From: Acidobacteriota bacterium
Lineage (GTDB): Bacteria > Acidobacteriota > Terriglobia > Terriglobales > SCQP01
DNA length: 64,000 nucleotides
Assembly: GCA_004299485.1 (NCBI GenBank)
Contig: SCQP01000001.1
Coordinates: 248,001-312,000 of the forward strand
Direction: 5' to 3'
Both the position numbers and the translations under genes were made by a program. Below the pieces are notes generated by a model that did no database searches, was not told the DNA's origin, and saw only the letters and a list, made by a program, of their open reading frames with translations. Each line of letters opens with the position of its first letter. Positions within the stretch are counted from its first letter, which is position 1. Positions 1 to 64,000 of this stretch are shown piece by piece.

Positions 1-519
1 GGTTTCGACGGCGAAATTCTTGCCGCCAATGACCGCGACGCGCAGGCCGGCAAAGGCATGGGCCTCGTGAAAATAGTGATACACATGCGGCAGTTCTTCG
101 CCGGGCACGCCCATCAGATTAGGCAGATCGTAGTAGCCGGTGGCGATGACGACGGCTTCGGCTTCATAGCGGGCGCGATCGGAAATCACGCGAAAGCCTG
201 GAGTGCCGGGCGTACGCGGCGTAATGCTCTCCACCCGCTCGTACTGCCTCACGTCCAATTGGAAATGGGCCGTCACTTTGCGGTAGTATTCCAGGGCCTC
301 CAGCCGCGAGGGCTTCGCTTGGGCGCAGGGGAATGGGATCCCGCCGATTTCCAGTAGCTCTGAGGTGGTAAAAAAAACCATGTTGGCGGGGTAGTGAAAA
401 ATCGAGTTCACCAGGCAGCCTTTTTCGATAACCACCGCACGCAGGCCCTTTTGCTGGGCTTCAATGGCGCAGGCGAGCCCGGTCGGCCCCGCCCCCACGA
501 TCAATACATCAATTTCCAT
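1..519 (-). CDS. YpdA-like FAD/NAD(P) oxidoreductase, partial
   Basis: The open frame runs off the left edge of the window, so only the N-terminal 173 residues are present. The start ATG (complement of 517-519) begins MEIDVLIVGAGPTGLACA, a classical Rossmann dinucleotide-binding motif GxGxxG for FAD. Further along are a second nucleotide-binding segment starting near residue 161 (LRVAVIGGKNFAVE) and an ATGYYD motif typical of thioredoxin-reductase-like flavoproteins. The NSIFHYP and MVFFTTSELLEIGG stretches resemble the YpdA family, known as putative bacillithiol disulfide reductases. A cytosolic redox role is inferred from the family. The C-terminal part and partner genes lie outside the window. 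Confidence 0.8.
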   Translation of the reverse strand, partial: MEIDVLIVGAGPTGLACAIEAQQKGLRAVVIEKGCLVNSIFHYPANMVFFTTSELLEIGGIPFPCAQAKPSRLEALEYYRKVTAHFQLDVRQYERVESITPRTPGTPGFRVISDRARYEAEAVVIATGYYDLPNLMGVPGEELPHVYHYFHEAHAFAGLRVAVIGGKNFAVET

Positions 520-540
520 ACCGCTATTGTAGTCTCCAGC

Positions 541-582
541 TCCCCTGCCCCCTGGCCTCTGACCTCTGACCCCTGGCCCCTG
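541..582. repeat. Heptanucleotide repeat array, CCCCTGG-type
   Basis: Six consecutive 7-bp units of the form NCCCCTG or NCCTCTG fill the gap between the divergent YpdA-like gene and the next plus-strand gene. The same family occurs at the murD 3' end (complementary orientation) and inside murG. A possible -10 element TATACT (586-591) follows directly, ending 9 bp before the ATG at 601. Confidence 0.75.
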
Positions 583-600
583 CTATATACTGGCGGTATC

Positions 601-1656
601 ATGTGGCGCTGGGTAGCAAGCTGCGCTGTGGGAGTTGCCATGCTGGGCACTGCGATCGCGCCCCGGACCCTCGCGGCCTCGCAGCCTAAACTGACGGAAG
701 CGCAGCGCATCGCCATCATCCGCGCCCTGATCGCCGAAGTGGGCATTGCGCGGCAGCCCCTGCCACCCGACAAACACGGCGTGGTCATCAACCCCGAGGG
801 CCAAATCCTGAACTTGAGCGCCGTCCAGCAGGCACTGCTGGACCGTGGCGATTCGGCGCAACGCGGCGCCCGCGTCGCCATCACCGCGATTGAGTTCAAG
901 AGCGACCACATCGTATTCACCATCAACGGCGGTCCACATAAAACGCACTGGTACAATCACGTCCATATTGGCATGAGCGGCAACATGTCCCCCACGCAGA
1001 CGACCGTGCAGGGCGGACCCCATGGCTCGGTCATCACCCTGCAGTTTGCCAACGACGTTCCACCGCTCACACCGGAGCAGGTCAGGCATTATCTTTCGCC
1101 ACTGATCGACTGGGATCCGCCCGCCAAAGCCATGGTGATGGTGCAACCGCTGCCAGCGCCGGTGAAAGCGGCGATCAAAGACCACAAGGTCCTGGTGGGC
1201 ATGACCAAGCAGATGGTGGTCGCCGCGCTCGGCCGCACCGGCAACAAGAGCGGCTCAACCGACGCGCAGGGACAGCAGGTGGAGGACTGGGTTTATGGCA
1301 AACCGCCGGAGACCACGTTCGTGCGCTTCCAGGGCATCCGCGTGATTCGCGTCACCGTCTGGCATAACGGCGGGCAGACGGTTTCCACCCAAGCGCCCCC
1401 GGAGCTCTCCGCAGAGATCCACCGGCGCCAGCAGCAAGCCGCGCAAGTGGAGCAGGAGGCTTCCCAGCCCCCGCCCACACTGCGCCGGCCCGGCGATGCG
1501 CCGCCGCCCAAGCCGCAGCCCGGCCGCACGACACAGCCGATGCTGCCACCGCAGCAGCCTCCTCCGCCTCCGCCGCCGGGAACGAGCACGAACCCGCAGC
1601 AAAACCCCCAGTTCCCGCCGGTCATCTGCTGCGGCGGCCGGCCGCAAGAACGATAG
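601..1656 (+). CDS. Exported protein with SmpA/OmlA-like segment and proline-rich tail
   Basis: A 351-residue protein. The ATG at 601 is chosen because it opens directly onto a signal peptide (MWRWVASCAVGVAMLGTAIA); the frame stays open upstream, but that extension is coded by the heptad repeat and has no signal-like start. After a central domain I do not recognise (contains WYNHVHIGMSG), residues near 200-250 read VGMTKQMVVAALGR and later EDWVYG, which resembles the small SmpA/BamE-like fold of outer-membrane lipoproteins. The last 80 residues are rich in Pro and Gln, with a run of seven prolines. The function is unknown; a periplasmic location is inferred. It is convergent with cpoB 17 bp away. 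Confidence 0.6.
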   Translation: MWRWVASCAVGVAMLGTAIAPRTLAASQPKLTEAQRIAIIRALIAEVGIARQPLPPDKHGVVINPEGQILNLSAVQQALLDRGDSAQRGARVAITAIEFKSDHIVFTINGGPHKTHWYNHVHIGMSGNMSPTQTTVQGGPHGSVITLQFANDVPPLTPEQVRHYLSPLIDWDPPAKAMVMVQPLPAPVKAAIKDHKVLVGMTKQMVVAALGRTGNKSGSTDAQGQQVEDWVYGKPPETTFVRFQGIRVIRVTVWHNGGQTVSTQAPPELSAEIHRRQQQAAQVEQEASQPPPTLRRPGDAPPPKPQPGRTTQPMLPPQQPPPPPPPGTSTNPQQNPQFPPVICCGGRPQER

Positions 1657-1673
1657 ACCGATCAACCCGCCCG

Positions 1674-2555
1674 CTAGCGTTTGCGTTCGAGGCGATGCAG
1701 TTCGACGTCGGCCTGGCGCGCGGCCTGGGTGCCCGGGTGGTTTTTCGACAAGGCGCGGAATTCGCTGATGGCGGCCGCGCGGTTCCCCATCTTTTCGAGG
1801 CTGACGCCCTTGTTCAGCTCCGCCAGCGGGGTCTTGCCGTTGTCCGGGTACATTTCGATCAGGGTATTGAACTGATCGATGGCCTCGTTGAACTGGCCGT
1901 TATTCAGGAACACGGTGCCCAGGAAATAGGTCGCATCGGGCACCTGTGGCGCCGCCGGGTTCCTGCGGATGAAACGCGCCAGCTCGACCTGTGCCTGCGG
2001 CGCCCCACTCTGAAAGTCGTTCAGCGCCTGCTGATACTGTTGCAAGGACGAGGCCGCCGCCCCGCTCGCGGATGCCGGGTTGGCCGCGCCATTCGGCATG
2101 CTGCCGTCGGCCGCGGTCCCATTACCGTTCGTGCCCGGCGCAACCGCGGTACTGGACGGAATGGTCTGCTGCATCTGGTGGACCTGCTGCAGGGTTTGGT
2201 CCATCTGCTGCATCTGCGCCTTCAGCGCGGCCACCGCATCGGAGAGCTGCTGGAACTGCTGCGAGATGCCGGTCTGGTTCTGCGAGGTCACCAACGTATT
2301 CCCGTTGAGGGTGTGTTGGATGGTGGCCAGCGTGCCCGCCAGCTTGTTAACCGTGTCGGTATTCTGGGTGACCAGGCCCTGCATCATGCCAATTTGCTGA
2401 TTGAAGCTTTTCTGCAGATCGGCGAGCTGGCTCATCAGCAGGGCCACGCTCTGCTGCAGGGCGATAATGCCTTTGTCTTCCGCTGCCGCCGGGCGCGGCA
2501 GCGCCAACACCGCCAACATGGCCAGAGCCACAATTGCTACTCCCAACTTCCGCAT
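1674..2555 (-). CDS. cpoB: Tol-Pal system protein CpoB/YbgF-like
   Basis: A 293-residue periplasmic protein of the Tol-Pal system, which in model bacteria coordinates outer-membrane constriction with septal peptidoglycan synthesis. The start MRKLGVAIVALAML at 2555 is preceded by AGGAGG with good spacing and gives a signal peptide ending AAAED; the longer open frame upstream lacks this. A coiled-coil, Gln-rich region (LMSQLADLQKSFNQQ onward) is followed by an Ala/Ser linker and C-terminal TPR repeats (YFLGTVFLNNGQFNEAIDQF, then EFRALSKNHPGTQAARQA), the standard CpoB order. It is last in the tolB-pal-cpoB run. tolQ, tolR and tolA are not in the window. Confidence 0.88.
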   Translation of the reverse strand: MRKLGVAIVALAMLAVLALPRPAAAEDKGIIALQQSVALLMSQLADLQKSFNQQIGMMQGLVTQNTDTVNKLAGTLATIQHTLNGNTLVTSQNQTGISQQFQQLSDAVAALKAQMQQMDQTLQQVHQMQQTIPSSTAVAPGTNGNGTAADGSMPNGAANPASASGAAASSLQQYQQALNDFQSGAPQAQVELARFIRRNPAAPQVPDATYFLGTVFLNNGQFNEAIDQFNTLIEMYPDNGKTPLAELNKGVSLEKMGNRAAAISEFRALSKNHPGTQAARQADVELHRLERKR

Positions 2556-2609
2556 ACAAGCCTCCTGCGGCGCCAGCCGCATTTCTGATTTGCCCTGATT
2601 GTAAACCAA

Positions 2610-2638
2610 GCGGGCGGCCCGAACCGAGGGCCGCCCGC
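2610..2638 (-). terminator. Strong GC hairpin between pal and cpoB
   Basis: A perfect 11-bp inverted repeat (GCGGGCGGCCC and its complement, 7-nt loop) lies between the end of pal and the start of cpoB. The sequence after it on the minus strand is only moderately T-rich (TTGGTTTAC), so it may be an attenuator or an mRNA-stabilising hairpin rather than a full terminator. Confidence 0.5.
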
Positions 2639-2674
2639 CGTGCTTCCGTGTTGCTGTTTACCGATCGGCTTCGG

Positions 2675-3430
2675 CTACTGCCCCTTCACCACGTGACCGC
2701 GCCGGTCGAGCTGGTAGCAGTCCTCGGTGGCCTCGGTGCAGAAGGGCTGCTCTTTGCCCACCGTGGTCGAGCTGATGCGGCTGGCGTCGATGCCCTGGGA
2801 AATCAGATACGCCTTCACCGCCGCTGAACGCCGCGCGCCCAGTGCCAGATTGTACTCCGCCGTGCCGCGCGGATCGCAGTGGCCCACAATGTTGATCTGG
2901 AAGCCAGGATGCGCTTTCAGAAAAGCCGCATCAGCCGACAGCACAGCTTCGGCATCCGGCCGGATGGTGCTCATGTTGAAGTCGAAGAAGGCGTCGCGCA
3001 CGACTTCCGCAAAGCTCGACTCGTTGGTGGCGTTGGGCGTTGGTGCTGCCGTGGGCGCCGCCGCAGCCGTCACCGTCACCCGGGCCGAAGCCGTCGCGGT
3101 GCGGCCGTCCGAACTCGTGGCCACCACTTCATAGGTCGTCGAGTCGCTGGGGCTGACCGGCTGGCTGCCGTTCAGGTTCACGGCCTCGCCGTTCAATTGC
3201 ACGTTGGCGGCGTTGGTCGAAGTCCACTGCAGAGTGCTGCTGGAGCCGCTCTCAACCGAGGTCGGCGTCGCTTCCAGCGTCACGGTGGGCGCCGGAGCCG
3301 CCGCGGGTGCCGGCGGCGCCGGCGGCGGGGGTGCGGTTTTATGCCCGCACGCGGCCAGGCCCAGGCTCAGCACCAGAGCCCCTGTCACGGCGAACACGGT
3401 GGATAAACGTTGTGAAGGTTCACGTTTCAT
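2675..3430 (-). CDS. pal: Peptidoglycan-associated lipoprotein Pal (OmpA family)
   Basis: A 251-residue lipoprotein. The start MKREPSQRL is chosen because it gives a lipoprotein signal ending in the lipobox LAAC, so the mature protein should be lipid-anchored. A Pro/Ala linker leads to an Ig-like segment (residues about 45-120), then an OmpA-like peptidoglycan-binding domain starting at FFDFNMSTIRPDAE, with the conserved IVGHCDPRGTAEYNLALG block and the Arg-containing LGARRSAAVKAYL helix. Pal links the outer membrane to peptidoglycan and binds TolB. The Ig-like insertion is unusual for short enterobacterial Pal. It sits between tolB and cpoB on the same strand. Confidence 0.9.
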   Translation of the reverse strand: MKREPSQRLSTVFAVTGALVLSLGLAACGHKTAPPPPAPPAPAAAPAPTVTLEATPTSVESGSSSTLQWTSTNAANVQLNGEAVNLNGSQPVSPSDSTTYEVVATSSDGRTATASARVTVTAAAAPTAAPTPNATNESSFAEVVRDAFFDFNMSTIRPDAEAVLSADAAFLKAHPGFQINIVGHCDPRGTAEYNLALGARRSAAVKAYLISQGIDASRISSTTVGKEQPFCTEATEDCYQLDRRGHVVKGQ

Positions 3431-3489
3431 AGTCTTGTTCCTTGTCCTTTTCCTGACAAAATCGAATGCCACGCGGGGCCCTGCGCCAA

Positions 3490-4854
3490 TTATTGGCCCC
3501 AGTTGGGCATTTCATTGTTACCGCTCGTGGTCAACTGTGCCGGAACCGACCCGTCCGCTGCGACGGTGTAGAGCTGAGTGTGGAACGGCGGTCCTGATTC
3601 AAATACAATATGCCGGTTGTCACGGGCCCAACTAGGAAAATCGTTCCGCTGCTCATTATGAGTCAACTGAATGTAATTTTTGGTCCCAAAATTCCATATG
3701 TATATGTCGAAGGCCCCGGCGTTCCGGCTGCCGTAATTCCGCACCCAGGCGAAGGCCAGCATCAGCCCGTTGGGTGACCAGGAGGGGCTGGAGGCAAAGC
3801 CGCCCAGCGGCAACCGCGTCGGATCGCTACCGTCGGCATTCATGATGTAAATCTGGGGCAGGTTCGCGCGGCTGCTGACGTAGGCGATTTGGCCGCCGGG
3901 ACTCCCCTTCGGCGGCTTGGGGTTCCAGGCGGGCGAGACGTTATCGTAGCCGCGGGAGTGCGTCAGACGCAGCAAGCCGCTGCCGTTGACGTTGATGGTG
4001 TAGATCTCCATGTTCGGCCCGCTCATGTTGGAAGCAAAGGCCAGTTTGGTGCCGTCTGGCGACCAGGCGGGTGACTCGCTAAGATTGCCCCGGAAATGCG
4101 GGAAGGGCAGCAGCCGGTTGGTCAGCAGCGACAGCAACCGGATCTGAAAGTCACCGTGGATGGACTGCACGAAGGCCAGCTCGGTGCCATCGGGCGAAAT
4201 CCGGGGCGAATAGATGATGCCCTTCAGGTGCGTCCGCTGCTGCTTGTTGGCGCCATCGTAGTCCATCGTCCAGACTTCCTGCTGGCCCCCGGGGGTACTG
4301 TGAATGTAGGCAATTTGCGTGGTGGCGATGCCCGGACCGAAGCCGAGGGCGTTGATAATGTCGTCGGCGAGGTGGTGGGCGATCGAACGCGCGCCTTCGG
4401 TTGTGTCGGGATTGACGTAGCGCCGCGCCAGCAGCCGCCCGCCGCCGGGCGGCTGGGTCACATCGTAGAGATAGCCACTCACCATCAGGCCCCCGGCCTG
4501 GACGTCCATCGTGCCAAACACCAGCCGCTGCACGCTCAGCGGCGCCGACGACCACGCCGAGCGCAGACTGGCGTTGTTCAGGTCGGCCTCAGAGTTGGGC
4601 ACCGGCGCGGTGTACAGACTCCGGCCCACCATCACCACCACTGCCGACTGGTAGAGGTCGTTCCAGAGCACTTGATTCAACGTGTCCTGCACCTCCTTTG
4701 GCACAGCGCTGCTGGCGCGAAAATCCGGGACGGCCATGTGGAATTTGGAGGTGCCGGTGATAACAATATTGGCTTGATCCTGTGCGACGCCGGCCAGGGC
4801 CAGCAGCAGCACAGCGCACAAAATCCGCATGCATCGGGTTAAGCGAGGTTTCAT
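3490..4854 (-). CDS. tolB: Tol-Pal system beta-propeller protein TolB
   Basis: A 454-residue periplasmic protein. The start MKPRLTRCMRIL at 4854 overlaps the stop of the upstream cytochrome c gene as ATGA, so the two are probably translationally coupled, and it opens a signal peptide ending around AGVAQDQ. The N-terminal TolB domain follows, then a WD40/PD40 propeller with repeated blades such as SPRISPDGTELAFV, SPAWSPDGTKLAFASN and SPSWSPNGLMLAFAW. TolB binds Pal and connects to TolA in the cell-envelope constriction machine. The length is close to the usual 430 residues. Confidence in family is high; the coupling to cytochrome c is the odd feature. Confidence 0.93.
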   Translation of the reverse strand: MKPRLTRCMRILCAVLLLALAGVAQDQANIVITGTSKFHMAVPDFRASSAVPKEVQDTLNQVLWNDLYQSAVVVMVGRSLYTAPVPNSEADLNNASLRSAWSSAPLSVQRLVFGTMDVQAGGLMVSGYLYDVTQPPGGGRLLARRYVNPDTTEGARSIAHHLADDIINALGFGPGIATTQIAYIHSTPGGQQEVWTMDYDGANKQQRTHLKGIIYSPRISPDGTELAFVQSIHGDFQIRLLSLLTNRLLPFPHFRGNLSESPAWSPDGTKLAFASNMSGPNMEIYTINVNGSGLLRLTHSRGYDNVSPAWNPKPPKGSPGGQIAYVSSRANLPQIYIMNADGSDPTRLPLGGFASSPSWSPNGLMLAFAWVRNYGSRNAGAFDIYIWNFGTKNYIQLTHNEQRNDFPSWARDNRHIVFESGPPFHTQLYTVAADGSVPAQLTTSGNNEMPNWGQ

Positions 4855-5324
4855 CGTGGGTTTGGTTTGAACGTCCGGATGAGATTGACCAGACCCCATA
4901 TCTGCGGATCGCTTTCCTGACTCCAAGCCGGCATGCCGCTCATGCGAATGCCGTTGCGGATGGTGTAGAACAGAGTGCCGTCGCTCTTGTTCTGCGTCAG
5001 GCCGCGCAAATCGGGGACGTGGGGATACATGGATTGGCCCATTGTAGTATGGCCATCGCCGTTGGTGTTATGGCAGACGGCACACTGGGTGGCGAACAAA
5101 TGCCCGGCCGCGGCCAACTGCTGCGGCGTCGCCGGATCGGGATTTTTGACGTCAGCTTTGCTGGAGGGCAGCGCCAGGCGGCGGCTGAGCTGGGCCAGTT
5201 CGGCCTCGATCCAGGTCGGCTTTGCCTTGGCGCTGAAGCCGTGGGCGCTGTGCACCCAAACAGCGGCGCCGCCGCCCAGCACCAGCAGCACGATCATGCC
5301 TGCAATGACGAGGCCCTTGGTCAT
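4851..5324 (-). CDS. Membrane-anchored class I cytochrome c
   Basis: A 157-residue protein with an N-terminal hydrophobic helix (GMIVLLVLGGGAAVWV, residues about 8-23) that should anchor it facing the periplasm, and one covalent haem site CAVCH near residue 81 followed by GDGHTTMGQSMYP. A downstream Met (GIRMSGMPAW) is the likely sixth haem ligand. It is a mono-haem electron carrier; the partner oxidase or dehydrogenase is not in view. The ATG overlaps the TGA of a short open frame upstream, and the stop overlaps the tolB start by 4 nt, so it belongs to the tolB operon. Confidence 0.85.
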   Translation of the reverse strand: MTKGLVIAGMIVLLVLGGGAAVWVHSAHGFSAKAKPTWIEAELAQLSRRLALPSSKADVKNPDPATPQQLAAAGHLFATQCAVCHNTNGDGHTTMGQSMYPHVPDLRGLTQNKSDGTLFYTIRNGIRMSGMPAWSQESDPQIWGLVNLIRTFKPNPR

Positions 5325-5344
5325 CGGCCCCAGCCGCTTCTACC

Positions 5345-5390
5345 CGGGGCTTCGCCCTGGATCTTTCGCTGGTCGGCCTCCCCAACGTCT
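5345..5390. repeat. Dispersed GGGGCTTCGCCC / GGTCGGCC element, copy 1
   Basis: The gap between the cytochrome c gene and the transglutaminase carries GGGGCTTCGCCCTGG followed by CTGGTCGGCCTCCCC. Related sequences occur near 14565 and 42008. The minus-strand frame covering this gap (stop 5321-5323) is open for about 80 codons but has no ATG in it and no recognisable domain, so I do not call it a gene. Confidence 0.5.
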
Positions 5391-5555
5391 CCGGCGAAGG
5401 ACCAGTGCGGCACTTTGGGGGCTTCCAAGTATTCGAATTGGATCAATAAGTTCGCGGGACACTCCCGCCCGTAGCGCAACCCGAACCCGTGCAGATCGCC
5501 TGCTTCTTTTAGCTTAAACCGCTCCGGCCAGCGCTGCCAAGTGGAATCATGATGG

Positions 5556-6962
5556 CTACTGTGGAACGTGTGCCGCCGTGAGCCGTACCGCCCCGGCGGC
5601 AGAGGTTGCGGCTACCGCGGAGGCTTCCTGCACGTGCACCAGCTTTGTCTGGTCACGGCGGACGAGGAGCGCCAAGCCGTTTCTGTCACCCTGGGGCAGA
5701 TCACCTTCAGGCAGGTGCGGCGCCGTAGTATCAATCCACTGGCCGGTCGCGGGAATATAAACCAGGGCGTGATCGAAGGCCGCCATGGTCGCCGCCACCT
5801 GTCCCTGGGCGTTGGCCGGCGCGATCGGCCCCATGGCCGGGGTCCGCACCAGCGCCAGGTCGGCCTGCACGCCCAGCATCCGCAGCCAGGTGACCAGCAA
5901 AAGCGCGCCGTCTTTGCAGTCGCCCTGTCCGGATTGAAAGACCTCGCTCACCGGCGCGGGCACGTAGGCGTGGACACCATCTTCCACACCCCGATACGAC
6001 AGGTGATTCGAAAGATAATGCCAAACGCGCTCGACTATGGCGCGGGCGTCTTCGTTCGTGCCGGCTGGCCCAGCGGCGATGCGCCGCAGATCCGCGGCGA
6101 GCGCTGGGGCGACCTGCGCCCGTTCGTGCAGCAGGCCGCCGTACCAGCGGGTCATGGCTGCCCAGGTGGTAAAGCTGGAAACCTGCACAAAGGGCGAGAC
6201 GGCGGTAATGGCGGGACCATCGGCGGACTGGAAAAACGCCGGCAAATCGGTGGCGTCCCACTCCCAGGTACGCAGGCCGCCTGCGCCTGTGCCCAGTCTG
6301 GGCGCGGGCAAGCCTGCGGCGCTCACCGCCATCGACTCGTGCGCCGCCAGCACATAGTGCACTTTTTCGGTGGCGAAGCTGTCGCGTAAGGCGAACATAT
6401 TCCCGATGAAGTGACCGGCCAGAAGCGACCAGTTCGTGCCGGTATCCGGCAGGACCGCATAGATGACGCTCACGCGGTCGCCCGCATGCAGGCGTGGCAG
6501 CCCCAGCCGCCGCGGCTGCGTGCCGGCAGCAAAGCCGGGCAGATCGCCCAGGTCCTTGCCCTGGCCGGCGATGGCGTAGGGCGCATGCGCGCCGTGCCGC
6601 CGCCAGACCTCGGCGCGGACGAGCTGGAAGCGGCCACGGCCATTGTCGTACCAGAGGTTATCGGGCGCGAAAAGCTCCGCGCCGGCGCGGCTGCGGATCT
6701 GAAAGACGCGCTGCACCAGCAGCGCCGACAGGCCGCTCGGCACCACCTGTTCGTAGCGCAGATGGTAAAGCTGCACGGCGCCTTCGCGCGGAAACTGACC
6801 GGGTTGGTCGCGCAGCGCAGCCGGCGAGACCAGGTACGCCTGGGCGTTCTGCGCCAGATGCGCGGCAGTTAGCGATGGCTGTGGCGCTCTCTGCCCGGCC
6901 GCGAAGACCGCGGCGAGCACACTGAGCAGGCACACGTGGATGGTACGGCGGCGAAGTGGCAA
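5556..6962 (-). CDS. Exported transglutaminase-like cysteine protein, DUF3857-type
   Basis: A 468-residue protein with a signal peptide (RTIHVCLLSVLAAVFAAG) and a beta-rich N-terminal half that looks like DUF3857 (YEQVVPSGLSALLVQRVFQI). The C-terminal transglutaminase core has all three catalytic positions: Cys349 in QSGQGDCKDGALLL, His398 in AAFDHALVYI and Asp411 in GQWIDTTAPHL. Family members are thought to act as cysteine proteases or amide-forming enzymes in the envelope; the substrate is unknown. The protein ends about 57 residues after the catalytic Asp, shorter than many homologues that carry an extra C-terminal domain. It lies upstream of the cytochrome c-tolB genes on the same strand. 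Confidence 0.78.
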   Translation of the reverse strand: MPLRRRTIHVCLLSVLAAVFAAGQRAPQPSLTAAHLAQNAQAYLVSPAALRDQPGQFPREGAVQLYHLRYEQVVPSGLSALLVQRVFQIRSRAGAELFAPDNLWYDNGRGRFQLVRAEVWRRHGAHAPYAIAGQGKDLGDLPGFAAGTQPRRLGLPRLHAGDRVSVIYAVLPDTGTNWSLLAGHFIGNMFALRDSFATEKVHYVLAAHESMAVSAAGLPAPRLGTGAGGLRTWEWDATDLPAFFQSADGPAITAVSPFVQVSSFTTWAAMTRWYGGLLHERAQVAPALAADLRRIAAGPAGTNEDARAIVERVWHYLSNHLSYRGVEDGVHAYVPAPVSEVFQSGQGDCKDGALLLVTWLRMLGVQADLALVRTPAMGPIAPANAQGQVAATMAAFDHALVYIPATGQWIDTTAPHLPEGDLPQGDRNGLALLVRRDQTKLVHVQEASAVAATSAAGAVRLTAAHVPQ

Positions 6963-7010
6963 TTCGGCGCGAGCTCCTCAACCGAGTGTGCTTTGCCGAC
7001 GCAAACGGGT

Positions 7011-8315
7011 CTATCCGGTAGAAGCCTTAAGCGAAACTGAACCGCGTTCGTGCCACGCCCACCACGCACTCAGCACCACCAACGGGATGATTACCAGGAA
7101 GAAATCGCTGCCGTAGGTTTGCAGCACGCGCTGGCGGGCTGCGCCGGGCACAAGCGGCTCGAGCGCCGAGGCCAAAACCGCAGCCCAAAGCCAAATCTGC
7201 GCCCGGCCGCGCAATCTCCCGCTGGCCCACTCTGCGGAAAGCCACAGCGCCGGCCACAGCAGCGTTACCATCACCAGCCGGTGCACGTGCGGCTCGAGCA
7301 GCACTTCCATCGCAAACATCAGCGCCACAACACCGTCGGCGGGCCCTTGCATCTTCGCCAGCCAGTAGAACATGGCCAGCGTGAGCACCGCCGCCAGCGC
7401 CATCCATAAGTGTTCGACCGTCGACGGCGCCAGCCGCAGCCAGGCGATCTGATGGTAGCCGGAGGCATCGGCCAGCCGCGCATAGTCGATGACCCGCAGG
7501 TAGCGCGCCAGCACGTCGTGCAGCGACTGGCCCGGATACCATAGCTCGCCCGCTGCAGCGCTGAGCGCCGCGATGCCGCGCTCCTGCGCCAGCCACTGAT
7601 GCAGTAGCGCCATCTGCGCGCTCCAGCCACGCCACAGGACGGGCAGCAGCGTCCAGCCGGTTCCCCAAGCGGCCATCCAGCCGGCGGCTTTCCACCTGCG
7701 GCGAACCAGAAGACAGGGCAGAAAGAACAGTGGCCAGACTTTGAGCGCCGCCGCCCACCCCAGCCAGAAACCGCGCCACAGCGGCGGCTCTACAAGAAAG
7801 GCCACCATGACCATCAGCACGATATAGAACTGAGCGTTGCCGTAGCGCAGCTCCTGAATGAAATACGCTGCCACCAGCAACAGTCCCGGCCACAAGCAGA
7901 GGACGGACTGGGGTCTCGGGCCCCCAGCCCGTCCGAGCATAAGCGGGTCGCGTGGCGCAGCCACGCGGGGCCCCGCGCCAGTCGATCGTCCCGCGGCATC
8001 GCGCAGGTTCCAACGTTTCCTCAACGCAATCACCGCCGCCCCGCCAGCCGCGACTTTACCCGCCGCCCACAGCACCACCGCGACCCGCAGCGGCAGCAGC
8101 GCCAGCGGCCGGAACAGGTCTAAAAAGATCGGCGGATACCGATAAATACCGCCCGGCCAAGCCATGCCGCTTTTCGGCCCGTACATCGGTGCGCCAGCGT
8201 AGTAGTGCCGCGCGTTCTCAAAATAGACGTGAAAATCGATAGCCTTATCCGGCCGCAGAAGGGCCAGCAGAGCCGCTGCCAGCGCCACCACGGCAAACGC
8301 CAGCCACTCCAGCAT
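7011..8315 (-). CDS. GT87-like polytopic mannosyltransferase (DUF2029)
   Basis: A membrane protein of 434 residues from the ATG at 8315, whose first helix is MLEWLAFAVVALAAALLALL; an ATG at 8375 would overlap the upstream gene by 41 nt and has no ribosome site. At least eight hydrophobic segments are seen. The DFHVYFENARHYYAGAPMYG stretch near residues 27-46 resembles the first periplasmic loop with the catalytic acidic residue of GT87/DUF2029 enzymes, which transfer mannose or other sugars from polyprenyl-phosphate donors. Residues about 108-125 (near GPRVAAPRDPLMLGRAG) are coded by a palindromic repeat shared with the TgpA-like gene. Acceptor unknown. Confidence 0.72.
   Translation of the reverse strand: MLEWLAFAVVALAAALLALLRPDKAIDFHVYFENARHYYAGAPMYGPKSGMAWPGGIYRYPPIFLDLFRPLALLPLRVAVVLWAAGKVAAGGAAVIALRKRWNLRDAAGRSTGAGPRVAAPRDPLMLGRAGGPRPQSVLCLWPGLLLVAAYFIQELRYGNAQFYIVLMVMVAFLVEPPLWRGFWLGWAAALKVWPLFFLPCLLVRRRWKAAGWMAAWGTGWTLLPVLWRGWSAQMALLHQWLAQERGIAALSAAAGELWYPGQSLHDVLARYLRVIDYARLADASGYHQIAWLRLAPSTVEHLWMALAAVLTLAMFYWLAKMQGPADGVVALMFAMEVLLEPHVHRLVMVTLLWPALWLSAEWASGRLRGRAQIWLWAAVLASALEPLVPGAARQRVLQTYGSDFFLVIIPLVVLSAWWAWHERGSVSLKASTG
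7941..7990. repeat. Palindromic element inside the GT87-like gene
   Basis: A roughly 50-bp stretch containing the palindromes CGTGGCGCAGCCACG and GGGGCCCC. A near-identical copy lies at about 9612-9661 inside the TgpA-like gene, where it is read on the opposite strand in relation to the element. Both copies keep the host frame open. Confidence 0.7.
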
Positions 8316-8334
8316 CTCCACCGGAATGCCGGCG

Positions 8335-9390
8335 TCAGCTTTGAAGGTAGCGGCCCGGATCGCGCGCAGTGGCATAGAGGCAGTAAGTGGCGGCGATCTG
8401 CGTCAGCCGCTTCAGGTCTTCGGTATTGGCGCCCAGCTCTTCGTCGCCTTCGCTGGGCGCAAAAAACGCTTCGATCGATTCTTCCACCGCGGGCAAGCTC
8501 AGCGGCACTTCGAGCGGGATAAAGCCGAATTCGCCACGCTCGTCGTAGGTAATAAACATCAGCGTCAGCTCGCGCTCTTCGGCCGGTGTCGGCGGCTCGA
8601 AATGGGTGAGGTAGACCTCTTTCGCCCACTGCATCCGGCCCCCGCCCACACCGCGCACCGGCTGCGTCCAATCCACAAACTGCACGCACAGCGCGGGAGC
8701 AGGCGAACGGAACTGGGTGGTATTAATGCGCAAGTAGCGCGGGTCCTCAAACGCCTGGGCCAACGCCTCGGGCACGCGCGCATGCACGGCCTCAAAGCGG
8801 CGGTAACAGGTCCAGGTGTGCAGCATGTGCAGGAATAGGTTCTGGTCCCGTTCGTCTTCATGTGCGGCGGCATAGTCGGTGAACAGCGGCAGTTCGAGAT
8901 AGCTCAGCAGGTTAATGACGGGCAGGCCATTGCCCTCGATCCAGGCGATGGTTTGCTCCAGGTTGCGGTCCATCTCCGGATCGTCGCCGCGCAGAATGTC
9001 GTACAGCGGCTCGGGCGCCAGCGGTGGACGCTGCGGCGCGAGCGCCGCTGCGGGCGCCTGCCGCCGCGCCAGCGGTTCGGCCCCATCCAGCGCGAACGCC
9101 TCGAGCGCCCGCCACCCCTCCTCCGGCTCAAAGCCCTCGACCAGCTCCATCGCCAGATTCTCGTCGAGCGACCGGCTATGCAGCTCCGCCCAGTAGGCGC
9201 GGCCACGCTCCTCGGCTTCGTCGCCATCTCCAGCAAAGGCTACATGCAGCACCAGGCCATCGCCCCGCCGCGCCCCCAGCAGCCGCACCTGCTGCGCCTG
9301 CGCAATCCCGCTCGCCAGCGCGACAAAGGCCTCCGTCTGCTCAGGAAACGGTGTATGAAAGGTCCAAGTGAATGCGGCCGGCTCGCTCAT
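8335..9390 (-). CDS. Hypothetical protein, unrecognised family
   Basis: A 351-residue soluble protein from the ATG at 9390 (MSEPAAFTWTFHTPFPEQ); a GTG 12 nt upstream is an alternative. There is no signal peptide or membrane segment. The composition is acidic, with an N-terminal domain of about 100 residues, an Ala/Pro linker (residues about 105-130) and a C-terminal domain rich in aromatic residues (FLHMLHTWTCYRRFEAVH, FVDWTQPVRGVGGGRMQW). I do not recognise a catalytic motif. It precedes the GT87-like gene by 20 nt on the same strand, so the two are probably co-transcribed, and it is divergent from the TgpA-like gene with only 43 bp between starts. Confidence 0.55.
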   Translation of the reverse strand: MSEPAAFTWTFHTPFPEQTEAFVALASGIAQAQQVRLLGARRGDGLVLHVAFAGDGDEAEERGRAYWAELHSRSLDENLAMELVEGFEPEEGWRALEAFALDGAEPLARRQAPAAALAPQRPPLAPEPLYDILRGDDPEMDRNLEQTIAWIEGNGLPVINLLSYLELPLFTDYAAAHEDERDQNLFLHMLHTWTCYRRFEAVHARVPEALAQAFEDPRYLRINTTQFRSPAPALCVQFVDWTQPVRGVGGGRMQWAKEVYLTHFEPPTPAEERELTLMFITYDERGEFGFIPLEVPLSLPAVEESIEAFFAPSEGDEELGANTEDLKRLTQIAATYCLYATARDPGRYLQS

Positions 9391-9433
9391 CCTGCCAGCC
9401 ACCTTAGCACAGCCCCGCTGCTAAACTGGCCTT

Positions 9434-11680
9434 ATGCGGCGGACGTGCGAGGGGCTGCTGCTCCTGCTGCTGGCGACCGGGTTCGTGACGCTGGCCATCA
9501 CCGGACGGCTGGGCTGGGTGGTGATCGCGGTGGCTGCGGTGCTCTATCTGCTGCGCGGCTACATATTTCTATGGCAGCGGCCGGTGCAACCCGCGGAGGA
9601 CGGGCTGGAGCAAAAGCGGGTTGTGTGGCGCAGCCACGCGCGGCCCCGCGCCTATCCATGGTCGAGCCGGGCGTGGAGCTATGCGCTGCTGGCCTATCTG
9701 CCGATTTTTGCCTGGGATGGCTTGTGGTTTTCGCACAGCTTCGTCGACGCCAGCCTGCACCTGGTGGTGCTGGCAGGGGCGGCGCGGCTGTTTGCGCCGC
9801 ATTCGGGGCGGGATGACCTATTGCTGGGGCTGCTGGCATTTCTCGAAGTCCTGACGGCTTCGCTGCTGACGGTTTCCGGCATCTTCTTCCTGCTGTTCCT
9901 CGTTTTTCTGATACTGCTGGTCGCCACGCTGGTGGCGTTCGAAATGGAGCGCGCGCACGCAGCCGCCGCAACGCCGCGGGGGGCACGGATTCCAAGGGCG
10001 GGACTGCTGCAGTTTTCGCTGGTGCTCTCGGCGCTGATCGCGGTTTTCGGCACGCTGGTGTTTCTTCTGTTGCCGCGCACCACGCTGGGCGGCTGGGCGG
10101 CGCGGCCGCTCGATCGCGGCCTCACCGGCTTCAGCGACGAGGTACACCTGGGCGCGATCGCCAACCTGCAGCGCAGCAACCGGCCGGTGATGCACATCCG
10201 CGTGCTTGACGCCAATCCGCCGCTGTCTCCGGCGGCCTTGCAACGCGTTCCCTGGCGCGGCCGTGGGCTGACGACGTTTGATGGCACACGCTGGTACGAC
10301 CCTGACACCCCCTCCGTCTTCGGTTCCGATTCCGGGCGAGTCGACGTCGGCATCCGCACCGCTGACGGTACGGCCCAACTGGTGCGTTATGAGGTATCGC
10401 TGGAGCCGCTGCGCTCGCCGGTGCTGTTTTTCCCGCCCCGGCTGCTGCGCGCGGCCACCCATTTTCCCGTGCTCGCCTGGGACCGGTACACCGATACGCT
10501 GGCGGGTATGGGCATCAACGGCACGGGCACATCGTATTCCGGCGTTTCCGACCTCGCGGTACCTACGACGCAGGATCTGCGCCTCAATGGCGTCTGGCCG
10601 CGCGGCGATTTTCCGCTGCGCCGCTACTTGCAACTGCCGCGCGACCTCGACCCCCGCATCCCCGGCCTGGCGCACCGCATTGTCGCCGACGTGCCCGACA
10701 ACAATTGGGCGCGGATGCAGGCGTTGACGAACTACCTTAAGACACATTATTCCTACACGCTGCGCGACCTGCCGCAGGGATCGCATCCGCTGGCGGCGTT
10801 TCTGTTCGATCCCGCCAGCGGTGATTGCGAATATTTCGCCTCGGCGTTGGCGGTGCTGGCGCGGACGCTCGGCATTCCCACCCGGGTGGTGAACGGGTTC
10901 CTGTCTGGCCAATACAACCCGCTGACGGGAGAGTATCTGGTCACGGGCGGCGACGCACACACCTGGGTGGAGGCGTATTTTCCGGCCTCCTATCAAGGCC
11001 GGCTCGCCGGCTTTGGCCGCGCCGTTTGGGTGACGTTTGACGCAACACCCAGCTCGCCGGCGACGTCCTCGAGTTTGCTGCCGGGTTCGGGCATGTTTCT
11101 GGACGCCTTCTCGACCGCCTGGCAGCAGTGGATCGTAAACTACGACTGGTTCCGGCAGGCGCGCCTGGCGGCTTTTCTGCAGCAGGACGTGGGCGCCGAG
11201 GCAGGAGCCGCATGGGACAACACTACCGCCGCGGCGGAGCAGGCATGGCAGCAGGTACGTGCAGGCCGGCAAGGCTCGGGCGCGGTGAGCGAGTTCTGGG
11301 CGAGCGCCGGGTTCGTGGTTGCCATTTGCATTGTCGGCGGGATCATTCTCTGGCGCAGCGGCGGGGCGCTGCGGCGGCGCCGGGGACAGGAACTGCGTGA
11401 CCAGTTGGCGGCACGGCGGCAAGCGCAGGCGGCCTATCGCCGGCTGTTGCGCTATCTCGGACGCTGTGGCATGGAGCACCCGCCCGGGCAGACCGCCGAG
11501 GAACTGCTGGCCACCTTAACGAATGAGAATGCTCCCGAGGCGCTCACGATCGCGCTGACGAGCTTCCTGAGCGACTATCAGGCGGTGCGCTTTGGTCCCG
11601 AACCGGCAACGCGTGCGCCACAGCTTCGTCCGCAACTCCAGCAGTTGCGGCGCCTCTGCCGCCGCGGGGCGCTTGCCTAA
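9434..11680 (+). CDS. TgpA-like membrane transglutaminase (DUF3488/DUF4129)
   Basis: A 748-residue inner-membrane protein. The N-terminal 220 residues contain about six hydrophobic helices (for example LLLLLLATGFVTLAI, LLFLVFLILLVATLVAF), matching the DUF3488 part of TgpA. A large periplasmic region follows with the transglutaminase core: catalytic Cys465 in ASGDCEYFASALAVLARTLG, His in GGDAHTWVEAYF and Asp in WVTFDATPSS. A last helix near residue 635 (VVAICIVGGIILW) precedes a cytoplasmic DUF4129-like tail containing HPPGQTAEELLATL. TgpA is a periplasmic-facing transglutaminase of uncertain substrate. A TAAACT hexamer ends 6 bp before the ATG. Residues about 60-77 come from a dispersed palindromic repeat. 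Confidence 0.88.
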   Translation: MRRTCEGLLLLLLATGFVTLAITGRLGWVVIAVAAVLYLLRGYIFLWQRPVQPAEDGLEQKRVVWRSHARPRAYPWSSRAWSYALLAYLPIFAWDGLWFSHSFVDASLHLVVLAGAARLFAPHSGRDDLLLGLLAFLEVLTASLLTVSGIFFLLFLVFLILLVATLVAFEMERAHAAAATPRGARIPRAGLLQFSLVLSALIAVFGTLVFLLLPRTTLGGWAARPLDRGLTGFSDEVHLGAIANLQRSNRPVMHIRVLDANPPLSPAALQRVPWRGRGLTTFDGTRWYDPDTPSVFGSDSGRVDVGIRTADGTAQLVRYEVSLEPLRSPVLFFPPRLLRAATHFPVLAWDRYTDTLAGMGINGTGTSYSGVSDLAVPTTQDLRLNGVWPRGDFPLRRYLQLPRDLDPRIPGLAHRIVADVPDNNWARMQALTNYLKTHYSYTLRDLPQGSHPLAAFLFDPASGDCEYFASALAVLARTLGIPTRVVNGFLSGQYNPLTGEYLVTGGDAHTWVEAYFPASYQGRLAGFGRAVWVTFDATPSSPATSSSLLPGSGMFLDAFSTAWQQWIVNYDWFRQARLAAFLQQDVGAEAGAAWDNTTAAAEQAWQQVRAGRQGSGAVSEFWASAGFVVAICIVGGIILWRSGGALRRRRGQELRDQLAARRQAQAAYRRLLRYLGRCGMEHPPGQTAEELLATLTNENAPEALTIALTSFLSDYQAVRFGPEPATRAPQLRPQLQQLRRLCRRGALA
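9612..9661. repeat. Palindromic element inside the TgpA-like gene
   Basis: Second copy of the element at 7941-7990, with GTGGCGCAGCCACGCG and GGCCCCGCGCC preserved. It codes for the loop after the second hydrophobic helix (KRVVWRSHARPRAYPW), a place that can tolerate insertion. Confidence 0.7.
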
Positions 11681-11682
11681 AT

Positions 11683-12543
11683 TTAGCCGCGATGGGCGCA
11701 GTGGGGCACGGGCGGCGTCGGGCCCTGAAGCGGATGACCGGGAACTGGGTTCTTGGAGTCCATGCTGTTGAACAGACCCTGAACGACGTCGGGCGCATAG
11801 CCGGGCGTGGGCGTAATCGAGCTGGGATTGGGCGCGCTGGCACTGAATTGCGCGGGCGGCTTGGGACCCGCGGCCAGGACGGCCCGCTGAAAGGCCTCGT
11901 CGCGGCGCTTGCTCCAGAGCTGCCACTGATCCGGCTTGAGCAACGAGAGAAGGCGGATGCCGCTACGGGGCGCGAACTCGAAGCGGCGGGTCGAATGCAC
12001 GGTTTCGTTGAGGCCACCCGTCTGAACAAGGACCTGACCATTCAGCACTTCAACGCTCGCGGGCTTGCCCGCAGGCGCATCGAGACGGAGCTTGGCGCCG
12101 CCATCGGGCATGCGGATAACGCCCCCGCCGATGCGGGTCTCGAAGTCGCGGCTGTCGGCGTCTTGCATGGTGAAAAACGCTTCGCCGAGATGCAGCGTGA
12201 CCGTGGTGATAGGCACGCCGTCGTTGCTCAGCCGCAGGCGGTTGAAGGTGAGCTCGCTACCCGGCGCCAGGCGCAAGGCGGAGCCGCACTCCAACTCGAT
12301 TTCAGCATCGCTTTGGATCTGGGTGCGAATGCTCTCGCCTTCAATGACGGGCGCGTTCATCACCGCCGTGGTCCAGCGCAGCGCCTGCTGCGGATCGTTG
12401 GGCGGCGGCGGCAGCTCGACCTGCACACGGTGTTCGAGAAAACTGATCACCACAATGCGGACACGCGACTCGCCCAGCGCTGCGGCTGCCGCCGCCGCCA
12501 GCAGCAGCAGGAAACCAAGGCGAAATGTTCGGCGCTTCACCAT
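11683..12543 (-). CDS. Exported FecR-like protein, tandem paralogue A
   Basis: A 286-residue protein with a signal peptide (LGFLLLLAAAAAAALGES). Its middle section has the FecR-like pattern: RTQIQSDAEIELECGSALRLA, then GSELTFNRLRL, a strand ending GEAFFTMQDAD, and VEVLNGQVLVQ. It is about 45% like its neighbour by eye across the FecR core. The C-terminus is a Pro-rich tail ending PVPHCAHRG, and the neighbour ends RVPYCAHR, so the last motif is conserved although the linker is not. No sigma factor or TonB receptor is near, so classical FecR signalling is unlikely; an envelope structural role is inferred. It starts 7 nt after the neighbour's stop. Confidence 0.65.
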   Translation of the reverse strand: MVKRRTFRLGFLLLLAAAAAAALGESRVRIVVISFLEHRVQVELPPPPNDPQQALRWTTAVMNAPVIEGESIRTQIQSDAEIELECGSALRLAPGSELTFNRLRLSNDGVPITTVTLHLGEAFFTMQDADSRDFETRIGGGVIRMPDGGAKLRLDAPAGKPASVEVLNGQVLVQTGGLNETVHSTRRFEFAPRSGIRLLSLLKPDQWQLWSKRRDEAFQRAVLAAGPKPPAQFSASAPNPSSITPTPGYAPDVVQGLFNSMDSKNPVPGHPLQGPTPPVPHCAHRG

Positions 12544-12550
12544 GGCTCGT

Positions 12551-13402
12551 TCATCGGTGCGCGCAATACGGCACCCGGCGCATCCTCGCTACGCGACTGG
12601 CCTCATCGTTCATAGCCCCCAAGATCGGACCGACAACCGTCTGCGGACTGGAGCCAAGAACGCCCGGCGTCAGTGGCCCGGTGGCCGATGGGACCAGTGC
12701 ACTCAAATCCCGCGGTCTCGTCGTAGTCTCCTGCGCGATCACTTGACGATGAAATGCGTCGTCGCGCCGCTGGCTCCATTTCTGCCATCGGTCGGGCTTC
12801 AACATCGCGACCTGATGCATCCCGCCGCCGGGCACAAATTCGACACGCCGTTTCGCTTTTACCTGCTCTGATTTGCCTCCTGCCTGAATAGAAATTTGTC
12901 CGCCGAGCACCTCGACACTGTTCATCCCGACGGACGGCACGTCCAGGCGCAGCCTTTCGCCGCCTTTGGTCATGCGGATGACGCCTCCCGGCAGCACGGC
13001 ATGAAAGTCCGGCACGTCGGCGTCCTGCATGGTGAAAAACACTTCGCCGCGGTTCAGCTTTACCGTGGTTTCCGGCACGCTTTTCTGGCTCAGCCTCAAG
13101 CGGGTGAACATCATGTCGCTTTCCGGCGCGAGCCGCAACGCCGAGCCGCACTCGAGCTCGACCTCGGCAAAGCTATTGGGTTCGGTCCGGATACCTTCGC
13201 CTTCGATCACTGGCGCATTGCGTGATGTGCGGGCCCACGCCGCTACGGCTGAAGTTGTGCCCGCTGGCGGAGGGAGCTTTGCCTGCACTTGATTGCCCAC
13301 GGCGCTGATTGTAACCATGCGCACGCGCGATTGGCCCGAGGCCGCTCCCGTAGCCATCAGCAGCACGATTCCTACATAGCAGGCAGCAACATGGAAGCGC
13401 AT
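12551..13402 (-). CDS. Exported FecR-like protein, tandem paralogue B
   Basis: A 283-residue paralogue of the next gene with the same layout: signal peptide (VGIVLLMATGAASGQ), RMVTISAVGNQVQAKLPPP, the ELECGSALRLAPESDMMF core, GEVFFTMQDADVPDFH, VEVLGGQISIQAGG and a Trp/Arg-rich segment RWQKWSQRRDDAFHRQ that is also present in paralogue A. GAGGG precedes the ATG at 13402. The pair look like a recent gene duplication that diverged in the C-terminal linker. The function is not known. It is divergent from the acyltransferase gene, which starts 82 bp away. Confidence 0.65.
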   Translation of the reverse strand: MRFHVAACYVGIVLLMATGAASGQSRVRMVTISAVGNQVQAKLPPPAGTTSAVAAWARTSRNAPVIEGEGIRTEPNSFAEVELECGSALRLAPESDMMFTRLRLSQKSVPETTVKLNRGEVFFTMQDADVPDFHAVLPGGVIRMTKGGERLRLDVPSVGMNSVEVLGGQISIQAGGKSEQVKAKRRVEFVPGGGMHQVAMLKPDRWQKWSQRRDDAFHRQVIAQETTTRPRDLSALVPSATGPLTPGVLGSSPQTVVGPILGAMNDEASRVARMRRVPYCAHR

Positions 13403-13442
13403 CGGAATCCCTCATCCAACTGCTACTTTCAGTTTGGCTCCA

Positions 13443-13470
13443 TTGCCACTTCTGTCAAGTCAACTAGAGT
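13443..13470 (+). promoter_or_regulatory. Possible promoter for the acyltransferase gene
   Basis: TTGCCA (13443-13448) and TAGAGT (13465-13470) are separated by 16 bp in the divergent gap and point toward the ATG at 13484. A moderate match only. Confidence 0.35.
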
Positions 13471-13483
13471 AAGAACAGCGCTT

Positions 13484-14545
13484 ATGGCAAAGCCTGCCTG
13501 GCTCCCCAACCATATTCCATCGCTGGACGGCCTGCGCGGGCTGGCTATTGCGCTGGTGCTGCTGCACCACTGCGAGCCGCGGCTGCGGCCGCTGGGCCTG
13601 GGCCCGCTCGCGGCCTGGGGCTGGATGGGCGTTAACCTGTTTTTCGTCCTCTCGGGGTTTTTGATCACTGGCATCCTACTCGATGAACGCGGCCAGCCGC
13701 ACCTGTTCCGCAACTTTTATGCCCGGCGCGGCCTGCGCATCTGGCCGCTGTATTTTCTGGTCGTGCCGCTGGTCTACTTCGCCTTTGGACCCCACGCCAC
13801 CTGGAAGGGTTCCCAGCCCGGCTGGCTCTACCTCTTCTTTTACGTTCAGAACCTGTTTCCGGGGCTGAACGGGGCACTGTATCCCACCTGGAGCTTGGCT
13901 ATCGAAGAGCAGTTCTACTTGGTCTGGGCGCCGCTGGTGCGTTTTCTGCCCAAGTGGCTGCTGGGGGCAGTGCTGCTGCTGGTGTTGGCGAGCGGCACGG
14001 GCCTGCGCGGCACTTTAGCCGGCTCACTACCGCCGATTCACACCCTATACCACCTCGATGGACTGGCCGCCGGCTGCCTGCTGGCCCTGGCAGTGCGTAC
14101 CTGGCACGCCTCGGCCGCCTGCTGGCGGATCGTGGGTTGGTTGGCGGCGGGGACGGGACTGGGCGGCTGCCTCTATGCTTCGTTCTACCGGCCGTCACTG
14201 CTCAATACGTTTCTCGCAATCGGTTTTGTGGGCGTGCTGGCGCTCGCCGCCACCGTGCCGGCGGCGGCGGGCCTGACCTGGCGGCCGCTGCGCTTTCTGG
14301 GCAAAATCAGCTACGGCGTGTATCTCATCCATATGCCGGTTTTCGTGCTGCTGGGTGGTGTAGACGTGTACCTGGACCGCATCCATGCTGGAGCGGCCGG
14401 CGACCTGCTCATCGTGGTCATGCGCCTTGCGGTTTCCCTCGCCCTGGCCACAATGCTCTGGTACGGCTTCGAGCGCCCCATCCTGCGGCTGAAGCGCCTA
14501 TTCCGGCCAAACCCAGTGCCTGCGGACACAACTGTCGCAGCGTGA
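13484..14545 (+). CDS. Acyltransferase 3 family membrane protein (OafA-like)
   Basis: A 353-residue protein. The ATG at 13484 gives MAKPAWLPNHIPSLDGLRGLAIALVLLHH, the standard start of the acyltransferase 3 family with the SLDGLRG motif and the catalytic-type His in LLHHCEP; the upstream open frame is rejected because it overlaps the divergent FecR-like gene. About ten hydrophobic helices follow, with the second conserved signature FFVLSGFLITGILL and YPTWSLAIEEQFYL. The family moves acyl groups (often acetyl) across the membrane onto sugars of O-antigen, exopolysaccharide or peptidoglycan. The acceptor cannot be told from the neighbours. Confidence 0.88.
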   Translation: MAKPAWLPNHIPSLDGLRGLAIALVLLHHCEPRLRPLGLGPLAAWGWMGVNLFFVLSGFLITGILLDERGQPHLFRNFYARRGLRIWPLYFLVVPLVYFAFGPHATWKGSQPGWLYLFFYVQNLFPGLNGALYPTWSLAIEEQFYLVWAPLVRFLPKWLLGAVLLLVLASGTGLRGTLAGSLPPIHTLYHLDGLAAGCLLALAVRTWHASAACWRIVGWLAAGTGLGGCLYASFYRPSLLNTFLAIGFVGVLALAATVPAAAGLTWRPLRFLGKISYGVYLIHMPVFVLLGGVDVYLDRIHAGAAGDLLIVVMRLAVSLALATMLWYGFERPILRLKRLFRPNPVPADTTVAA

Positions 14546-14564
14546 GCGGTTCGCGCCGCGCCTC

Positions 14565-14615
14565 TGCTTGGTCGGCCTCCCCGTCTGCGCCCCCGTGAGC
14601 ATTCCGAACGGCGTG
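14565..14615. repeat. Dispersed GGTCGGCC element, copy 2
   Basis: CTTGGTCGGCCTCCCC followed by GTGAGCATTCCGAAC, matching the copy at 42008 (GCTGGTCGGCC then GTGAGCGTTCCGACC). It occupies the start of the 162-bp gap before the BNR-propeller gene; the rest of the gap shows no clear gene. Confidence 0.5.
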
Positions 14616-14707
14616 ACAAACACATCATTTGCGGACCGTTTTTTCGGTTCGCGCACGGCCTGATTGTGGTACAGTTCCCGGTGTTCTGCTGCCCGCGAGG
14701 TCAGTGT

Positions 14708-17662
14708 ATGACGAACCAATCCCTATCCCATTGCTTACGTATTCCTCTGGCTCTTGCCCTGACGCTGGCTACCGCCGGCTGGCTGGGCGCGCAGGAGCGC
14801 CGGCCGGCGCCGCCGCCGAAACCGCCGGTGAACGCATCGACGAATCCGCTACTGCGGCCGTTCGTGTTCCGCTCCATTGGGCCGGCGACGATGCTCGGCC
14901 GCGTGGATGACATTGAAGGCACGCCACAAGATCCGATGTTGCTGTACGTCGGCTTCGCCACCGGCGGCCTTTGGCGCTCGACCGATGGTGGCCTCCACTG
15001 GACCTCGCTGTGGGACAGCCTGCCCAATGAATCCGTAGGTGCGATCGGCATCGCGCCGTCGGACGAGAACATCGTCTATGCCGGCAGCGGCGAAGCTAAC
15101 AACCGGCAGAGCTCCTCGATTGGCGATGGCGTCTGGGGCACGCGCGACGGCGGCAAGACCTGGCATTATCTCGGGCTGGGCGAGACGCAATCCATCGGTG
15201 GCGTTGCGGTTGATCCGCGCAATCCGGACGTGGTTTACGTAGCGGCGAACGGCCACTTGTTTGGGCCGAACGCCGAGCGCGGTCTCTATAAGACCACCGA
15301 CGGCGGCAAGACATGGAACAAGGCGAAATACATCGATGAGAACACAGGCTTTGAAGACGTAAAAGTCGACCCCAGCGACCCCAACATCGTCTACGCCACC
15401 AGCTATCAGCATCGGCGCACCTGGTGGGGCTACGACGGCGGCGGGCCTAACAGCGGTCTCTGGAAGTCGACCGATGCCGGCACAACCTGGACGCGCCTGG
15501 ATGGCGCTGGCTGGCCCAAGCCCAAGGACGGCCTCTACGGCCGCATTGATGTCTCCATTTTCCGGGCGAATCCGAAGATCATTTACGCCCAGGTGGAAGC
15601 CGGCGCCAGCGCCGGCGTTGGCGGCGGCACGGACGTGAACGGCGGCCCGCAAAAGCCGCGCACCGGACCGCCCGAAGCCGGTCCACGCAAGCCCGAGCCG
15701 CCCAACCCGAACGGCAATGGCGTCTACCGCTCCGAAGACGGCGGCCGGACCTGGACCTTCATGAGCAATCAGGACCAGCGGCCGATGTACTTCAGCCGCA
15801 TCCGCGTCGATCCCAAGAATTCCGACAAGGTGCTGGTGGGCGGCACGCCGGGCCAGATCTCGATGGATGGCGGCAAGACCTGGAAGCCGATGACCGGTTC
15901 GCACACCGACTACCACGCCATATGGATCAGCCCGTCCGATCCGCGCATTGTGCTCATTGGCCACGACGGCGGCTTCGACATCAGCCACGACGGCGGTCAG
16001 AGCTGGTACTACAACAACAACCTGGCGGTGGGGCAGTTCTATCAGGTCTCCACCGACATGCGCCATCCCTATTGGGTCTGCGGCGGCCTGCAGGACAACA
16101 ACGCATGGTGCGGTCCCAGCGCGGCACGCAACAATACCGGCCCCGTCAATGCCGACTGGTTCACCGTGGCCGGCGGCGATGGCTTCTACACGCGCCAGGA
16201 TCCGGCGGATTACAACATCGTCTACGGGGAATCGCAGGACGGCAACATGAGCCGGCACGATTTCCGCAACGGCACCCAGGTCAACATCCGGCCGCGCTTT
16301 TCCTCGCCCGCCAACCAGGGCGGCTTCTTCCCCGGTGGCCCGGGCAACATCATCAACCAGCCCAAGGACGATCCGCCGCTGCGCTATTACTGGAACGCGC
16401 CGTTCGAGATTTCGCCGTTCAATCCGAACAAGATCTACATGGGCGCGCAGTTCTTCTTCTACTCCACCGACCGCGGCAACACCTGGACGATGAATCCGGA
16501 AGACCTTACCAAGAGCATGAGCCGCTGGTCGGCGAGCAACAACATCATGGGCATGCCTGACAACCAGCCCATGGTGGAGAAGAACGACGGTCTTGCGGCC
16601 AGCTCCATCATCACGCAAATCCGCGAGTCGCCGTCGCAGCCGGGCGAAATCTGGGTCGGCACCGACGACGGCAACCTGCAGCTCTCGCTCGACGGTGGCC
16701 GGCACTTCAACAATCTCATGTCCAATCTCGATGCCAGCGTCCCCAGCGTGCCCAAGGGCTACGTGCTGGTGAGCCGCATTGCACCGTCGCACTTCAGCGG
16801 CGCGGTGGCGTACGTGGCGCTCGATAACCATCGCAACGACGATTACCATCCCTACCTGTACAAGACCACCGACTACGGCAAGACCTGGACCAACCTGACG
16901 GCAAACTTGCCGGCGATGGGCGAAATTCAGGCCTTCCGCGAAGACGCGCGCAACCCCGAACTGCTGTTCGTGGGCACCGAATTCGGCTTGTTCCTCTCGA
17001 CCAATGGCGGCCAGAGCTATGAAAAATTCATGACCGGTCTGCCCGAGGTGCCAGTGAACGACATCCTCATCCAGCCGCGCGAGCGCGACCTCATTCTCGC
17101 CACGCACGGCCGCTCCATCTGGATTGCCGATGATATTACGCCGCTCGAGCAGCTCAGCAACATCGGCGAAGCCGATGTGCATCTGTTCGATCCGCGCCCG
17201 GCGGTGGAGTGGAAGAGCGATTCGGAAGATCAGCCACACGTCTATCAGGACCAGTTCCATGGCCAGAATCCGCAGGGCGGCACGGCCATCGACATCTGGG
17301 CCAAGAGCGACATGGGGCCGGCCACGATCGATTTCCTGAAGGACGGGAAAGTGGTCAGCACCATGAAGGAGAAAGACATTCACGCCGGCATCAATCGCTT
17401 CCAGTGGAATATGCGCGGCATCGCACCCAAGCCGACCAAGGAGCAGGAGGCGCAGATGCAGCGCTTCCGCCGCTTCAGGGGACGCGCCAGCCGCGGCGTG
17501 CCGTTCGTCGCTGAGGGCGGCGGTGGGTTCTTCGGCCGCTTCACCGGCCAGGGCCCGCTGCTGGCGCCGGGCAGCTACATCGTCCGCGTCACCGTGGGCG
17601 GAAAGACGCTGACCTCCTCGGTCGACGTGGAAGCCGACGTCTGGCTGCACCACGAAAACTGA
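14708..17662 (+). CDS. Secreted sortilin-like/BNR-repeat propeller protein
   Basis: A 984-residue exported protein. The ATG at 14708 starts MTNQSLSHCLRIPLALALTL, a signal peptide ending near GAQE; a GAGGT precedes it. The body is made of repeated BNR/Asp-box blades: WRSTDGGLHWTSLW, GTRDGGKTWHYLGL, KTTDGGKTWNKAKY, KSTDAGTTWTRLDG, RSEDGGRTWTF and YSTDRGNTWTM, among others, forming one or two large propellers. A C-terminal beta-sandwich-like segment (ATIDFLKDGKVVSTMKEKD, then LLAPGSYIVRVTVGGKTL) follows. The VPS10/sortilin-like family is common in soil Acidobacteria; most members have no proven substrate. A catalytic glycosidase role is not supported because no acidic pair can be assigned. A strong terminator follows. 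Confidence 0.85.
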   Translation: MTNQSLSHCLRIPLALALTLATAGWLGAQERRPAPPPKPPVNASTNPLLRPFVFRSIGPATMLGRVDDIEGTPQDPMLLYVGFATGGLWRSTDGGLHWTSLWDSLPNESVGAIGIAPSDENIVYAGSGEANNRQSSSIGDGVWGTRDGGKTWHYLGLGETQSIGGVAVDPRNPDVVYVAANGHLFGPNAERGLYKTTDGGKTWNKAKYIDENTGFEDVKVDPSDPNIVYATSYQHRRTWWGYDGGGPNSGLWKSTDAGTTWTRLDGAGWPKPKDGLYGRIDVSIFRANPKIIYAQVEAGASAGVGGGTDVNGGPQKPRTGPPEAGPRKPEPPNPNGNGVYRSEDGGRTWTFMSNQDQRPMYFSRIRVDPKNSDKVLVGGTPGQISMDGGKTWKPMTGSHTDYHAIWISPSDPRIVLIGHDGGFDISHDGGQSWYYNNNLAVGQFYQVSTDMRHPYWVCGGLQDNNAWCGPSAARNNTGPVNADWFTVAGGDGFYTRQDPADYNIVYGESQDGNMSRHDFRNGTQVNIRPRFSSPANQGGFFPGGPGNIINQPKDDPPLRYYWNAPFEISPFNPNKIYMGAQFFFYSTDRGNTWTMNPEDLTKSMSRWSASNNIMGMPDNQPMVEKNDGLAASSIITQIRESPSQPGEIWVGTDDGNLQLSLDGGRHFNNLMSNLDASVPSVPKGYVLVSRIAPSHFSGAVAYVALDNHRNDDYHPYLYKTTDYGKTWTNLTANLPAMGEIQAFREDARNPELLFVGTEFGLFLSTNGGQSYEKFMTGLPEVPVNDILIQPRERDLILATHGRSIWIADDITPLEQLSNIGEADVHLFDPRPAVEWKSDSEDQPHVYQDQFHGQNPQGGTAIDIWAKSDMGPATIDFLKDGKVVSTMKEKDIHAGINRFQWNMRGIAPKPTKEQEAQMQRFRRFRGRASRGVPFVAEGGGGFFGRFTGQGPLLAPGSYIVRVTVGGKTLTSSVDVEADVWLHHEN

Positions 17663-17686
17663 AACCAAGCGCAAGCAAAGGCAAGG

Positions 17687-17716
17687 AAAAGGCCCGCTTC
17701 GGCGTGGCCTTTTTCT
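17687..17716 (+). terminator. Rho-independent terminator after the BNR gene
   Basis: AAAAGGCC pairs with GGCCTTTT, with an inner CGC/GCG pairing around a TTCG tetraloop and one bulged T, followed by TTCTTG. It lies 24 bp after the stop. Confidence 0.85.
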
Positions 17717-17729
17717 TGCCCGCACCAAC

Positions 17730-17759
17730 TTGACTAGTCGTTTCGACCAGTCATATAAT
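17730..17759 (+). promoter_or_regulatory. Promoter and palindromic operator of toxin-antitoxin pair 1
   Basis: TTGACT (17730-17735) and a perfect TATAAT (17754-17759) are 18 bp apart. Between and overlapping them is an inverted repeat TGACTAGTCG / CGACCAGTCA with one mismatch around TTT, a likely antitoxin-binding operator. The -10 ends 9 bp before the antitoxin ATG, which has no Shine-Dalgarno sequence, so the transcript is probably leaderless or nearly so. Confidence 0.75.
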
Positions 17760-17768
17760 GCTCTTGCC

Positions 17769-18014
17769 ATGAAGACAGTGCAATGCTCGGAGGCCAAGAC
17801 GCATTTTCTGCGCATGCTCGATGAAGTCGAGGGCGGCGAAACCATTGTCATTACCCGCCGCGGCGTGCGGGTCGCACGTTTGGTGCCCGATCGCGAAGCA
17901 GACCGGCGGGAGCGCGATCAGGTGGTCACAGACATCCGCAACCTCGGACGACAAAACGGCAAGATCACAGCCGATGAGTTGGTGGCATGGAAGCATGAAG
18001 GGCACCGTTACTGA
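17769..18014 (+). CDS. Phd/YefM-type antitoxin
   Basis: An 81-residue protein starting MKTVQCSEAKTHFLRMLDEV. The pattern (SEAKTHFLRML, then GETIVITRRGVRVARLVP) is typical of the Phd/YefM fold, which binds operator DNA through the N-terminal half and neutralises the toxin with a C-terminal tail (KITADELVAWKHEGHRY). The ATG at 17769 is preferred to an upstream start because the upstream codons overlap the -10 element. The toxin gene begins inside its 3' end (20-nt overlap), as expected for a coupled pair. Likely autoregulated through the palindrome in its promoter. Confidence 0.85.
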   Translation: MKTVQCSEAKTHFLRMLDEVEGGETIVITRRGVRVARLVPDREADRRERDQVVTDIRNLGRQNGKITADELVAWKHEGHRY

Positions 18015-18411
18015 CGGCTTCGTGCTGGATGCCTCGGTCGCGCTTTGCTGGGCCTTTGACGATGAAGACCAGCTAATGGCGCAGCAAGCCCTAGGAGCCG
18101 CGGGAAGGGGGGGCGCGGTCGCGCCTATCGTTTGGTGGTATGAGATCCGCCACGGCCTGCTCGCAGGCGAACGACGCGGGCGCCTGACCGCCGCGCGAAG
18201 CGCCGAATTTCTGGATCACTTGCAGCAACTTCCGATCAAGCTTCGTTTCGACGCTGCCCCCGGCAGCCTGCTACCCTTGGCGCGAACTTATGGCCTGAGT
18301 GCGTACGATGCGTCCTATCTAGAGTTGGCACAGCGGCTGGAACTGAGGTTGGCCACGCTGGACCGGCATCTGGCCGCAGCGGCGCAGGCGGCGGGAATTC
18401 CGCTCTTGTAG
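17995..18411 (+). CDS. PIN-domain toxin, VapC-like
   Basis: A 138-residue PIN-domain ribonuclease. The acidic metal-binding positions are visible: Asp in FVLDASVALCW, Glu in VWWYEIRHGLL, Asp in GLSAYDASYLELA and Asp in LATLDRHLA. VapC toxins cut tRNA or rRNA; the target here is unknown. The ATG at 17995 lies inside the antitoxin gene and is chosen because the N-terminal beta strand with the first Asp begins just after it. The antitoxin is Phd-like rather than AbrB- or RHH-like, a known mix-and-match pairing. Confidence 0.85.
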   Translation: MKGTVTDGFVLDASVALCWAFDDEDQLMAQQALGAAGRGGAVAPIVWWYEIRHGLLAGERRGRLTAARSAEFLDHLQQLPIKLRFDAAPGSLLPLARTYGLSAYDASYLELAQRLELRLATLDRHLAAAAQAAGIPLL

Positions 18412-18437
18412 TGTGCAATTCAGGTATGATCGCTGCC

Positions 18438-20285
18438 ATGCGGCGAACTCTCCTCGTGATCCTGGCGCTGGCGGCGGCGGCACTGGCGCAGACGGCGAAC
18501 TGGCAGCAGAGCTACAGCAAGCGCGACGTGATGATCCCGATGCGCGACGGCGTGCGGCTGCACACGGAAATTTACACGCCGCATGCGGCGCACGGGCCAC
18601 TGCCCTTCCTGATCACACGCACGCCTTATGGCCTGAACGACAACGGCGCCGGGTATAGCCGGCTGCTGGCCTTGTATCCGGTGATGGAGCAGGCGGGCTA
18701 CATCTTCGTCATGCAGGATATTCGCGGGCGCTACGGCTCCGATGGAAAGTTCATTATGCAACGCCCACCCTGTGCCAAGTCCGCGCCGCATTGCGTGGGC
18801 GAAGCCACCGACACCTACGACACCGTCGCCTGGCTGCTGACAAACGTGCCCAACAACAATGGCCGCGCGGGCCTGCTGGGGATCTCCTACGGCGGCTGGC
18901 TGACTACCATGGCGCTGCTCGATCCGAATCCGGCGCTCAAGGCGGTATCGGAGCAAGCCTCGCCGGCCGACATGTTTCTGGGCGACGACTTTCACCACAA
19001 CGGCGCCTTCCGGCTGAGCTACGGCTTCGAGTACGTGGCCATGATGGAAACCGGGAATACCAACCAGTTGTTTCATTTTCCCGATTACGACACCTACGGC
19101 TGGTATCTGAAGCTGGGCTCGCTCGCCAATGTGAACCAGAAGGTTTTTCACGGCCAGAAGCCGACGTGGGATGACTTTGTGAATCATCCCAACCAGGATT
19201 GGTTCTGGAACAAACAGTCGTTCACGGTGCAACTCAAGAACGTGCAGTTGAGCGTGCCCGATCTCAACGTGGCCGGATGGTGGGATCAGGAAGACTTCTA
19301 CGGGCCGGTCGATATTTACGAAACGCTGCTGCCGCACGATGTGGATCATTACGACTATCTGGCGATTGGCCCGTGGAATCACGGCGGTTGGTCGCACGGA
19401 ACGGGCGAACAGCTCGGCCCGGTACACTTTGGCAGCGACACCAGCGCTTACTTCCGGGCACACATTCAGGCACCCTGGTTTGCCTACTGGCTCAAGGGCG
19501 AAGGCGCGAAGCCGCCGCACGTTCGCACGTTTGCGACCGGTTCGAATCAATGGCAGCAGTACGATGCCTGGCCGCCGGCGCACGGGACGCAGGATCGCGC
19601 TCTGTACTTGCATGCCGATCACTCGCTTTCGTTCGCGCGCCCCACCGCAGCCGGCGCCGCGTTCGACAGCTACACTTCCGATCCCGCGCATCCGGTCCCC
19701 TACCGCCATCGGCCGGTTCAGGAAACCTACGGTCCGGGCAGCCAATGGTACACGTGGCTGCTGGAAGACCAGCGCTTCGTGGACAATCGCCCCGACACCG
19801 CGACCTGGACTGGTCCCGTACTCACGCAGCCGCTCTGCATCGCGGGCAACATTCAGGCCAACCTCTACGCTTCGACCACCGGCAGCGACAGCGACTGGGT
19901 AGTCAAGCTCATTGACGTTTACCCGCAGAAATATCCCGCCCAGCCCACCATGGCCGGCTACGAGCTGATGATCGCCGATGAAATTTTCCGTGGCCGCTTT
20001 CGGCAAAGCTTCGAGCATCCTGAGCCGATCCCGCCCAACAAGGTCGAGCTCTACGATTTCTCGCTGCACACCAACGACCACTGCTTCCTGCCCGGCCACG
20101 CAATCATGGTCCAGGTGCAAAGCACCTGGTTCCCGCTCTACGACCGCAACCCGCAGACCTTCGTGCCCAACATCTTTCTCGCCCCGGCAGGCGCCTTCCG
20201 CCAAGCCACGCAGCGCATCTACGCCAGCCCGCAGCACCCCTCCAGCATCACCCTGCCGGTGCGCAGCCCGGCCGGTTCCCATTGA
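18438..20285 (+). CDS. CocE/NonD-family alpha/beta hydrolase, exported
   Basis: A 615-residue hydrolase. The ATG at 18438 gives a clean signal peptide (MRRTLLVILALAAAALAQ) and lies 7 bp after a TATGAT -10-like hexamer; an in-frame ATG 12 nt upstream is the alternative. The X-Pro dipeptidyl-peptidase S15-like domain shows MRDGVRLHTEIYTP, the nucleophile motif GISYGGWLTTMA and the GPWNHGGWSH block that carries the catalytic His. The C-terminal jelly-roll domain (AGNIQANLYASTTGSDSDWVVKLIDVYP) is complete. Family members hydrolyse acyl esters or amides, such as cocaine esterase and glutaryl acylases. Substrate not inferable from context. Confidence 0.88.
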   Translation: MRRTLLVILALAAAALAQTANWQQSYSKRDVMIPMRDGVRLHTEIYTPHAAHGPLPFLITRTPYGLNDNGAGYSRLLALYPVMEQAGYIFVMQDIRGRYGSDGKFIMQRPPCAKSAPHCVGEATDTYDTVAWLLTNVPNNNGRAGLLGISYGGWLTTMALLDPNPALKAVSEQASPADMFLGDDFHHNGAFRLSYGFEYVAMMETGNTNQLFHFPDYDTYGWYLKLGSLANVNQKVFHGQKPTWDDFVNHPNQDWFWNKQSFTVQLKNVQLSVPDLNVAGWWDQEDFYGPVDIYETLLPHDVDHYDYLAIGPWNHGGWSHGTGEQLGPVHFGSDTSAYFRAHIQAPWFAYWLKGEGAKPPHVRTFATGSNQWQQYDAWPPAHGTQDRALYLHADHSLSFARPTAAGAAFDSYTSDPAHPVPYRHRPVQETYGPGSQWYTWLLEDQRFVDNRPDTATWTGPVLTQPLCIAGNIQANLYASTTGSDSDWVVKLIDVYPQKYPAQPTMAGYELMIADEIFRGRFRQSFEHPEPIPPNKVELYDFSLHTNDHCFLPGHAIMVQVQSTWFPLYDRNPQTFVPNIFLAPAGAFRQATQRIYASPQHPSSITLPVRSPAGSH

Positions 20286-20316
20286 TGTGCCTACACTCGG
20301 CGTTATGATGTAGGCA
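20282..20316 (+). promoter_or_regulatory. Promoter and operator of toxin-antitoxin pair 2
   Basis: TTGATG (20282-20287) and TATGAT (20304-20309) are 16 bp apart. A perfect 8-bp inverted repeat TGCCTACA (20288-20295) / TGTAGGCA (20309-20316) flanks the -10 and its right arm reaches the antitoxin ATG. Only 6 bp separate the -10 from the start codon, so the mRNA is probably leaderless. Confidence 0.72.
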
Positions 20317-20570
20317 TGAAGGCAAAGGCGAAGCCGGTCCAATATACGATCCGGGGAGTACCCGCGGAAGTCGACCGCATCCTGCGCCGCCGTGCGGCCG
20401 ACCGCCGTCAGAGCCTGAACCAGGTGATCGTTAATGAATTAACCGCGGCTACGAATGGCGCCAAGAAATACGCGGATTTTACCGACCTGGTCGGCAAATG
20501 GGTGGGTGACCCGGAGTTCGACGCCATCATGGCTGACCAGCGCCGTATTGATTGGGAGATGTGGCGCTGA
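20316..20570 (+). CDS. Ribbon-helix-helix-type antitoxin
   Basis: An 84-residue protein. The N-terminus (PVQYTIRGVPAEVDRILRRRAADRRQSLNQVIVNEL) fits a ribbon-helix-helix DNA-binding fold of the kind that recognises short palindromes, and the acidic/aromatic tail (DFTDLVGKWVGDPEFDAIMADQRRIDWEMW) would wrap the toxin. It directly precedes a PIN-domain gene that overlaps its end by 10 nt, and an 8-bp palindrome lies in its promoter, so autoregulation is likely. Confidence 0.82.
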   Translation: MKAKAKPVQYTIRGVPAEVDRILRRRAADRRQSLNQVIVNELTAATNGAKKYADFTDLVGKWVGDPEFDAIMADQRRIDWEMWR

Positions 20571-20950
20571 GAGCCGCCATCGACACCAACCGGATCACCG
20601 ATCTACTGCGCGGCGATGCCGAACTGAGCGATTGGCTGGGCCGATGCGAACAACTATTCGTGCCCCTCTTTGTACTTGCGGAAATCAAGGCAGGGTTCCT
20701 GGGAGGCTCACGTCCCCACCAAAACGAAGCGTTGCTTCGCCGCTTCCTGGACAAGCCAAACGTGACCTTGCTGTTGCCCGACCATGACACTGCTGAGGGG
20801 TATGCGCATTTGTGGGTTCAGCTCCGGCACGGCGGCCAGCCGATCCCGGCTCACGACATCTGGATCGCAGCGCTTGCGCTGCAGCACGACCTCGTGCTCG
20901 TCACTCGCGACCGTCACTTCGCGGCGATTCCTCAGTTGGTGCTGGCTTAG
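20561..20950 (+). CDS. PIN-domain toxin, VapC-like
   Basis: A 129-residue PIN ribonuclease from a GTG at 20561 (VALRAAIDTNRITDLLRG); a TTG at 20552 in frame is possible. The acidic residues are Asp in AAIDTNRIT, Glu in LFVLAEIKAGF, Asp in IPAHDIWIAALAL and Asp in VLVTRDRHFAAI. It ends ten bases before the encoded CCA end of the converging tRNA-Arg gene. It is paired with the ribbon-helix-helix antitoxin upstream. Confidence 0.85.
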   Translation: MALRAAIDTNRITDLLRGDAELSDWLGRCEQLFVPLFVLAEIKAGFLGGSRPHQNEALLRRFLDKPNVTLLLPDHDTAEGYAHLWVQLRHGGQPIPAHDIWIAALALQHDLVLVTRDRHFAAIPQLVLA

Positions 20951-20960
20951 CGCAGGCTCT

Positions 20961-21038
20961 TGGCGGGCGCGGCAGGATTCGAACCTGCGACCGTCGGCTT
21001 AGAAGGCCGATGCTCTGGTCCAACTGAGCTACGCGCCC
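20961..21038 (-). tRNA. tRNA-Arg (anticodon TCT), CCA encoded
   Basis: Read on the minus strand it folds into a full cloverleaf: acceptor GGGCGCG/CGCGCCC, D arm GCTC...GAGC, anticodon stem TCGGC/GCCGA with loop CTTCTAA (anticodon TCT), T arm GCAGG-TTCGAAT-CCTGC, discriminator G and an encoded CCA. It reads AGA codons. A PIN toxin gene abuts its 3' end, a common site for accessory DNA. Confidence 0.95.
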
Positions 21039-21077
21039 GCGAGCACTTTGATTATAGTTTCGCGTAGACTGTGCGGT

Positions 21078-22385
21078 ATGTGGAAGCGGACCTTGGGGAT
21101 GTGCCTGCTGCTGGCGGCCATGGCCGTTGGGCAGTCAATGGGCGGGAAGATCGACCCGGGCATTTTGGCGGCGATTCAGAAGACGCCAGCGATTGATGAT
21201 CACGCACACCCGCCGGCGCTGCCGGTGAACGCCATCGCCGACACCAACTACGACGCGCTCCCCTGCCCGCCTAATGACCCTATTCCGCCAACGCTGACAA
21301 GCGAACCGACAAACCCGATTTATCAGCAAGCATGGATGGCACTGTTCGGAGCGCACACGGCGGCGCAGGATTTGGCAGCCAAGGCGCGGGTGAAGCGCGA
21401 GCAGGGGCGGAACTATCCGAATTGGGTGCTGCAGAAGCTCGGCATTCAGGTGGAATTTGCCAACCGCGTCGCGATGGGGCCGGGCCTCGGGCCGCCGCAT
21501 TTCCGCTGGGTCGCGTTCGACGATGCGCTGCTGCTGCCACTCGATAGTTCGGGCCTGGCGATGAATCCAGACCTGAAATTTTTCTTTGAGCGCGAGAGGA
21601 TGATTCTGCAGGACGACTACCTCAAGCCGCTGCACGTGACACGGCCGCCGGCGACGCTCGACGCGTACCTGAGCGAGGTCGTGATCCCGACGCTCGAGCG
21701 CGAAAAGGCTGAAGGCGCCGTCGCCGTCAAATTCGAAGCAGCCTATCTGCGGCCGCTGAATTTTCATCGTCCGGACATGACCGCCGCGCGTGAGGTTTAC
21801 GCCGCTGGAGGGGCGCCTGGTGCGGCGCAATATTACAAGCTGCAGGATGCGATCTTTCATACGATCGCGCTGGAGGCGGGACGGCTGGGGCTGGCGGTGC
21901 ATATTCATACTGGCTTTGGCTGCGGATCGTACTTCAACATTGCCGGCGCGAACCCGGCGCTGCTGATGGACGTGTTCAACGACCCCAGCCTGCGGCACAC
22001 CAACTTCGTGCTGCTGCACGCGGGACTGGGACCGTATACCAACATCGTGGCGGCGCTGCTGGCCAAGCCGAACGTCTATACCGACACCTCGGGCCAGACC
22101 TGGCTGCTGACGCCGGCCGGGATCGCGCACAACCTTCGCACGCTGCTGGAGTACTACCCCGACAAGATCATGTTCGGCACGGATTTGTCGCCAGGCGAGG
22201 GGGCGATCGACTGGGAAGAGATTGGCTATCAACTGGAAAACGCCGCCCGCGACGGACTGGCGATGGCGCTGACGGGCATGATGCGCGATCACGAAGTCAC
22301 GCGCGGGCAGGCGTTGGAGATTGCCCACGCCGTGATGCGGGGAACGGCACGGAAGCTTTATCCCCAACTCCGGTCTCCGCGCTGA
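21078..22385 (+). CDS. Exported amidohydrolase, metal-dependent
   Basis: A 435-residue protein from the ATG at 21078, with signal peptide MWKRTLGMCLLLAAMAVGQS. The amidohydrolase barrel shows the HxH metal pair (IDDHAHPP, His42 and His44), a later His in AVHIHTGFGCGSYFN, another in FVLLHAGLGPYTN, and the last metal Asp in DKIMFGTDLSPGEG. This order fits the amidohydrolase-2 family, which includes decarboxylases and lactonases; the exact substrate is unknown. The long upstream open frame is rejected because it overlaps the tRNA region. A TAGACT hexamer lies 7 bp before the ATG. Confidence 0.8.
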   Translation: MWKRTLGMCLLLAAMAVGQSMGGKIDPGILAAIQKTPAIDDHAHPPALPVNAIADTNYDALPCPPNDPIPPTLTSEPTNPIYQQAWMALFGAHTAAQDLAAKARVKREQGRNYPNWVLQKLGIQVEFANRVAMGPGLGPPHFRWVAFDDALLLPLDSSGLAMNPDLKFFFERERMILQDDYLKPLHVTRPPATLDAYLSEVVIPTLEREKAEGAVAVKFEAAYLRPLNFHRPDMTAAREVYAAGGAPGAAQYYKLQDAIFHTIALEAGRLGLAVHIHTGFGCGSYFNIAGANPALLMDVFNDPSLRHTNFVLLHAGLGPYTNIVAALLAKPNVYTDTSGQTWLLTPAGIAHNLRTLLEYYPDKIMFGTDLSPGEGAIDWEEIGYQLENAARDGLAMALTGMMRDHEVTRGQALEIAHAVMRGTARKLYPQLRSPR

Positions 22386-22401
22386 TCTATCATGAGGCAC
22401 T

Positions 22402-23322
22402 ATGGACATCTGGTTCACCCGCTCTGAAGAACGCAGCTTTGCCGGCCTGCGGGCGGGCTGGCGGCTTGCGGTTTTTCTGCTGATCGCCATCGGCGTTCCT
22501 GGACTGCTCACGGCGGTGGCGATGCTGGCGGGAGCCCAACGTAGTACGGGCGCGGCGACCGGCATTGCGGTTTCCCCCTGGACTTCGCTGGCCAGTGAGG
22601 CGCTGCTGTTCGGCTGGATTGCGTTCGTGACCTGGATCATGGCACGGCTCGAACACCGGAGCTGGGGTAGCTTCGGGCTACCGGTACAAAAAGCTTTTGG
22701 GAAATTGTTCTGGCAGGGCGTGGCGTGGGGCGTGGTCGCGCTCAGCGTGCTGCTGGTGCTCATCTTCATCAGCGGTGATCTGACCTTCGGGCATATCGTG
22801 CTGCGCGGTACGGCCATCCCACGCTTCGGGTTGGAGTGGGCACTGGCCTTTCTGGCAGTGGGGTTTTTTGAAGAGTTCTCGTTCCGGGGCTATACGCTGA
22901 CGACGCTAACGCAGGGCACGGGATTCTGGATTGCCGCGATCATCCTCTCGGCTGGGTTTGGCAGTGCGCATTTGGGCAACGGAGGCGAGAGCTGGATTGG
23001 GGCGTTGAGCGCCGGGCTGATTGGCCTATTCTTTTGTTTCACCTGGCACCGTACCGGAAGCCTCTGGTTCGCGGTGGGTCTGCATGCGGCCTGGGATTAC
23101 TGCGAGAGTTTTGTCTACGGCGTGCCCGACAGCGGTAGCGTCAGCCGGGGACGGCTCTTGCAGCCGCACTTTCACGGCTCTCATTGGATCACCGGCGGCA
23201 CCGTAGGTCCAGAAGGCAGCCTTTGGGTCTTTGTGATCATTGGTTTGCTATTTGTGCTGTTTGCGGACCTGTACCCCCACAAGAAAAAGGCGGCGGATCA
23301 AACCGAGCTGATCGCCTCCTAG
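22402..23322 (+). CDS. CPBP-family intramembrane glutamic protease
   Basis: A 306-residue polytopic protein. The CPBP/Abi signature is clear: the Glu pair in GFFEEFSFRGYTLTTL (about residues 157-158, with the FRG arginine), His in FGSAHLGNGGES, and FAVGLHAAWDYCESF. About eight hydrophobic helices are visible. Family members such as Rce1 cut prenylated or other membrane substrates; in bacteria many are of unknown role or linked to bacteriocin immunity. A TATCAT hexamer lies 8 bp before the ATG. The stop overlaps the end of the converging epimerase gene by 4 nt. Confidence 0.88.
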   Translation: MDIWFTRSEERSFAGLRAGWRLAVFLLIAIGVPGLLTAVAMLAGAQRSTGAATGIAVSPWTSLASEALLFGWIAFVTWIMARLEHRSWGSFGLPVQKAFGKLFWQGVAWGVVALSVLLVLIFISGDLTFGHIVLRGTAIPRFGLEWALAFLAVGFFEEFSFRGYTLTTLTQGTGFWIAAIILSAGFGSAHLGNGGESWIGALSAGLIGLFFCFTWHRTGSLWFAVGLHAAWDYCESFVYGVPDSGSVSRGRLLQPHFHGSHWITGGTVGPEGSLWVFVIIGLLFVLFADLYPHKKKAADQTELIAS

Positions 23323-24371
23323 CTCATGACCCCTGCGGCGAGGCCGCAGGCACGCAGAGCGGCATCTTCCGCAATATATTCGGCTTCGAAATCCAGTGAC
23401 AGTGGATTGGCCCGCGCCCAGGCGAGCGTCGTCCGCAGGGCCTGAGCCAAAGTGACCGGTGGAACAAAACCCAGTTCGCGCCGGATGCTGCTGCTGTCGG
23501 CGGCACAGGACTGGGCGGTATTGGCCGCCACGTGGAGATGCGGCGGCGTCAGTGCTGGGGGGGTGGTCACAATGCGGCCCCGCCAACCGGCGGCTTCGGC
23601 GGCGAGCTGCGCCCACGCAAGCTGGCAGTAGTTGCCTCCATCGGCAAGGTTAAAGATTCTGCCGCCGGCGCGCGGATCTGAGGCCGCCAGGGCCACGCCG
23701 GCCGCCATGTTCCCAACAAAGCCGCGCGCGGTGCGCCATGCGGCCCAGCCGCGCTCCAGCAACACGGCCGGACGCCCGTCCTGCATCCGCCGCCAAAGTG
23801 GGTACAGCCGGCGCTGCTGGTCGCCTGGGCCATACATGGGCGGCAAGCGCAGAATCGTGATGCGGCCATACCAGCCGCCGCGAGCCGCGGCGGCCGCCGC
23901 CCGCTCCATACCCAGCTTGTCGTAGCCTTCCGCCATCCAGGCATGCCGCCGCCGCAAACCCGCCAGCACTGCTGCGGGATACAAGCCGCTGTGCTCGCGC
24001 AGGGGGGAATCCTCGCGCAAGAGCCCCGGGGCCGGCGTGCCGGCTTCGGTACCGTGAAAGACGCCCCAGGCGCGGTATACATCCATGCTGCTGACGAAGA
24101 CGACGCGCCGGTTCTGGCCGCGCACGGCGGCCATGGTCCGCTGGGCGGCGATGGCGGAGCCGGCAATGGTATCAATGACGACCTCGGGGTTGAAGCGCGC
24201 AAAGGCAGGAGCAAAGGCCAGGAGCTCGCGCCGGTCGCCATGGAAGTGGCCTTCCGGATCCTTGCAATCGCGGCCGCGGTGAAAGACGGCGACCTCGTGG
24301 CCGGCGCGGCGTAGGTGCCCGACCAGCGGGGCGCCCAAGAATCCCGTCCCGCCCAGCACCAGCATCCGCAT
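23319..24371 (-). CDS. NAD-dependent epimerase/dehydratase (extended SDR)
   Basis: A 350-residue protein starting MRMLVLGGTGFLGAPLVGHLRRAGHEV, with the GxxGxxG motif of extended short-chain dehydrogenases, then FVSSMDVYRAWG with the Ser of the active site and GYDKLGMERA near the usual YxxxK site. The normal Tyr-x-x-x-Lys spacing is not clean, so catalytic competence is uncertain. The substrate-binding half (ITILRLPPMYGPGDQ) is conserved. Typical substrates are nucleotide sugars or related alcohols. It is divergent from mraZ. Confidence 0.78.
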   Translation of the reverse strand: MRMLVLGGTGFLGAPLVGHLRRAGHEVAVFHRGRDCKDPEGHFHGDRRELLAFAPAFARFNPEVVIDTIAGSAIAAQRTMAAVRGQNRRVVFVSSMDVYRAWGVFHGTEAGTPAPGLLREDSPLREHSGLYPAAVLAGLRRRHAWMAEGYDKLGMERAAAAAARGGWYGRITILRLPPMYGPGDQQRRLYPLWRRMQDGRPAVLLERGWAAWRTARGFVGNMAAGVALAASDPRAGGRIFNLADGGNYCQLAWAQLAAEAAGWRGRIVTTPPALTPPHLHVAANTAQSCAADSSSIRRELGFVPPVTLAQALRTTLAWARANPLSLDFEAEYIAEDAALRACGLAAGVMS

Positions 24372-24379
24372 TCACAGTA

Positions 24380-24421
24380 AGTTGCCAGCAGCTTGTCGCC
24401 AGTTGCCAATGGCTGCCACTG
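24380..24421. repeat. Degenerate heptad array in the mraZ upstream region
   Basis: AGTTGCC occurs at 24380 and again at 24401, 21 bp (3 x 7) later, with related 7-mers between and after. It lies just upstream of the epimerase start. The rest of the gap to the mraZ promoter shows no gene. Confidence 0.45.
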
Positions 24422-24494
24422 AGGCAAGGCACCGGGTGCCGCGAAGTGTTTCGCATTATCTTCGCGTAACTGAAGGTATACCCACTTTTTTCCC

Positions 24495-24523
24495 TTAGCA
24501 GCGACAAAATCTCGCACTAATAT
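24495..24523 (+). promoter_or_regulatory. Promoter of the mraZ/dcw cluster
   Basis: TTAGCA (24495-24500) and TAATAT (24518-24523) are 17 bp apart, directly before the MraZ boxes, so transcription should begin inside or beside the first box. Confidence 0.6.
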
Positions 24524-24558
24524 GTGGGCAGAAGTGGTGAGAAGTGGTAGATTGTGGA
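24524..24558 (+). promoter_or_regulatory. Four MraZ boxes with 10-bp period
   Basis: GTGGG, GTGGT, GTGGT and GTGGA lie at 24524, 24534, 24544 and 24554, each 10 bp apart and separated by 5-bp spacers. This matches the known MraZ operator (direct TGGGN-type repeats on one DNA face). They lie right after the -10 hexamer and just before mraZ, so MraZ binding should block transcription of the division cluster. Confidence 0.82.
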
Positions 24559-24568
24559 TGGCAGAACT

Positions 24569-25012
24569 ATGTTGCGGGGCAACTATCCAGCACGGGTGGA
24601 CGAAAAGGGACGGCTCAAGCTGCCCACCGAGTTCCGCGCCCAACTGGACGAGTCGAATCCGGAGCACCGCTTTTATATCACCAGCTTCGACGGAGCGCAG
24701 TCCCGGATTTACCCGATGCCGGTGTGGGAGGCGATTGAGCAGAAGCTGGCGGCGCTGCCTTCGATGCACCCGACCAAGCAAAAACTGCTGAGCCGTACGA
24801 ACTATTACGGCCAAGTGGTGGAAATGGACGGGCAAGGGCGGTTGCTGATTCCTTCGGTGTTGCGCGAGGCGGCGGAGATGCGCGGCGACGTGGCCGTGCT
24901 GGGCTATCTGCAGTACCTGGAAGTCTGGAACGAACAACGGTTGTTGGCGGACATGAAGGCCAAGGCGTTCACCGACGAAGACAAGCAGACGCTGGCCGAT
25001 CTGGGGATTTAG
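24569..25012 (+). CDS. mraZ: Transcriptional regulator MraZ
   Basis: A 147-residue DNA-binding protein of the SpoVT/AbrB-like double-fold family that represses the division and cell-wall cluster. The ATG at 24569 gives MLRGNYPARVDEKGRLKLP, the family's normal N-terminus; a GTG at 24554 lies inside the last MraZ box and is rejected. The second half repeats the fold (NYYGQVVEMDGQGRLLIPSVLREAA). GGATGG precedes the start. It is first in the cluster and is followed by rsmH after a 6-bp gap. Confidence 0.95.
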   Translation: MLRGNYPARVDEKGRLKLPTEFRAQLDESNPEHRFYITSFDGAQSRIYPMPVWEAIEQKLAALPSMHPTKQKLLSRTNYYGQVVEMDGQGRLLIPSVLREAAEMRGDVAVLGYLQYLEVWNEQRLLADMKAKAFTDEDKQTLADLGI

Positions 25013-25018
25013 CCGCAA

Positions 25019-25909
25019 GTGGCCGAAACCGGGCACGTTGCGGTGATGGCAGAGGAGTTGCTGGATTACCTTGCGCCACGGCGCGATGGAGTTTATGTGG
25101 ACTGCACAGTAGGAGCCGGAGGACACAGCCTGCGGGTGGCGCAAGCCATCGGGAGCGGGCGTCTGTTCGGCTGCGACAAAGACCCGGTGGCTCTGGAGGC
25201 CGCGCGTAAAACGCTGGCGGCGGTGCCGGGGGTGGAGTTCACGGCGTGGCAGGGGGATTTCGCGGGCGCGCCGGAAGAGCTGCGGCGGCGCGGAGTCGAG
25301 CAGGTGGACGGCGTGATTGCCGACCTGGGGATGAGTTCGATGCAGTTGGACGCTGCCGAACGCGGATTCAGTTTTAGCGCTGACGGCCCGCTGGACATGA
25401 GGATGGATCCTCGCCAGGAGCTGACGGCGGAACAGGTGGTCAATCAGACGGATGAGCGGACGCTCGCAGATCTGATTTTCCAATACGGAGAAGAGAGGAG
25501 GTCGCGGAGAATAGCCAGAGCCATTGTCCGGGCACGGCCGCTGCAGACGACCCGCCAGTTGGCGGATCTGGTGGCGGCCGCGTCCGGAGCAATGAAAGAA
25601 CGCCCACGGCGTTTGCATCCGGCGACGCGCACCTTCCAGGCTCTGCGGATTTACGTGAACCAGGAGCTGAGCTCTTTGTCCGCATTGCTGGCGTCGCTGC
25701 CGGGCTGGCTGAAGCCGGGCGGACGCGCCGTGATCCTTGCGTTTCATTCGTTGGAAGACCGTCCGGTGAAGCAAAGTTTCCGCGCGGGAGCGCGGGAGGG
25801 TTGGTACCGGCTGCTGACGCCGCACGCGCTGCGGCCGCAGGCGGAAGAAATGGCACGCAATCCGCGCGCACGGAGTGCGCGACTGCGGGCGATAGAACGA
25901 GAGGCATAA
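25019..25909 (+). CDS. rsmH: 16S rRNA m4C1402 methyltransferase RsmH (MraW)
   Basis: A 296-residue SAM-dependent methyltransferase that modifies N4 of C1402 in 16S rRNA. GTG start; HVAVMAEELLDYLAPRRDGVYVDCTVGAGGHS carries the family start and SAM motif I, DLGMSSMQLDAAERGFSF and DGPLDMRMD are the characteristic motifs, and LKPGGRAVILAFHSLEDRPVKQSF the last one. The length is normal. It follows mraZ and precedes ftsL, the standard dcw order. Confidence 0.96.
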   Translation: MAETGHVAVMAEELLDYLAPRRDGVYVDCTVGAGGHSLRVAQAIGSGRLFGCDKDPVALEAARKTLAAVPGVEFTAWQGDFAGAPEELRRRGVEQVDGVIADLGMSSMQLDAAERGFSFSADGPLDMRMDPRQELTAEQVVNQTDERTLADLIFQYGEERRSRRIARAIVRARPLQTTRQLADLVAAASGAMKERPRRLHPATRTFQALRIYVNQELSSLSALLASLPGWLKPGGRAVILAFHSLEDRPVKQSFRAGAREGWYRLLTPHALRPQAEEMARNPRARSARLRAIEREA

Positions 25910-25917
25910 GGACGCCT

Positions 25918-26304
25918 ATGGAAATTTACTTCCGGCAACAGATCGACAACTCGCACGTGGTCCGCACGCTGGATCCGCGGCGGCGGCGGGAGCAGCGGGC
26001 GTACCTGGTGGCGGTGGTGCTGCTGTTCCTGCTGGGCTTTGGCTACGCCTCGATGCGCTTTGCCACAGTGCGGCTGGGCTATCAACTGGCCACGGCGCGG
26101 CAGCAGGAAGCCCAGTTGCAGCAGTGGAACCGCGGCCTGCAGTTGCAGGCGGCGGCGCTGGGGGCGCCGGCGCGGGTATACAACCTGGCGGAATCGCGCC
26201 TGGGGATGCAGAGCGCGCTGCCGGGACAGGTGCTGGCGCTGGATGTGGCGCCGGTACCGCAAGCTGGGCCTTCGCCGGTGACGGCTTCGTTGCATTTGCA
26301 CTAG
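25918..26304 (+). CDS. ftsL: FtsL-like cell division protein
   Basis: A 128-residue protein in the ftsL position. The ATG at 25918 is preceded by AAGGA and lies just after rsmH; an earlier ATG would overlap rsmH heavily. It has a short basic cytoplasmic tail (RTLDPRRRREQRAY), one membrane helix (LVAVVLLFLLGFGYAS) and a periplasmic coiled coil (ATARQQEAQLQQWNRGLQLQ) ending with NLAESRLGMQSA, similar to the region of FtsL/DivIC proteins after the coil. FtsL, FtsB and FtsQ activate septal FtsWI. The assignment rests mainly on position and topology because FtsL sequences are poorly conserved. Confidence 0.78.
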   Translation: MEIYFRQQIDNSHVVRTLDPRRRREQRAYLVAVVLLFLLGFGYASMRFATVRLGYQLATARQQEAQLQQWNRGLQLQAAALGAPARVYNLAESRLGMQSALPGQVLALDVAPVPQAGPSPVTASLHLH

Positions 26305-26380
26305 AGTTTTCAGTTTTCAGTCGTCAGTTCTCAGTTCGGATCGTGGCAACTGAAAACTGAATACTGAGAACTGAGAACCC
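26304..26380. repeat. Eleven heptads forming an inverted array between ftsL and ftsI
   Basis: The 77 bases that begin with the last base of the ftsL stop codon and end at the base before the ftsI start are eleven 7-bp units. The first five are CAGTTTT-like; the sixth is a divergent hinge (GATCGTG); the last five are complementary (AAAACTG-like). The two halves can form a long imperfect hairpin in the mRNA. Confidence 0.8.
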
Positions 26381-28378
26381 TTGCCTTCTCACGCAAAACC
26401 CGCGTCGCGTTATCGGCTGCTGAGCTTGCAGGTTGCACTCGTAGTCTGGAGCCTGCTCGTAATCGGGCGGCTGTTCTGGCTGCAGGTGCTGGATCACCAC
26501 GGGCTGGAGCTGCGCGCCCAGGATCAGCAGCAGCGGCTGGTGACGGTGCGGGCGCACCGGGGCGCGATTTTGGACCGCAATCTGACGCCATTGGCGATGA
26601 GTTTGCCGGTACGGTCGCTGTATGCAAACCCGCGGCAGATCGAGCATCCGGCGCGGGCGGCGCGGAAGCTGGCGGCGGCGCTCGATCTGAGCGACAGCGG
26701 ACTGCAGCAGAGCCTGAGCTCGCGCCGGAGCTTCGTCTGGATTGCGCGGCAAGTGACGGCGGCGCAGGCGCAGGCGGTCGACGCAATGCATCTGACGGGC
26801 GTGTACTCGCAGCCGGCGTCGCGGCGGTTTTACCCGATGGGTGGTCTGGCGGAAAATGTGCTGGGCCTGGTCGGGGTCGATGGCCACGGGCTGGCCGGCC
26901 TCGAATACAGCTTCAACCATCTGCTGCGCGGGCACAACGGTAAGGCGCTCGAAGAAGTGGACGCGCGGGGTGACAGCTACAGCCAGATCGAGCAGAAGCC
27001 AGAAGAGGGCGGGAACCTCATCCTGACGCTGGACCAGAACATTCAGTACATTACGCAGCAGGCGCTGGACAAGCAGGTGGCCGCCGAACATGCGCTGCGC
27101 GGCATTGCGGTGGTGGAGAACCCGGAGACGGGGGCGATCCTGGCACTGGCGCAGTCGCCGGCGACGCAGTTGGGCGACGCGGCGGTTTCCGAACCCTACG
27201 AGCCGGGCTCGGTGCTCAAGCTGGTGACGCTGTCGGCGGCGCTGGAGCAGGGGCTGATCACGCCGCAAACACTGATCAACTGCGAGATGGGAGCGATCCG
27301 GATCGGACGGGTGGTGATTCACGACCATGCACCGTTCGGCATTATTACGGTTACCGACGTCCTGAAACATTCGAGCGATGTGGGCGCGATCAAGATTGGC
27401 CAAAAGCTGGGGGCCGATGAGCTGTACCACTATCTCCGAGCGTTTGGGTTTGGGCAGAAAACGGGCGTCGACCTTCCGGGCGAATCGGCGGGCATTCTGC
27501 GGCCGCCGCAGCGCTGGGTGCCGATGATGCTGGGGGCGATCAGCATGGGCCAGGGGATTGCGGTGACGCCACTGCAGGAGGCGGCGATGGTATCGTCGAT
27601 TGCGGAGGGGGGCGTTTATCATGCGCCACGGCTGGTGCTGGGCACGTTCCAGGGTTCGCTTCCCGAGCAGGCACCGGAATACCAGGCGCCGGCCGGGCGG
27701 CGTGTTCTGACGCCGCTGGTGGCCAACGAGATGAAGCAGATGATGGCGCAGGTGGTGCTGGGCGGCACCGGCCGCAAGGCCCAGCTCAACGGCTATACGG
27801 CGGCGGGCAAGACGGGCACGGCGCAGAAGGCCGATCCGCAGACGCATCGCTATTCGCATACCAACTACGTGGCTTCGTTCGCCGGCTTCGCGCCGATCAA
27901 TAACCCGGCAGTGACGATTCTGGTGGTGATTGATTCGCCGCACCATGGCAGCTACGAAGGCGGCGACGTTTCGGCGCCGGCGTTCAAGGAGATTGCCGAG
28001 CAGGTGCTGCCGTATCTGGGCGTGCCGCACGATGTACCGGCGAGTGCCGAGCCGGTGGCGCCCGTCCGAATTGCGGCCGTCGATCAGCATGAAGAATCGC
28101 AGGAGGTTCTGCAGGCGGGGCTGGCAGTTGAGCCGCCGCCGGTGAGCGAGGCGGCGGCGGCAGCGAAACCGAACCAAGTGGTATTTGATTACCGCAGTCA
28201 AAGCCTCATCCTGGTGCCGGACTTTAAAGGCCAGTCGCTGCGCGACGTGAGCGCGGCCTGCCAGCGGCTGGGTTTGGATCTCACCTTGCAGGGCGACGGG
28301 GTTGCACAAGCGCAATCGTTGGCGCCGGGCACACGTGTGTCCAGCGGTAGCGCCATTACCGTGCGCTTCGTGCCCTGA
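26381..28378 (+). CDS. ftsI: Penicillin-binding protein FtsI-like with PASTA domain
   Basis: A 665-residue class B penicillin-binding protein, the septal peptidoglycan transpeptidase that works with FtsW. It starts at TTG 26381 directly after the heptad array, with no Shine-Dalgarno. Layout: one membrane helix (LLSLQVALVVWSLLVIGRLFW), dimerisation domain with RGAILDRNLTPLA, transpeptidase with SxxK at Ser277 (EPGSVLK), SSD at 331-333 and KTGTAQ, and a C-terminal PASTA-like domain (LVPDFKGQSLRDVSAACQRLG). The SxN motif reads SSD instead of SSN, an unusual residue at a catalytic position. It sits between ftsL and murE. Confidence 0.93.
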   Translation: MPSHAKPASRYRLLSLQVALVVWSLLVIGRLFWLQVLDHHGLELRAQDQQQRLVTVRAHRGAILDRNLTPLAMSLPVRSLYANPRQIEHPARAARKLAAALDLSDSGLQQSLSSRRSFVWIARQVTAAQAQAVDAMHLTGVYSQPASRRFYPMGGLAENVLGLVGVDGHGLAGLEYSFNHLLRGHNGKALEEVDARGDSYSQIEQKPEEGGNLILTLDQNIQYITQQALDKQVAAEHALRGIAVVENPETGAILALAQSPATQLGDAAVSEPYEPGSVLKLVTLSAALEQGLITPQTLINCEMGAIRIGRVVIHDHAPFGIITVTDVLKHSSDVGAIKIGQKLGADELYHYLRAFGFGQKTGVDLPGESAGILRPPQRWVPMMLGAISMGQGIAVTPLQEAAMVSSIAEGGVYHAPRLVLGTFQGSLPEQAPEYQAPAGRRVLTPLVANEMKQMMAQVVLGGTGRKAQLNGYTAAGKTGTAQKADPQTHRYSHTNYVASFAGFAPINNPAVTILVVIDSPHHGSYEGGDVSAPAFKEIAEQVLPYLGVPHDVPASAEPVAPVRIAAVDQHEESQEVLQAGLAVEPPPVSEAAAAAKPNQVVFDYRSQSLILVPDFKGQSLRDVSAACQRLGLDLTLQGDGVAQAQSLAPGTRVSSGSAITVRFVP

Positions 28379-28386
28379 GCTTCGCC

Positions 28387-29865
28387 ATGCGCCTCGACGA
28401 CCTGCTCCACGGAATTGCAGTCCGGCAAAAGATGGGAACGCTGCCTGCGGAGATCGCGGGGCTGCACTACGACTCGCGGCAAATCCAGCCAGGCTGGGCG
28501 TTTGTGGCGATTCAGGGCTTGGAGGCGGATGGACATACGTTCATTCCGCAGGCGGTGGCGAAGGGGACGCGGCTAATTCTGTCGGAGCGGCCGGCGCCGC
28601 AACCGGCGCCGGTGGCGTGGGTACAGGTGGAAAACGCACGGCAGGCGCTGGCGCAGGCAGCAGCGAACTTTTTCGGGCAGCCGTCGCAGCGCCTCCAGCT
28701 CATTGGCGTGACGGGAACGAACGGCAAAACGACCACCACCTTCCTGATCGAGGCGATGCTGCGGCAGGCCGGGTGGACGACGGGGCTGCTGGGCACGATT
28801 GCATACCATGTGGGCGCGGCGGTGGAGGCGTCGCCGCATACCACGCCGGAATCGTACGATCTGCAAAAGCTGCTGCGGCGCATGGTGGATGCCGGCTGCC
28901 GGGCGGCGGTGATGGAAGTGAGCTCGCATGCGCTGGCGCTGGCGCGGGTGTATGCTTGTTCGTTCGCTGCCGCTGTGTTTACCAATCTGACGCAGGATCA
29001 TCTGGACTTCCATGGCAGCATGGAAAATTATGCTGCCGCCAAACGGCAATTATTTCTGGGCCAGGGCGCGCCTCCGCCACGGGCGGCCGTGGTGAACGCC
29101 GACGATCGTGCGTCGGAAGGGATGGTGCGCGGCTTTGCCGGTCCGGTGCTGCGGTATGGGATGGGAGCAAGCTCAGATTTGCGGGCGGCGGCGATTACCT
29201 ATACGCCGGAGGGAACACGGTACCGGCTGGAAGGGCCTGCGGGACTGAGGGCCGAGGTGACCAGCCCGCTGGTGGGACGGGTGAATGTACTGAACTCGCT
29301 GGCGGCTATTGGCGTGGGCCTGAGCCTGGGGCTGGAGGCCGAAAAGATCGTGGCGGGCATTCCGCGCTGGCCGCACGTGCGGGGGCGGTTCGAGCGGGTG
29401 GCGGCGGGACAGCCGTTCACGGTACTGGTCGATTACGCGCATACGCCGGATGCGCTCACGAACGTGCTGGCGGCGGCGCGCGAGTTGGCGCGCGGGAGAC
29501 TGCTGCTGGTGTTCGGCTGCGGCGGCGACCGCGACCGGGGCAAGCGGCCGCTGATGGGACAGGCGGCAGCGGCGGGCGCGGATTGGGTGATCGTGACCAG
29601 CGACAACCCCCGGAGTGAAAACCCGGAGGCGATTATCGCAGACATTTTGCAGGGGATTCCGCATCCGGCGGGCGGGGCGGAGCCGGACCGGGCGCGGGCG
29701 ATCGCCAAAGCGATGGGCGAGGCCAAGGCCGGCGACACGGTGGTGATTGCGGGCAAGGGGCATGAGACTTACCAGATCCTTGGGACGGAGACGCGGCACT
29801 TCGATGACGCCGAACAGGCGACCCAGGCGATCGACGCCCTGAGGGCGCGAGGATGGTCCGCATGA
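28387..29865 (+). CDS. murE: UDP-MurNAc-tripeptide synthetase MurE, meso-DAP type
   Basis: A 492-residue cytoplasmic ATP-dependent ligase adding the third stem residue to UDP-MurNAc-L-Ala-D-Glu. The ATP motif GVTGTNGKTTTTFLIE is near residue 112, the VMEVSSHALALARVY block follows, and the specificity motif SDNPRSENPE (DNPR) marks a meso-diaminopimelate enzyme. The length is normal. It begins 8 bp after ftsI and overlaps murF. Confidence 0.95.
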   Translation: MRLDDLLHGIAVRQKMGTLPAEIAGLHYDSRQIQPGWAFVAIQGLEADGHTFIPQAVAKGTRLILSERPAPQPAPVAWVQVENARQALAQAAANFFGQPSQRLQLIGVTGTNGKTTTTFLIEAMLRQAGWTTGLLGTIAYHVGAAVEASPHTTPESYDLQKLLRRMVDAGCRAAVMEVSSHALALARVYACSFAAAVFTNLTQDHLDFHGSMENYAAAKRQLFLGQGAPPPRAAVVNADDRASEGMVRGFAGPVLRYGMGASSDLRAAAITYTPEGTRYRLEGPAGLRAEVTSPLVGRVNVLNSLAAIGVGLSLGLEAEKIVAGIPRWPHVRGRFERVAAGQPFTVLVDYAHTPDALTNVLAAARELARGRLLLVFGCGGDRDRGKRPLMGQAAAAGADWVIVTSDNPRSENPEAIIADILQGIPHPAGGAEPDRARAIAKAMGEAKAGDTVVIAGKGHETYQILGTETRHFDDAEQATQAIDALRARGWSA

Positions 29866-31085
29866 GCGCGGTGATTGACTCGCGTGTGGTGCAGGCCGGC
29901 GATGTTTTTTATGCGCTGCCGGGCGAGAAGCGCGACGGGCATGAGTTTGTGGAGGCGGCGCTGGCGGCGGGCGCAGCGACGGCGGTGATTGCGCGCGCAC
30001 AAGCCGGGCAATTCCCTGCCCTGCTGGCGTCGCGGCTGCGGGTGGTGGACGACCCCGTGCGGGCGCTGCAGGCGGATGCGCAGGCGGCGCGGCGCGCCTG
30101 GGGCGGTCCGCTGGTGGCGATTACCGGCTCGGCGGGCAAGACCACGACCAAGGAAATGATCGCCGCGGTGCTGGGAACGAAAATACGGGTGCTGAAAAAC
30201 GAAGGCAACTACAACAATCATCTGGGGGTGCCGCTGACGCTGCTGCGGCTGCAGCCCGAGCATGAAGTTGCGGTGGTGGAGATGGGCATGAACCATGCCG
30301 GCGAAATCGCGGCGCTGGCGGCGATCGCGGAGCCGACGGTGGGCGTGTTCACGAACGTCGGCTCGGCGCACCTGGGCAATTTCAGCTCGATTGAGGGGAT
30401 TGCGGAAGCCAAGCGGGAGCTGGCACGGGCGATTCCAGAGACCGGAGCGCTGGTGTTGAACCGCGACGATGCGCGGGTGGCGCGATTTGGCGAAGGATTT
30501 GGCGGGCGCGTCGTGATGTACAGCGCCGCGGAGTTTACGGGCAAGCTGCAATTGGCCGGGGAGCATAACCGGGCGAATGCGGCGGCAGCGATGGCGGTGG
30601 GCGGGCTGTTTGGGATCGATGCGCACGCAGCCCTGGAAGCGTTGGCGGCGCTGCGGCCGATGACGGGCCGGGGCGAGATTGTGCAGCACAACGGCATCAC
30701 CATGATTCAGGATTGCTATAACGCCAATCCGGAAGCGATGCTGCGGATGCTGGCGGTGCTGGCGGCGACACCGGCGCGGCGACATGTGGCGGTGCTGGGC
30801 GAAATGCGGGAACTGGGCGCGGCGGGCGGGCGGCTGCACCGCGAAGTGGGACGCGCGGCAGCGGCGAGTAACCTCGACGCGCTGTGGGCGGTGGGCGGCG
30901 AGGCGGAGCAGATTCTCGAAGGCGCGCGCGCAGCGGGGTTTCCGGGGCCAACGCAGTTTTGCGGCAGTGCGGCGGAAGCGGCAGTGCAACTGCGGCCGTA
31001 TCTGCACGCGGGGGATGCGGTGCTGTTCAAGGCCTCGCATGCGCTGCATCTGGAGGAGGCGGTCGAAGCGCTGCGGCGCGGCTAA
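29862..31085 (+). CDS. murF: UDP-MurNAc-tripeptide-D-Ala-D-Ala ligase MurF
   Basis: A 407-residue ligase adding D-Ala-D-Ala to the stem tripeptide. The ATG at 29862 overlaps the murE stop as ATGA and has AGGA upstream; an ATG at 29853 is an alternative. It has the Mur ligase ATP site AITGSAGKTTTKEMIA, the NNHLGVPLTLLRL block and VVEMGMNHAGEIA, all typical of MurF. The N-terminal domain (SRVVQAGDVFYALPGEKRDG) also fits. It is somewhat shorter than enterobacterial MurF (452 residues). Confidence 0.94.
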   Translation: MSAVIDSRVVQAGDVFYALPGEKRDGHEFVEAALAAGAATAVIARAQAGQFPALLASRLRVVDDPVRALQADAQAARRAWGGPLVAITGSAGKTTTKEMIAAVLGTKIRVLKNEGNYNNHLGVPLTLLRLQPEHEVAVVEMGMNHAGEIAALAAIAEPTVGVFTNVGSAHLGNFSSIEGIAEAKRELARAIPETGALVLNRDDARVARFGEGFGGRVVMYSAAEFTGKLQLAGEHNRANAAAAMAVGGLFGIDAHAALEALAALRPMTGRGEIVQHNGITMIQDCYNANPEAMLRMLAVLAATPARRHVAVLGEMRELGAAGGRLHREVGRAAAASNLDALWAVGGEAEQILEGARAAGFPGPTQFCGSAAEAAVQLRPYLHAGDAVLFKASHALHLEEAVEALRRG

Positions 31086-31091
31086 CCTACC

Positions 31092-32225
31092 ATGCTCTAC
31101 TGGCTGCTCTACGAACGCTTGTTCCCGTACTTCACGCCGCTGCGGCTGTTTCGCTTCATTACCTTCCGCACGGCGTTTGCGGGAATTACGGCGCTGGTGA
31201 TTGCGCTGGCGTTGGGGCCATGGCTGATCCGGCGCTTGCAGGAATTTCAGATCGGCCAGTACGTGCGCGACGATGGGCCGCAAAGCCACTTGAAGAAGGC
31301 GGGCACGCCCACGATGGGTGGGCTGCTGATCAACATCGCCATTCTGGTGCCGACGCTGCTGTGGTCGGATTTGCGCAATCCCTTCATCTGGCTGGCGATG
31401 TTCAGCGTGGTGGCGTTTGGGGCGATCGGCTTCGTAGATGATTTCTCCAAGGTACGACATCACCGCAGCCTGGGACTGCGGTCGATGCAGAAGCTGGGCT
31501 TGCAGGCGCTGGTGGGGCTGATCATTGCGCTGGCGCTGCTGTGGATGGCGCACGGGGGCGGGTACTCGACCAGCCTGGTGGTTCCGTTTGTCAAGCATTA
31601 CCGGCCGGCGCTGTCGATCCATGCGCTGCTGGCGCACCACGGCTGGTACGTACTGGCGTTCCTGCCCTTTATCATCTTCGTAATGATCGTGGTGGTGGGA
31701 TCGAGCAACGCCGTCAACCTGACGGACGGTCTGGACGGGCTGGCGATTGGCTGCACCGTCATCGCCGCCGGGGCGCTGACGGTGCTTACTTACGTTTCCG
31801 GGCATTCGGTGTTTGCGGCTTATCTGGAGATCGAGCGCATTCCGCAGATTGGCGAGCTGACGATTTTCTGCGGCGCGGTGGTGGGGGCGAGCATTGGCTT
31901 TCTGTGGTACAACGCGCATCCGGCGGAAATCTTTATGGGTGACGTGGGCTCGCTGGCGTTGGGCGGGGCGATCGGCACGGTGGCGGTACTGATCAAACAG
32001 GAGCTGCTGCTGCCGTTCATAGGCGGCATTTTCGTGATCGAGGCGGTGTCGGTGATTCTGCAAGTGGGCAGCTACAAGCTGCGGAAGAAGCGGATCTTCA
32101 AGATGGCGCCGCTGCATCATCATTTCGAACAGTTGGGCTGGAGCGAGTCGAAAATCATTACGCGGTTCTGGATCGTGGCGGGGGTGTGCGCGCTGTTTGC
32201 GTTAACAACGCTGAAGTTGAGGTAA
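31092..32225 (+). CDS. mraY: Phospho-MurNAc-pentapeptide transferase MraY
   Basis: A 377-residue polytopic enzyme that makes lipid I by moving phospho-MurNAc-pentapeptide onto undecaprenyl phosphate at the inner membrane. Conserved loops are present: HLKKAGTPTMGGLLI, FVDDFSKVRHH, GSSNAVNLTDGLDGLAIG, FMGDVGSLALGGA and APLHHHFEQLGWSE, which carry the metal-binding acidic residues and the substrate-binding His triplet. About ten helices. It sits between murF and murD. Confidence 0.96.
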   Translation: MLYWLLYERLFPYFTPLRLFRFITFRTAFAGITALVIALALGPWLIRRLQEFQIGQYVRDDGPQSHLKKAGTPTMGGLLINIAILVPTLLWSDLRNPFIWLAMFSVVAFGAIGFVDDFSKVRHHRSLGLRSMQKLGLQALVGLIIALALLWMAHGGGYSTSLVVPFVKHYRPALSIHALLAHHGWYVLAFLPFIIFVMIVVVGSSNAVNLTDGLDGLAIGCTVIAAGALTVLTYVSGHSVFAAYLEIERIPQIGELTIFCGAVVGASIGFLWYNAHPAEIFMGDVGSLALGGAIGTVAVLIKQELLLPFIGGIFVIEAVSVILQVGSYKLRKKRIFKMAPLHHHFEQLGWSESKIITRFWIVAGVCALFALTTLKLR

Positions 32226-32246
32226 AGGCCGAAAGCACTGGGCGGC

Positions 32247-32287
32247 AGTGGTTAGTGGCTAGTGGCTAGTGGCTAGTGAAGGCTCGG
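32247..32287. repeat. TAGTGGC heptads followed by AAGGCTCGG
   Basis: Four or so TAGTGGC-type 7-mers followed by AAGGCTCGGAAG fill the gap between mraY and murD. The same composite (heptads then GGCTCGG) recurs at 40018-40240 and 43483-43515. Confidence 0.7.
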
Positions 32288-32298
32288 AAGTGAGGCGT

Positions 32299-33723
32299 AT
32301 GGAGATTGAGGGACAACGGATATTGGTCGTGGGGATGGCGGCGAGCGGGATGGCGGCGGCGCGGTTCTTGCGGAAACGCGGAGCAAGGGTCGTGGTCTCG
32401 GAGGTGCGGGCGGCCGTAGAGCTGCGGGCGCAGATCGCCGAACTGCTGGACGCGGGGATTGCCGTCGAAACCGGGGGGCATCGCGAGCGGAGTTTTCTGG
32501 ACGCGGACCTGATCATCACCAGTCCGGGAGTGCCGGCGGATTTGCCGCTGCTGCGGCGGGCGCGGGCGCAACAGACGCCGGTGCTGGGCGAGCTGGAGCT
32601 GGCGTCGCGGTACTTGCGGGGGATGCTGGTGGCCATAACCGGGGCGAACGGGAAGACCACCACCACGGCGTTGACAGGGCATATTCTGACGGCGTGCGGA
32701 CGCAAGGTGCAGGTAGGCGGCAATATTGGCACGCCGCTGATCTCGCTGGTGGAGAGCTCGACGGCGGAGACGGTGAACGTGGTGGAGGCGTCGAGTTTTC
32801 AGTTGGAGACGACCGAGACGTTTCATCCGCATGTGGCGGCAGTGCTGAACCTGTCGCCCGACCATCTCGACCGGCATGGCAGCATGGAGGCGTATGCGGC
32901 GGCGAAGCAGCGGATTTTCCGGAACCAGACGAAGGAGGATTTTGCGGTGCTCAATCCCAATGACGTCTGGTGCCGGCAGTTTGCTGCGGTGCTGAACAGC
33001 CAGGCGGTGTGGTTTGCGGCATTTCCGCTGGAGTCGCAGACCGGCGCGGAAGTGCGCGAGGGGCAGATCGTGTGGACGCGGGGGGGCAAGCAGCATCCGA
33101 TTATGCCGGTGAAGGAAGTGCCGCTGCCGGGCGCGCACAATCTGGAAAACGTGCTGGCGGCAGTGGCGATGGCGTGTCTGGTGGCGGGGCCGGAAGCGGC
33201 GCCGGCGATCCGCCAGGCGGTGGGCAGCTTCAAGGCCGTCGAGCACCGGTTGGAGTACGTGGCGACCATCAACGGCGTGGCGTATTACAACGACTCGAAA
33301 GCCACGAACGTGGACGCGACCATGAAGGCGCTGGCGTCGTTCGAGAAGGGCATCTGGATCATTCTGGGCGGCAAGGACAAGGGCAGCGACTACACGACGC
33401 TGGAGCCGCTGCTGCGGGAGCGGGCGCGGGGCGTGCTGTTGATTGGCGCGGCCACCGAAAAGATCGCGGCGCAGCTTGCGCCGCTGAGTGCGGCCGTACC
33501 ACTGACGCGCTGCGGGACGCTCGATCAGGCGATTGCCACCGCCAGCGCGCAGGCGCAGGCGGGGGACACGATTCTGCTGGCGCCGGCGTGCGCGAGCTTC
33601 GATCAGTTTGAGAACTACGGGCATCGCGGGCGGATGTTCAAAGAGCTGGTGCGTAAATTAGGGGCCAGGGGTCAGGGGCCAGGGGCCGGCGGTCATCAGT
33701 CATCAGTCATCAGTCATCAGTAA
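32299..33723 (+). CDS. murD: UDP-MurNAc-L-Ala:D-Glu ligase MurD
   Basis: A 474-residue cytoplasmic ligase adding D-glutamate to UDP-MurNAc-L-Ala. The ATG at 32299 (MEIEGQRILVVGMAASGMAAARFL) is preferred to an in-frame start at 32269 that lies in the repeat. The ATP site VAITGANGKTTTTAL, NLSPDHLDRHGSM and YYNDSKATNVDATMKAL are MurD signatures. The last 21 codons, including the stop, are made of heptad repeats, giving a low-complexity tail (residues about 454-474) that is unlikely to be part of the fold. ftsW starts on the next base. Confidence 0.94.
   Translation: MEIEGQRILVVGMAASGMAAARFLRKRGARVVVSEVRAAVELRAQIAELLDAGIAVETGGHRERSFLDADLIITSPGVPADLPLLRRARAQQTPVLGELELASRYLRGMLVAITGANGKTTTTALTGHILTACGRKVQVGGNIGTPLISLVESSTAETVNVVEASSFQLETTETFHPHVAAVLNLSPDHLDRHGSMEAYAAAKQRIFRNQTKEDFAVLNPNDVWCRQFAAVLNSQAVWFAAFPLESQTGAEVREGQIVWTRGGKQHPIMPVKEVPLPGAHNLENVLAAVAMACLVAGPEAAPAIRQAVGSFKAVEHRLEYVATINGVAYYNDSKATNVDATMKALASFEKGIWIILGGKDKGSDYTTLEPLLRERARGVLLIGAATEKIAAQLAPLSAAVPLTRCGTLDQAIATASAQAQAGDTILLAPACASFDQFENYGHRGRMFKELVRKLGARGQGPGAGGHQSSVISHQ
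33660..33722. repeat. Nine heptads coding the MurD C-terminus
   Basis: Four AGGGGCC-type units, one transitional unit, then four ATCAGTC/ATCAGTA units, 63 bp in all and in unbroken 7-bp phase. The stop codon TAA uses the last two bases of the array plus the following base. Two unrelated heptad families are fused here. Confidence 0.8.
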
Positions 33724-34812
33724 ATGCCGAAGAAACTCGCCTATGACCGGACGTTGTTTGTTACTACGCTGGCGCTGGTGACGTTCGGGCTGGTGATGGT
33801 GTTTTCGGCTTCGGCGCTGATGTCGGCGGAGCAGTTCCGCTCGCCCTACAGCTTTCTGCTGCGGCAGGGGGCAGGGGCGGTGCTGGGGCTGATCGCCATG
33901 GTAGTGCTGATGCGGTTGGATTACCGCAAGCTGCGGGAGCCGCAGGTGGTGTATCCGCTGCTGTGCCTGACGGTGCTGCTGCTGGTGGCGGTGTTCGGAC
34001 TGGACCGCTCGCACAACACGCACCGCTGGATCCGCATGGGGCCGCTGTCGCTGCAGCCGTCGGAGCTGGCGAAGCCGGTGCTGGTGCTGTTTCTGGCGTT
34101 CTATCTGGAAAACAAGCTGCGGGATGTGAATGAGTGGCTCACGCTGGGGCCGATTCTGGTCTGCCTGGTGGCGCTGTGCGGGCTGGTGGTGTTCGAGCCG
34201 GACCTGGGCACGACAGTGGCGCTGGCGCTGATCGCGGCCACGATGCTGTACGTCGCGGGCCTGCGCTGGAAATGGATGGGCTACGGGGCGCTGGTCAGTC
34301 TGCCGATTCTGTATGTGCTCGTGTTTCACGTGCATTACCGGCGGGAGCGGATCCTGGCGTTTCTGCATCCCTGGCAACATGCGCGCAATGTGGCGTTCCA
34401 GATCGTGCAGTCGCTGATTGCGCTGGGCAGCGGCGGCTGGGCGGGAGTGGGGCTGATGAACGGGCGGCAGAAGCTGTTTTTTCTGCCCGAGGCGCACAGC
34501 GACTTCATTTTCGCGGTGGTGGGCGAGGAGTTCGGCTGGGTGGGCTGCACGCTGATTGTGCTGGCGTTTCTGATTTTCCTGTGGCGCGGGTTGCGGATTG
34601 CGCGGCGGGCGCCGGACAGCTTTGGGCGGCTGCTGGCGATTGGGGTAACGGCGATGATTGTGATTCAGGCGCTGATCAACTTCAGCGTGGTGACGAGCAT
34701 TTTGCCGGACAAGGGGATTCCGCTCCCGTTCATCAGCTACGGAGGCTCGTCGCTGCTGTTTTCGCTGGCGGCGGTGGGGATGCTGCTGAGCGTGTCGCAG
34801 TACACGAGCTAG
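33724..34812 (+). CDS. ftsW: Septal peptidoglycan polymerase FtsW (SEDS family)
   Basis: A 362-residue SEDS glycosyltransferase that polymerises lipid II at the septum with FtsI. ATG directly after the murD stop. About ten helices; conserved SEDS features include LVMVFSASALMS, NTHRWIRMGPLSLQPSELAKP, FEPDLGTTVALALIA, EAHSDFIFAVVGEEFGWVG and LPFISYGGSSLLFSLAAVGML. Length is normal. It lies 1 bp before murG. Confidence 0.95.
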   Translation: MPKKLAYDRTLFVTTLALVTFGLVMVFSASALMSAEQFRSPYSFLLRQGAGAVLGLIAMVVLMRLDYRKLREPQVVYPLLCLTVLLLVAVFGLDRSHNTHRWIRMGPLSLQPSELAKPVLVLFLAFYLENKLRDVNEWLTLGPILVCLVALCGLVVFEPDLGTTVALALIAATMLYVAGLRWKWMGYGALVSLPILYVLVFHVHYRRERILAFLHPWQHARNVAFQIVQSLIALGSGGWAGVGLMNGRQKLFFLPEAHSDFIFAVVGEEFGWVGCTLIVLAFLIFLWRGLRIARRAPDSFGRLLAIGVTAMIVIQALINFSVVTSILPDKGIPLPFISYGGSSLLFSLAAVGMLLSVSQYTS

Positions 34813-34813
34813 T

Positions 34814-35875
34814 ATGGCGACGTCAGGGAGCATCGTCATTGCCGGGGGCGGGACGGGCGGGCACTTGATGCCGGGGCTGGCGGTAGCGAGAGCCCTCCGG
34901 GAGGCGGGCGCGGAAGAGATCACGTTTGTAGGTACGGCGCGCGGGTTGGAGGCGCGGCTTGTGCCGGCGGCGGGATTTGCGCTGCGGCTGATCCGCATTG
35001 GCGGGCTGAAGTCGGGCGGGCGGCGGCGGCAGTTGGAGACGCTGGTGCAGCTTCCCGCGGCGGTCGCACAGAGCGCGCGGATTCTGCGGCAGGCGCGGGC
35101 GCGGGTGGTGCTGGGCATTGGCGGGTATGCGTCAGGGCCGGTGCTGGCGGCGGCGTGGCTGCTGCGGGTTCCGATTGTGTTGCTGGAGGTCAACGCCAAG
35201 ACGGGGCTGGCCAACCGCTGGGCGGCGCGCTGGGCGCGGGCGTCGGCGGTGAATTTTCCCGAGACCGCACGGGATTTTGCACATGCCGAGGTTACCGGGA
35301 TTCCGGTGCGGCCTGAGTTTTTCGCTCCCTGGCCTCTGGCTCCTGACCCCTCGCCCCTGGTCCTCGTCTTCGGCGGCAGCCAGGGGGCGCACGCGCTGAA
35401 CGAGGCCGTTGCTGCGATGGCGGCCGGGGTGGATTTCCGCATCCTGCACCAGACCGGGCCGCGCGATTGGGAGGCGGTTGCCGCGCGGTACGCGGGCCTG
35501 GGCGAGCGGGTGCGGGCGGTGGCATTCATCGACCAGATGGCGGAGGCGATGGCGGAGGCGGCGGTGGTGGTGTGCCGGTCGGGGGCGAGCACGCTGGGGG
35601 AGATTGCAGCGGCGCGCAAGCCGGCGATTCTGGTGCCGCTGCCCAACTCGACCGACCAGCACCAGTTGCGCAACGCCCAGGCGTTTGCCGCCGCGGGCGC
35701 GGCAGTACTGCTGGAGCAGGCGCAACTGACGCCGGAGCGGCTCGCCGAGACGCTGCGGGCGTTGCTGGCCGATGCCCCGCGACGGGCGGCGATGGCGGAG
35801 GCGCTGGGTGGGTTCGCGCACGCGGGGGCGGCCGAGGCGATTGCGCGGCTGGTGCTGCGGCAGCGGCGCTGGTAG
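34814..35875 (+). CDS. murG: Lipid II synthase MurG (GlcNAc transferase)
   Basis: A 353-residue glycosyltransferase adding GlcNAc to lipid I at the inner face of the membrane. The N-terminal GGGTGGHLMPGLAVARALRE and GIGGYASGPVLAAAWLL motifs and the C-terminal VFGGSQGAHALNEAV, VVCRSGASTLGEIAAARKPAILVPLPNSTDQHQLRNA block are diagnostic. The inter-domain loop around residues 172-185 (APWPLAPDPSPL) is coded by heptad repeats. It is the last gene of the cluster here; murC is missing downstream, where a tandem duplication carrying the murG 3' end is found. Confidence 0.95.
   Translation: MATSGSIVIAGGGTGGHLMPGLAVARALREAGAEEITFVGTARGLEARLVPAAGFALRLIRIGGLKSGGRRRQLETLVQLPAAVAQSARILRQARARVVLGIGGYASGPVLAAAWLLRVPIVLLEVNAKTGLANRWAARWARASAVNFPETARDFAHAEVTGIPVRPEFFAPWPLAPDPSPLVLVFGGSQGAHALNEAVAAMAAGVDFRILHQTGPRDWEAVAARYAGLGERVRAVAFIDQMAEAMAEAAVVVCRSGASTLGEIAAARKPAILVPLPNSTDQHQLRNAQAFAAAGAAVLLEQAQLTPERLAETLRALLADAPRRAAMAEALGGFAHAGAAEAIARLVLRQRRW
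35325..35366. repeat. Heptad array inside murG
   Basis: CTCCCTG, GCCTCTG, GCTCCTG, ACCCCTC, GCCCCTG and GTCCTCG are six consecutive 7-mers of the CCCCTGG family, translated as the loop between the two MurG domains. Confidence 0.7.
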
Positions 35876-36376
35876 GCGAGACCAGACTCACACGCTGTTC
35901 CTTTTTTTTCCGCTAAGTGTCTCACTTTGCAGTGCAAAGCTGCGTGTTTACTGGGAATCCTGAATGTTTCGGGTGGCACACGTGGAACAGCAAATGGAAC
36001 AGCAGGTCTATCGGTCGATCGGTCTATCGGTCTGTCGGCCGGCACGGGGATAGGAGCGGGATAGCGTCTGAGCGCAGTTCAGGTGTTCTGTCGACGGTGC
36101 GCGCCCACGGAAGCCATTGCTCGGCTAGTGCTGCAGCGGAGCTGGGCGTAGGTTGAATCTGTCTCACGCCCTGTTCTTTTTTTGGTGCTAAGTGTCCCAC
36201 TTTGCAATACAAAGTTTTGTGTTTCCTTGGAGTTACGCGCGCGAAGGGTGAGACAGGCGAGACAGCAAATGGAACAGCGGGGCTATCGGTCAATCGGTCT
36301 GTCGGTCGGCAGGGGGATAGGGGCGGGATAGCGTCTTGACGCAGTTCAGGTGTTCTGTCGGCGGTGCGCACCCACG
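35834..36376. repeat. Tandem duplication including the murG 3' end
   Basis: Two diverged copies with a 276-bp period. Copy A (35834-36109) starts in the last 14 codons of murG (EAIARLVLRQRRW); copy B (36110-36376) starts with EAIARLVLQRSWA and a stop. Both then contain CTGTTC, a T-run, GCTAAGTGT, a CTTTG...CAAAG inverted repeat, an octamer array (CTATCGGT-type; 36008-36039 and 36283-36306), GATAG/CGGGATAGCGTC and CAGTTCAGGTGTTCTGTCG. Neither copy has a convincing gene. Confidence 0.75.
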
Positions 36377-36498
36377 GTGTCCGGCGGGTTGCCCGGCGCA
36401 GCGCCGCGGCGTGGCATGGGCGGCGACGCTGCTAGGATGGCTACGAATGGTTAGAAGCGGAAAAGAGCTGGGTGGTTGGCCGGAGGTGGTGATTTTAA

Positions 36499-36608
36499 GG
36501 CAAAACCAGACTTGGTGTGGCGGGCGCAGTCGGGGAGCGTGCAGCCTCTCCTGATGTCGAGGCCGCACACGACCCGGGCCCGCAGGCTAACGCTGGTCTG
36601 GTTTTGCC
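36499..36608. repeat. 110-bp element with 13-bp terminal inverted repeats
   Basis: GGCAAAACCAGAC at 36499-36511 and its exact complement at 36596-36608 bound an 84-bp centre without a gene. It ends one base before the stop codon of the vapB remnant. It could be a small non-autonomous transposon relic or a large hairpin. The bases from 36377 to 36498 show nothing I can identify. Confidence 0.5.
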
Positions 36609-36852
36609 CTAGGGCCGCCCCATGCGGTCGAGCAGGTCGGCGGAGCAGCCCAGGTTCACGCCGGGCAGGGTGCCGCCCGTGCAGCGGGAGACAAACAGTT
36701 CTGCCGGTCGGCGCCAGGGGGACGTGTGCGCGCGAGGGTTTCCCGCACGGAGCCCGAGATTACCGCAGTGAGGGTGCGCCAGTTTCCACGTCCAGGCGTT
36801 TGGCCTGATCCAGCAGGGCGGCGTCGAGGCGGAGGGTGGTGCGGCGCTCCAC
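36609..36852 (-). pseudogene. Decayed VapB-type antitoxin gene
   Basis: Three minus-strand frames must be joined to rebuild a VapB-like antitoxin: VERRTTLRLDAALLDQAKRL (from GTG 36852), then TLTAVISGSVRETLAR in a second frame, then ELFVSRC...PGVNLGCSADLLDRMGRP in a third, ending at 36609. The last part matches the PGVdLddsaaLLdlm end of VapB proteins. At least two frameshifts make it a pseudogene. No PIN toxin remains downstream. A good promoter survives: TTGACA (complement of 36877-36882) 17 bp from TTTACA (complement of 36854-36859), abutting the GTG as in the intact toxin-antitoxin loci. Confidence 0.6.
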
Positions 36853-36906
36853 ATGTAAAAGCGTTTTTGCAATATGTGTCAAGACGGACAGCGAAAGGGG
36901 AACGCG

Positions 36907-38044
36907 TCAGTCCTCGGCGAGGGCAGCCTCGGACCGCGATAAGCGGAACTCCCGTCCCCTCTCGATTGCTGCTAGGGTTTCCTTCGCTTTGGCGAGCTGC
37001 GCCTGGGTGAGTTCTTTTCTCCCCAGGTAAGCAAGCCCGGATTCGATCTCACCGATGAATCCATCGAAATCGAAGCGGCTTATAAAGCTGCGGTCCTGGA
37101 GTGCCTCCCACAGTGTTGCACAGCCACCTCGCAGCTCAGATTTTCCGTCCTGGGCTCGCCTAACGACCCACATACAGGTATCGGCAATTTGCAGGCCGAA
37201 ACTTGACGCTGAATCGCGGACCTCCATTGGGCACGAGAACGCCCCGGAACGGGAGTAATCCGACAACATTGCGGTTGGGCTGGTATTTGCCTCGAACTTT
37301 GTCAGGAAATCGTAGGCCCTCGTGAATGAGGGCACGAATTGGTCTTGTTTCGTCGTGTACAAAACGACCGATCGTGTGGCCCGTGCGGTGGTGGAACTCG
37401 TGCAGATGCTGGAACAGCGAAGTGAACGCGACGAAATTGGGGGAGTCCCCTGCGCCGAATGGATCTAAAACCTTTTCAGGGTTTCTACTGGCCCAATTGA
37501 GCGACTCCGTGAGGATTTGGATGGTGCGCCTGTCGTATGGTGCCACCGGGGCACGAGCGGACAACTCAGCGAGAAGGCGCCCGAACCTGGAAGGATCCTG
37601 ACTCTGAAATAGTCCCCAGAACTCGACCAGATCTTTTTCATTGAGGAGCTGCACGAAGTGCATTACTGTGATTCGGCGTAGAAGATTGACGCCGTACACC
37701 TGTGGGGGGACGGCCGGATTGTTGCCTGAGTCGAAGGCCAGGTCAAACAACTTCGTGGCCGCCAACCAGGGTTTGAAGACCCGCACGAACGAGAACTGGA
37801 TCTTCTTTTCGCGAATAAAGCAGGCGATCCGACGACTGATCTTATCGATTCGGCCGAGCCCCAGCTCGTTGCCGTGGAGCTCCGTGGCGCCGACAGCAGC
37901 AAGCAGTTCTTTATGCACGGCGGCGTACTTAATGTCGAGGTCGGAGAAGGATATGAGCGTGCCGGTCCAGAAGGTATCGGACTGGGGGTCAAAGAGCTTA
38001 AGGCCGGTGTTGCCTGACTCGTCGACGTAAGCGTAACAGCGCAT
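36907..38044 (-). pseudogene. DUF3800 protein gene with one frameshift
   Basis: The N-terminal part (MRCYAYVDESGNTGLKLFD, from ATG 38044) has the DUF3800 signature YVDESGNTG and runs to GRFVHDE; the C-terminal part continues in another frame as QDQFVPSFTRAYDFL...SSFGLQIADTCMWVVRR, the family's last motif (LQIAD). Removing one A from GAAAC (complement of 37348-37350) would restore HDEQDQF and one protein of about 378 residues. DUF3800 resembles RNase H-like enzymes and is common near mobile DNA. It is either a real frameshift mutation, a sequencing error or, less likely, recoding. It begins 16 bp after the glmU stop. Confidence 0.7.
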
Positions 38045-38060
38045 CGGCGCGAATCCAGCG

Positions 38061-39467
38061 CTAATCGCGCTTTTGGCGGCGTTTGGAGGGCCAGCCGGGT
38101 TTGAGGGTTTGGCGGGCGCGGCCGAGGGCGAGGGTGTCGGCGGGGACGGGGTCGGTGATGACGCTGCCGGCGGCGATGTAGGAGCCGGGGCCGATTTCGA
38201 GCGGGGCGACCAGAGTGGCGTTGGAGCCGATGAAGGCGGCGTCGGCGATGGTGGTGGGGTGCTTGGCCGAGCCGTCGTAGTTGCAGGTGATGGTGCCGGC
38301 GCCGATGTTGACGCCGGCGCCGATGGTGGCGTCGCCGAGGTAGGCGAGGTGGTTGGCTTTGCTGGCGCGGCCGAGGCGGGATTTTTTGACTTCGACGAAG
38401 TTGCCGAGGTGGGCGGCTTCGCCGATGTGGGCGCCTTCGCGAAGGCGGGTAAAGGGGCCGAGCTGGGCGGCGGCGTCGATGCGGGATTTTTCCAGGACGC
38501 AGTGGGAGCGGATGAGGACGCCGTCGGCGACGGTGCAGTCTTCAAGTATCGAATACGACCGGATGCGGCAGTTCGCGCCGATGCGGGTCGAGCCCAGGAG
38601 CTGGACGCCGGATTCGAGGACCGTGTCCTGACCGACTTCGACATCGGGATCGATCACGACGGCGTCCGGGAACTGGATGGTCACGCCCGCGCGCATCAGG
38701 GCTTCGGCTTTGCGGCGACGGAAGTCGCGATCAAGCTGGGCGAGCTCGACGCGGTCGTTGACGCCGAGACACTCGCGATCATCGGCAAGGGCGACGGAAG
38801 TTACCAGCGAGCGGCCGGCGGCGAGGAGGGCGATGGTGTCGGTGAGGTAGTACTCGCCGTGAGGGTTGTTGGTGCGCAGCCGGGCGAGGGCGGCGGCGAG
38901 GGGCGCGGTCGCGAAGCAGTAAAAGCCGGCGTTGAGCTCGCGGATTTTGCGCTGGACGGGAGTGGCGACGCCATCCTCGACGATGCCGACGACACGCTCG
39001 GGGTGGTTGGCGTTGCGGAGAATGCGGCCGTAAGCGCGGGGTTCGCGCGGTTCCGCGGTAGCGAGAACACAGGCAGGGTGGGGCTTAGCAGCGGCGGCGG
39101 CGGCGAGTGAGGTGATGGTGGCGGAGGAGAGCAGGGGCATGTCGCCGTGGACGACGAGGAGGTGGTCGTAGTTCTGCCACCAGGATTGGGCGGCGAGGAC
39201 GGCGTGGCCGGTGCCAAGCTGGGGTTCCTGCAGGATGATTTGCAGGCCGCCGGATTCAAGTTCGGCGAGCGCAGCGCGGATCTGGTCGAGGCCGTAGCCA
39301 GCGACCACGGCGATGTCGCCGAGGGCGATGCCGGCGCCGCGCACCGCGGCCAGGACGTGAGCCAGAAGGCTGCGGCCGCCAGCCTGATGCAGCACCTTCG
39401 GCAGCGCCGATTTCATGCGGGTGCCGCGGCCGGCGGCGAGCACGAGGGCGGCGAGCGGCTTCGGCAC
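38061..39467 (-). CDS. glmU: Bifunctional UDP-GlcNAc pyrophosphorylase/GlcN-1-P acetyltransferase GlmU
   Basis: A 468-residue enzyme making UDP-GlcNAc, the precursor for peptidoglycan and LPS. GTG 39467 is chosen because it gives VPKPLAALVLAAGRGTRMKSALPKVLH, the normal start with the nucleotidyltransferase motif LAAGxGTRMxSxxPK; the longer upstream frame overlaps the TPR gene. QLGTGHAV and VHGDMPLLS are present. The C-terminal half is a left-handed beta helix with hexapeptide repeats (GANCRIRSYSILEDC, HLGNFVEVKKS, NIGAGTITCNYDG) that carries the acetyltransferase site. The start lies 1 bp after the TPR gene stop. Confidence 0.95.
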   Translation of the reverse strand: MPKPLAALVLAAGRGTRMKSALPKVLHQAGGRSLLAHVLAAVRGAGIALGDIAVVAGYGLDQIRAALAELESGGLQIILQEPQLGTGHAVLAAQSWWQNYDHLLVVHGDMPLLSSATITSLAAAAAAKPHPACVLATAEPREPRAYGRILRNANHPERVVGIVEDGVATPVQRKIRELNAGFYCFATAPLAAALARLRTNNPHGEYYLTDTIALLAAGRSLVTSVALADDRECLGVNDRVELAQLDRDFRRRKAEALMRAGVTIQFPDAVVIDPDVEVGQDTVLESGVQLLGSTRIGANCRIRSYSILEDCTVADGVLIRSHCVLEKSRIDAAAQLGPFTRLREGAHIGEAAHLGNFVEVKKSRLGRASKANHLAYLGDATIGAGVNIGAGTITCNYDGSAKHPTTIADAAFIGSNATLVAPLEIGPGSYIAAGSVITDPVPADTLALGRARQTLKPGWPSKRRQKRD

Positions 39468-39468
39468 T

Positions 39469-39993
39469 TTAGGCTTTGGGCTCCGGGTAGAGGATTTCGG
39501 TGAAGCGGGGGTCTTCCATGAGGGCGTCGAAGTCGTGGTCCTGCTGGGCGAGCACGCGGCAGAAGCCATCGCCCTGAATGGCCTCCTGCAGATGCACCAA
39601 GGCAGCTTCGCTGTCGTGGGTCTGGGCGTGCAGACAGGCGAGCGCGTAGGAGACATCGGGACCTTTGAAGCCGCGCTGGAGCGCCTTGGTGAGCAGGTCT
39701 TCGGCGTCCTGGTACTGGGCGGAGTTCAGCTTGACGATGGCAGCCTGGTAAAGATCCTGGCCGGATTGGGGCTTGCCATCAGCCGCGGCGAGGCGGTTGT
39801 TGCAGGTGTGGAGATGAACCTGAGCGCGCTCGGCAAGCTCGCGGTAGGGACCTTCACAGACCTTTTCGAGATGGGGCTTGGCTTTATCGAATTTCTGCTG
39901 GCCGTAGAATTTCATGCCGGCAGCGTATTGTTCCAGAATGGCCTGGTACTTGGGATCCACTGCGCTAGAAGAACGGGCAACTCCAGTACTCAT
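39469..39993 (-). CDS. Small TPR protein
   Basis: A 174-residue soluble protein without a signal peptide. It has TPR-like helices: ILEQYAAGMKFYGQQKFDKA, LYQAAIVKLNSAQYQDAEDL and VSYALACLHAQTHDSEAAL, and ends DFDALMEDPRFTEILYPEPKA, a motif common at the end of bacterial TPR proteins. It directly precedes glmU (1-bp gap), so it is co-transcribed, but no link to UDP-GlcNAc synthesis is known. Likely a protein-interaction scaffold. Confidence 0.75.
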   Translation of the reverse strand: MSTGVARSSSAVDPKYQAILEQYAAGMKFYGQQKFDKAKPHLEKVCEGPYRELAERAQVHLHTCNNRLAAADGKPQSGQDLYQAAIVKLNSAQYQDAEDLLTKALQRGFKGPDVSYALACLHAQTHDSEAALVHLQEAIQGDGFCRVLAQQDHDFDALMEDPRFTEILYPEPKA

Positions 39994-40017
39994 GTTCAGT
40001 ATTAGAGGATGGAAAAG

Positions 40018-40256
40018 GCTCGGAGGTCAAGGCGGCACCCAGGGGCGGAGTGGGCGGAGGCGGCACGGCGGGGCTATCATGACGGGAATAGTGGCTAGTG
40101 GCTAGGGGTTAGTGGCTAGCCGGGCTCGGAGGTCAAGGCGGCACCCGAAGGCGGGGTAGGCCCAAGGGGCACGGCGGATCTATGATGGCCGGGAATAGTG
40201 GCTAGTGGCTAGGGGTTAGTGGCTAGCCGGGCTCGGAGGATGAACGGGGGCGGGGC
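40018..40256. repeat. Tandem 107-bp repeats with TAGTGGC heptads
   Basis: GCTCGGAGGTCAAGGCGGCA begins at 40018 and 40124 and partially at 40231, giving a 106-107 bp period. Each unit ends in TAGTGGC heptads (40089-40120; 40196-40228). The whole 263-bp gap between the TPR gene and the four-helix-bundle gene is this array. Confidence 0.8.
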
Positions 40257-40640
40257 GTGGTGAAATCTTACGAGGATTTGATTGTTTGGCAGAAGGCGAT
40301 GGCACTCGTCACCGAGGTGTATAAGGCGACCGGGAGGTTCCCGGCGGCGGAGATGTACGGATTGACTAGTCAGATCCGGCGGGCGGCGGTTTCGGTGCCA
40401 TCCAATATCGCCGAGGGGCAGGGGCGGGAGGGGAGTAAGGAGTTCCGCCATTTTCTGGCCATCGCCAAGGGGTCCTTGCAGGAGTTGCGGACGCAGATTC
40501 GGATTGCACAGAACCTGGGGTTCCTGAAGGCGGAGGAGATGGGGAGCATGCTTGAGCATTCGGATGAGGTCGCGCGGATGCCCAGCGGGCTGTTAACATC
40601 CCTGAAGGAGAGGAGCCGGCTGCTAGCCACTAACCACTAG
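40257..40640 (+). CDS. Four-helix-bundle protein (23S rRNA IVP/bAvd-like)
   Basis: A 127-residue protein starting at GTG (VVKSYEDLIVWQKAMALVTEVYKAT). The pattern YEDLIVWQKAM, LTSQIRRAAVSVPSNIAEGQGR and EFRHFLAIAKGSLQELRTQI is characteristic of the small four-helix-bundle family found in 23S rRNA intervening sequences and related to the bAvd accessory protein of retroelements. No reverse transcriptase or rRNA is nearby. The last residues (LLATNH) are coded by heptad repeats. TAGTGGC heptads lie before it in direct and after it in inverted orientation. Confidence 0.85.
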   Translation: MVKSYEDLIVWQKAMALVTEVYKATGRFPAAEMYGLTSQIRRAAVSVPSNIAEGQGREGSKEFRHFLAIAKGSLQELRTQIRIAQNLGFLKAEEMGSMLEHSDEVARMPSGLLTSLKERSRLLATNH

Positions 40641-40646
40641 CCACTG
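40622..40646. repeat. Inverted TAGTGGC heptads after the four-helix-bundle gene
   Basis: GCTAGCCACTAACCACTAGC and following bases are the complement of the TAGTGGC arrays at 40089 and 40196. They hold the stop codon of the gene and end 6 bp before the PaaK-like start. Confidence 0.75.
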
Positions 40647-40652
40647 TTCTTT

Positions 40653-42068
40653 ATGCTGGACCAAGTCCCAACTTTATTGGAAAAGCTGTTCTTGGGGCCG
40701 AGTGTGCCGCGGCGGGCGGCGCTGGCGCAGCATGCACCCCGGAAGTGGATCGAGCGGGTGCAGTTGGCGGAGTTTCAGTCAACGCTGGAGCGCGTCAACA
40801 CGCACAGCAAGTTTTACCGGGAGCGGTTTGCCGAGCGCGGGATCAATGTCCGGAACGTCAAGCGGCCGGAAGATTTGGGGGATTTCTATACCACGTCGCA
40901 GAACTTGCGGGAGCGGGACACGCTGGAGTTCGTCTGCTGCCCCCCGCAGGCGGGGTTTGAGACCACCGGCACGACGGCGAAAAACAAGCGGCTGTATTTT
41001 TCCAACGAAGAAGTCCATGACATTGGGTTTGAGGGCGCCGTGGGGTTGTGGAACTTAGGACTGCGGCCGGAAGATCGCGTGGTGGACGCGTTTGACTATG
41101 CCTTCTGGAATGCCGGCATCAGCCTGATGCACTCGCTCAACGCGATGGGCTGCTTCCACATGATTGCCTCGAAGCTGGAACCGGCGGAGTTTTACCGGCG
41201 GGTGCGGGATTACGAGTTCAACGTGATGGTGGTCGATACGGCCTGGCTGGTGAGCCTGACGGAGATCGCCGAGCGGCAGGGGACGTGGCCGGTAAAGTTC
41301 ATCCTTTCCGGCAGCGAGGCGATGAGCGACCGGACGCGTAAGTGGATTGAGGGCGTGTGGAACACGAAAGTTTACCAGGCGTATGGACAGACGGAGTCGC
41401 TGGGGGCGAGCGGGATTGAATGCCCGGCGCAAAAGGGTTATCACCTGAACGAGGCCAACTTCATTTTTGAAATTCTGAACCCGAACGAAGAGGGATTCGG
41501 CGAGCTGGTGTTCAGCACGATTACGCGCAAGGTGATGCCACTGATCCGCTACCGGTCAAACGACATTACGCGGTTTCTGGACGAGCCGTGCGGGTGCGTG
41601 CTGCAGAAGTTGCGGCGGATTGACGCCATTCAGGGGAGGGGAGATGAGATCATTTCCTGCGGCATGGGGATGATCAGCCCGTGGATATTCGAGAAGCTGC
41701 TGGCGGCGGATGCGCGGATTACCGACGACTGGCAGGTGGCGGTAACACAGCCGGAGAGCCGGGACATTATTGAGATCCGGTTGGAGGTGCGGGACGGGGC
41801 GGGCGGGAGCTCGCGCGAGCTGGCCAGCCGGGAAGCGGCGCTGCGGCAGCGGTTCGCCGAGATATTCCCTTACTACCAGAAGAACCTGCAGATGGGGATG
41901 TTCGACCTGAAGGTTCAGTGGTTGCCGCACGGGACACTACGCGGCGGTGGCGATGGCGGCCGGCGGAAGTTGCGCCGCGTAGTGGACGAACGGCTTGCGC
42001 CGTCTTTACGAGGGGCTTCGCCCCTGGCCCCCCGCTGGTCGGCCACCCCTACTAGCGGTGATCAGTGA
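40653..42068 (+). CDS. PaaK/CapK-like adenylate-forming enzyme 1
   Basis: A 471-residue protein of the phenylacetate-CoA ligase-like family, which activates acids as acyl-AMP and passes them to CoA or a carrier protein. The N-terminal part has HSKFYRERFAERGINV; GFETTGTTAKNKRLYFS is the ATP-binding P-loop region; YQAYGQTESLGASG and LIRYRSNDITRF are the later A-motifs. The C-terminal lid is present (NLQMGMFDLKVQWLP, RKLRRVVDERLAP). The last 20 or so residues are coded by a dispersed repeat. It is the first gene of the ketosynthase cluster; homologue 2 ends the core of it. The acid substrate (aryl or fatty) is unknown. Confidence 0.82.
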   Translation: MLDQVPTLLEKLFLGPSVPRRAALAQHAPRKWIERVQLAEFQSTLERVNTHSKFYRERFAERGINVRNVKRPEDLGDFYTTSQNLRERDTLEFVCCPPQAGFETTGTTAKNKRLYFSNEEVHDIGFEGAVGLWNLGLRPEDRVVDAFDYAFWNAGISLMHSLNAMGCFHMIASKLEPAEFYRRVRDYEFNVMVVDTAWLVSLTEIAERQGTWPVKFILSGSEAMSDRTRKWIEGVWNTKVYQAYGQTESLGASGIECPAQKGYHLNEANFIFEILNPNEEGFGELVFSTITRKVMPLIRYRSNDITRFLDEPCGCVLQKLRRIDAIQGRGDEIISCGMGMISPWIFEKLLAADARITDDWQVAVTQPESRDIIEIRLEVRDGAGGSSRELASREAALRQRFAEIFPYYQKNLQMGMFDLKVQWLPHGTLRGGGDGGRRKLRRVVDERLAPSLRGASPLAPRWSATPTSGDQ

Positions 42069-42075
42069 GCGTTCC
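42008..42075. repeat. Dispersed GGGGCTTCGCCC / GGTCGGCC element, copy 3
   Basis: GAGGGGCTTCGCCCCTGG and GCTGGTCGGCCACCCC lie inside the 3' end of the PaaK-like gene and supply its last codons and the stop region; GTGAGCGTTCCGACC follows. Related to 5345 and 14565. Confidence 0.55.
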
Positions 42076-42153
42076 GACCATTGGGCCTAAGTTAAAGACC
42101 TTTAATCCTTATTTAACGTCCGATTAATTGGGATTTGCCCAAAATCGAGGCGT

Positions 42154-42168
42154 GCGGGCAATGCCCGC
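42154..42168 (+). promoter_or_regulatory. Leader hairpin before the inositol synthase gene
   Basis: GCGGGCA-A-TGCCCGC forms a perfect 7-bp stem with a 1-base centre just upstream of the GGGAGGG ribosome site. A second, weaker inverted repeat TTGGG/CCCAA lies before it. Possible translational control of MIPS; the AT-rich bases 42085-42140 may hold the promoter but no clear -35/-10 pair is visible. Confidence 0.4.
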
Positions 42169-42184
42169 CGGGAGGGAACAAAGC

Positions 42185-43471
42185 ATGTCTGCATCGGCTA
42201 AGAATCAGTCTCCGCGTTTAGGTGTCCTGCTGGTCGGCATGGGCGCTATTTCGACAACGCTCGTGGCCGGGGTGGCGGCCGTCAGCCAGGGGATGGGGCG
42301 TCCGTTCGGGTCGCTCACCCAGTTGGCACAGGTGACGCCGCCGGGCGGAAAAAAGAGCGTGGCGCTGAGCGAGTACCTGAACCTGGTGCCGCTGGAGAAT
42401 CTGGTTTTTGGGGGATGGGATATTCATCGGGGCAACGCCTACGAGATGGCAGTGGCGGCGGCGGTGCTGGAGCCGATGCAGTTGGCGGCGGTGAAGCCGG
42501 CGCTGGAGGCGGTGACGAGCATGCCGGGGATCCATGACGCCCAGTACAACCGGCGCGCGGAAGGCAGCTTTGTGAAGCCGCAGACGAACAAATTCGAGCA
42601 GGCCGAGGCGCTGCGCGAGGACATCCGGGGCTTCAAGAAGAAGCACAACCTGGATGACGTGGTGGTGCTGTGGTGCGGATCGACGGAAGTGTTTCTGCCG
42701 ATTGGGCCGGCGCACCAGAACCTGAAGATTTTTGAGGCGGCGATGAAGGAAAACGAGCCTACCATCGCGCCCAGCATGATTTACGCCTACGCGTCGCTGC
42801 AAGAGAAGTGCAGCTTCGTGAACGCCACGCCGACGCTGACGGTGGATCTGCCGGTGATGATCGAGCTGGCGAAAGCGCAGGGCTGCCCGGTGAGCGGCAA
42901 AGACCTGAAAACGGGGCAGACGCTGCTGAAGACGATTCTGGCGCCGGGGATCAAGCAGCGGATGCTCGGCCTCGCGGGGTGGTTCTCGACCAACATTCTG
43001 GGCAATGGCGATGGCGCGACGCTGGACGATCCGGCGGCGTTCAAGACCAAGGAAGAGTCGAAGCTGTCGGCGCTGACGCACATCCTGCAGCCGGAGGCGT
43101 ATCCGGAGCTATACGGCAAGGTGTCGCACCAGGTGAAGATCAACTACTATCCGCCGCGCGGGGATAACAAGGAAAGCTGGGACAACATTGACATCATCGG
43201 CTGGCTGGGCTACCCGATGCAGATCAAGATCAACTTCCTGTGCCGCGACAGCATTCTGGCGGCGCCGCTGCTACTGGACCTGGCGCTGCTGAGCGAAGCG
43301 GCGAAACGGGCGGGGGAAGCGGGAGCGCTGGAATGGCTGGGCTTCTACTTCAAGAGTCCGCAGACGCTGCACGGCAAGCCGGAACATGATCTGGGGGCGC
43401 AGTATCAAATTCTCCAGAGCGCGTTTCATCGCCTGGCGCCGAAACTACAGGGAGCGACGGTCAGGGCGTAA
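42185..43471 (+). CDS. ino1: Myo-inositol-1-phosphate synthase-like (INO1)
   Basis: A 428-residue NAD-dependent enzyme that converts glucose 6-phosphate to myo-inositol 1-phosphate. The ATG at 42185 follows GGGAGGG at good spacing. Family features: LGVLLVGMGAISTTLVAGV (dinucleotide-binding), PLENLVFGGWDIHRGNAYE, GSTEVFLPIGPAHQNLK, SGKDLKTGQTLLKTILAPG with the catalytic Lys region, LGWFSTNILGNGDGATL-like motif (seen as AGWFSTNILGNGDG) and SKLSALTHILQP, then HQVKINYYPPRGDNKESWDN. In this cluster it would supply inositol phosphate; this is unusual beside ketosynthases. Confidence 0.9.
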   Translation: MSASAKNQSPRLGVLLVGMGAISTTLVAGVAAVSQGMGRPFGSLTQLAQVTPPGGKKSVALSEYLNLVPLENLVFGGWDIHRGNAYEMAVAAAVLEPMQLAAVKPALEAVTSMPGIHDAQYNRRAEGSFVKPQTNKFEQAEALREDIRGFKKKHNLDDVVVLWCGSTEVFLPIGPAHQNLKIFEAAMKENEPTIAPSMIYAYASLQEKCSFVNATPTLTVDLPVMIELAKAQGCPVSGKDLKTGQTLLKTILAPGIKQRMLGLAGWFSTNILGNGDGATLDDPAAFKTKEESKLSALTHILQPEAYPELYGKVSHQVKINYYPPRGDNKESWDNIDIIGWLGYPMQIKINFLCRDSILAAPLLLDLALLSEAAKRAGEAGALEWLGFYFKSPQTLHGKPEHDLGAQYQILQSAFHRLAPKLQGATVRA

Positions 43472-43482
43472 GTACGTAGAAC

Positions 43483-43515
43483 AGTGGCTAGTGGCTAGTG
43501 GTTAGTGGCTAGTCA
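43483..43515. repeat. TAGTGGC heptads then AAGGCTCGGG
   Basis: Heptads AGTGGCTAGTGGCTAGTGG and so on followed by TCAAGGCTCGGGAG, just upstream of the enoyl reductase gene. Same composite as 32247-32287. Confidence 0.7.
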
Positions 43516-43542
43516 AGGCTCGGGAGATGGGGAGAACTGCGA

Positions 43543-44310
43543 ATGACGGATGGGTTGACGGGGAAGATTGCGCTGGTGACGGGGGCGGCGCGGGGGATCG
43601 GGCGCGCGATCGCGCTGCGGCTCGCGCGCGGGGGCGCGGATGTCGTCGTCAACTACGTCACTAGCGCGGAGGAAGCCCGCTCGCTGGCCGGGGAGATCCG
43701 GGGGATCGGGCGGCGGGCGGAAATCGTCAGCGCCGATGCGACCAGCACGGAGGGGATTGCCGCAATATTCGGGGCCGTCAAGGAACATTTTGGGGCCCTG
43801 GACATTTTTATTAACAACGCCATCGACGTCGGGACCTATGGGCCGGTGATGCGGCAGCGGCTGGCGGGGTGGGACCACACCGTCAACGGCAATACCAACG
43901 CGCTGCTGTTGAGCGCACAGAAGGCGGTGCCGCTGATGAAGGGACGGCGGGGGAAGATTCTGAGCCTGTCGAGCCTGGGGTCGCAGTACTACATTCCCGG
44001 GTATGCCTCGATCGGCGTGACCAAGGCGGCGACCGAGGCGCTAACGCGGTATATGGCGGTGGAGTTGGGCAAAGAAGGCATTAATTGCAATACGCTTTCG
44101 GGCGGACCGATTGACACCGAGTCGCTGCGGCGGTTTGCCAACTTTCAGCAGATGAAGGAAGCGTGCGAGAATCTATCGCCGGCGGGCCGGATCGGGACGC
44201 CGGAGGATCTGGCGGAAGTGGCGGCGTTTTTGTGTTCGGATGCCGCCAATTGGATATACGGACAGACCATTATTGCCGACGGGGGTCTGTCGCTGTTGAG
44301 CGTCGGCTAA
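43543..44310 (+). CDS. FabL-like enoyl-ACP reductase (SDR)
   Basis: A 255-residue short-chain dehydrogenase. Besides the general motifs (TGAARGIGRAIALRLARGG, INNAID) it carries features that fit FabL: LSLSSLGSQYYIPGYASIGVTKAA, LTRYMAVELGKEGINCNTLSGGPIDTESL, and GQTIIADGGLSLL. FabL reduces trans-2-enoyl-ACP with NADPH, so the cluster can probably saturate double bonds, at least in part. The Tyr and Lys of the active site are in YYIPGYASIGVTK. GGGGAG precedes the ATG. The alternative is a FabG-type ketoreductase; FabG is separately present downstream. Confidence 0.78.
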   Translation: MTDGLTGKIALVTGAARGIGRAIALRLARGGADVVVNYVTSAEEARSLAGEIRGIGRRAEIVSADATSTEGIAAIFGAVKEHFGALDIFINNAIDVGTYGPVMRQRLAGWDHTVNGNTNALLLSAQKAVPLMKGRRGKILSLSSLGSQYYIPGYASIGVTKAATEALTRYMAVELGKEGINCNTLSGGPIDTESLRRFANFQQMKEACENLSPAGRIGTPEDLAEVAAFLCSDAANWIYGQTIIADGGLSLLSVG

Positions 44311-44334
44311 CCACGTTCACCCAGCAAGGAGCTC

Positions 44335-44826
44335 ATGCCTATGCCTGAAATCAGTGCCAATGAAAACGAAGTCCTCAAAATCCGGGAAACCGCCGATCAC
44401 GTGCTGGCCAGCCGCCACGACGAGATTCTGGGCACGGTGCGCAGCGCCGTGGCCGAGGTGCTGGGGCGCGAGGAAAACGAAGTGCAGGCTAACAGCAGCC
44501 TGATGAATGATCTGAATGCGGAATCGCTCGACTTTCTGGACTTGCTGTTCCGGCTGGAGTCGGCGTTCGGCATCAAGATTCCGCGCGGCGGGATTCAGCG
44601 GGCGACGCAGGGGTCGCTGACCGACGCCGAGTTTCAACAGAACGGGCTGCTGACGGAAGCGGCGCTGGACCGGCTGCGGGTGCTGATGCCGGAAGTCACT
44701 CCGGGCAAGCTGAAGACCGGCTTGACGTCGCGGGAGATTCCGGCGCTGTTCACGCCGGAGACCTTCGCGCGGCTGGTGGCGTGGCGGATCGGGGAGATGG
44801 AGGCGGAGAAGGCGGCGGCGAAGTAG
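44335..44826 (+). CDS. Acyl carrier protein with long C-terminal extension
   Basis: A 163-residue carrier protein, about twice the usual ACP length. The phosphopantetheine attachment Ser64 is in LMNDLNAESLDFLDLLFRLE, a clear carrier motif (D-x-ESLD in place of DSLD), followed by AFGIKIPRGG as helix III. The extension (residues about 90-163) contains LLTEAALDRLRVLMPEV and TPETFARLVAWRIGEME and is not recognised. AAGGAG lies upstream; a second in-frame ATG at 44341 has better spacing. It would hold the growing acyl chain for the ketosynthases that follow. Confidence 0.85.
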   Translation: MPMPEISANENEVLKIRETADHVLASRHDEILGTVRSAVAEVLGREENEVQANSSLMNDLNAESLDFLDLLFRLESAFGIKIPRGGIQRATQGSLTDAEFQQNGLLTEAALDRLRVLMPEVTPGKLKTGLTSREIPALFTPETFARLVAWRIGEMEAEKAAAK

Positions 44827-44828
44827 CG

Positions 44829-44870
44829 AGAGGGAAGAGGGAAGAGGGAAAAGGGAAAAGGGAAGAGGGG
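44829..44870. repeat. AGAGGGA heptad array
   Basis: AGAGGGA x3, AAAGGGA x2, AGAGGGG: six 7-bp units in the 62-bp gap between the carrier protein and the dehydratase. It is purine-only and could also act as a run of Shine-Dalgarno-like sequence. Confidence 0.75.
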
Positions 44871-44885
44871 GCGGGCTCTGGGGCC

Positions 44886-45395
44886 ATGCGGTATCTGCTG
44901 CTCGATCGAATCAGTGAGTTGAAGCCGGGGTCGCACGCGGTGGGGTCGAAGTGTGTCGCCATGACCGAAGACTACTTCAACGACCACTTCCCTGCTTTTC
45001 CCGTGGTGCCGGGGGTGCTGCTGGTGGAGGCCATGGCACAGCTTGCGGGGCGGCTGATCAGCTATTCGGTGGAGACGGACGGGGGCTCGCGGGTGCTGCC
45101 GGTGCTACTGGGGATTGAGAAAGCCAGGTTCCGGAAGTTTGTCAGGCCGGGAGATACGGTGGAAGTGCGGGCGGAAATAATTGGACTCGTCGATGGCGCG
45201 GGACGGTGCCGCTGCACGGCGAAAGTGGGCGGCAAAGCGGTGGCGTCGGCAGAACTGATGCTGGGGTATGACACGGGGCAAAACCAGGTGATTCCGCCGG
45301 CGTCGCGGGCCACGCTCGATGCCTGGGCGGAAAACATCAACCGGACGCTGATGGAGGGCTGCACGATACTGGCGCCGGAAGGAGAGCCGGTATGA
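44886..45395 (+). CDS. FabA/FabZ-like 3-hydroxyacyl-ACP dehydratase
   Basis: A 169-residue hotdog-fold protein. The catalytic His is in YFNDHFPAFPVVPGVLLVEAMAQLAG, the FabZ signature (HFP...PGVLxxEAxAQ). VLLGIEKARFRKFVRPGDTVEVRAEI is the second conserved block. It should remove water from 3-hydroxyacyl-ACP to give the 2-enoyl thioester. The ATG at 44886 is chosen because the upstream frame is repeat-coded. The stop overlaps the next gene as ATGA. It is longer than FabZ (about 150 residues) by a C-terminal segment DAWAENINRTLMEGCTIL. Confidence 0.88.
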   Translation: MRYLLLDRISELKPGSHAVGSKCVAMTEDYFNDHFPAFPVVPGVLLVEAMAQLAGRLISYSVETDGGSRVLPVLLGIEKARFRKFVRPGDTVEVRAEIIGLVDGAGRCRCTAKVGGKAVASAELMLGYDTGQNQVIPPASRATLDAWAENINRTLMEGCTILAPEGEPV

Positions 45396-46684
45396 GCGAG
45401 CGGCGCGTGGTAGTGACGGGGTTGGGGGCGATTACGCCGCTGGGGCATACCGTGGCGGAGACGTGGGCGGGGCTGCGCGCGGGGCGGTGCGGGATTGGGC
45501 CGCTGACGCTGTTTGACGCCTCCACGTTTGAGACGCGGATTGGCGGCGAGGTGAAGGACTTCCAGCCGGAGAAGGTGCGGGAGCTGGTGCAGCGGGAGGG
45601 CCGGCAGGAGATCGCCGAAGCGCTGGACCGGAAGAACTCGTTTGGCTGGGTGGCGGCGCGGGAAGCGTTTGCCGACGCCGGGCTGACGCCGGGATCGAAG
45701 GATGCCGAGCCGCGGCGGCTGGGCATATCGCTGGGCACGGAGGGGCGGCGGGACAGTTTGCTGCCGGAGCTGGCGGAGCGGAAGCTGCGGCCAGCGGATG
45801 TGGCGGCGCGGCGGAAGGCGCTGGCGGAAGTGCCGTCGTGGGAGTACTTGCGGTACTCGCCGTATGGGCTGGGCTACATTCTGGCGGCGGAGTTCGAGGC
45901 GCGGGGGCCGATTACGACGATTTCGACGGCCTGCACGTCGAGCTCGCAGGCGCTGGGGTATGCGCTGGATGCGATCCGGAGCGGAGCGGCGGATGTGATG
46001 CTGGCGGGCGGAGCGGAATGCCTGATGGAGCCGACGATGGTGGCGGGCTTCATTCTGCTGGGGGCGTTGTCGAAGAACAACGACCATCCGCTGCAGGCGT
46101 CGCGGCCGTTTGACCGGGAACGGGATGGGTTTGTGCTGGCCGAAGGCGGGGCGATGCTGATTCTGGAAGAAGCCGAGCACGCGCGGCGGCGGGGAGCGCG
46201 GGTTTACGCCGAGCTGGCGGGGTTTGGGATGTCGATCAACGCCTACCGGATTACGGATATGCCGCCGGATGGGCAAGGGCCGATGCTGGCGATGAAGGCG
46301 GCGCTGGCGGATGCGGAAATTACTCCCGGCGACGTGGATTATGTGAATGCGCACGGCACCTCGACGCTGCAGAACGATTCCAGCGAGACGGCAGCGATCA
46401 AGCGCAGCCTGGGGGAGCGGGCGTACAAGATTCCGGTGAGCTCGACCAAGTCGATGACGGGGCACATGGTCAATGCCGCGGGCGCGATTGAGGCGCTGAT
46501 TGCGGTGAAGACAATTGTCGAGAGCTATGTGCCGCCGACGATCAACTACGAGCACCCGGACCCGGTATGCGACCTGGACTACGTGGCCAACCGGGGACGC
46601 GAGCAGAAGGTGCGCACGGTGATGTCGAATTCGTTTGGGTTTGGCGGCTCCAATGGAAGCCTGGTGCTGCGGGCGTATGAGTAA
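45392..46684 (+). CDS. Beta-ketoacyl-ACP synthase 1 (FabF-type), active-site complete
   Basis: A 430-residue condensing enzyme. The catalytic triad is intact: Cys181 in ISTACTSSSQALGYAL, His321 in YVNAHGTSTLQND, and His358 in STKSMTGHMVNAAGA with Lys353. The start GTGLGAITPLGHTVAE-type motif and the glycine-rich NSFGFGGSNGSLVL end are FabF-like. It should extend ACP-bound chains with malonyl-ACP. It overlaps the dehydratase by 4 nt and the next ketosynthase by 8 nt, so it is probably expressed in equal amount with the Cys-less partner, as in KS-CLF pairs. Confidence 0.93.
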   Translation: MSERRVVVTGLGAITPLGHTVAETWAGLRAGRCGIGPLTLFDASTFETRIGGEVKDFQPEKVRELVQREGRQEIAEALDRKNSFGWVAAREAFADAGLTPGSKDAEPRRLGISLGTEGRRDSLLPELAERKLRPADVAARRKALAEVPSWEYLRYSPYGLGYILAAEFEARGPITTISTACTSSSQALGYALDAIRSGAADVMLAGGAECLMEPTMVAGFILLGALSKNNDHPLQASRPFDRERDGFVLAEGGAMLILEEAEHARRRGARVYAELAGFGMSINAYRITDMPPDGQGPMLAMKAALADAEITPGDVDYVNAHGTSTLQNDSSETAAIKRSLGERAYKIPVSSTKSMTGHMVNAAGAIEALIAVKTIVESYVPPTINYEHPDPVCDLDYVANRGREQKVRTVMSNSFGFGGSNGSLVLRAYE

Positions 46685-47975
46685 GACGAAGCGCAGAGTT
46701 GCGATCACAGGCGCCGGGGCGGTTTCGCCGCTGGGGAATGCCGTGACGGAGATCTGGGCGGCGCTGCGGGCGGGCACGAGCGGTGTGGGGACGGTGCCGC
46801 ACATGTCGCTGGAGGCGTACCGGACGCATGTGGGCGGGGCGGTGCGGGACTTTCAGCCGCGCAAATATATCCGCGATCCCAAGACGCTGAAGCTGATGAC
46901 GCGGCCGGTGCGGCTGGGGGTGGCGGCGCTGGAGCTGGCGGTGCAGGACGCCGGACTGGACGAAACGCGCGCGGGGCTGGCGCCGGAGCGGGTGGGCAGC
47001 TATGTGGGTTCGCCGGGCCACGCGGGCGACCGCGATGAATTGCTGCCGGCGCTGGATTTGTCGTACGGCGCGGACGGACTCGACCTGAAGCGGTTTGGCG
47101 CCGACGGAATTCCGATCATTAACCCGCTGTGGCTGCTGAAGAGCCTGGCCAACCTGGGACTGTATTTCGTCAGCATGCGACTGGGAGCGCAGGGGCCGAA
47201 CGCCAATATCTGCATGTCGGGTGCGGGCGGGACGATGGCGGTGGGGCAGGCGTTTCAAGCGGTGCGCAGCGGACGGGTGGATATGGCGCTGGCGGGCGGG
47301 TACGAATCGCTGCTCGATGAGGAACGGCTGGAGAGTTTTGAGCCGACCGGGCTGCTCTACGTAGGCGACGGAATGGGGCCGGGGGCGAGCCGTCCGTTTG
47401 ACCGGGACCGGGCGGGGTTTGTGGTAGCGGAGGGCGGCGCATTCGTGGTGCTGGAAGAGTTGGAGCATGCACGGGCGCGGGGCGCAAAGATTTACGGCGA
47501 AGTGTGTGGCTATGGCAGCGCCAGCAGCGGCGTACCCGAGCGGCCGAACGATACCGCCGCGGCGTACGAGGCGGCGATGGAAGCGGCGCTGGCGGATGCG
47601 GGCATGGACGCGGCGGAAGTGGGCGGCATTTACGCGCATGGAATGGCGAATGCGGTGGGCGACCGGGCGGAGGCGGAAGCGATGGCGCAGCTTCTGGGCG
47701 GACGGAAGAGCCAGACGCCGGTGACGGCGATCAAGTCACTGACCGGCAACCTGCTGGCGGGTTCGGGGCCGCTGGAACTGATTGGAGCGCTGGGAGCGTT
47801 CGGCGCGGAGGGATTCATTCCGGCGATTTTGAATTGCGAGCACCCGGATCCGGATCTGGGGCTGGATTTTGTGCGTGGCGAAGCGCGCACGGGATCGTTC
47901 CGCCACCTGCTGCTGAATGCCAGCGGTTTGGGGGGCAATGCAGCTTCGTTAGTTGTGGACCACCCCGTTGACTGA
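46677..47975 (+). CDS. Ketosynthase-like protein lacking the active Cys (CLF-like)
   Basis: A 432-residue thiolase-fold protein that aligns end to end with ketosynthase 1. Where the nucleophile should be, the sequence reads ICMSGAGGTMAVGQ, with Gly182 replacing Cys181; His321 (YAHGMANAVG) and Lys353 (AIKSLTGN) remain, but the second His is Asn358. This fits a chain-length factor or other non-condensing partner. ATG 46677 overlaps the ketosynthase 1 stop by 8 nt. A decarboxylase-type KSQ is less likely because the residue is Gly rather than Gln. Confidence 0.88.
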   Translation: MSKTKRRVAITGAGAVSPLGNAVTEIWAALRAGTSGVGTVPHMSLEAYRTHVGGAVRDFQPRKYIRDPKTLKLMTRPVRLGVAALELAVQDAGLDETRAGLAPERVGSYVGSPGHAGDRDELLPALDLSYGADGLDLKRFGADGIPIINPLWLLKSLANLGLYFVSMRLGAQGPNANICMSGAGGTMAVGQAFQAVRSGRVDMALAGGYESLLDEERLESFEPTGLLYVGDGMGPGASRPFDRDRAGFVVAEGGAFVVLEELEHARARGAKIYGEVCGYGSASSGVPERPNDTAAAYEAAMEAALADAGMDAAEVGGIYAHGMANAVGDRAEAEAMAQLLGGRKSQTPVTAIKSLTGNLLAGSGPLELIGALGAFGAEGFIPAILNCEHPDPDLGLDFVRGEARTGSFRHLLLNASGLGGNAASLVVDHPVD

Positions 47976-48714
47976 GCGGTTACAGGGACAGGCGGTGCTG
48001 GTGACGGGCGCGAGCCGGGGGATCGGGCGGGCGATTGCGCTGCGCGTGGCGAGTGAAGGCGCGCGGGTGGGGGTGAACTACCGCGCCGGCGCGGAGGCGG
48101 CGCAGGGCGTGGTCGAGGAGATTACGCACAAGGGCGGGACGGCGGTGGCATTGCCGGGCGACGTGGCGGATGCGGCGTCGGCCCAGGCGCTGGTGGCGGC
48201 AGCGCGGGAGAAGCTGGGGGGACTGGACGGGCTGGTGAACAACGCCGGCATCGTGCGCGACAACCTGCTGCTGGGGATGGAGGAGCAGGAGTGGGGCGAC
48301 GTGCTGGGAACGAATTTGACGGGCATGTTCCATTGCTGCCAGGCGGCGGCGAAGCTCATGGTGCGGCAGCGGCACGGGCGGATTGTGAATTTGTCATCCA
48401 CGTGCGGCGAGCGGCCAAACCGGGGACAGGTGAATTATGCCGCGGCCAAAGGCGGCGTGAACGCATTGACCAAGGCGCTGGCGCAGGAGCTGGCGCCGCG
48501 CAACATTACCGTGAACGCGGTGGCGCCGGGGATGATTGAAACCGAAATGAGCGCGAACGTGCGGGCGCTGGCGAGCGAACAGATTCTGGCCGCGATTGCG
48601 CTGAAGCGGTATGGGCAGCCGGAAGACGTGGCAGCGGCGGTGGCGTTTTTGCTCTCGGCGGATGCAGGCTACATCACCGGACACATTCTGAATGTGGATG
48701 GAGGACTGGCGTGA
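47968..48714 (+). CDS. 3-oxoacyl-ACP reductase, FabG-type
   Basis: A 248-residue SDR ketoreductase. TTG 47968 (LTERLQGQAVLVTGASRGIGRAIAL) overlaps the previous stop by 8 nt; a TTG at 47953 is an alternative. NNAGIVRDNLLLGM, LSSTCGERPNRGQVNYAAAKGGV (Tyr and Lys of the active site) and AVAPGMIETEM, GHILNVDGGLA match FabG. It would reduce the 3-keto group after each condensation using NADPH. It sits between the CLF-like gene and the truncated ketosynthase. Confidence 0.92.
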   Translation: MTERLQGQAVLVTGASRGIGRAIALRVASEGARVGVNYRAGAEAAQGVVEEITHKGGTAVALPGDVADAASAQALVAAAREKLGGLDGLVNNAGIVRDNLLLGMEEQEWGDVLGTNLTGMFHCCQAAAKLMVRQRHGRIVNLSSTCGERPNRGQVNYAAAKGGVNALTKALAQELAPRNITVNAVAPGMIETEMSANVRALASEQILAAIALKRYGQPEDVAAAVAFLLSADAGYITGHILNVDGGLA

Positions 48715-49601
48715 GGCGCGAGCGGCAACGGGTGGTGGTGACCGGGCTGGGCGCGTTTTCGCCGGGCGGACTGGGCGTGGAAGCGTACCGGCGCTGGCTG
48801 CCGGCGCGGCATACGGCGAGCGATCTGCGGGTACCGGAGTTTGATGCGGCGGTGTTCATCCGCAACCCGCGGCGGCTGCGGACCATGCACCGGAGCTTTC
48901 AGTTGGCGACGGCGGCGGCGGTGATGGCGATGGAAGCGGCGGGAATGCCGAAGGAGGCCGAAGCCGGGGGCCTGGAAGCGATGGGCATCGCGCCCGAGCG
49001 CGCCGGGCTGGCGACGGCGATGGCGGATATTTCGCCGGTGACGGCGGATCTGCTGCGCGTGCTGGCGACGGTGGCGGGGGAGATGGGACGCGGGCCGAAT
49101 GGCTATGCGCAATTTGCAGAGGTAGGGGCGCGGGAGCTGCATCCGTTCCGGCGGCTGGCGCTGCTGGCGAATATGGCGGCGGGGCACACTTCCCTGCTGT
49201 TGAATATGCAGGGACCGGGATTTTCGTTTACCTCAGGCGCGGGCGCGGGGATGCAGACGGTTACGGAATGTTTCTGGACGGTGGCGGAAGGGCGCGCGGA
49301 CCTGATGCTGGCGCAGTCGGCGAGCTCGCCGGAGCAGTCGTACAACAGCACGCAGCAACCGGAAATCAGCGGCGCGGTGGTGCTGGAGTCGGGGGCGAGC
49401 GCGGAGCGGCGGGGCGCGACGGTGATTGCGGAAATTGTGGCCGGTGAGGAACGGACGCCGGCGGCGCCCGCCGGGATGGAACCGGCGCCGGAGCTGATGG
49501 CGGCGCTCATGCGGCTCGCGGAGAACGGACCGGTGGTCGCGCTCACTGAGCTGGCACGGGCGGCGGCGGAAGCACCGGCGATGATCGAGGTGCATAAATA
49601 A
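48711..49601 (+). CDS. Truncated ketosynthase-like protein without active Cys
   Basis: A 296-residue protein with a ketosynthase N-terminal half (RVVVTGLGAFSPGGLGVEAYRR, MQGPGFSFTSGAGAGMQTVTE) in which no Cys occurs at the nucleophile position, then RADLMLAQSASSPEQSYNSTQ. The second half of the fold is missing, including both catalytic His residues; the end is a short Ala/Glu-rich tail. GTG 48711 overlaps the fabG stop as GTGA. The clean frame and coupling argue that it is kept under selection, perhaps as a structural subunit, but it could also be a decaying duplicate. Confidence 0.75.
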   Translation: MRRERQRVVVTGLGAFSPGGLGVEAYRRWLPARHTASDLRVPEFDAAVFIRNPRRLRTMHRSFQLATAAAVMAMEAAGMPKEAEAGGLEAMGIAPERAGLATAMADISPVTADLLRVLATVAGEMGRGPNGYAQFAEVGARELHPFRRLALLANMAAGHTSLLLNMQGPGFSFTSGAGAGMQTVTECFWTVAEGRADLMLAQSASSPEQSYNSTQQPEISGAVVLESGASAERRGATVIAEIVAGEERTPAAPAGMEPAPELMAALMRLAENGPVVALTELARAAAEAPAMIEVHK

Positions 49602-49602
49602 A

Positions 49603-50847
49603 ATGCCGCGCTGCGTGGTAACGGGGGTGGGGGTGGTATCGCCGCTGGGGTGCGGGCTGGAGGCGAACCGCGCGGGACTGGAGCGCGGAGTGAACGGGAT
49701 CATTCCGCTGCGGGCGTTTCCGGCGCAGGGGTTTCCGATTTCGTGCGCGGGCGAGGTGTGCGACGAGCGCATTCCGGCGGGGGCGGCGCGGATGGAAGCC
49801 ATGGCGCTGTGGGCGCTGGGAGAGGCGCTGGCGATGGCGGCGTTGCCGCCGGCGGCGCCGCAGGCGGAACGGGCGATTTCGTTCGCTATTGGCAAGGCGA
49901 CGCTGGAGCTGGATCCGCTGGCGCAGCGTTGTGCGGAGGATGCGGCGCGGCTGGGGCTGGAGCAGCTCGATCCCGAGAATCTGCTGCGGCATTTTCCGGA
50001 CCTGGAGCAGCACCGGAATTACTACGACATCAGCGCGGTGCTGGAGCGGCTGGCGGCGCGGGCGGGGGTGGGCGGCGCGCGCTACTCCTGCTACACGGCG
50101 TGCGCCAGCGGGAATGACGCCATCGGACTGGGCAAGCGGCTGATCGAGCGGGGCGAGGCGGAGGTGGTGATTGCGGGCGGGACCGACTCGCAGGTGCATC
50201 CGCTGAGCATGCTGGAGTACGAGATGCTGTCGGCGCTGTCACGGGAGCCGGCGGCGACGGCGTGCCGTCCGTTTGACCGTAAGCGCAGTGGGTTTGTGGT
50301 GGGCGAAGGCGCGGCGGTGCTGGTGCTGGAAGCGGCGGAGCACGCACGCGCGCGCGGGGCGCGGGTGCTGGCGGAGCTGGCCGGATATGGAAGCTCGATG
50401 GACGCCTACGGGCTGACGAAGTGCCATCCCAAAGGGCGCGGGGCGGCGCAGTCGATCCGGGTGGCGCTGGCGGATGCGGACCTGGCGCCGGGCGACATTG
50501 ACTACTTGAACGCGCACGGGACGGGAACGCTGCTGAACGATCAGTCGGAGGCGGCGGCGATTCATGACGTCTGGGGCGCGGATACGGCGCGGCTGCCAGT
50601 GAGTTCGACCAAGGGGATGACCGGACATCTGCTGATTGCGGCCTCGGCGGTGGAGGCGGTGTTCAGCCTGATCGCGCTGGAGGAGCACCTGCTGCCGCCC
50701 AATCTCAACTACGCGAATCCGGATCCGGAGTGCGAGTTGAATCTCATTACGGCGCCGGGCACGCGTGCAGCGCTGCGGACGGTGATGTCGAACGGGTTTG
50801 GATTTGGAGGGCAGAATTCGAGTTTGATTCTGCGGTTACCGGCATAA
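49603..50847 (+). CDS. Beta-ketoacyl-ACP synthase 2 (FabF-type), active-site complete
   Basis: A 414-residue condensing enzyme with Cys167 (SCYTACASGNDAIGLG), His305 (LNAHGTGTLLND) and His342 (STKGMTGHLLIAA), Lys337. FKRK-like DRKRSGFVVGEGAAVLVLE and NGFGFGGQNSSLIL are typical. It shares only moderate likeness with ketosynthase 1, so the two probably differ in chain length or substrate. It begins 1 bp after the truncated paralogue and ends 3 bp before the second ligase gene. Confidence 0.93.
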   Translation: MPRCVVTGVGVVSPLGCGLEANRAGLERGVNGIIPLRAFPAQGFPISCAGEVCDERIPAGAARMEAMALWALGEALAMAALPPAAPQAERAISFAIGKATLELDPLAQRCAEDAARLGLEQLDPENLLRHFPDLEQHRNYYDISAVLERLAARAGVGGARYSCYTACASGNDAIGLGKRLIERGEAEVVIAGGTDSQVHPLSMLEYEMLSALSREPAATACRPFDRKRSGFVVGEGAAVLVLEAAEHARARGARVLAELAGYGSSMDAYGLTKCHPKGRGAAQSIRVALADADLAPGDIDYLNAHGTGTLLNDQSEAAAIHDVWGADTARLPVSSTKGMTGHLLIAASAVEAVFSLIALEEHLLPPNLNYANPDPECELNLITAPGTRAALRTVMSNGFGFGGQNSSLILRLPA

Positions 50848-50850
50848 GCC

Positions 50851-52188
50851 ATGAACATTGATTCTCTATTTGGGTTTGTTGATCATCTTTTTTTACGCTC
50901 GACCGCAAGCCGGGTGCGGGTGGCGCGGCATCTGTCGCCGCACACGGTGCGGCTGCTGCAGCGGGCAAAATTCCGGGTGCTGATGGAACACGCGGCGAAG
51001 CACTCGCGTTTCTACCAGGAGAAATTCCGGGAGCACGGCATTGACTGGCGCAAGGTGCGCAGCCATGCCGACCTGGGCGATTTTTTCACGACCGCGGATG
51101 ACCTGCGCACCCGGCCGATCGAGGATTTCCTGTGCGGAAGGCCGGAATTTGGATTCGAGACGACGGGCACGTCGATGGGCGTGAACAAGCGGGTGTACTT
51201 TTCCTACGAGGAAATGAAGGAGTACGGGCGCGACGGCGCGGTGGGGATGTGGAACCTGGGACTGCGGCCGGACGACGTGGTGGCCGATGGGTTCGACTAC
51301 TCGTTCTGGAACGCACCCTTTACGGCGTATTACACGGTGGAGGCGATGGGATCGTTCCACGTGATCGGAGCGTTTGTCGAGCCGCGGGAATTCTATGAAC
51401 GCATCCGGGGCTACAAGCCAACGGTGATCATGGGCGTGCCCACGCACCTGGTGCGGGTGACGGAAGTGGCGGAGCAGGAGGGCATCTGGCCGGTGAAGTT
51501 CCTGCTGCTGGGCGGGGAGAACCTGAGCGAGCGGACGCGCAAGTACATTGAAGGCGTCTGGCAGGCGAAGGTGTACCTGAGCTATGGACAGACGGAGGCG
51601 TTCGGGTGCAACGGCATCGAATGCCCCGACAAGGGCGGCTATCACTTGAGCGAGCTGAGTCTGGTGAGTGAAGTGACGGACACGAACGAGGAAGGCTACG
51701 GCGAGCTGACGTATTCGACGCTGAACCGCAACGTCATGCCGCTGCTGCGCTACCGCTCGGCCGATATCACGCGCTGGGCAACGGACGGAGAGTGCAACTG
51801 CCTGCTGCGGTTCACGCCGCGCATCGCCAAGATCATCGGGCGCAGCGATGAGCTGATCAACTGCTCGATGGGCAATATCAGCCCATACTGGTTCGAGGAG
51901 ATGCTGCGGGATATTCCGCAGATTACCGACGACTGGCAGGTGATCGTGCGGCGCGGGGATCGCGACGACCGGATCGAATTCAACATGGAGCTGCGGCCGG
52001 GCGGGGATGCCGAGGCCGTGAAGGAGCAGTTGTTCAAAAACATCCAGGAACGGTTCCCGGATTGCTGGCGGTACTACACGAAGAAGTTCTTTGAGTTTGA
52101 TTTCCGGTTCCATCCGCCCCGGACGCTGAGCGGCGGGCGGAAGCTGCGGCGGCTGATCGATGCGCGTGCGCAGGCGTGGGCGGAGTAG
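50851..52188 (+). CDS. PaaK/CapK-like adenylate-forming enzyme 2
   Basis: A 445-residue paralogue of the enzyme at 40653. GFETTGTSMGVNKRVYFSYEE is the ATP-binding segment, YLSYGQTEAFGCNGIECPD and LLRYRSADITRWATDGECNC follow, and the C-terminal lid ends PPRTLSGGRKLRRLIDARAQ. Blocks such as LGLRPDD, DGFDYSFWNAPF and WPVKFLLLGGENLSERTRKYIEGVW are closely shared with paralogue 1. Two distinct acids may therefore be activated in this pathway, or one enzyme loads and the other releases the chain. It is followed by a CAGTTGT heptad array. Confidence 0.84.
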   Translation: MNIDSLFGFVDHLFLRSTASRVRVARHLSPHTVRLLQRAKFRVLMEHAAKHSRFYQEKFREHGIDWRKVRSHADLGDFFTTADDLRTRPIEDFLCGRPEFGFETTGTSMGVNKRVYFSYEEMKEYGRDGAVGMWNLGLRPDDVVADGFDYSFWNAPFTAYYTVEAMGSFHVIGAFVEPREFYERIRGYKPTVIMGVPTHLVRVTEVAEQEGIWPVKFLLLGGENLSERTRKYIEGVWQAKVYLSYGQTEAFGCNGIECPDKGGYHLSELSLVSEVTDTNEEGYGELTYSTLNRNVMPLLRYRSADITRWATDGECNCLLRFTPRIAKIIGRSDELINCSMGNISPYWFEEMLRDIPQITDDWQVIVRRGDRDDRIEFNMELRPGGDAEAVKEQLFKNIQERFPDCWRYYTKKFFEFDFRFHPPRTLSGGRKLRRLIDARAQAWAE

Positions 52189-52223
52189 CAGTTGTCAGTT
52201 ATCAGTTGTCAGTTGTCAGTTTT
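52189..52223. repeat. CAGTTGT heptad array
   Basis: Five units (CAGTTGT, CAGTTAT, CAGTTGT, CAGTTGT, CAGTTTT) begin on the base after the ligase stop codon. Confidence 0.8.
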
Positions 52224-52270
52224 GACGAGGCGTCGGCGGGAGCTGGTGGTGATCGCGAAAGGATGAAGGA

Positions 52271-53527
52271 ATGAAAGCTTTGGATGCGGAACTGGCGGTG
52301 AAGGGGGGAGCGAAGGCGGTGGAGGATTCCCTGTCCCGGGTGCATTGGCCGATCGTGACCGACGAGGATCGGGCGGCGGTGAACCGGGTGATGGACCGGC
52401 AGATACTGTGGGCGCAGACGCGGCCGGAGGGTCTGTACGCGCCCGAGCAGCAGGCGCTGGAGCAGGAGTTTGCGCAATTTCTGGGCATCAAGCATGTACT
52501 CGCCACCAACGGCGGCACGGCGGGGCTGCATATGGCGCTGGTGGCGGCGGGAGTTGAGCCGGACGACGAGGTGATTACTTCGGCGTTTTCGTTTCTGGCG
52601 ACGCCGGCGGCGATTCTGCATGCAGGCGCCAAGCCGGTGTTCGTCGATATCGATCCGCGCACGTTCAATATGGACCCGAAGCAGATTGAGGCGAAGATCA
52701 CGCCGCGAACCAAGGCGCTGATGGTGGTCGATATTCACGGGCTGTGCGCGGATTTTGATCCGATTCTGGCGATTACGCGGAAGCACAAGCTGGCTCTGAC
52801 GGAAGACGCGTGCCAGGCGCCGGGAGCGACGTATAAGGGCAAGCAGGCGGGGACGTTTGGCGTGGCGTCGGGGTTCAGCGTGAACGGGACCAAGAATTTT
52901 GCCGTGGGCGAAGGCGGATTCATGGTGACCGACGACGACGACTGCTATTTCAAGGGCAATTGGCTGAAGCAGGTGGGCGAGGGGCTGCCGGAGACGGACC
53001 GGACGATGGAGTTTCAGCATCTGCTGGCGTGGAATTACCGCGTGCAGGAGCTGCCCTGCGCGTTCGGGCGCAGCCAGTTGGCGCGGCTCGGTGAGGTGAA
53101 CGCCACCGGACAGCGGAACGCGAAGATTCTGGACGGCTATCTCAACGATCTGCCGGGCGTGAAGGCGCCGTATGTGCCGCAGGAGTGCGTTTCGGTGTAC
53201 CACAAGTACCGGGTGACGCTCGTGCCCGAGGAGCTGAAGACGAAGCTGCGCGGGGCGGCGCTGCGCGATGCCTTCATGGCGGCGCTGCGGGCCGAGGGCG
53301 TGGATGTGGATACCTGGGGCGCGGCGCCGCTGTCGGAGCATCCGATGATCAAGGCGCGGTATCCGGAAGACCGGGCGGAGAACTATCCCACGACGGTCGC
53401 CATGTTTGCTAACTCGTTCTGCGTAACCAACGACGAGTATCCGATCTATGCGCAACCGGAAGCGCTGATGCACGCCTACGGGGAGGCGATCCGGAAGGTG
53501 GCGCAGGGCGCGGCGCGGCTGGGGTGA
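52271..53527 (+). CDS. DegT/DnrJ/EryC1/StrS-family aminotransferase
   Basis: A 418-residue PLP-dependent enzyme. TNGGTAGLHMALVAAGVEPDDEV binds the phosphate, DEVITSAFSFLATPAAILHAGAKPVFVDID is the family block, TEDACQAPGATYKGKQAG carries the Asp that contacts the pyridine nitrogen, and the PLP Lys is in FSVNGTKNFAVGEGGF. Family enzymes aminate keto sugars or cyclitol ketones such as scyllo-inosose. With an inositol phosphate synthase in the cluster, an aminocyclitol product is possible (inference); an inositol dehydrogenase is not in view. AAGGA precedes the ATG. It is the last gene of the cluster. Confidence 0.88.
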   Translation: MKALDAELAVKGGAKAVEDSLSRVHWPIVTDEDRAAVNRVMDRQILWAQTRPEGLYAPEQQALEQEFAQFLGIKHVLATNGGTAGLHMALVAAGVEPDDEVITSAFSFLATPAAILHAGAKPVFVDIDPRTFNMDPKQIEAKITPRTKALMVVDIHGLCADFDPILAITRKHKLALTEDACQAPGATYKGKQAGTFGVASGFSVNGTKNFAVGEGGFMVTDDDDCYFKGNWLKQVGEGLPETDRTMEFQHLLAWNYRVQELPCAFGRSQLARLGEVNATGQRNAKILDGYLNDLPGVKAPYVPQECVSVYHKYRVTLVPEELKTKLRGAALRDAFMAALRAEGVDVDTWGAAPLSEHPMIKARYPEDRAENYPTTVAMFANSFCVTNDEYPIYAQPEALMHAYGEAIRKVAQGAARLG

Positions 53528-53531
53528 CGGC

Positions 53532-53921
53532 TCAGCCGAAAACTTCGCAGCCCTGTTCGTCGAAGTCGCGGTCGTAGGTCCACACCTCGGCGAGCGCGTG
53601 CTGGCGCATTGCCGCAAGCGAAACCGCGTCCACAAGGCTGAGGCGGCGCGTGCTAGCGCGCCAGAGCTCCAGGCCGGCGAGATGCAGGCGTTCGTCCACC
53701 CAGAGGACTTCGAAAAGGGGCACAAGGCCCTGCTCGAACGCACCAGCCCGCTCACGGCCGAAACGCCGATCTAACAGCGCATGGGATTCGAGCAGCACGT
53801 AGGAGGTGGCGATGAGGTGGGAGCGGCGGAGCGTCACCTGCTGGAACGCCGCGACCGCGCGTGGATGGAAGCGGTCGATGGGGCTCACCAGCGCGATCAG
53901 TGCCGAGGTGTCGACCAGCAA
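53532..53921 (-). CDS. PIN-domain toxin, VapC-like
   Basis: A 129-residue PIN ribonuclease starting at TTG 53921 (LLVDTSALIALVSPIDRFHP). Acidic residues: Asp in LVDTSALI, Glu in YVLLESHALL, Asp in LSLVDAVSLAAM and Asp in VWTYDRDFDEQG. It begins 2 bp after the antitoxin stop, with GGTAGG overlapping that stop as a ribosome site. It is convergent with the aminotransferase gene. Confidence 0.87.
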   Translation of the reverse strand: MLVDTSALIALVSPIDRFHPRAVAAFQQVTLRRSHLIATSYVLLESHALLDRRFGRERAGAFEQGLVPLFEVLWVDERLHLAGLELWRASTRRLSLVDAVSLAAMRQHALAEVWTYDRDFDEQGCEVFG

Positions 53922-53923
53922 AC

Positions 53924-54184
53924 CTACCAGCGCGAGCCCTCGTTCAGGTAGCGGTCGTGATTTTCTGCGATATCGGTTTCGCCATGGAGCGGCGTCGCGG
54001 AACCGATGAATCGCTGCGCGCGGACGTATTTGGCGGCGAGGTCATCGCGCTTGGCCTGCTCAGTCGCAGCGGCCTGGTCGATCGCGCGGCGGATGATTTC
54101 CGATAAGGAGACGCGGTCGTCGTGGGCCTTTTGGCGCAGGAAGCGGGCCTGCTGCTCGGTGATCTGGATCTGCGTGCGGACCAT
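53924..54184 (-). CDS. Ribbon-helix-helix-type antitoxin
   Basis: An 86-residue protein. MVRTQIQITEQQARFLRQKAHDDRVSLSEIIRRAID has the beta strand and two helices of a ribbon-helix-helix protein; the tail (AQRFIGSATPLHGETDIAENHDRYL) ends with HDRYL, often seen in antitoxins paired with PIN toxins. No Shine-Dalgarno is present before the ATG, in keeping with a leaderless mRNA from the adjacent promoter. Confidence 0.87.
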   Translation of the reverse strand: MVRTQIQITEQQARFLRQKAHDDRVSLSEIIRRAIDQAAATEQAKRDDLAAKYVRAQRFIGSATPLHGETDIAENHDRYLNEGSRW

Positions 54185-54190
54185 ACCGCG

Positions 54191-54219
54191 AGTGTAATCA
54201 CATCATGATGGCATGTCAA
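54191..54219 (-). promoter_or_regulatory. Promoter and palindrome of toxin-antitoxin pair 3
   Basis: On the minus strand TTGACA (complement of 54214-54219) and TACACT (complement of 54191-54196) are 17 bp apart. The perfect palindrome CATCATGATG (54201-54210) lies between them. The -10 ends 6 bp from the antitoxin ATG, so the transcript should start at or next to the start codon. The -35 overlaps the stop of the metallopeptidase gene. Confidence 0.78.
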
Positions 54220-56927
54220 CGCCCGCCGAAGCGGCCACGGGCGGGGGTCTTGGGGGCTTGGATGGCTTCGGGACCGGGGTCTTTCGCGGGGATTTCTCTG
54301 GGGGCGGGGGGCCAGCCGAACTCGGTGGGGTGGGCGGAGGCGGGGGAGTCGTAGAGGGCGTTAAAGATGAGCGGGTAGGTGCCGTGGGACTGGCCGCGCC
54401 ACTGGGGTTTGAAGCCGAACAGGTAGATGCGGCCTCTGCCGTAGGCGGCTTCGAGCTCGGCGGCTTTGCCTTCGAGATATTCCGGGCCGAGTAAGAAGCC
54501 GCTGGCGAGGGGGTTTTCGCGGTTGGGGTAGACGACGAGGACGCGGCCGCGGAAACCTTTTTCGGTGGCGAAGGCGAGGCTGTTGTCAAACATCGCGGCC
54601 TGGGCGGCGGGCATGCCCCAGGTGCCGGCGATTTCGGGCTGCTCGACGTGGGTCCAGATGAGCGAGCCGGCACTGTAGAACTTGCTGGGGCTGACGCCGT
54701 GCAGCACGTCCGTGACCGGGAGGCCGAAGTGCTCGATGGCGAACAGCGACGCCTGATTGAAGCAGATGAGGGTGCCACCGTTGGCGACGAACTTGCGCAG
54801 GTTAGCGACGCCCTGCTTGCCGACGCCGCCGACGTAGGGGCCGGGCATCACGCCGTCGGGCCAGCCGTTGAGGATGCCGGAGGCGCGCTGATCGGGCAGG
54901 ATGATGGCGTCGAGGCGGGCGTTGAGGTTGCTGGCCTGGATGTCGGCGTTGCGCAGCAGGACGGGCGGGAAGTCGTAGTTTTGCAGGATCCAGCGCGTCC
55001 AGCCCATGTCGATGTTGGCCTGCCAGGAACGGTAGAGGCCGACGCGGGGCTTGCGCGTGGCGACGGCGCCATCGGGGACGGCGGCGGCGGCGCGAGCCGA
55101 GGTCTGGGCTTGATCAAGGATGGACTGCATTTGGGAGCGGCTGAGGCCGCTGACGGCGGCGGTACCGGCGGGCAGGTCTTTATTGGCGCCGGAGGTGACG
55201 ACGCTGACGTGGGCGCCGGCATCGAGGGCCAGGTTCATGGCGTGGAAGTGCTGGTCGGAGTCGGGCGGCAGCAGGAATACATCGCCGCTGCCGGTGATTT
55301 TGCCATTGGGCGTGCTCACGGCCGGCAGCAGGGTGAGGCCGGCGAGCTGCGCGGCGGTGATGGGCTGATCGACTTTGTCGACTTCGACGTTCATTTGCTC
55401 CGGCAGCGTCCAGCCGGCGACGTCGTAGGGGCGGACGGGGCGGCCATTGGCGGTGATGCTGGGATAGACCTGGGGCTGCATCAGCTCACGGACCAACTCA
55501 GAAAAGGGCTGGTTCATGAGGATGACCCAGGAGCCGGCGGGATAGGTACGGTCGTTGGCGGCGAACGAGGTCTTGACCTGATGCACTTCGACGCCGTTGA
55601 CGGAGAAGACTTTGGCCAGGCGCGCAGCTTCGGCAAGACGGGGCTGGTCGGCGGGGATGACGTAGGCGTAGGGCGGATTGTTGGTGAACTTCTCGATGGC
55701 GTCGCGACCGGTCTGGTACTTGTTGTAGAGCAACTGCTCGTGGTACTTGGCGGCGGTGTCGAGCACCGACATGGAGGCGCCGACCATATAGCGCACGGCG
55801 TCGCCGAGGCGCCACCAGCCGCCGCGCCAGGGGCTGTTGTAGAAGATCTGGGGCTTGAGGTTGCGGTAGGCGGCGGGAAAATCGCGCAGGGTGTAGAAGT
55901 GGGGGGTGGCGTAGCCGAAGAGCGCGGTTTCGGTGAAGAAGGCGATTTCGTTGCGGAAAATACCGGTGAAGTCCTGATAGCCGGGATACCAGTTGTCGAA
56001 GCCGACGCGGTGGATGGCGCCGGGCATGCCGTGCTCGTCGAGATAGGTGCCCATGGCGATGCCGATCTGGTTAAGCCAGCGCATGTTGATGGGATTGATG
56101 TTGGGCGAGACGGGATCGACGAAGGGCGGGATGAAGATGCGGGCGGGAAAGGGCGCGGTCTGGTGCTGGGTGTACCAGATCTCGGGATTCCATTTGAGCT
56201 CCTGTGTGGTGATTTCCTGTGACTCGAGCATGTTGTTCATATAACCGTCACGGTTATTGTCATGGCCGACATACTTTTGAAACAGAAACGGAATGGGAGC
56301 GACTTCGAAGCTGGTGCCCAGGTTTTTGCGATACCAGGCGACGACTTCGTTCTGGCCGTCGGGGTTGAGGGTGGGCCAGAGGACAAAGATGACGTTGTTG
56401 AGGATGGCGGAGATCCGGGGGTCGTTTTGCGCCGAGCAGAGCTTGTAGGCGAGGGCGATCATGCTCTGGCCACCGGCGACTTCGGTGGAGTGCATGCCGC
56501 CATCGATGTGGACCACGACCTTGCCCTGCTGGGCCAACTGATGCGCCTGGGCATCGGTGAGGCCGCGCGCCCAGGTGAGGCGGCGGTTGATCTCGAGGTA
56601 ATGGTCGAGCTGGGCGAGGTTCTGAGGCGCGGAGATGACGGTGAGGTAGATTGCGAGACCGCGCGAGGTCTTGCCGACATCGAAGATTTTGATGCGGTTG
56701 GAGGCCGCGGCCAGCTTGCGGAAATAGCCGACGGCATCGGTGTAGCTGGCGAGCTTGAAGTCGGCGCCGGGGTTGTAGCCGAGCACGGACCTAGGCGTGG
56801 GGACGCTGGCGATGACACCATTGGGGGAGGCGGCGATATAGCCGGCTTGGGCTTGGACCAACGACGGCAGGGCCAAGCTCAGGGCCAAGAGGACGGCGAG
56901 TGACAGCGGCAGTTTGGGGAATCTCAC
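54216..56927 (-). CDS. Exported M14-family zinc carboxypeptidase-like protein
   Basis: A 903-residue protein from GTG 56927 (VRFPKLPLSLAVLLALSLALP, signal peptide ending VQAQ); the longer frame upstream is repeat-coded and rejected. The M14 zinc site is HSTE in VVHIDGGMHSTEVAGGQS with the later His in YVGHDNNRDGYMNN; LWPTLNPDGQN is also typical, and the catalytic Glu is probably in EIAFFTETALFGYA. A second half (residues about 480-880) includes a glutamine-amidotransferase-like segment (LRKFVANGGTLICFNQASL). It likely digests peptides in the periplasm or outside the cell. Confidence 0.85.
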   Translation of the reverse strand: MRFPKLPLSLAVLLALSLALPSLVQAQAGYIAASPNGVIASVPTPRSVLGYNPGADFKLASYTDAVGYFRKLAAASNRIKIFDVGKTSRGLAIYLTVISAPQNLAQLDHYLEINRRLTWARGLTDAQAHQLAQQGKVVVHIDGGMHSTEVAGGQSMIALAYKLCSAQNDPRISAILNNVIFVLWPTLNPDGQNEVVAWYRKNLGTSFEVAPIPFLFQKYVGHDNNRDGYMNNMLESQEITTQELKWNPEIWYTQHQTAPFPARIFIPPFVDPVSPNINPINMRWLNQIGIAMGTYLDEHGMPGAIHRVGFDNWYPGYQDFTGIFRNEIAFFTETALFGYATPHFYTLRDFPAAYRNLKPQIFYNSPWRGGWWRLGDAVRYMVGASMSVLDTAAKYHEQLLYNKYQTGRDAIEKFTNNPPYAYVIPADQPRLAEAARLAKVFSVNGVEVHQVKTSFAANDRTYPAGSWVILMNQPFSELVRELMQPQVYPSITANGRPVRPYDVAGWTLPEQMNVEVDKVDQPITAAQLAGLTLLPAVSTPNGKITGSGDVFLLPPDSDQHFHAMNLALDAGAHVSVVTSGANKDLPAGTAAVSGLSRSQMQSILDQAQTSARAAAAVPDGAVATRKPRVGLYRSWQANIDMGWTRWILQNYDFPPVLLRNADIQASNLNARLDAIILPDQRASGILNGWPDGVMPGPYVGGVGKQGVANLRKFVANGGTLICFNQASLFAIEHFGLPVTDVLHGVSPSKFYSAGSLIWTHVEQPEIAGTWGMPAAQAAMFDNSLAFATEKGFRGRVLVVYPNRENPLASGFLLGPEYLEGKAAELEAAYGRGRIYLFGFKPQWRGQSHGTYPLIFNALYDSPASAHPTEFGWPPAPREIPAKDPGPEAIQAPKTPARGRFGGR

Positions 56928-57000
56928 GCCGTCAGCGTAAACAAACCCCCTAGAAAAGTAAACCGGACCGCAGGGACCCTCCTTCGCGCTGCGCGCTTCG

Positions 57001-57036
57001 GGTGGCCCGCCACTTTTTGCCCTGGTCGCTCCCGAT
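57001..57036. repeat. 111-bp dispersed repeat, partial copy 1
   Basis: GTGGCCCGCCACTTTTTGCC and following CTGGTCGCTCCC, cut short after the first third. It lies between the metallopeptidase and the dps gene. Confidence 0.7.
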
Positions 57037-57066
57037 GGTCGCAGGGTGTTTGCAGCAATGCGCGCG

Positions 57067-57606
57067 CTACAGCGCGCGTGTTGCTTCAAACAAAAACCAG
57101 GCGCGGCGTTCGGCCTCGTCGGTCCAGACTTCGATTAGGCTGGCGGAGGCGATGTCGCCGTGGTCATCGCAAACGCCGTGGGCCTGGCGCAGGTGCGCGG
57201 CCATGTCCTGATTGTCCTGGCGCAGCTCGGCCAGCATCTGATGAGGTTCGACGAACTCCTCGTCGTTGTCGGCGACACGCTGGCGGTCGGCAATGCCGCG
57301 GATGGAGTGCAGAGTGGGGCGGCCGAGCTTGCGCACCCGCTCGGCGATGGGGTCGCTCGTGGCGAGGACCTGCGCCGCCTGCTCGTCGAGCAGGAGATGG
57401 TAGTCGCGGAAGTGAGGGCCGCTCATGTGCCAGTGAAAGTTCTTGGTCTTGATGTAGAGGGCAAAGGAATCGGCCAGCAGCGTATTGAGGGCGAAGGCGA
57501 TTTCGCGCGTGGCCTCATCGTCCAGATCGGAAGGGGTGTGGAGTTCGGCGATGGGAAGGGTTTGGGGGTTGCTGCTGTGGCGGGCGGCCAGGGTTGGCTT
57601 TTTCAT
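57067..57606 (-). CDS. dps: Dps-family ferritin-like DNA protection protein
   Basis: A 179-residue Dps protein. The ferroxidase region is typical: TKNFHWHMSGPHFRDYHLLLDEQA supplies the His and the Asp/Glu iron ligands shared between subunits, and the helix LRQDNQDMAAHLRQAHGVCDDHGD follows. The N-terminal tail (KKPTLAARHSSNPQTL) is basic and could bind DNA. Dps stores iron and shields DNA from peroxide. It is the last gene of an SRPBCC-ADH-dps run (26-bp gap), suggesting a stress operon. Confidence 0.9.
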   Translation of the reverse strand: MKKPTLAARHSSNPQTLPIAELHTPSDLDDEATREIAFALNTLLADSFALYIKTKNFHWHMSGPHFRDYHLLLDEQAAQVLATSDPIAERVRKLGRPTLHSIRGIADRQRVADNDEEFVEPHQMLAELRQDNQDMAAHLRQAHGVCDDHGDIASASLIEVWTDEAERRAWFLFEATRAL

Positions 57607-57632
57607 GACAATACCTCTCTCTCGGATTCAAA

Positions 57633-58784
57633 TTACGCTGCTTGCTGGGGCCAGGGGTTGAGCACCACTTTGATGCAGTCCTGTTGTTTGTGGTTGAAGA
57701 GGCGATAGGCTTCCGGCGCCTGGGCGAGCGGGCAGCGATGGGTGATGACAAAGGCAGGGTCGATTTCGCCCTGCTGGATGCGCTGCATCAAGGGTCGGAG
57801 ATAGCGGTGGATGTGGGTGGGGCCCATGCGGAAGGTCAGGCCCTTGGCAAAAGCGGTGCCGAAGGGTACGCCGTTGAGGTCGCCTTCGTAAACGCCGGGG
57901 ATGGAAACTGTGCCGCCTTTGCGGCAGGCGGCGATGGCCTGATGTAAGACCGTCGCGCCTTGACTGGAGCCGGGGCGGCGGCCATGCGGCTGCAGGCCGA
58001 CGGCATCGATGCAGGCGTCGGGACCGCGGCCGCTGGTGCGCCAAAGCAGCTCTTCCTGCAGATCGTCCACCTGGTTCGGGTGCAGGGGCTCGGCGCCGCC
58101 GGCGGCCGCCATGCGGAGGCGCTCGGGAATGCGGTCGATCGCGATAACCCTGGCGGCGCCCAGTATCAGGGCGCTGCGGATGGCGAACTGGCCTACGGGA
58201 CCGCAACCCCAGATGGCGACCGTGTTGCCGGGGTGGAGATCGCAATTTTCAGCGGCCATGTAGCCGGTGGGGAAAATATCGCTGAGCAACAGGGCCTGTT
58301 CGTCGCTCACGCCGTCGGGTATTTTCAGCGGGCCGACATCGGCGTAGGGGACGCGGACGTACTGCGCCTGACCGCCGGCGTAACCGCCCATGGGGTGGGA
58401 GTAGCCAAATAGCGCGCCGACGCCGTCACCGTAGATCCTGGAGGAAAGAGCGGCGTTGGGGTTGGAGTTGTCGCACAGCGCCCAGAGCTCATGGCGGCAG
58501 GCATAGCATTGGCCGCAGCTTATGGCAAAAGGCACGACGACGCGATCGCCGCGCTGGAGCTTTTTCACCTCCGGGCCGGTCTCGACGACTTCGCCGGTAA
58601 ACTCGTGGCCGAGGATGTCGCCGGCCGCCATGCCGGGAACAGCACCGTGTAGCAGATGCAAATCGGAACCGCAGATGGCGGTGCGGGTGACGCGCAGAAT
58701 GGCGTCGGTGGGGAGCAGGAGTTTGGGGTCGGCGACGGTTTCGACGCGGACATCGTTTTTGCCGTACCAGCACAGGGCCTGCAT
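57633..58784 (-). CDS. Zinc-dependent alcohol/formaldehyde dehydrogenase (MDR)
   Basis: A 383-residue medium-chain dehydrogenase. Catalytic zinc ligands: Cys38 (TAICGSD) and His60-Glu61 (GHEFTG); structural zinc Cys at 90, 93, 96 and 104 (SCGQCYACRHELWALCD). The NAD-binding motif is AIWGCGPVGQFAIRSA. The insertion pattern (SDIFPTGYMAAENCDL) resembles the glutathione-independent formaldehyde dehydrogenase group. The ATG directly follows the SRPBCC stop codon, so the genes are coupled. Confidence 0.9.
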   Translation of the reverse strand: MQALCWYGKNDVRVETVADPKLLLPTDAILRVTRTAICGSDLHLLHGAVPGMAAGDILGHEFTGEVVETGPEVKKLQRGDRVVVPFAISCGQCYACRHELWALCDNSNPNAALSSRIYGDGVGALFGYSHPMGGYAGGQAQYVRVPYADVGPLKIPDGVSDEQALLLSDIFPTGYMAAENCDLHPGNTVAIWGCGPVGQFAIRSALILGAARVIAIDRIPERLRMAAAGGAEPLHPNQVDDLQEELLWRTSGRGPDACIDAVGLQPHGRRPGSSQGATVLHQAIAACRKGGTVSIPGVYEGDLNGVPFGTAFAKGLTFRMGPTHIHRYLRPLMQRIQQGEIDPAFVITHRCPLAQAPEAYRLFNHKQQDCIKVVLNPWPQQAA

Positions 58785-59585
58785 TTAACCTACCTTCCGC
58801 TCGGGCTGAAACTGCGGACCCTTGAGGATGCGGAGCAAGACGCGGCCTTTGCGGCTGCGGCGGCCGGCGGGCTGGCCAGTGGTGGTGGCGAGCGCACCGG
58901 TTTCGGCGAGCGAGCGCAGGCGGCGCAGGGAGGTGCGCATACCGGCGGCAATCCGCGCGCGTACCCAAGGGAGCGACGGCGCGTCCAGGACGGCGAAGCG
59001 CAGTTGCACCTCCGTACACTCGGCTTCGCCAGAGCGCCTGGGACACGGGCGCAGTTGCAAGAGGCCGCGTGGAGAGACACGCAGGTGGCTCGCCACTTTT
59101 TGCCCTGGTCGCTCCCGTTGGTCGCTTGGAGTGCGGACTTCGATTCCCGGCAGGGTCCGCCCGCTGCCGCTCCGGGCTCCTCCAAGCTGCCGCCAATGGC
59201 GGACGGGCAGGCCGGGGCGGAAAAGAATTTGCAGATTTTCCGTGACCCATTCGAGACGCTCGGACGGCTGCTCGTGGGTGAGGTGGATTTCGCCGGTGAT
59301 GTGGCCGCCGTTGGGGAAGTCGCGGCGGAAGCGCCAGTTGGCGCCGTTCCCGGCGAGGGGCGTGACCTTGGCCTGGCGCAACTGGGCGTGCACATGCGGG
59401 TCGCGCCAGAGCTCGTAAATACGAGCGGCCGGGGCCTGGATGGTGATGGTAGCGCGCAAGAGGAGCTCGCGCGGCAAGGCGCGCGCCCGGCGGCGCGCCC
59501 ACACCATGGCGGCGGTTGCGCCGGCGCCGACGAGCGCCCATGCCCAGGGAGGAACCGAGGAGCGTTGTTTGGCACAGCCGCGCAT
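58785..59585 (-). CDS. SRPBCC-fold membrane-anchored protein with in-frame repeat insertion
   Basis: A 266-residue protein starting at ATG 59585 with a membrane helix (PPWAWALVGAGATAAMVW) and an SRPBCC/polyketide-cyclase-like domain: ITIQAPAARIYELWRDPHV, WRFRRDFPNGGHITGEI, ERLEWVTENLQ, then the final strand and helix EVQLRFAVLDAPSLPWVRARI. Between them about 37 residues (near residues 131-167) are coded by the 111-bp repeat in antisense and are not expected in the fold. The family binds hydrophobic ligands. It heads the operon with ADH and dps. Confidence 0.72.
   Translation of the reverse strand: MRGCAKQRSSVPPWAWALVGAGATAAMVWARRRARALPRELLLRATITIQAPAARIYELWRDPHVHAQLRQAKVTPLAGNGANWRFRRDFPNGGHITGEIHLTHEQPSERLEWVTENLQILFRPGLPVRHWRQLGGARSGSGRTLPGIEVRTPSDQRERPGQKVASHLRVSPRGLLQLRPCPRRSGEAECTEVQLRFAVLDAPSLPWVRARIAAGMRTSLRRLRSLAETGALATTTGQPAGRRSRKGRVLLRILKGPQFQPERKVG
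59085..59195. repeat. 111-bp dispersed repeat, full copy 2 (in coding sequence)
   Basis: Begins GTGGCTCGCCACTTTTTGCC and ends TCCAAGCTGCCGCC; 111 bp is 37 codons, so the SRPBCC frame stays open. Confidence 0.8.
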
Positions 59586-59624
59586 GAGCCTGATGGATGC
59601 GAGCGCGGTGGTTCGAGCTGTCTG

Positions 59625-59690
59625 GTGGCTCGCCACCTTTTGCCCTGGTCGCTCCGGTTGGTCGCTTGGAGTGCGGGCTTCGATTCCCGG
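59625..59690. repeat. 111-bp dispersed repeat, partial copy 3
   Basis: First two thirds of the repeat (GTGGCTCGCCACCTTTTGCC to GATTCCCGG) in the divergent gap between the SRPBCC and thioesterase genes. Confidence 0.8.
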
Positions 59691-59729
59691 CTTGGAGGGT
59701 GATGCTGATTTTGCTCTAAGCTGAATAAC

Positions 59730-60146
59730 ATGATTGAAACACTGGCGCCGGTTCCGGATAACCAATGTTTTGGCTGTGGTGGAGGGAACGCACACGGGCT
59801 GCGGCTGAGCTTTGAGCTGGACCGGGAACAACGGCAGGTGCAGGGGCGATTCCGGATTGGGGCGGAGTTTCAGGGCAGCCAGGGGATATTGCACGGCGGC
59901 ATCATCGCACTGCTGTTGGATGAGGCCATGGGCAAGCTGACCCGGCTGCACGGCGTGCGGGCCGTGACGGCGGAATTGGCGGTGGAGTATCTGCGGCCGA
60001 TTCACGCGGAGGAAGAGATTGCGATCCGCGCGCAAGAAACGGCGCAGGACGGGCGCAATCTACACTTTGCTGCAGAGATTCAGAATGATCAAGGCAAGTT
60101 GCTGGCGCGGGGACGGGGACGGTTCGTGGTCATCGGAATGCGGTAG
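59730..60146 (+). CDS. PaaI-type hotdog thioesterase
   Basis: A 138-residue hotdog protein. CFGCGGGNAHGLRLSF, GSQGILHGGIIALLLDEAMGK (HGG motif with catalytic Asp/Glu) and AELAVEYLRPIHAEEEI are family features. It hydrolyses acyl-CoA or acyl-ACP thioesters. It is 6 kb from the ketosynthase cluster, so a role as its release enzyme is possible but not supported by linkage. Confidence 0.88.
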   Translation: MIETLAPVPDNQCFGCGGGNAHGLRLSFELDREQRQVQGRFRIGAEFQGSQGILHGGIIALLLDEAMGKLTRLHGVRAVTAELAVEYLRPIHAEEEIAIRAQETAQDGRNLHFAAEIQNDQGKLLARGRGRFVVIGMR

Positions 60147-60151
60147 GCCGC

Positions 60152-60157
60152 TATAAT
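60152..60157 (+). promoter_or_regulatory. TATAAT -10 element 6 bp before the TPR gene start
   Basis: A perfect TATAAT ends 6 bp before the ATG at 60164. No good -35 is visible. The transcript would be leaderless. Confidence 0.5.
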
Positions 60158-60163
60158 CTTTGC

Positions 60164-60955
60164 ATGCACATCAAGGGAGTCGCGGCGGGGTTGGCGCTGG
60201 TCCTGATGACGGGCACGCTGGCGTTCGCGCAGACGGCAACGATTCCCACCGGGCCTTCCGAGCGGGACAGTCTGAAGGCGATGGTGCAGATCTTCAATGA
60301 TCCGAACTCGCAGCCTTCGACTTTTGATGCTGCCATCGACAGCTTTCAGCAGCACTACCCGACGAGCAAGAACATGGTCCGGGTGCTGGTGCTGGCGGTG
60401 CGCTACCACCGCATGCGGCAGGAATTTCTGCCCGAGCTGCACTACGGGCTGGCGGCGCTGAAGCTGGATCCGCACGATTTGTACGTGATGTCGAGCCTGG
60501 GGATGACCATTCCGGACAACGTCAGCCCGAACGACCTGAACCTGGAACAACTGCTGAGCGAAGCGGAAAGCTACGACCAGCAGGTGCTGGCAGTGGTCAA
60601 GACGTTCCAGATTACGGCCAAGGGACTCGATTTTGCGGGGACGCATTATACGAAAAGGCGGGCGCACGAGCTGACCGACAATCTGGCCGGTCCGGCGTAT
60701 GTTTCGCTGGGGCAGATTGCGATGCTGCGGCAGAAATATCCGGAGGCGGTGGCCGCATACAAGAGCGCGCTGGCGTTTCAGCCGGCCGCCGCCGTGCAGG
60801 CGCAGAGCTACTACCACATGGGCGCGGCGGAAGTGGCGGCACAGCAATTCGCCGCGGCCAAAACGGATCTGGCAAAGGCGCGCGCGCTGGCGCCCGGGTC
60901 GCGACTGCTGCAGAGAATGATTGCGGTGCAGGAAGCCAAACTCAACGGCAACTAG
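60164..60955 (+). CDS. Exported TPR-repeat protein
   Basis: A 263-residue protein with a signal peptide (MHIKGVAAGLALVLMTGTLAFAQ). TPR-like helices run through the body: LPELHYGLAALKLDPHDLYV, YVSLGQIAMLRQKYPEAVAAYKSALAFQ and YHMGAAEVAAQQFAAAKTDLAKARAL. Such proteins act as periplasmic scaffolds. No partner is evident. Confidence 0.78.
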   Translation: MHIKGVAAGLALVLMTGTLAFAQTATIPTGPSERDSLKAMVQIFNDPNSQPSTFDAAIDSFQQHYPTSKNMVRVLVLAVRYHRMRQEFLPELHYGLAALKLDPHDLYVMSSLGMTIPDNVSPNDLNLEQLLSEAESYDQQVLAVVKTFQITAKGLDFAGTHYTKRRAHELTDNLAGPAYVSLGQIAMLRQKYPEAVAAYKSALAFQPAAAVQAQSYYHMGAAEVAAQQFAAAKTDLAKARALAPGSRLLQRMIAVQEAKLNGN

Positions 60956-61025
60956 CCACTGCATGGCCCGTAACCCGCACCACCGCCCGCGCTCCGCTCG
61001 CATGGCGCGTAACTGCCGTCCGCAG

Positions 61026-61136
61026 GTGGCTCGCCACTTTTTGCCCTGGTCGCTCCCGTTGGTCGCTTGGAGTGCGGGCTTCGATTCCCGGCAGGGTCCG
61101 CCCGCTGGCGCTCCGGGCTACTCCAAGCTGCCGCCA
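61026..61136. repeat. 111-bp dispersed repeat, full copy 4
   Basis: Full-length copy, intergenic between the TPR gene and the MFS gene. The gap of about 190 bp holds little else. Confidence 0.85.
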
Positions 61137-61147
61137 CAGGCGAAGGG

Positions 61148-62353
61148 TTGAGGGACTCCGCGCCCGAGCCGGCGCCGCCAATCCAGGCGCCATGGATGTT
61201 GCCCGTTATCTGCACCGCTGCCTTCCTGATCTTCGTTCAGGCCTTCATGGTGGCGCCGCTCATTCCGCACCTTGCGGCAGTCTTTCACACGAAGATCGCC
61301 TGGGTGGGGCTGGCGGTGCCGGCCTACCTTCTGCCTTACGGGACGACAACGCTGGCGTGGGGACCGCTCTCCGATCGTTTTGGACGACGCACGGTCATCC
61401 TGGTGTCACTGCTGCTGTTTATTGCGTTCACGATCGGCACGGCGTCGTCCGCCGGCATCATCGAATTTCTGGCGTGGCGCATGGCTGCGGGATTGGGTGC
61501 TGCGGGGGTGGTGCCGATCGGTCTTACCCTGATCGGTGATGTCGTGCCGTTTCGGCAGCGCGGCCGTGCCCTGGGCTGGCTGTTCGGCTCGATTGCCGGA
61601 GGGACCGCCACCGGGGCCACCGTGGGCGCGTTGCTGGTAACGGCGATTGGATGGCAGGGCCTGTTCCTCATCGTCGCTGCACTCTGCGCCCTCGTGGTCG
61701 TGCTCGCAATCACACTGCGGGCGATTCCGAGACTGCCCCGATCCGCAGCGCCGCCGCTGGCTGTGATCGTCCGCGGCTATTTTGCCTTGCTGGCGCTGGC
61801 GCGAGGGCGCCGCACCTACGCGTATGTGCTCCTCAATGCGGTTGTGCAATCGGGCGTCTACACCTGGTTGGGGGTGTATCTGCAACGGCGCTTCGGACTT
61901 GGCGAAGTTGGAATTGGATTCGCACTCCTCGGGTACGGCGTCCCCGGTCTGCTGTTTGGTCCGGTCATTGGCCGCCTGGCAGACCGCCACGGCCGCGCCC
62001 GCATCATTCCGGCGGGGGTGGCGCTTACCGGCGTGTGCGCGCTGCTGTTGGCCGCACCGCTCCCGTTGGTCGCGGTCCAGGCGGCCATCGTCGCCTTCTC
62101 GTTGGGCTTCGATCTGACCCAGCCTCTCCTCGCTGGCATCGTCACCGACCTGCGCGGAAACCGCGCCCAGGCGGTGAGCCTTATGGCGTTCGTCCTGTTT
62201 ACCGGTTTTGGGTTCGGCAGCCTGTTGTTCCAGATCGTACTCACGCAAGGTTTTACGACGGCGCTCGTGCTGTTTGGCTCCGCGGCGCTGGTGGCGGCTG
62301 GAGTCGCGCTTTCTTTGTTCCGTGCAGAACGTCCACTCCCGAGTTGTCCGTGA
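61148..62353 (+). CDS. MFS transporter
   Basis: A 401-residue twelve-helix transporter. TTG 61148 (LRDSAPEPAPPIQAPWMLPV) gives a short cytoplasmic tail; ATG 61196 is an alternative that would begin at the first helix. The MFS motif A is GPLSDRFGRRTVI between helices 2 and 3, repeated as GRLADRHGRARII in the second half. The group resembles drug or sugar efflux transporters; the substrate is unknown. Confidence 0.85.
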   Translation: MRDSAPEPAPPIQAPWMLPVICTAAFLIFVQAFMVAPLIPHLAAVFHTKIAWVGLAVPAYLLPYGTTTLAWGPLSDRFGRRTVILVSLLLFIAFTIGTASSAGIIEFLAWRMAAGLGAAGVVPIGLTLIGDVVPFRQRGRALGWLFGSIAGGTATGATVGALLVTAIGWQGLFLIVAALCALVVVLAITLRAIPRLPRSAAPPLAVIVRGYFALLALARGRRTYAYVLLNAVVQSGVYTWLGVYLQRRFGLGEVGIGFALLGYGVPGLLFGPVIGRLADRHGRARIIPAGVALTGVCALLLAAPLPLVAVQAAIVAFSLGFDLTQPLLAGIVTDLRGNRAQAVSLMAFVLFTGFGFGSLLFQIVLTQGFTTALVLFGSAALVAAGVALSLFRAERPLPSCP

Positions 62354-62355
62354 CG

Positions 62356-62466
62356 GTGGCTCGCCACTTTTTGCCCTGGTCGCTCCCGTTGGTCGCTTGG
62401 AGTGCGGGCTTCGATTCCCGGCGGGGTCCACCCGCTGGCGCTCAGGGATCCTCCAAGCTGCCGCCG
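62356..62466. repeat. 111-bp dispersed repeat, full copy 5
   Basis: Starts 2 bp after the MFS stop codon and ends about 28 bp before the DUF5996 gene. Confidence 0.85.
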
Positions 62467-62494
62467 TCGGCTATGCTTGGGGCAGGAGGCGGGC

Positions 62495-63433
62495 ATGATT
62501 ACGGAAGCGGGCTGGCCGGAATTGCCGTTGGCGGCTTGGCAGGAGAGCTACACGACGCTGCATCTGTGGACCCAAATCGTGGGGAAGGTGCGCACGGCGC
62601 TCAGCCCCCTGGTGAATCATTGGTGGAACTCGGCGCTGTACGTCTCGGCGCGTGGGCTGACGACGTCTCCGATACCGTGGAAGGGAGGGTCGTTTGAGGC
62701 GGAATTCGACTTCATCGATCATCAGCTTGCGCTGCGGGGCAGCGACGGGGCGCGGCAATATCTTCCGTTGTACCCGCACACGGTAGCGGATTTTCACCGC
62801 GAGTTTTTCGCGGTGCTGCAGACGTGGGGCATCGAGGTGGTGATCGCCGAGGGACCTTCGGAGATGGCAGATCCGATTCCGTTCGCGGAAGATAAGATTC
62901 ACGCGGCGTACGATCCGGAATACGTCCAGCGCTTTCATCGCGTGCTGGTGTCGTGCGATGCGGTGTTCGAGGAGTTCCGGGCGCGGTTTATCGGCAAGGC
63001 GAGTCCGGTGCATTTTTTCTGGGGCAGCTTCGATCTGGCGGCGACGCGGTTTTGCGGACGGCGGGCGCCGGAGCGGCCGGGAGCGGATGCGATTACGCGC
63101 GAAGCCTATTCGCACGAGTGCAGCAGCGCCGGGTTCTGGCCGGGCGGCAGCGGGATAGATGCCGCGTTTTACGCCTATACCGTGCCGGCGCCGGAGGGAT
63201 ACGCGAAGCAGAAGATACGCCCGGCGGAGGCGTTTTTTCACCAGGGGCTAGGCGAGTTCATCCTGATGTACGATGTGGTGCGGCGCGCTGCTTCGCCGCG
63301 CGCGATGCTGCTGGATTTTCTGCAGAGCAGCTACGAAGCAGGAGCGAACCTGGCGGGCTGGGATCGCAAGGAGCTGGAGCGGGAGCCGGGGGCGGAGTGG
63401 CCGGAGGCTGCAGAGGTGCGGCGCACGGCGTAA
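62495..63433 (+). CDS. DUF5996 family protein
   Basis: A 312-residue soluble protein. ATG 62495 has AGGAGG upstream; the longer frame is repeat-coded. WPELPLAAWQESYTTLHLWTQIVGKVRTAL, NHWWNSALYVSARGLTTSPIPW, DFIDHQLAL and HFFWGSFDLAATRFCGRRAP are hallmarks of DUF5996, a family of unknown function with many conserved Trp, His and Asp residues. SHECSSAGFWPGG follows. No partner is obvious. Confidence 0.85.
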   Translation: MITEAGWPELPLAAWQESYTTLHLWTQIVGKVRTALSPLVNHWWNSALYVSARGLTTSPIPWKGGSFEAEFDFIDHQLALRGSDGARQYLPLYPHTVADFHREFFAVLQTWGIEVVIAEGPSEMADPIPFAEDKIHAAYDPEYVQRFHRVLVSCDAVFEEFRARFIGKASPVHFFWGSFDLAATRFCGRRAPERPGADAITREAYSHECSSAGFWPGGSGIDAAFYAYTVPAPEGYAKQKIRPAEAFFHQGLGEFILMYDVVRRAASPRAMLLDFLQSSYEAGANLAGWDRKELEREPGAEWPEAAEVRRTA

Positions 63434-63470
63434 GTGGCTCGCCACTTTTTGCCCTGGTCGCTCCCGTTGG
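63434..63470. repeat. 111-bp dispersed repeat, partial copy 6
   Basis: GTGGCTCGCCACTTTTTGCC and CTGGTCGCTCCCGTTGG begin on the base after the DUF5996 stop codon, then the match ends. Confidence 0.8.
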
Positions 63471-63483
63471 CCGCGCGGGTGAT

Positions 63484-64000
63484 TTATCTCACGCTCCAGA
63501 TGGTGAGGGTGCCGATGGTGGAGCGGCGGTTGGCGTTGCCGTCGGTCATAAAGATGTGGCCGTCAATGACGACCGGGCTTTGCCAGTGGCCGCGTGGGCA
63601 GGCGAGTTGGGTGACCCGCTTGCCGCTGGCGGCTTCATAGACGTTGAGCAAACCCGCGGGATCGAAGACGTAGAGCAGGTCGCCGGCAACGAAGGGGCTG
63701 GTGCCGTCGGTGGCGTTTTTCCATTGGGTCGAGAGCTTGCGGTTGGCAAGCACCCAGGCTTCGGTGCCGGCGGCAGTGGCAGCAAAGACCCAGGTCTCGC
63801 CGTCATGTTGCCACACCGCAGGCTGACCGAAAAGCATTTCGCCGCGGCGGGTGTCGTTGGCGGGTAATCGTGCGACCTGGAGCTCGTGATCCTTATGGGG
63901 CGCGGTGCCGGCCATGGAGGCGATGCTGATGAGGCGGAAGGTGCCGTCTTTGCCGCCCTGAGCGATGATTCCGCCGCCGAGCCAAACCGGCGAGCTCGAG
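63484..64000 (-). CDS. PQQ-like beta-propeller protein, partial
   Basis: The frame runs off the right edge, so only the C-terminal 172 residues are in view. Propeller blades are recognisable: WLGGGIIAQGGKDGTFRLIS, FVAGDLLYVFDPAGLLNVYEAASGKRV and SPVVIDGHIFMTDGNANR, matching PQQ-binding-like/quinoprotein repeats. No catalytic residue is visible in this part. It may be a dehydrogenase or a scaffold such as BamB-like proteins. Confidence 0.75.
   Translation of the reverse strand, partial: SSSPVWLGGGIIAQGGKDGTFRLISIASMAGTAPHKDHELQVARLPANDTRRGEMLFGQPAVWQHDGETWVFAATAAGTEAWVLANRKLSTQWKNATDGTSPFVAGDLLYVFDPAGLLNVYEAASGKRVTQLACPRGHWQSPVVIDGHIFMTDGNANRRSTIGTLTIWSVR

Follow-up and report, generated by a model that had tools for sequence, protein, structure and literature searches.

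Genes of the Pfam family PF05635 (23S_rRNA_IVP, hereafter IVP) lie between two inverted arms of tandem heptanucleotides, and the existence of this IVP–heptad unit is nearly certain. Comparisons among sequenced genomes indicate that the heptad-flanked PF05635 unit is apparently a widespread, small and undescribed mobile element. The heptad arrays translated in murD and murG of the window, by which we mean the whole 64,000-nucleotide stretch analysed here, are probably solo derivatives of such units, a reading to which our analysis assigns a probability of roughly two in three.

Heptad arrays in the coding sequences of murD and murG

The murD gene is situated at 32299–33723 on the forward strand, and its Mur ligase domains extend to residue 431, followed by a heptad-coded tail at approximately residues 455–474. 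Two translated forward-strand arrays compose this tail. The first, (AGGGGYC)x4 at 33660–33687, encodes the first part of the extra C-terminus with the units AGGGGCC, AGGGGTC, AGGGGCC and AGGGGCC in that order, while the second, (GTCATCA)x4.3, occupies positions 33692–33721 and finishes on the T of the stop codon TAA (33721–33723). The first-pass annotation had described the end of murD as heptads with the stop codon lying across the array end, which the 4 + 4.3 units bear out. The extra residues, ARGQGPGAGGHQSSVISHQ, follow the sequence '..FKELVRKLG', the usual endpoint of related MurDs. MurD was found in 60 of the 60 genomes searched, and the C-terminal ends were read for 29 relatives, none of which had a tail comparable to these approximately 20 heptad-encoded residues; the closest proteins (78%, 73% and 68% identity) are 453–462 residues long and end without it.

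Regarding murG (34814–35875, forward strand), Pfam domains were located at residues 7–143 and 183–340. Approximately residues 171–182, in the linker between these two glycosyltransferase domains, are encoded by a degenerate array (CAGGGGY)x5 on the reverse strand (35325–35359; 30/35 match), in the opposite orientation to the murD array. Six heptads had been proposed for this loop; the array and its place in the inter-domain linker were upheld, with the count lowered to about five degenerate units rather than six clean ones. Its status as an insertion was also revised: while MurD gained a tail, the MurG linker was not lengthened, its length being the mode of the order and shorter than in two genomes of the same genus, so a net insertion in MurG was ruled out. 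Coincidence in the codons of a proline-rich linker could account for an array that is degenerate and adds no length, the more so as such linkers are variable, but the match of 30/35 to the local heptad family makes this quite improbable. Across the 589-kb contig, just 10 sites matched (CAGGGGY)5 at 27/35 or better, and almost all of these are heptad arrays; the best match in order-5 Markov simulations of the contig was 25.

When MurD and MurG were aligned with their relatives, the array-coded residues were not conserved, and both the MurD tail and the MurG linker sequence were missing in relatives, including those of the same genus. The view that the arrays are lineage-specific and tolerated at the protein level was therefore sustained. 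The murD array is situated between murD and ftsW, and a regulatory role, such as a translation regulator site controlling ftsW, could be considered, given that a role of this type was proposed for the TAACTGA repeats of Beggiatoaceae in the excerpted text of MacGregor 2015 (PMC4679880). This is scarcely probable here, since the array is missing at the same junction in relatives, its RNA structure is ordinary (RNA fold z 0.66, with no unusual structure at the murD array), and no functional pattern was apparent at the other arrays.

Heptad arrays across the genome of the window

The survey of arrays covered 464 kb of the genome for repeat periods and one whole 589-kb contig for positions. Period 7 yielded 33 arrays with a score of at least 14 in 464 kb, compared with no more than seven for any other period below 14, and the tandem 7-nt units thus exceed chance, as is characteristic of heptameric long simple sequence repeats. 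The contig, for which a home-made gene caller predicted 480 genes (89% coding), bears 51 arrays, that is, about one similar array per 12 kb. Twenty-four of these are located within 15 bp of a stop codon, whereas random intergenic placement would predict 9%, and ten overlap the stop codon itself. With arrays occurring this often and overlapping stops in this proportion, essential genes are not special targets, and the emphasis that the first-pass annotation placed on essential enzymes was misplaced; the same statistics indicate that it is commonplace in this genome for a C-terminus to be encoded by heptads. In 18 of the 24 stop-adjacent arrays (18:6), the strand carrying the YAGK motif was that of the ending gene.

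Several arrays of the window illustrate these positions. Solo arrays of the AGTGGCT type are located on the forward strand at 32246–32278, 20 bp past the mraY stop codon, and at 43482–43513, after a stop codon; an AGAGGGA array (44829–44869, forward) likewise follows a stop codon, and a CAGTTGT array (52189–52221, forward) begins immediately past one. The CAGGGGY and GTCATCA heptads of murD and murG recur elsewhere in the genome, for example as a CAGGGGY array of the murD/murG type at 542–582 on the reverse strand, within an ORF. Closely spaced matched arrays are arranged convergently on the contig, as pairs separated by a short loop. One gene-less hairpin of inverted CAGTTNT-type heptads has its left arm at 26305–26337 (forward) and its right arm at 26348–26378 (reverse), and the two arms pair with each other (RNA fold z -5.9 for 26305–26378).

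Arrays of this kind could be ordinary long simple sequence repeats, unrelated to IVP genes and expanded by polymerase slippage that is favoured at 7 nt; slippage was proposed for heptads by Mrazek 2007, as cited in PMC4679880 and PMC4692102. Many bacterial genomes have heptads as their most abundant long repeats, and heptad copy numbers vary; both observations fit slippage. What slippage does not readily produce is the same order of unit variants over 31 bp at separate sites, and the first 31 bases of the array at 43482–43513 are identical to an array located at C1:384223-384253 on the same contig. Taken together with the evidence from IVP loci given below, we consider slippage by itself an unlikely origin of the arrays.

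Inverted heptad arms at IVP loci

The four-helix-bundle gene of the window (40257–40640, forward strand) encodes a PF05635 protein scoring 138 bits against a curated cut-off of 33.8 and covering positions 1–104 of 106. Its sole solved relative by sequence is 2GSC (XCC0516 of Xanthomonas; E 7.6e-27), and the bAvd profile matched it weakly, with 29.5 bits, below the cut-off of 40. The gene is flanked upstream by a 5' arm of AGTGGCT heptads (40196–40226, forward), of which a second copy (40089–40119, forward) lies within a 106-bp tandem duplication (40017–40239), and downstream by a 3' arm (40623–40646, reverse), an inverted copy of the 5' arm that overlaps the IVP stop codon. In the predicted RNA fold, the two inverted arms base-pair with each other (z -2.4). 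The link between the heptad arrays and this PF05635 gene had escaped the first-pass annotation. The earlier statement that this gene ends in repeat sequence was correct, the protein terminating in heptads as ..LLATNH followed by the stop, inside CTAGCCACTAACCACTAG; the same statement for the adjacent PaaK-like gene at 40653 was not, as no period-7 array is present there. The tail of the PaaK-like protein is somewhat longer than in relatives. The unit sits between a TPR-type gene and the PaaK-like gene (paaK), not within a 23S rRNA gene. None of the same-genus relatives with a readable junction has an IVP gene at this position, which is thus occupied in the window genome alone.

Inverted heptad arms flank each of the four IVP genes in the window genome, and three of the heptad types of these arms (AGTGGCT, CAGTTNT and CAGCTTA) are among the commonest solo types of the contig. 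The murD and murG heptads (CAGGGGY and GTCATCA) did not match the IVP genes of this assembly, and their source unit would therefore be one that is inferred or has been lost.

The association extends well beyond this genome. Arms were scored by comparing the upstream flank with the reverse-complemented downstream flank, with 629 windows 1–2.3 kb away as controls. The median score was 17 at 30 PF05635 loci of related genomes, compared with 8 for permuted pairings, and 14.5 versus 8 at 78 further loci from named organisms of many phyla, including Acidobacteria, Planctomycetes, Bacteroidetes, Clostridia, Proteobacteria, Chloroflexi, CPR and an archaeal MAG. After pooling, 66.7% of 105 PF05635 loci scored at least 13, compared with 0.64% of the 629 control windows, and 55% scored at least 15, a level that no control window reached; approximately one third of the IVP loci had no clear inverted arms. 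Matching of the flanks in direct orientation was much weaker (15% of loci versus 1.6% of controls). The period enriched at PF05635 loci was 7 (and 14). When phase and strand were picked by the best YAGK fit, with both strands handled alike, the 5' arm of 59 out of 66 decided loci showed YAGK when read on the coding strand (59:7). The heptad itself is locus-specific: in these 59 loci, the commonest unit took 56 different forms. Matched inverted arms around IVP genes are not what slippage at unrelated sites would leave, and they are terminal inverted repeats that pair into a stem with the ORF in its loop, as in 23S rRNA intervening sequences (IVS).

Likewise, heptad load follows IVP number. In 297 genomes of the phylum, PF05635 genes were compared with matches of YAGKNNNYAGKNNNYAGKNNNYAGK plus its backward form; the backward pattern, intended as a control, also picks up genuine heptads of a different type, and the sum of both was therefore used. 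The two counts correlated with a rho of 0.74, where matches overlap inside arrays, the IVP genes' own arms add to the total, and kinship is handled by within-group permutation alone (within-genus permutation p 0.0005). Median matches were 1, 13, 70.5 and 85.5 in genomes with 0, 1–2, 3–5 and at least six IVP genes, respectively. In the genus of the window, the genomes had 4, 1, 1, 0 and 0 IVP genes with 148, 25, 1, 0 and 0 matches. Exceptions exist in both directions: some genomes have many IVP genes and almost no heptad pattern (e.g., G309, with 15 IVP genes and 0 matches), and a few have heptad matches without an IVP gene (G252, G128 and G292). A load that tracks IVP number down to the genus level is a further argument against slippage unrelated to these genes.

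Evidence for mobility of the unit, and its relation to known repeats

Filled and empty sites were compared at three locations. At pheT, the distance from the anchor CATTTAGACT to the start codon is 24 bp in two genomes (G022 and G048), in which no heptads were found at the site, and 553 and 564 bp in two others (G037 and G028), where the interval contains an IVP gene together with a 3' heptad arm ending at the ATG; no clear 5' arm was seen at the filled pheT locus. Two Nostoc plasmids have reciprocal filled and empty sites in one operon, with flanks 89–99.7% identical. At site A, the unit is situated between TAA and ATG in one plasmid, and the corresponding sequence of the second plasmid is GGTTCTAGGTTATG; site B is filled in the second plasmid, by a unit with a different heptad, and reads GAGGTAATGGG in the first. 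No heptads are present at the empty sites A and B, indicating that the IVP gene and its arms arrive together. As possible target-site duplications, pheT gave ATGAA and Nostoc site B gave ATG, with none at site A, and no consistent duplication was found. The unit is present or absent as a discrete block at orthologous sites, as expected of a transposable element, and its arrival with arms at heptad-free sites refutes slippage as the origin of the arms at IVP loci.

The same sites bear on the converse proposal, namely that IVP genes insert into pre-existing arrays or hairpins and that heptad-rich genomes simply collect more of them. Gene-less hairpins such as that at 26305–26378 do exist, and a correlation by itself does not show which of the two came first; however, the empty pheT sites and the two empty Nostoc junctions lack heptads, and insertion into a plain array would give direct rather than inverted arms. 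This proposal is contradicted by the heptad-free empty Nostoc sites, and we regard it as very improbable.

The 401–419-bp block of the Nostoc unit was also found at other gene junctions in plasmids of Trichormus, Scytonema and Aulosira. Related plasmids also hold gene-less relatives of this cyanobacterial unit: L386 has lost the interior of the unit, L388 is a short hairpin that keeps its ends, and L390 consists of a single arm. Plasmid-borne IVP genes come mostly from heterocystous cyanobacteria, a group long known for heptad repeats. A Y1 transposase or a reverse transcriptase acting in trans was rejected as a requirement: the window genome (G000, 98.8% complete) contains no PF01797 and no PF00078 gene, PF00078 also being absent from 7 of 19 other heptad-rich genomes, and such partners are therefore probably not needed. 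The lack of a reverse transcriptase also sets the window genome's unit apart from the Avd–RT pairs of diversity-generating retroelements.

The preferred reading, in which the arrays derive from IVP–heptad units, may be outlined as follows. A complete unit of approximately 0.4–0.6 kb consists of the IVP gene between inverted heptad arms, the 5' arm usually composed of YAGKNNN repeats on the coding strand and the 3' arm being its reverse complement, which places the gene in the loop of a long stem. It inserts between genes, at or beside a start codon, as seen at the three sites. Slippage within arms, together with copying or template switching between them, may keep the arms of a locus matched, and internal deletion would leave gene-less hairpins and solo arms; once seeded, arms could spread by slippage as well. 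The murD array would then be a recent, perfect derivative that landed at the murD stop codon with an open sense frame, so that translation reaches a stop at the array end, and the murG array an older, decayed derivative in a tolerant linker. The IVP protein, which in Xanthomonas forms a ring-shaped pentamer, may bind the arms and drive or assist movement.

When compared to known systems, the unit resembles the 23S rRNA IVS with an S23p/IVP ORF of Coxiella and Leptospira, which has been described as selfish, in having a PF05635 ORF in a stem loop, terminal inverted repeats and a size of approximately 0.4 kb. It differs in lying between protein genes and in having locus-specific heptad arrays as both arms, and given its location outside 23S rRNA it is not classed as an IVS. 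In the Coxiella IVS, the S23p start is closely preceded by three tandem GACAGAT heptamers (PMC4990558). REP/RAYT elements and MITEs share the small, palindromic, gene-less copies at gene borders and an autonomous relative, whereas no PF01797 gene occurs in the window genome and the termini here are variable tandem heptads rather than conserved palindromes.

Other heptamers show comparable positions. The TAACTGA repeats of Beggiatoaceae, Cyanobacteria and Bacteroidetes are, in the portion of PMC4679880 available, mostly intergenic, with some overlapping stop codons, some translated and one at the end of MurG (MacGregor 2015); a single fixed heptad is involved there, in contrast to the many found here, and that portion does not connect them to IVP genes. 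The GGGAATC / GGGGAYT heptamers of Xanthomonas and Nostoc share period 7 and a location at gene borders, with 70–75 convergent inverted pairs in Xanthomonas, and differ in being treated as G-quadruplex sequences in the excerpted text of Rehm 2015 (PMC4692102), where the term 'four helix' is absent. The solved IVP structure XCC0516 (2GSC) also comes from Xanthomonas. As far as the excerpts of both papers go, heptads within ORFs and inverted pairs are described with no tie to IVP genes, and a search of open-access journal articles retrieved no literature linking the two.

On balance, we lean slightly towards a broader proposal, in which PF05635 would be the coding part of minimal mobile elements found across bacteria, with inverted locus-specific heptad termini and insertion at stop/start junctions. 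Such elements would be the common source of the unexplained heptamers seen in many genomes, among them the classic repeats of Cyanobacteria, Beggiatoaceae and Xanthomonas, and would now and then give rise to a new protein tail, as in MurD. The fold of the IVP/S23p family has been solved, and we know of no role assigned to it. If the proposal is correct, the role of IVP/S23p and the origin of abundant heptamers would become one testable problem, the unit would represent a very small mobile element without a recognised transposase or reverse transcriptase, and its derivatives would provide a route from intergenic repeats to protein tails in essential enzymes.

Duplicated repeats around the IVP gene and murG

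Upstream of the IVP gene of the window (PF05635; 40257..40640, + strand), the 5′ heptad arm is present twice (40196..40226 and 40089..40119), both copies being borne by a 106-bp tandem duplication at 40017-40239 whose units match at 88%. Further repeats were observed 3′ of murG (34814..35875, + strand), where the intergenic region at 35890-36380 holds a block of approximately 190 bp in two diverged copies, extending from GCTAAGTGTCYCACTTTGCARTRCAAAG to GGTGTTCTGTCGRCGGTGCGC and containing an array of the 8-mer GGTCTATC.

IVP units in other genomes and plasmids

Very long inverted heptad arms surround the IVP genes of loci L165 and L170, from a planctomycete and a Terriglobia MAG, with ungapped arm match scores of 132 and 137, respectively. 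On the Nostoc plasmid L376 (NZ_CP054697.1), the IVP unit is flanked by the ribonucleotide reductase beta and alpha genes and lies on the strand opposite to them. In two cyanobacterial plasmids, L375 and L381, IVP units are situated in CRISPR loci (type I-D in L375) between cas6 and cas4.

Distribution among Acidobacteriota

Three genomes (G309, G190, and G110) carry 7-15 PF05635 genes each with almost no heptad hits, and may use another repeat type or harbor a different PF05635 subfamily. Since IVP genes are located immediately 5′ of pheT in several genera (genomes G014, G030, G026, and G031), this site may represent a recurrent insertion site or, alternatively, an old insertion since lost from some lineages.
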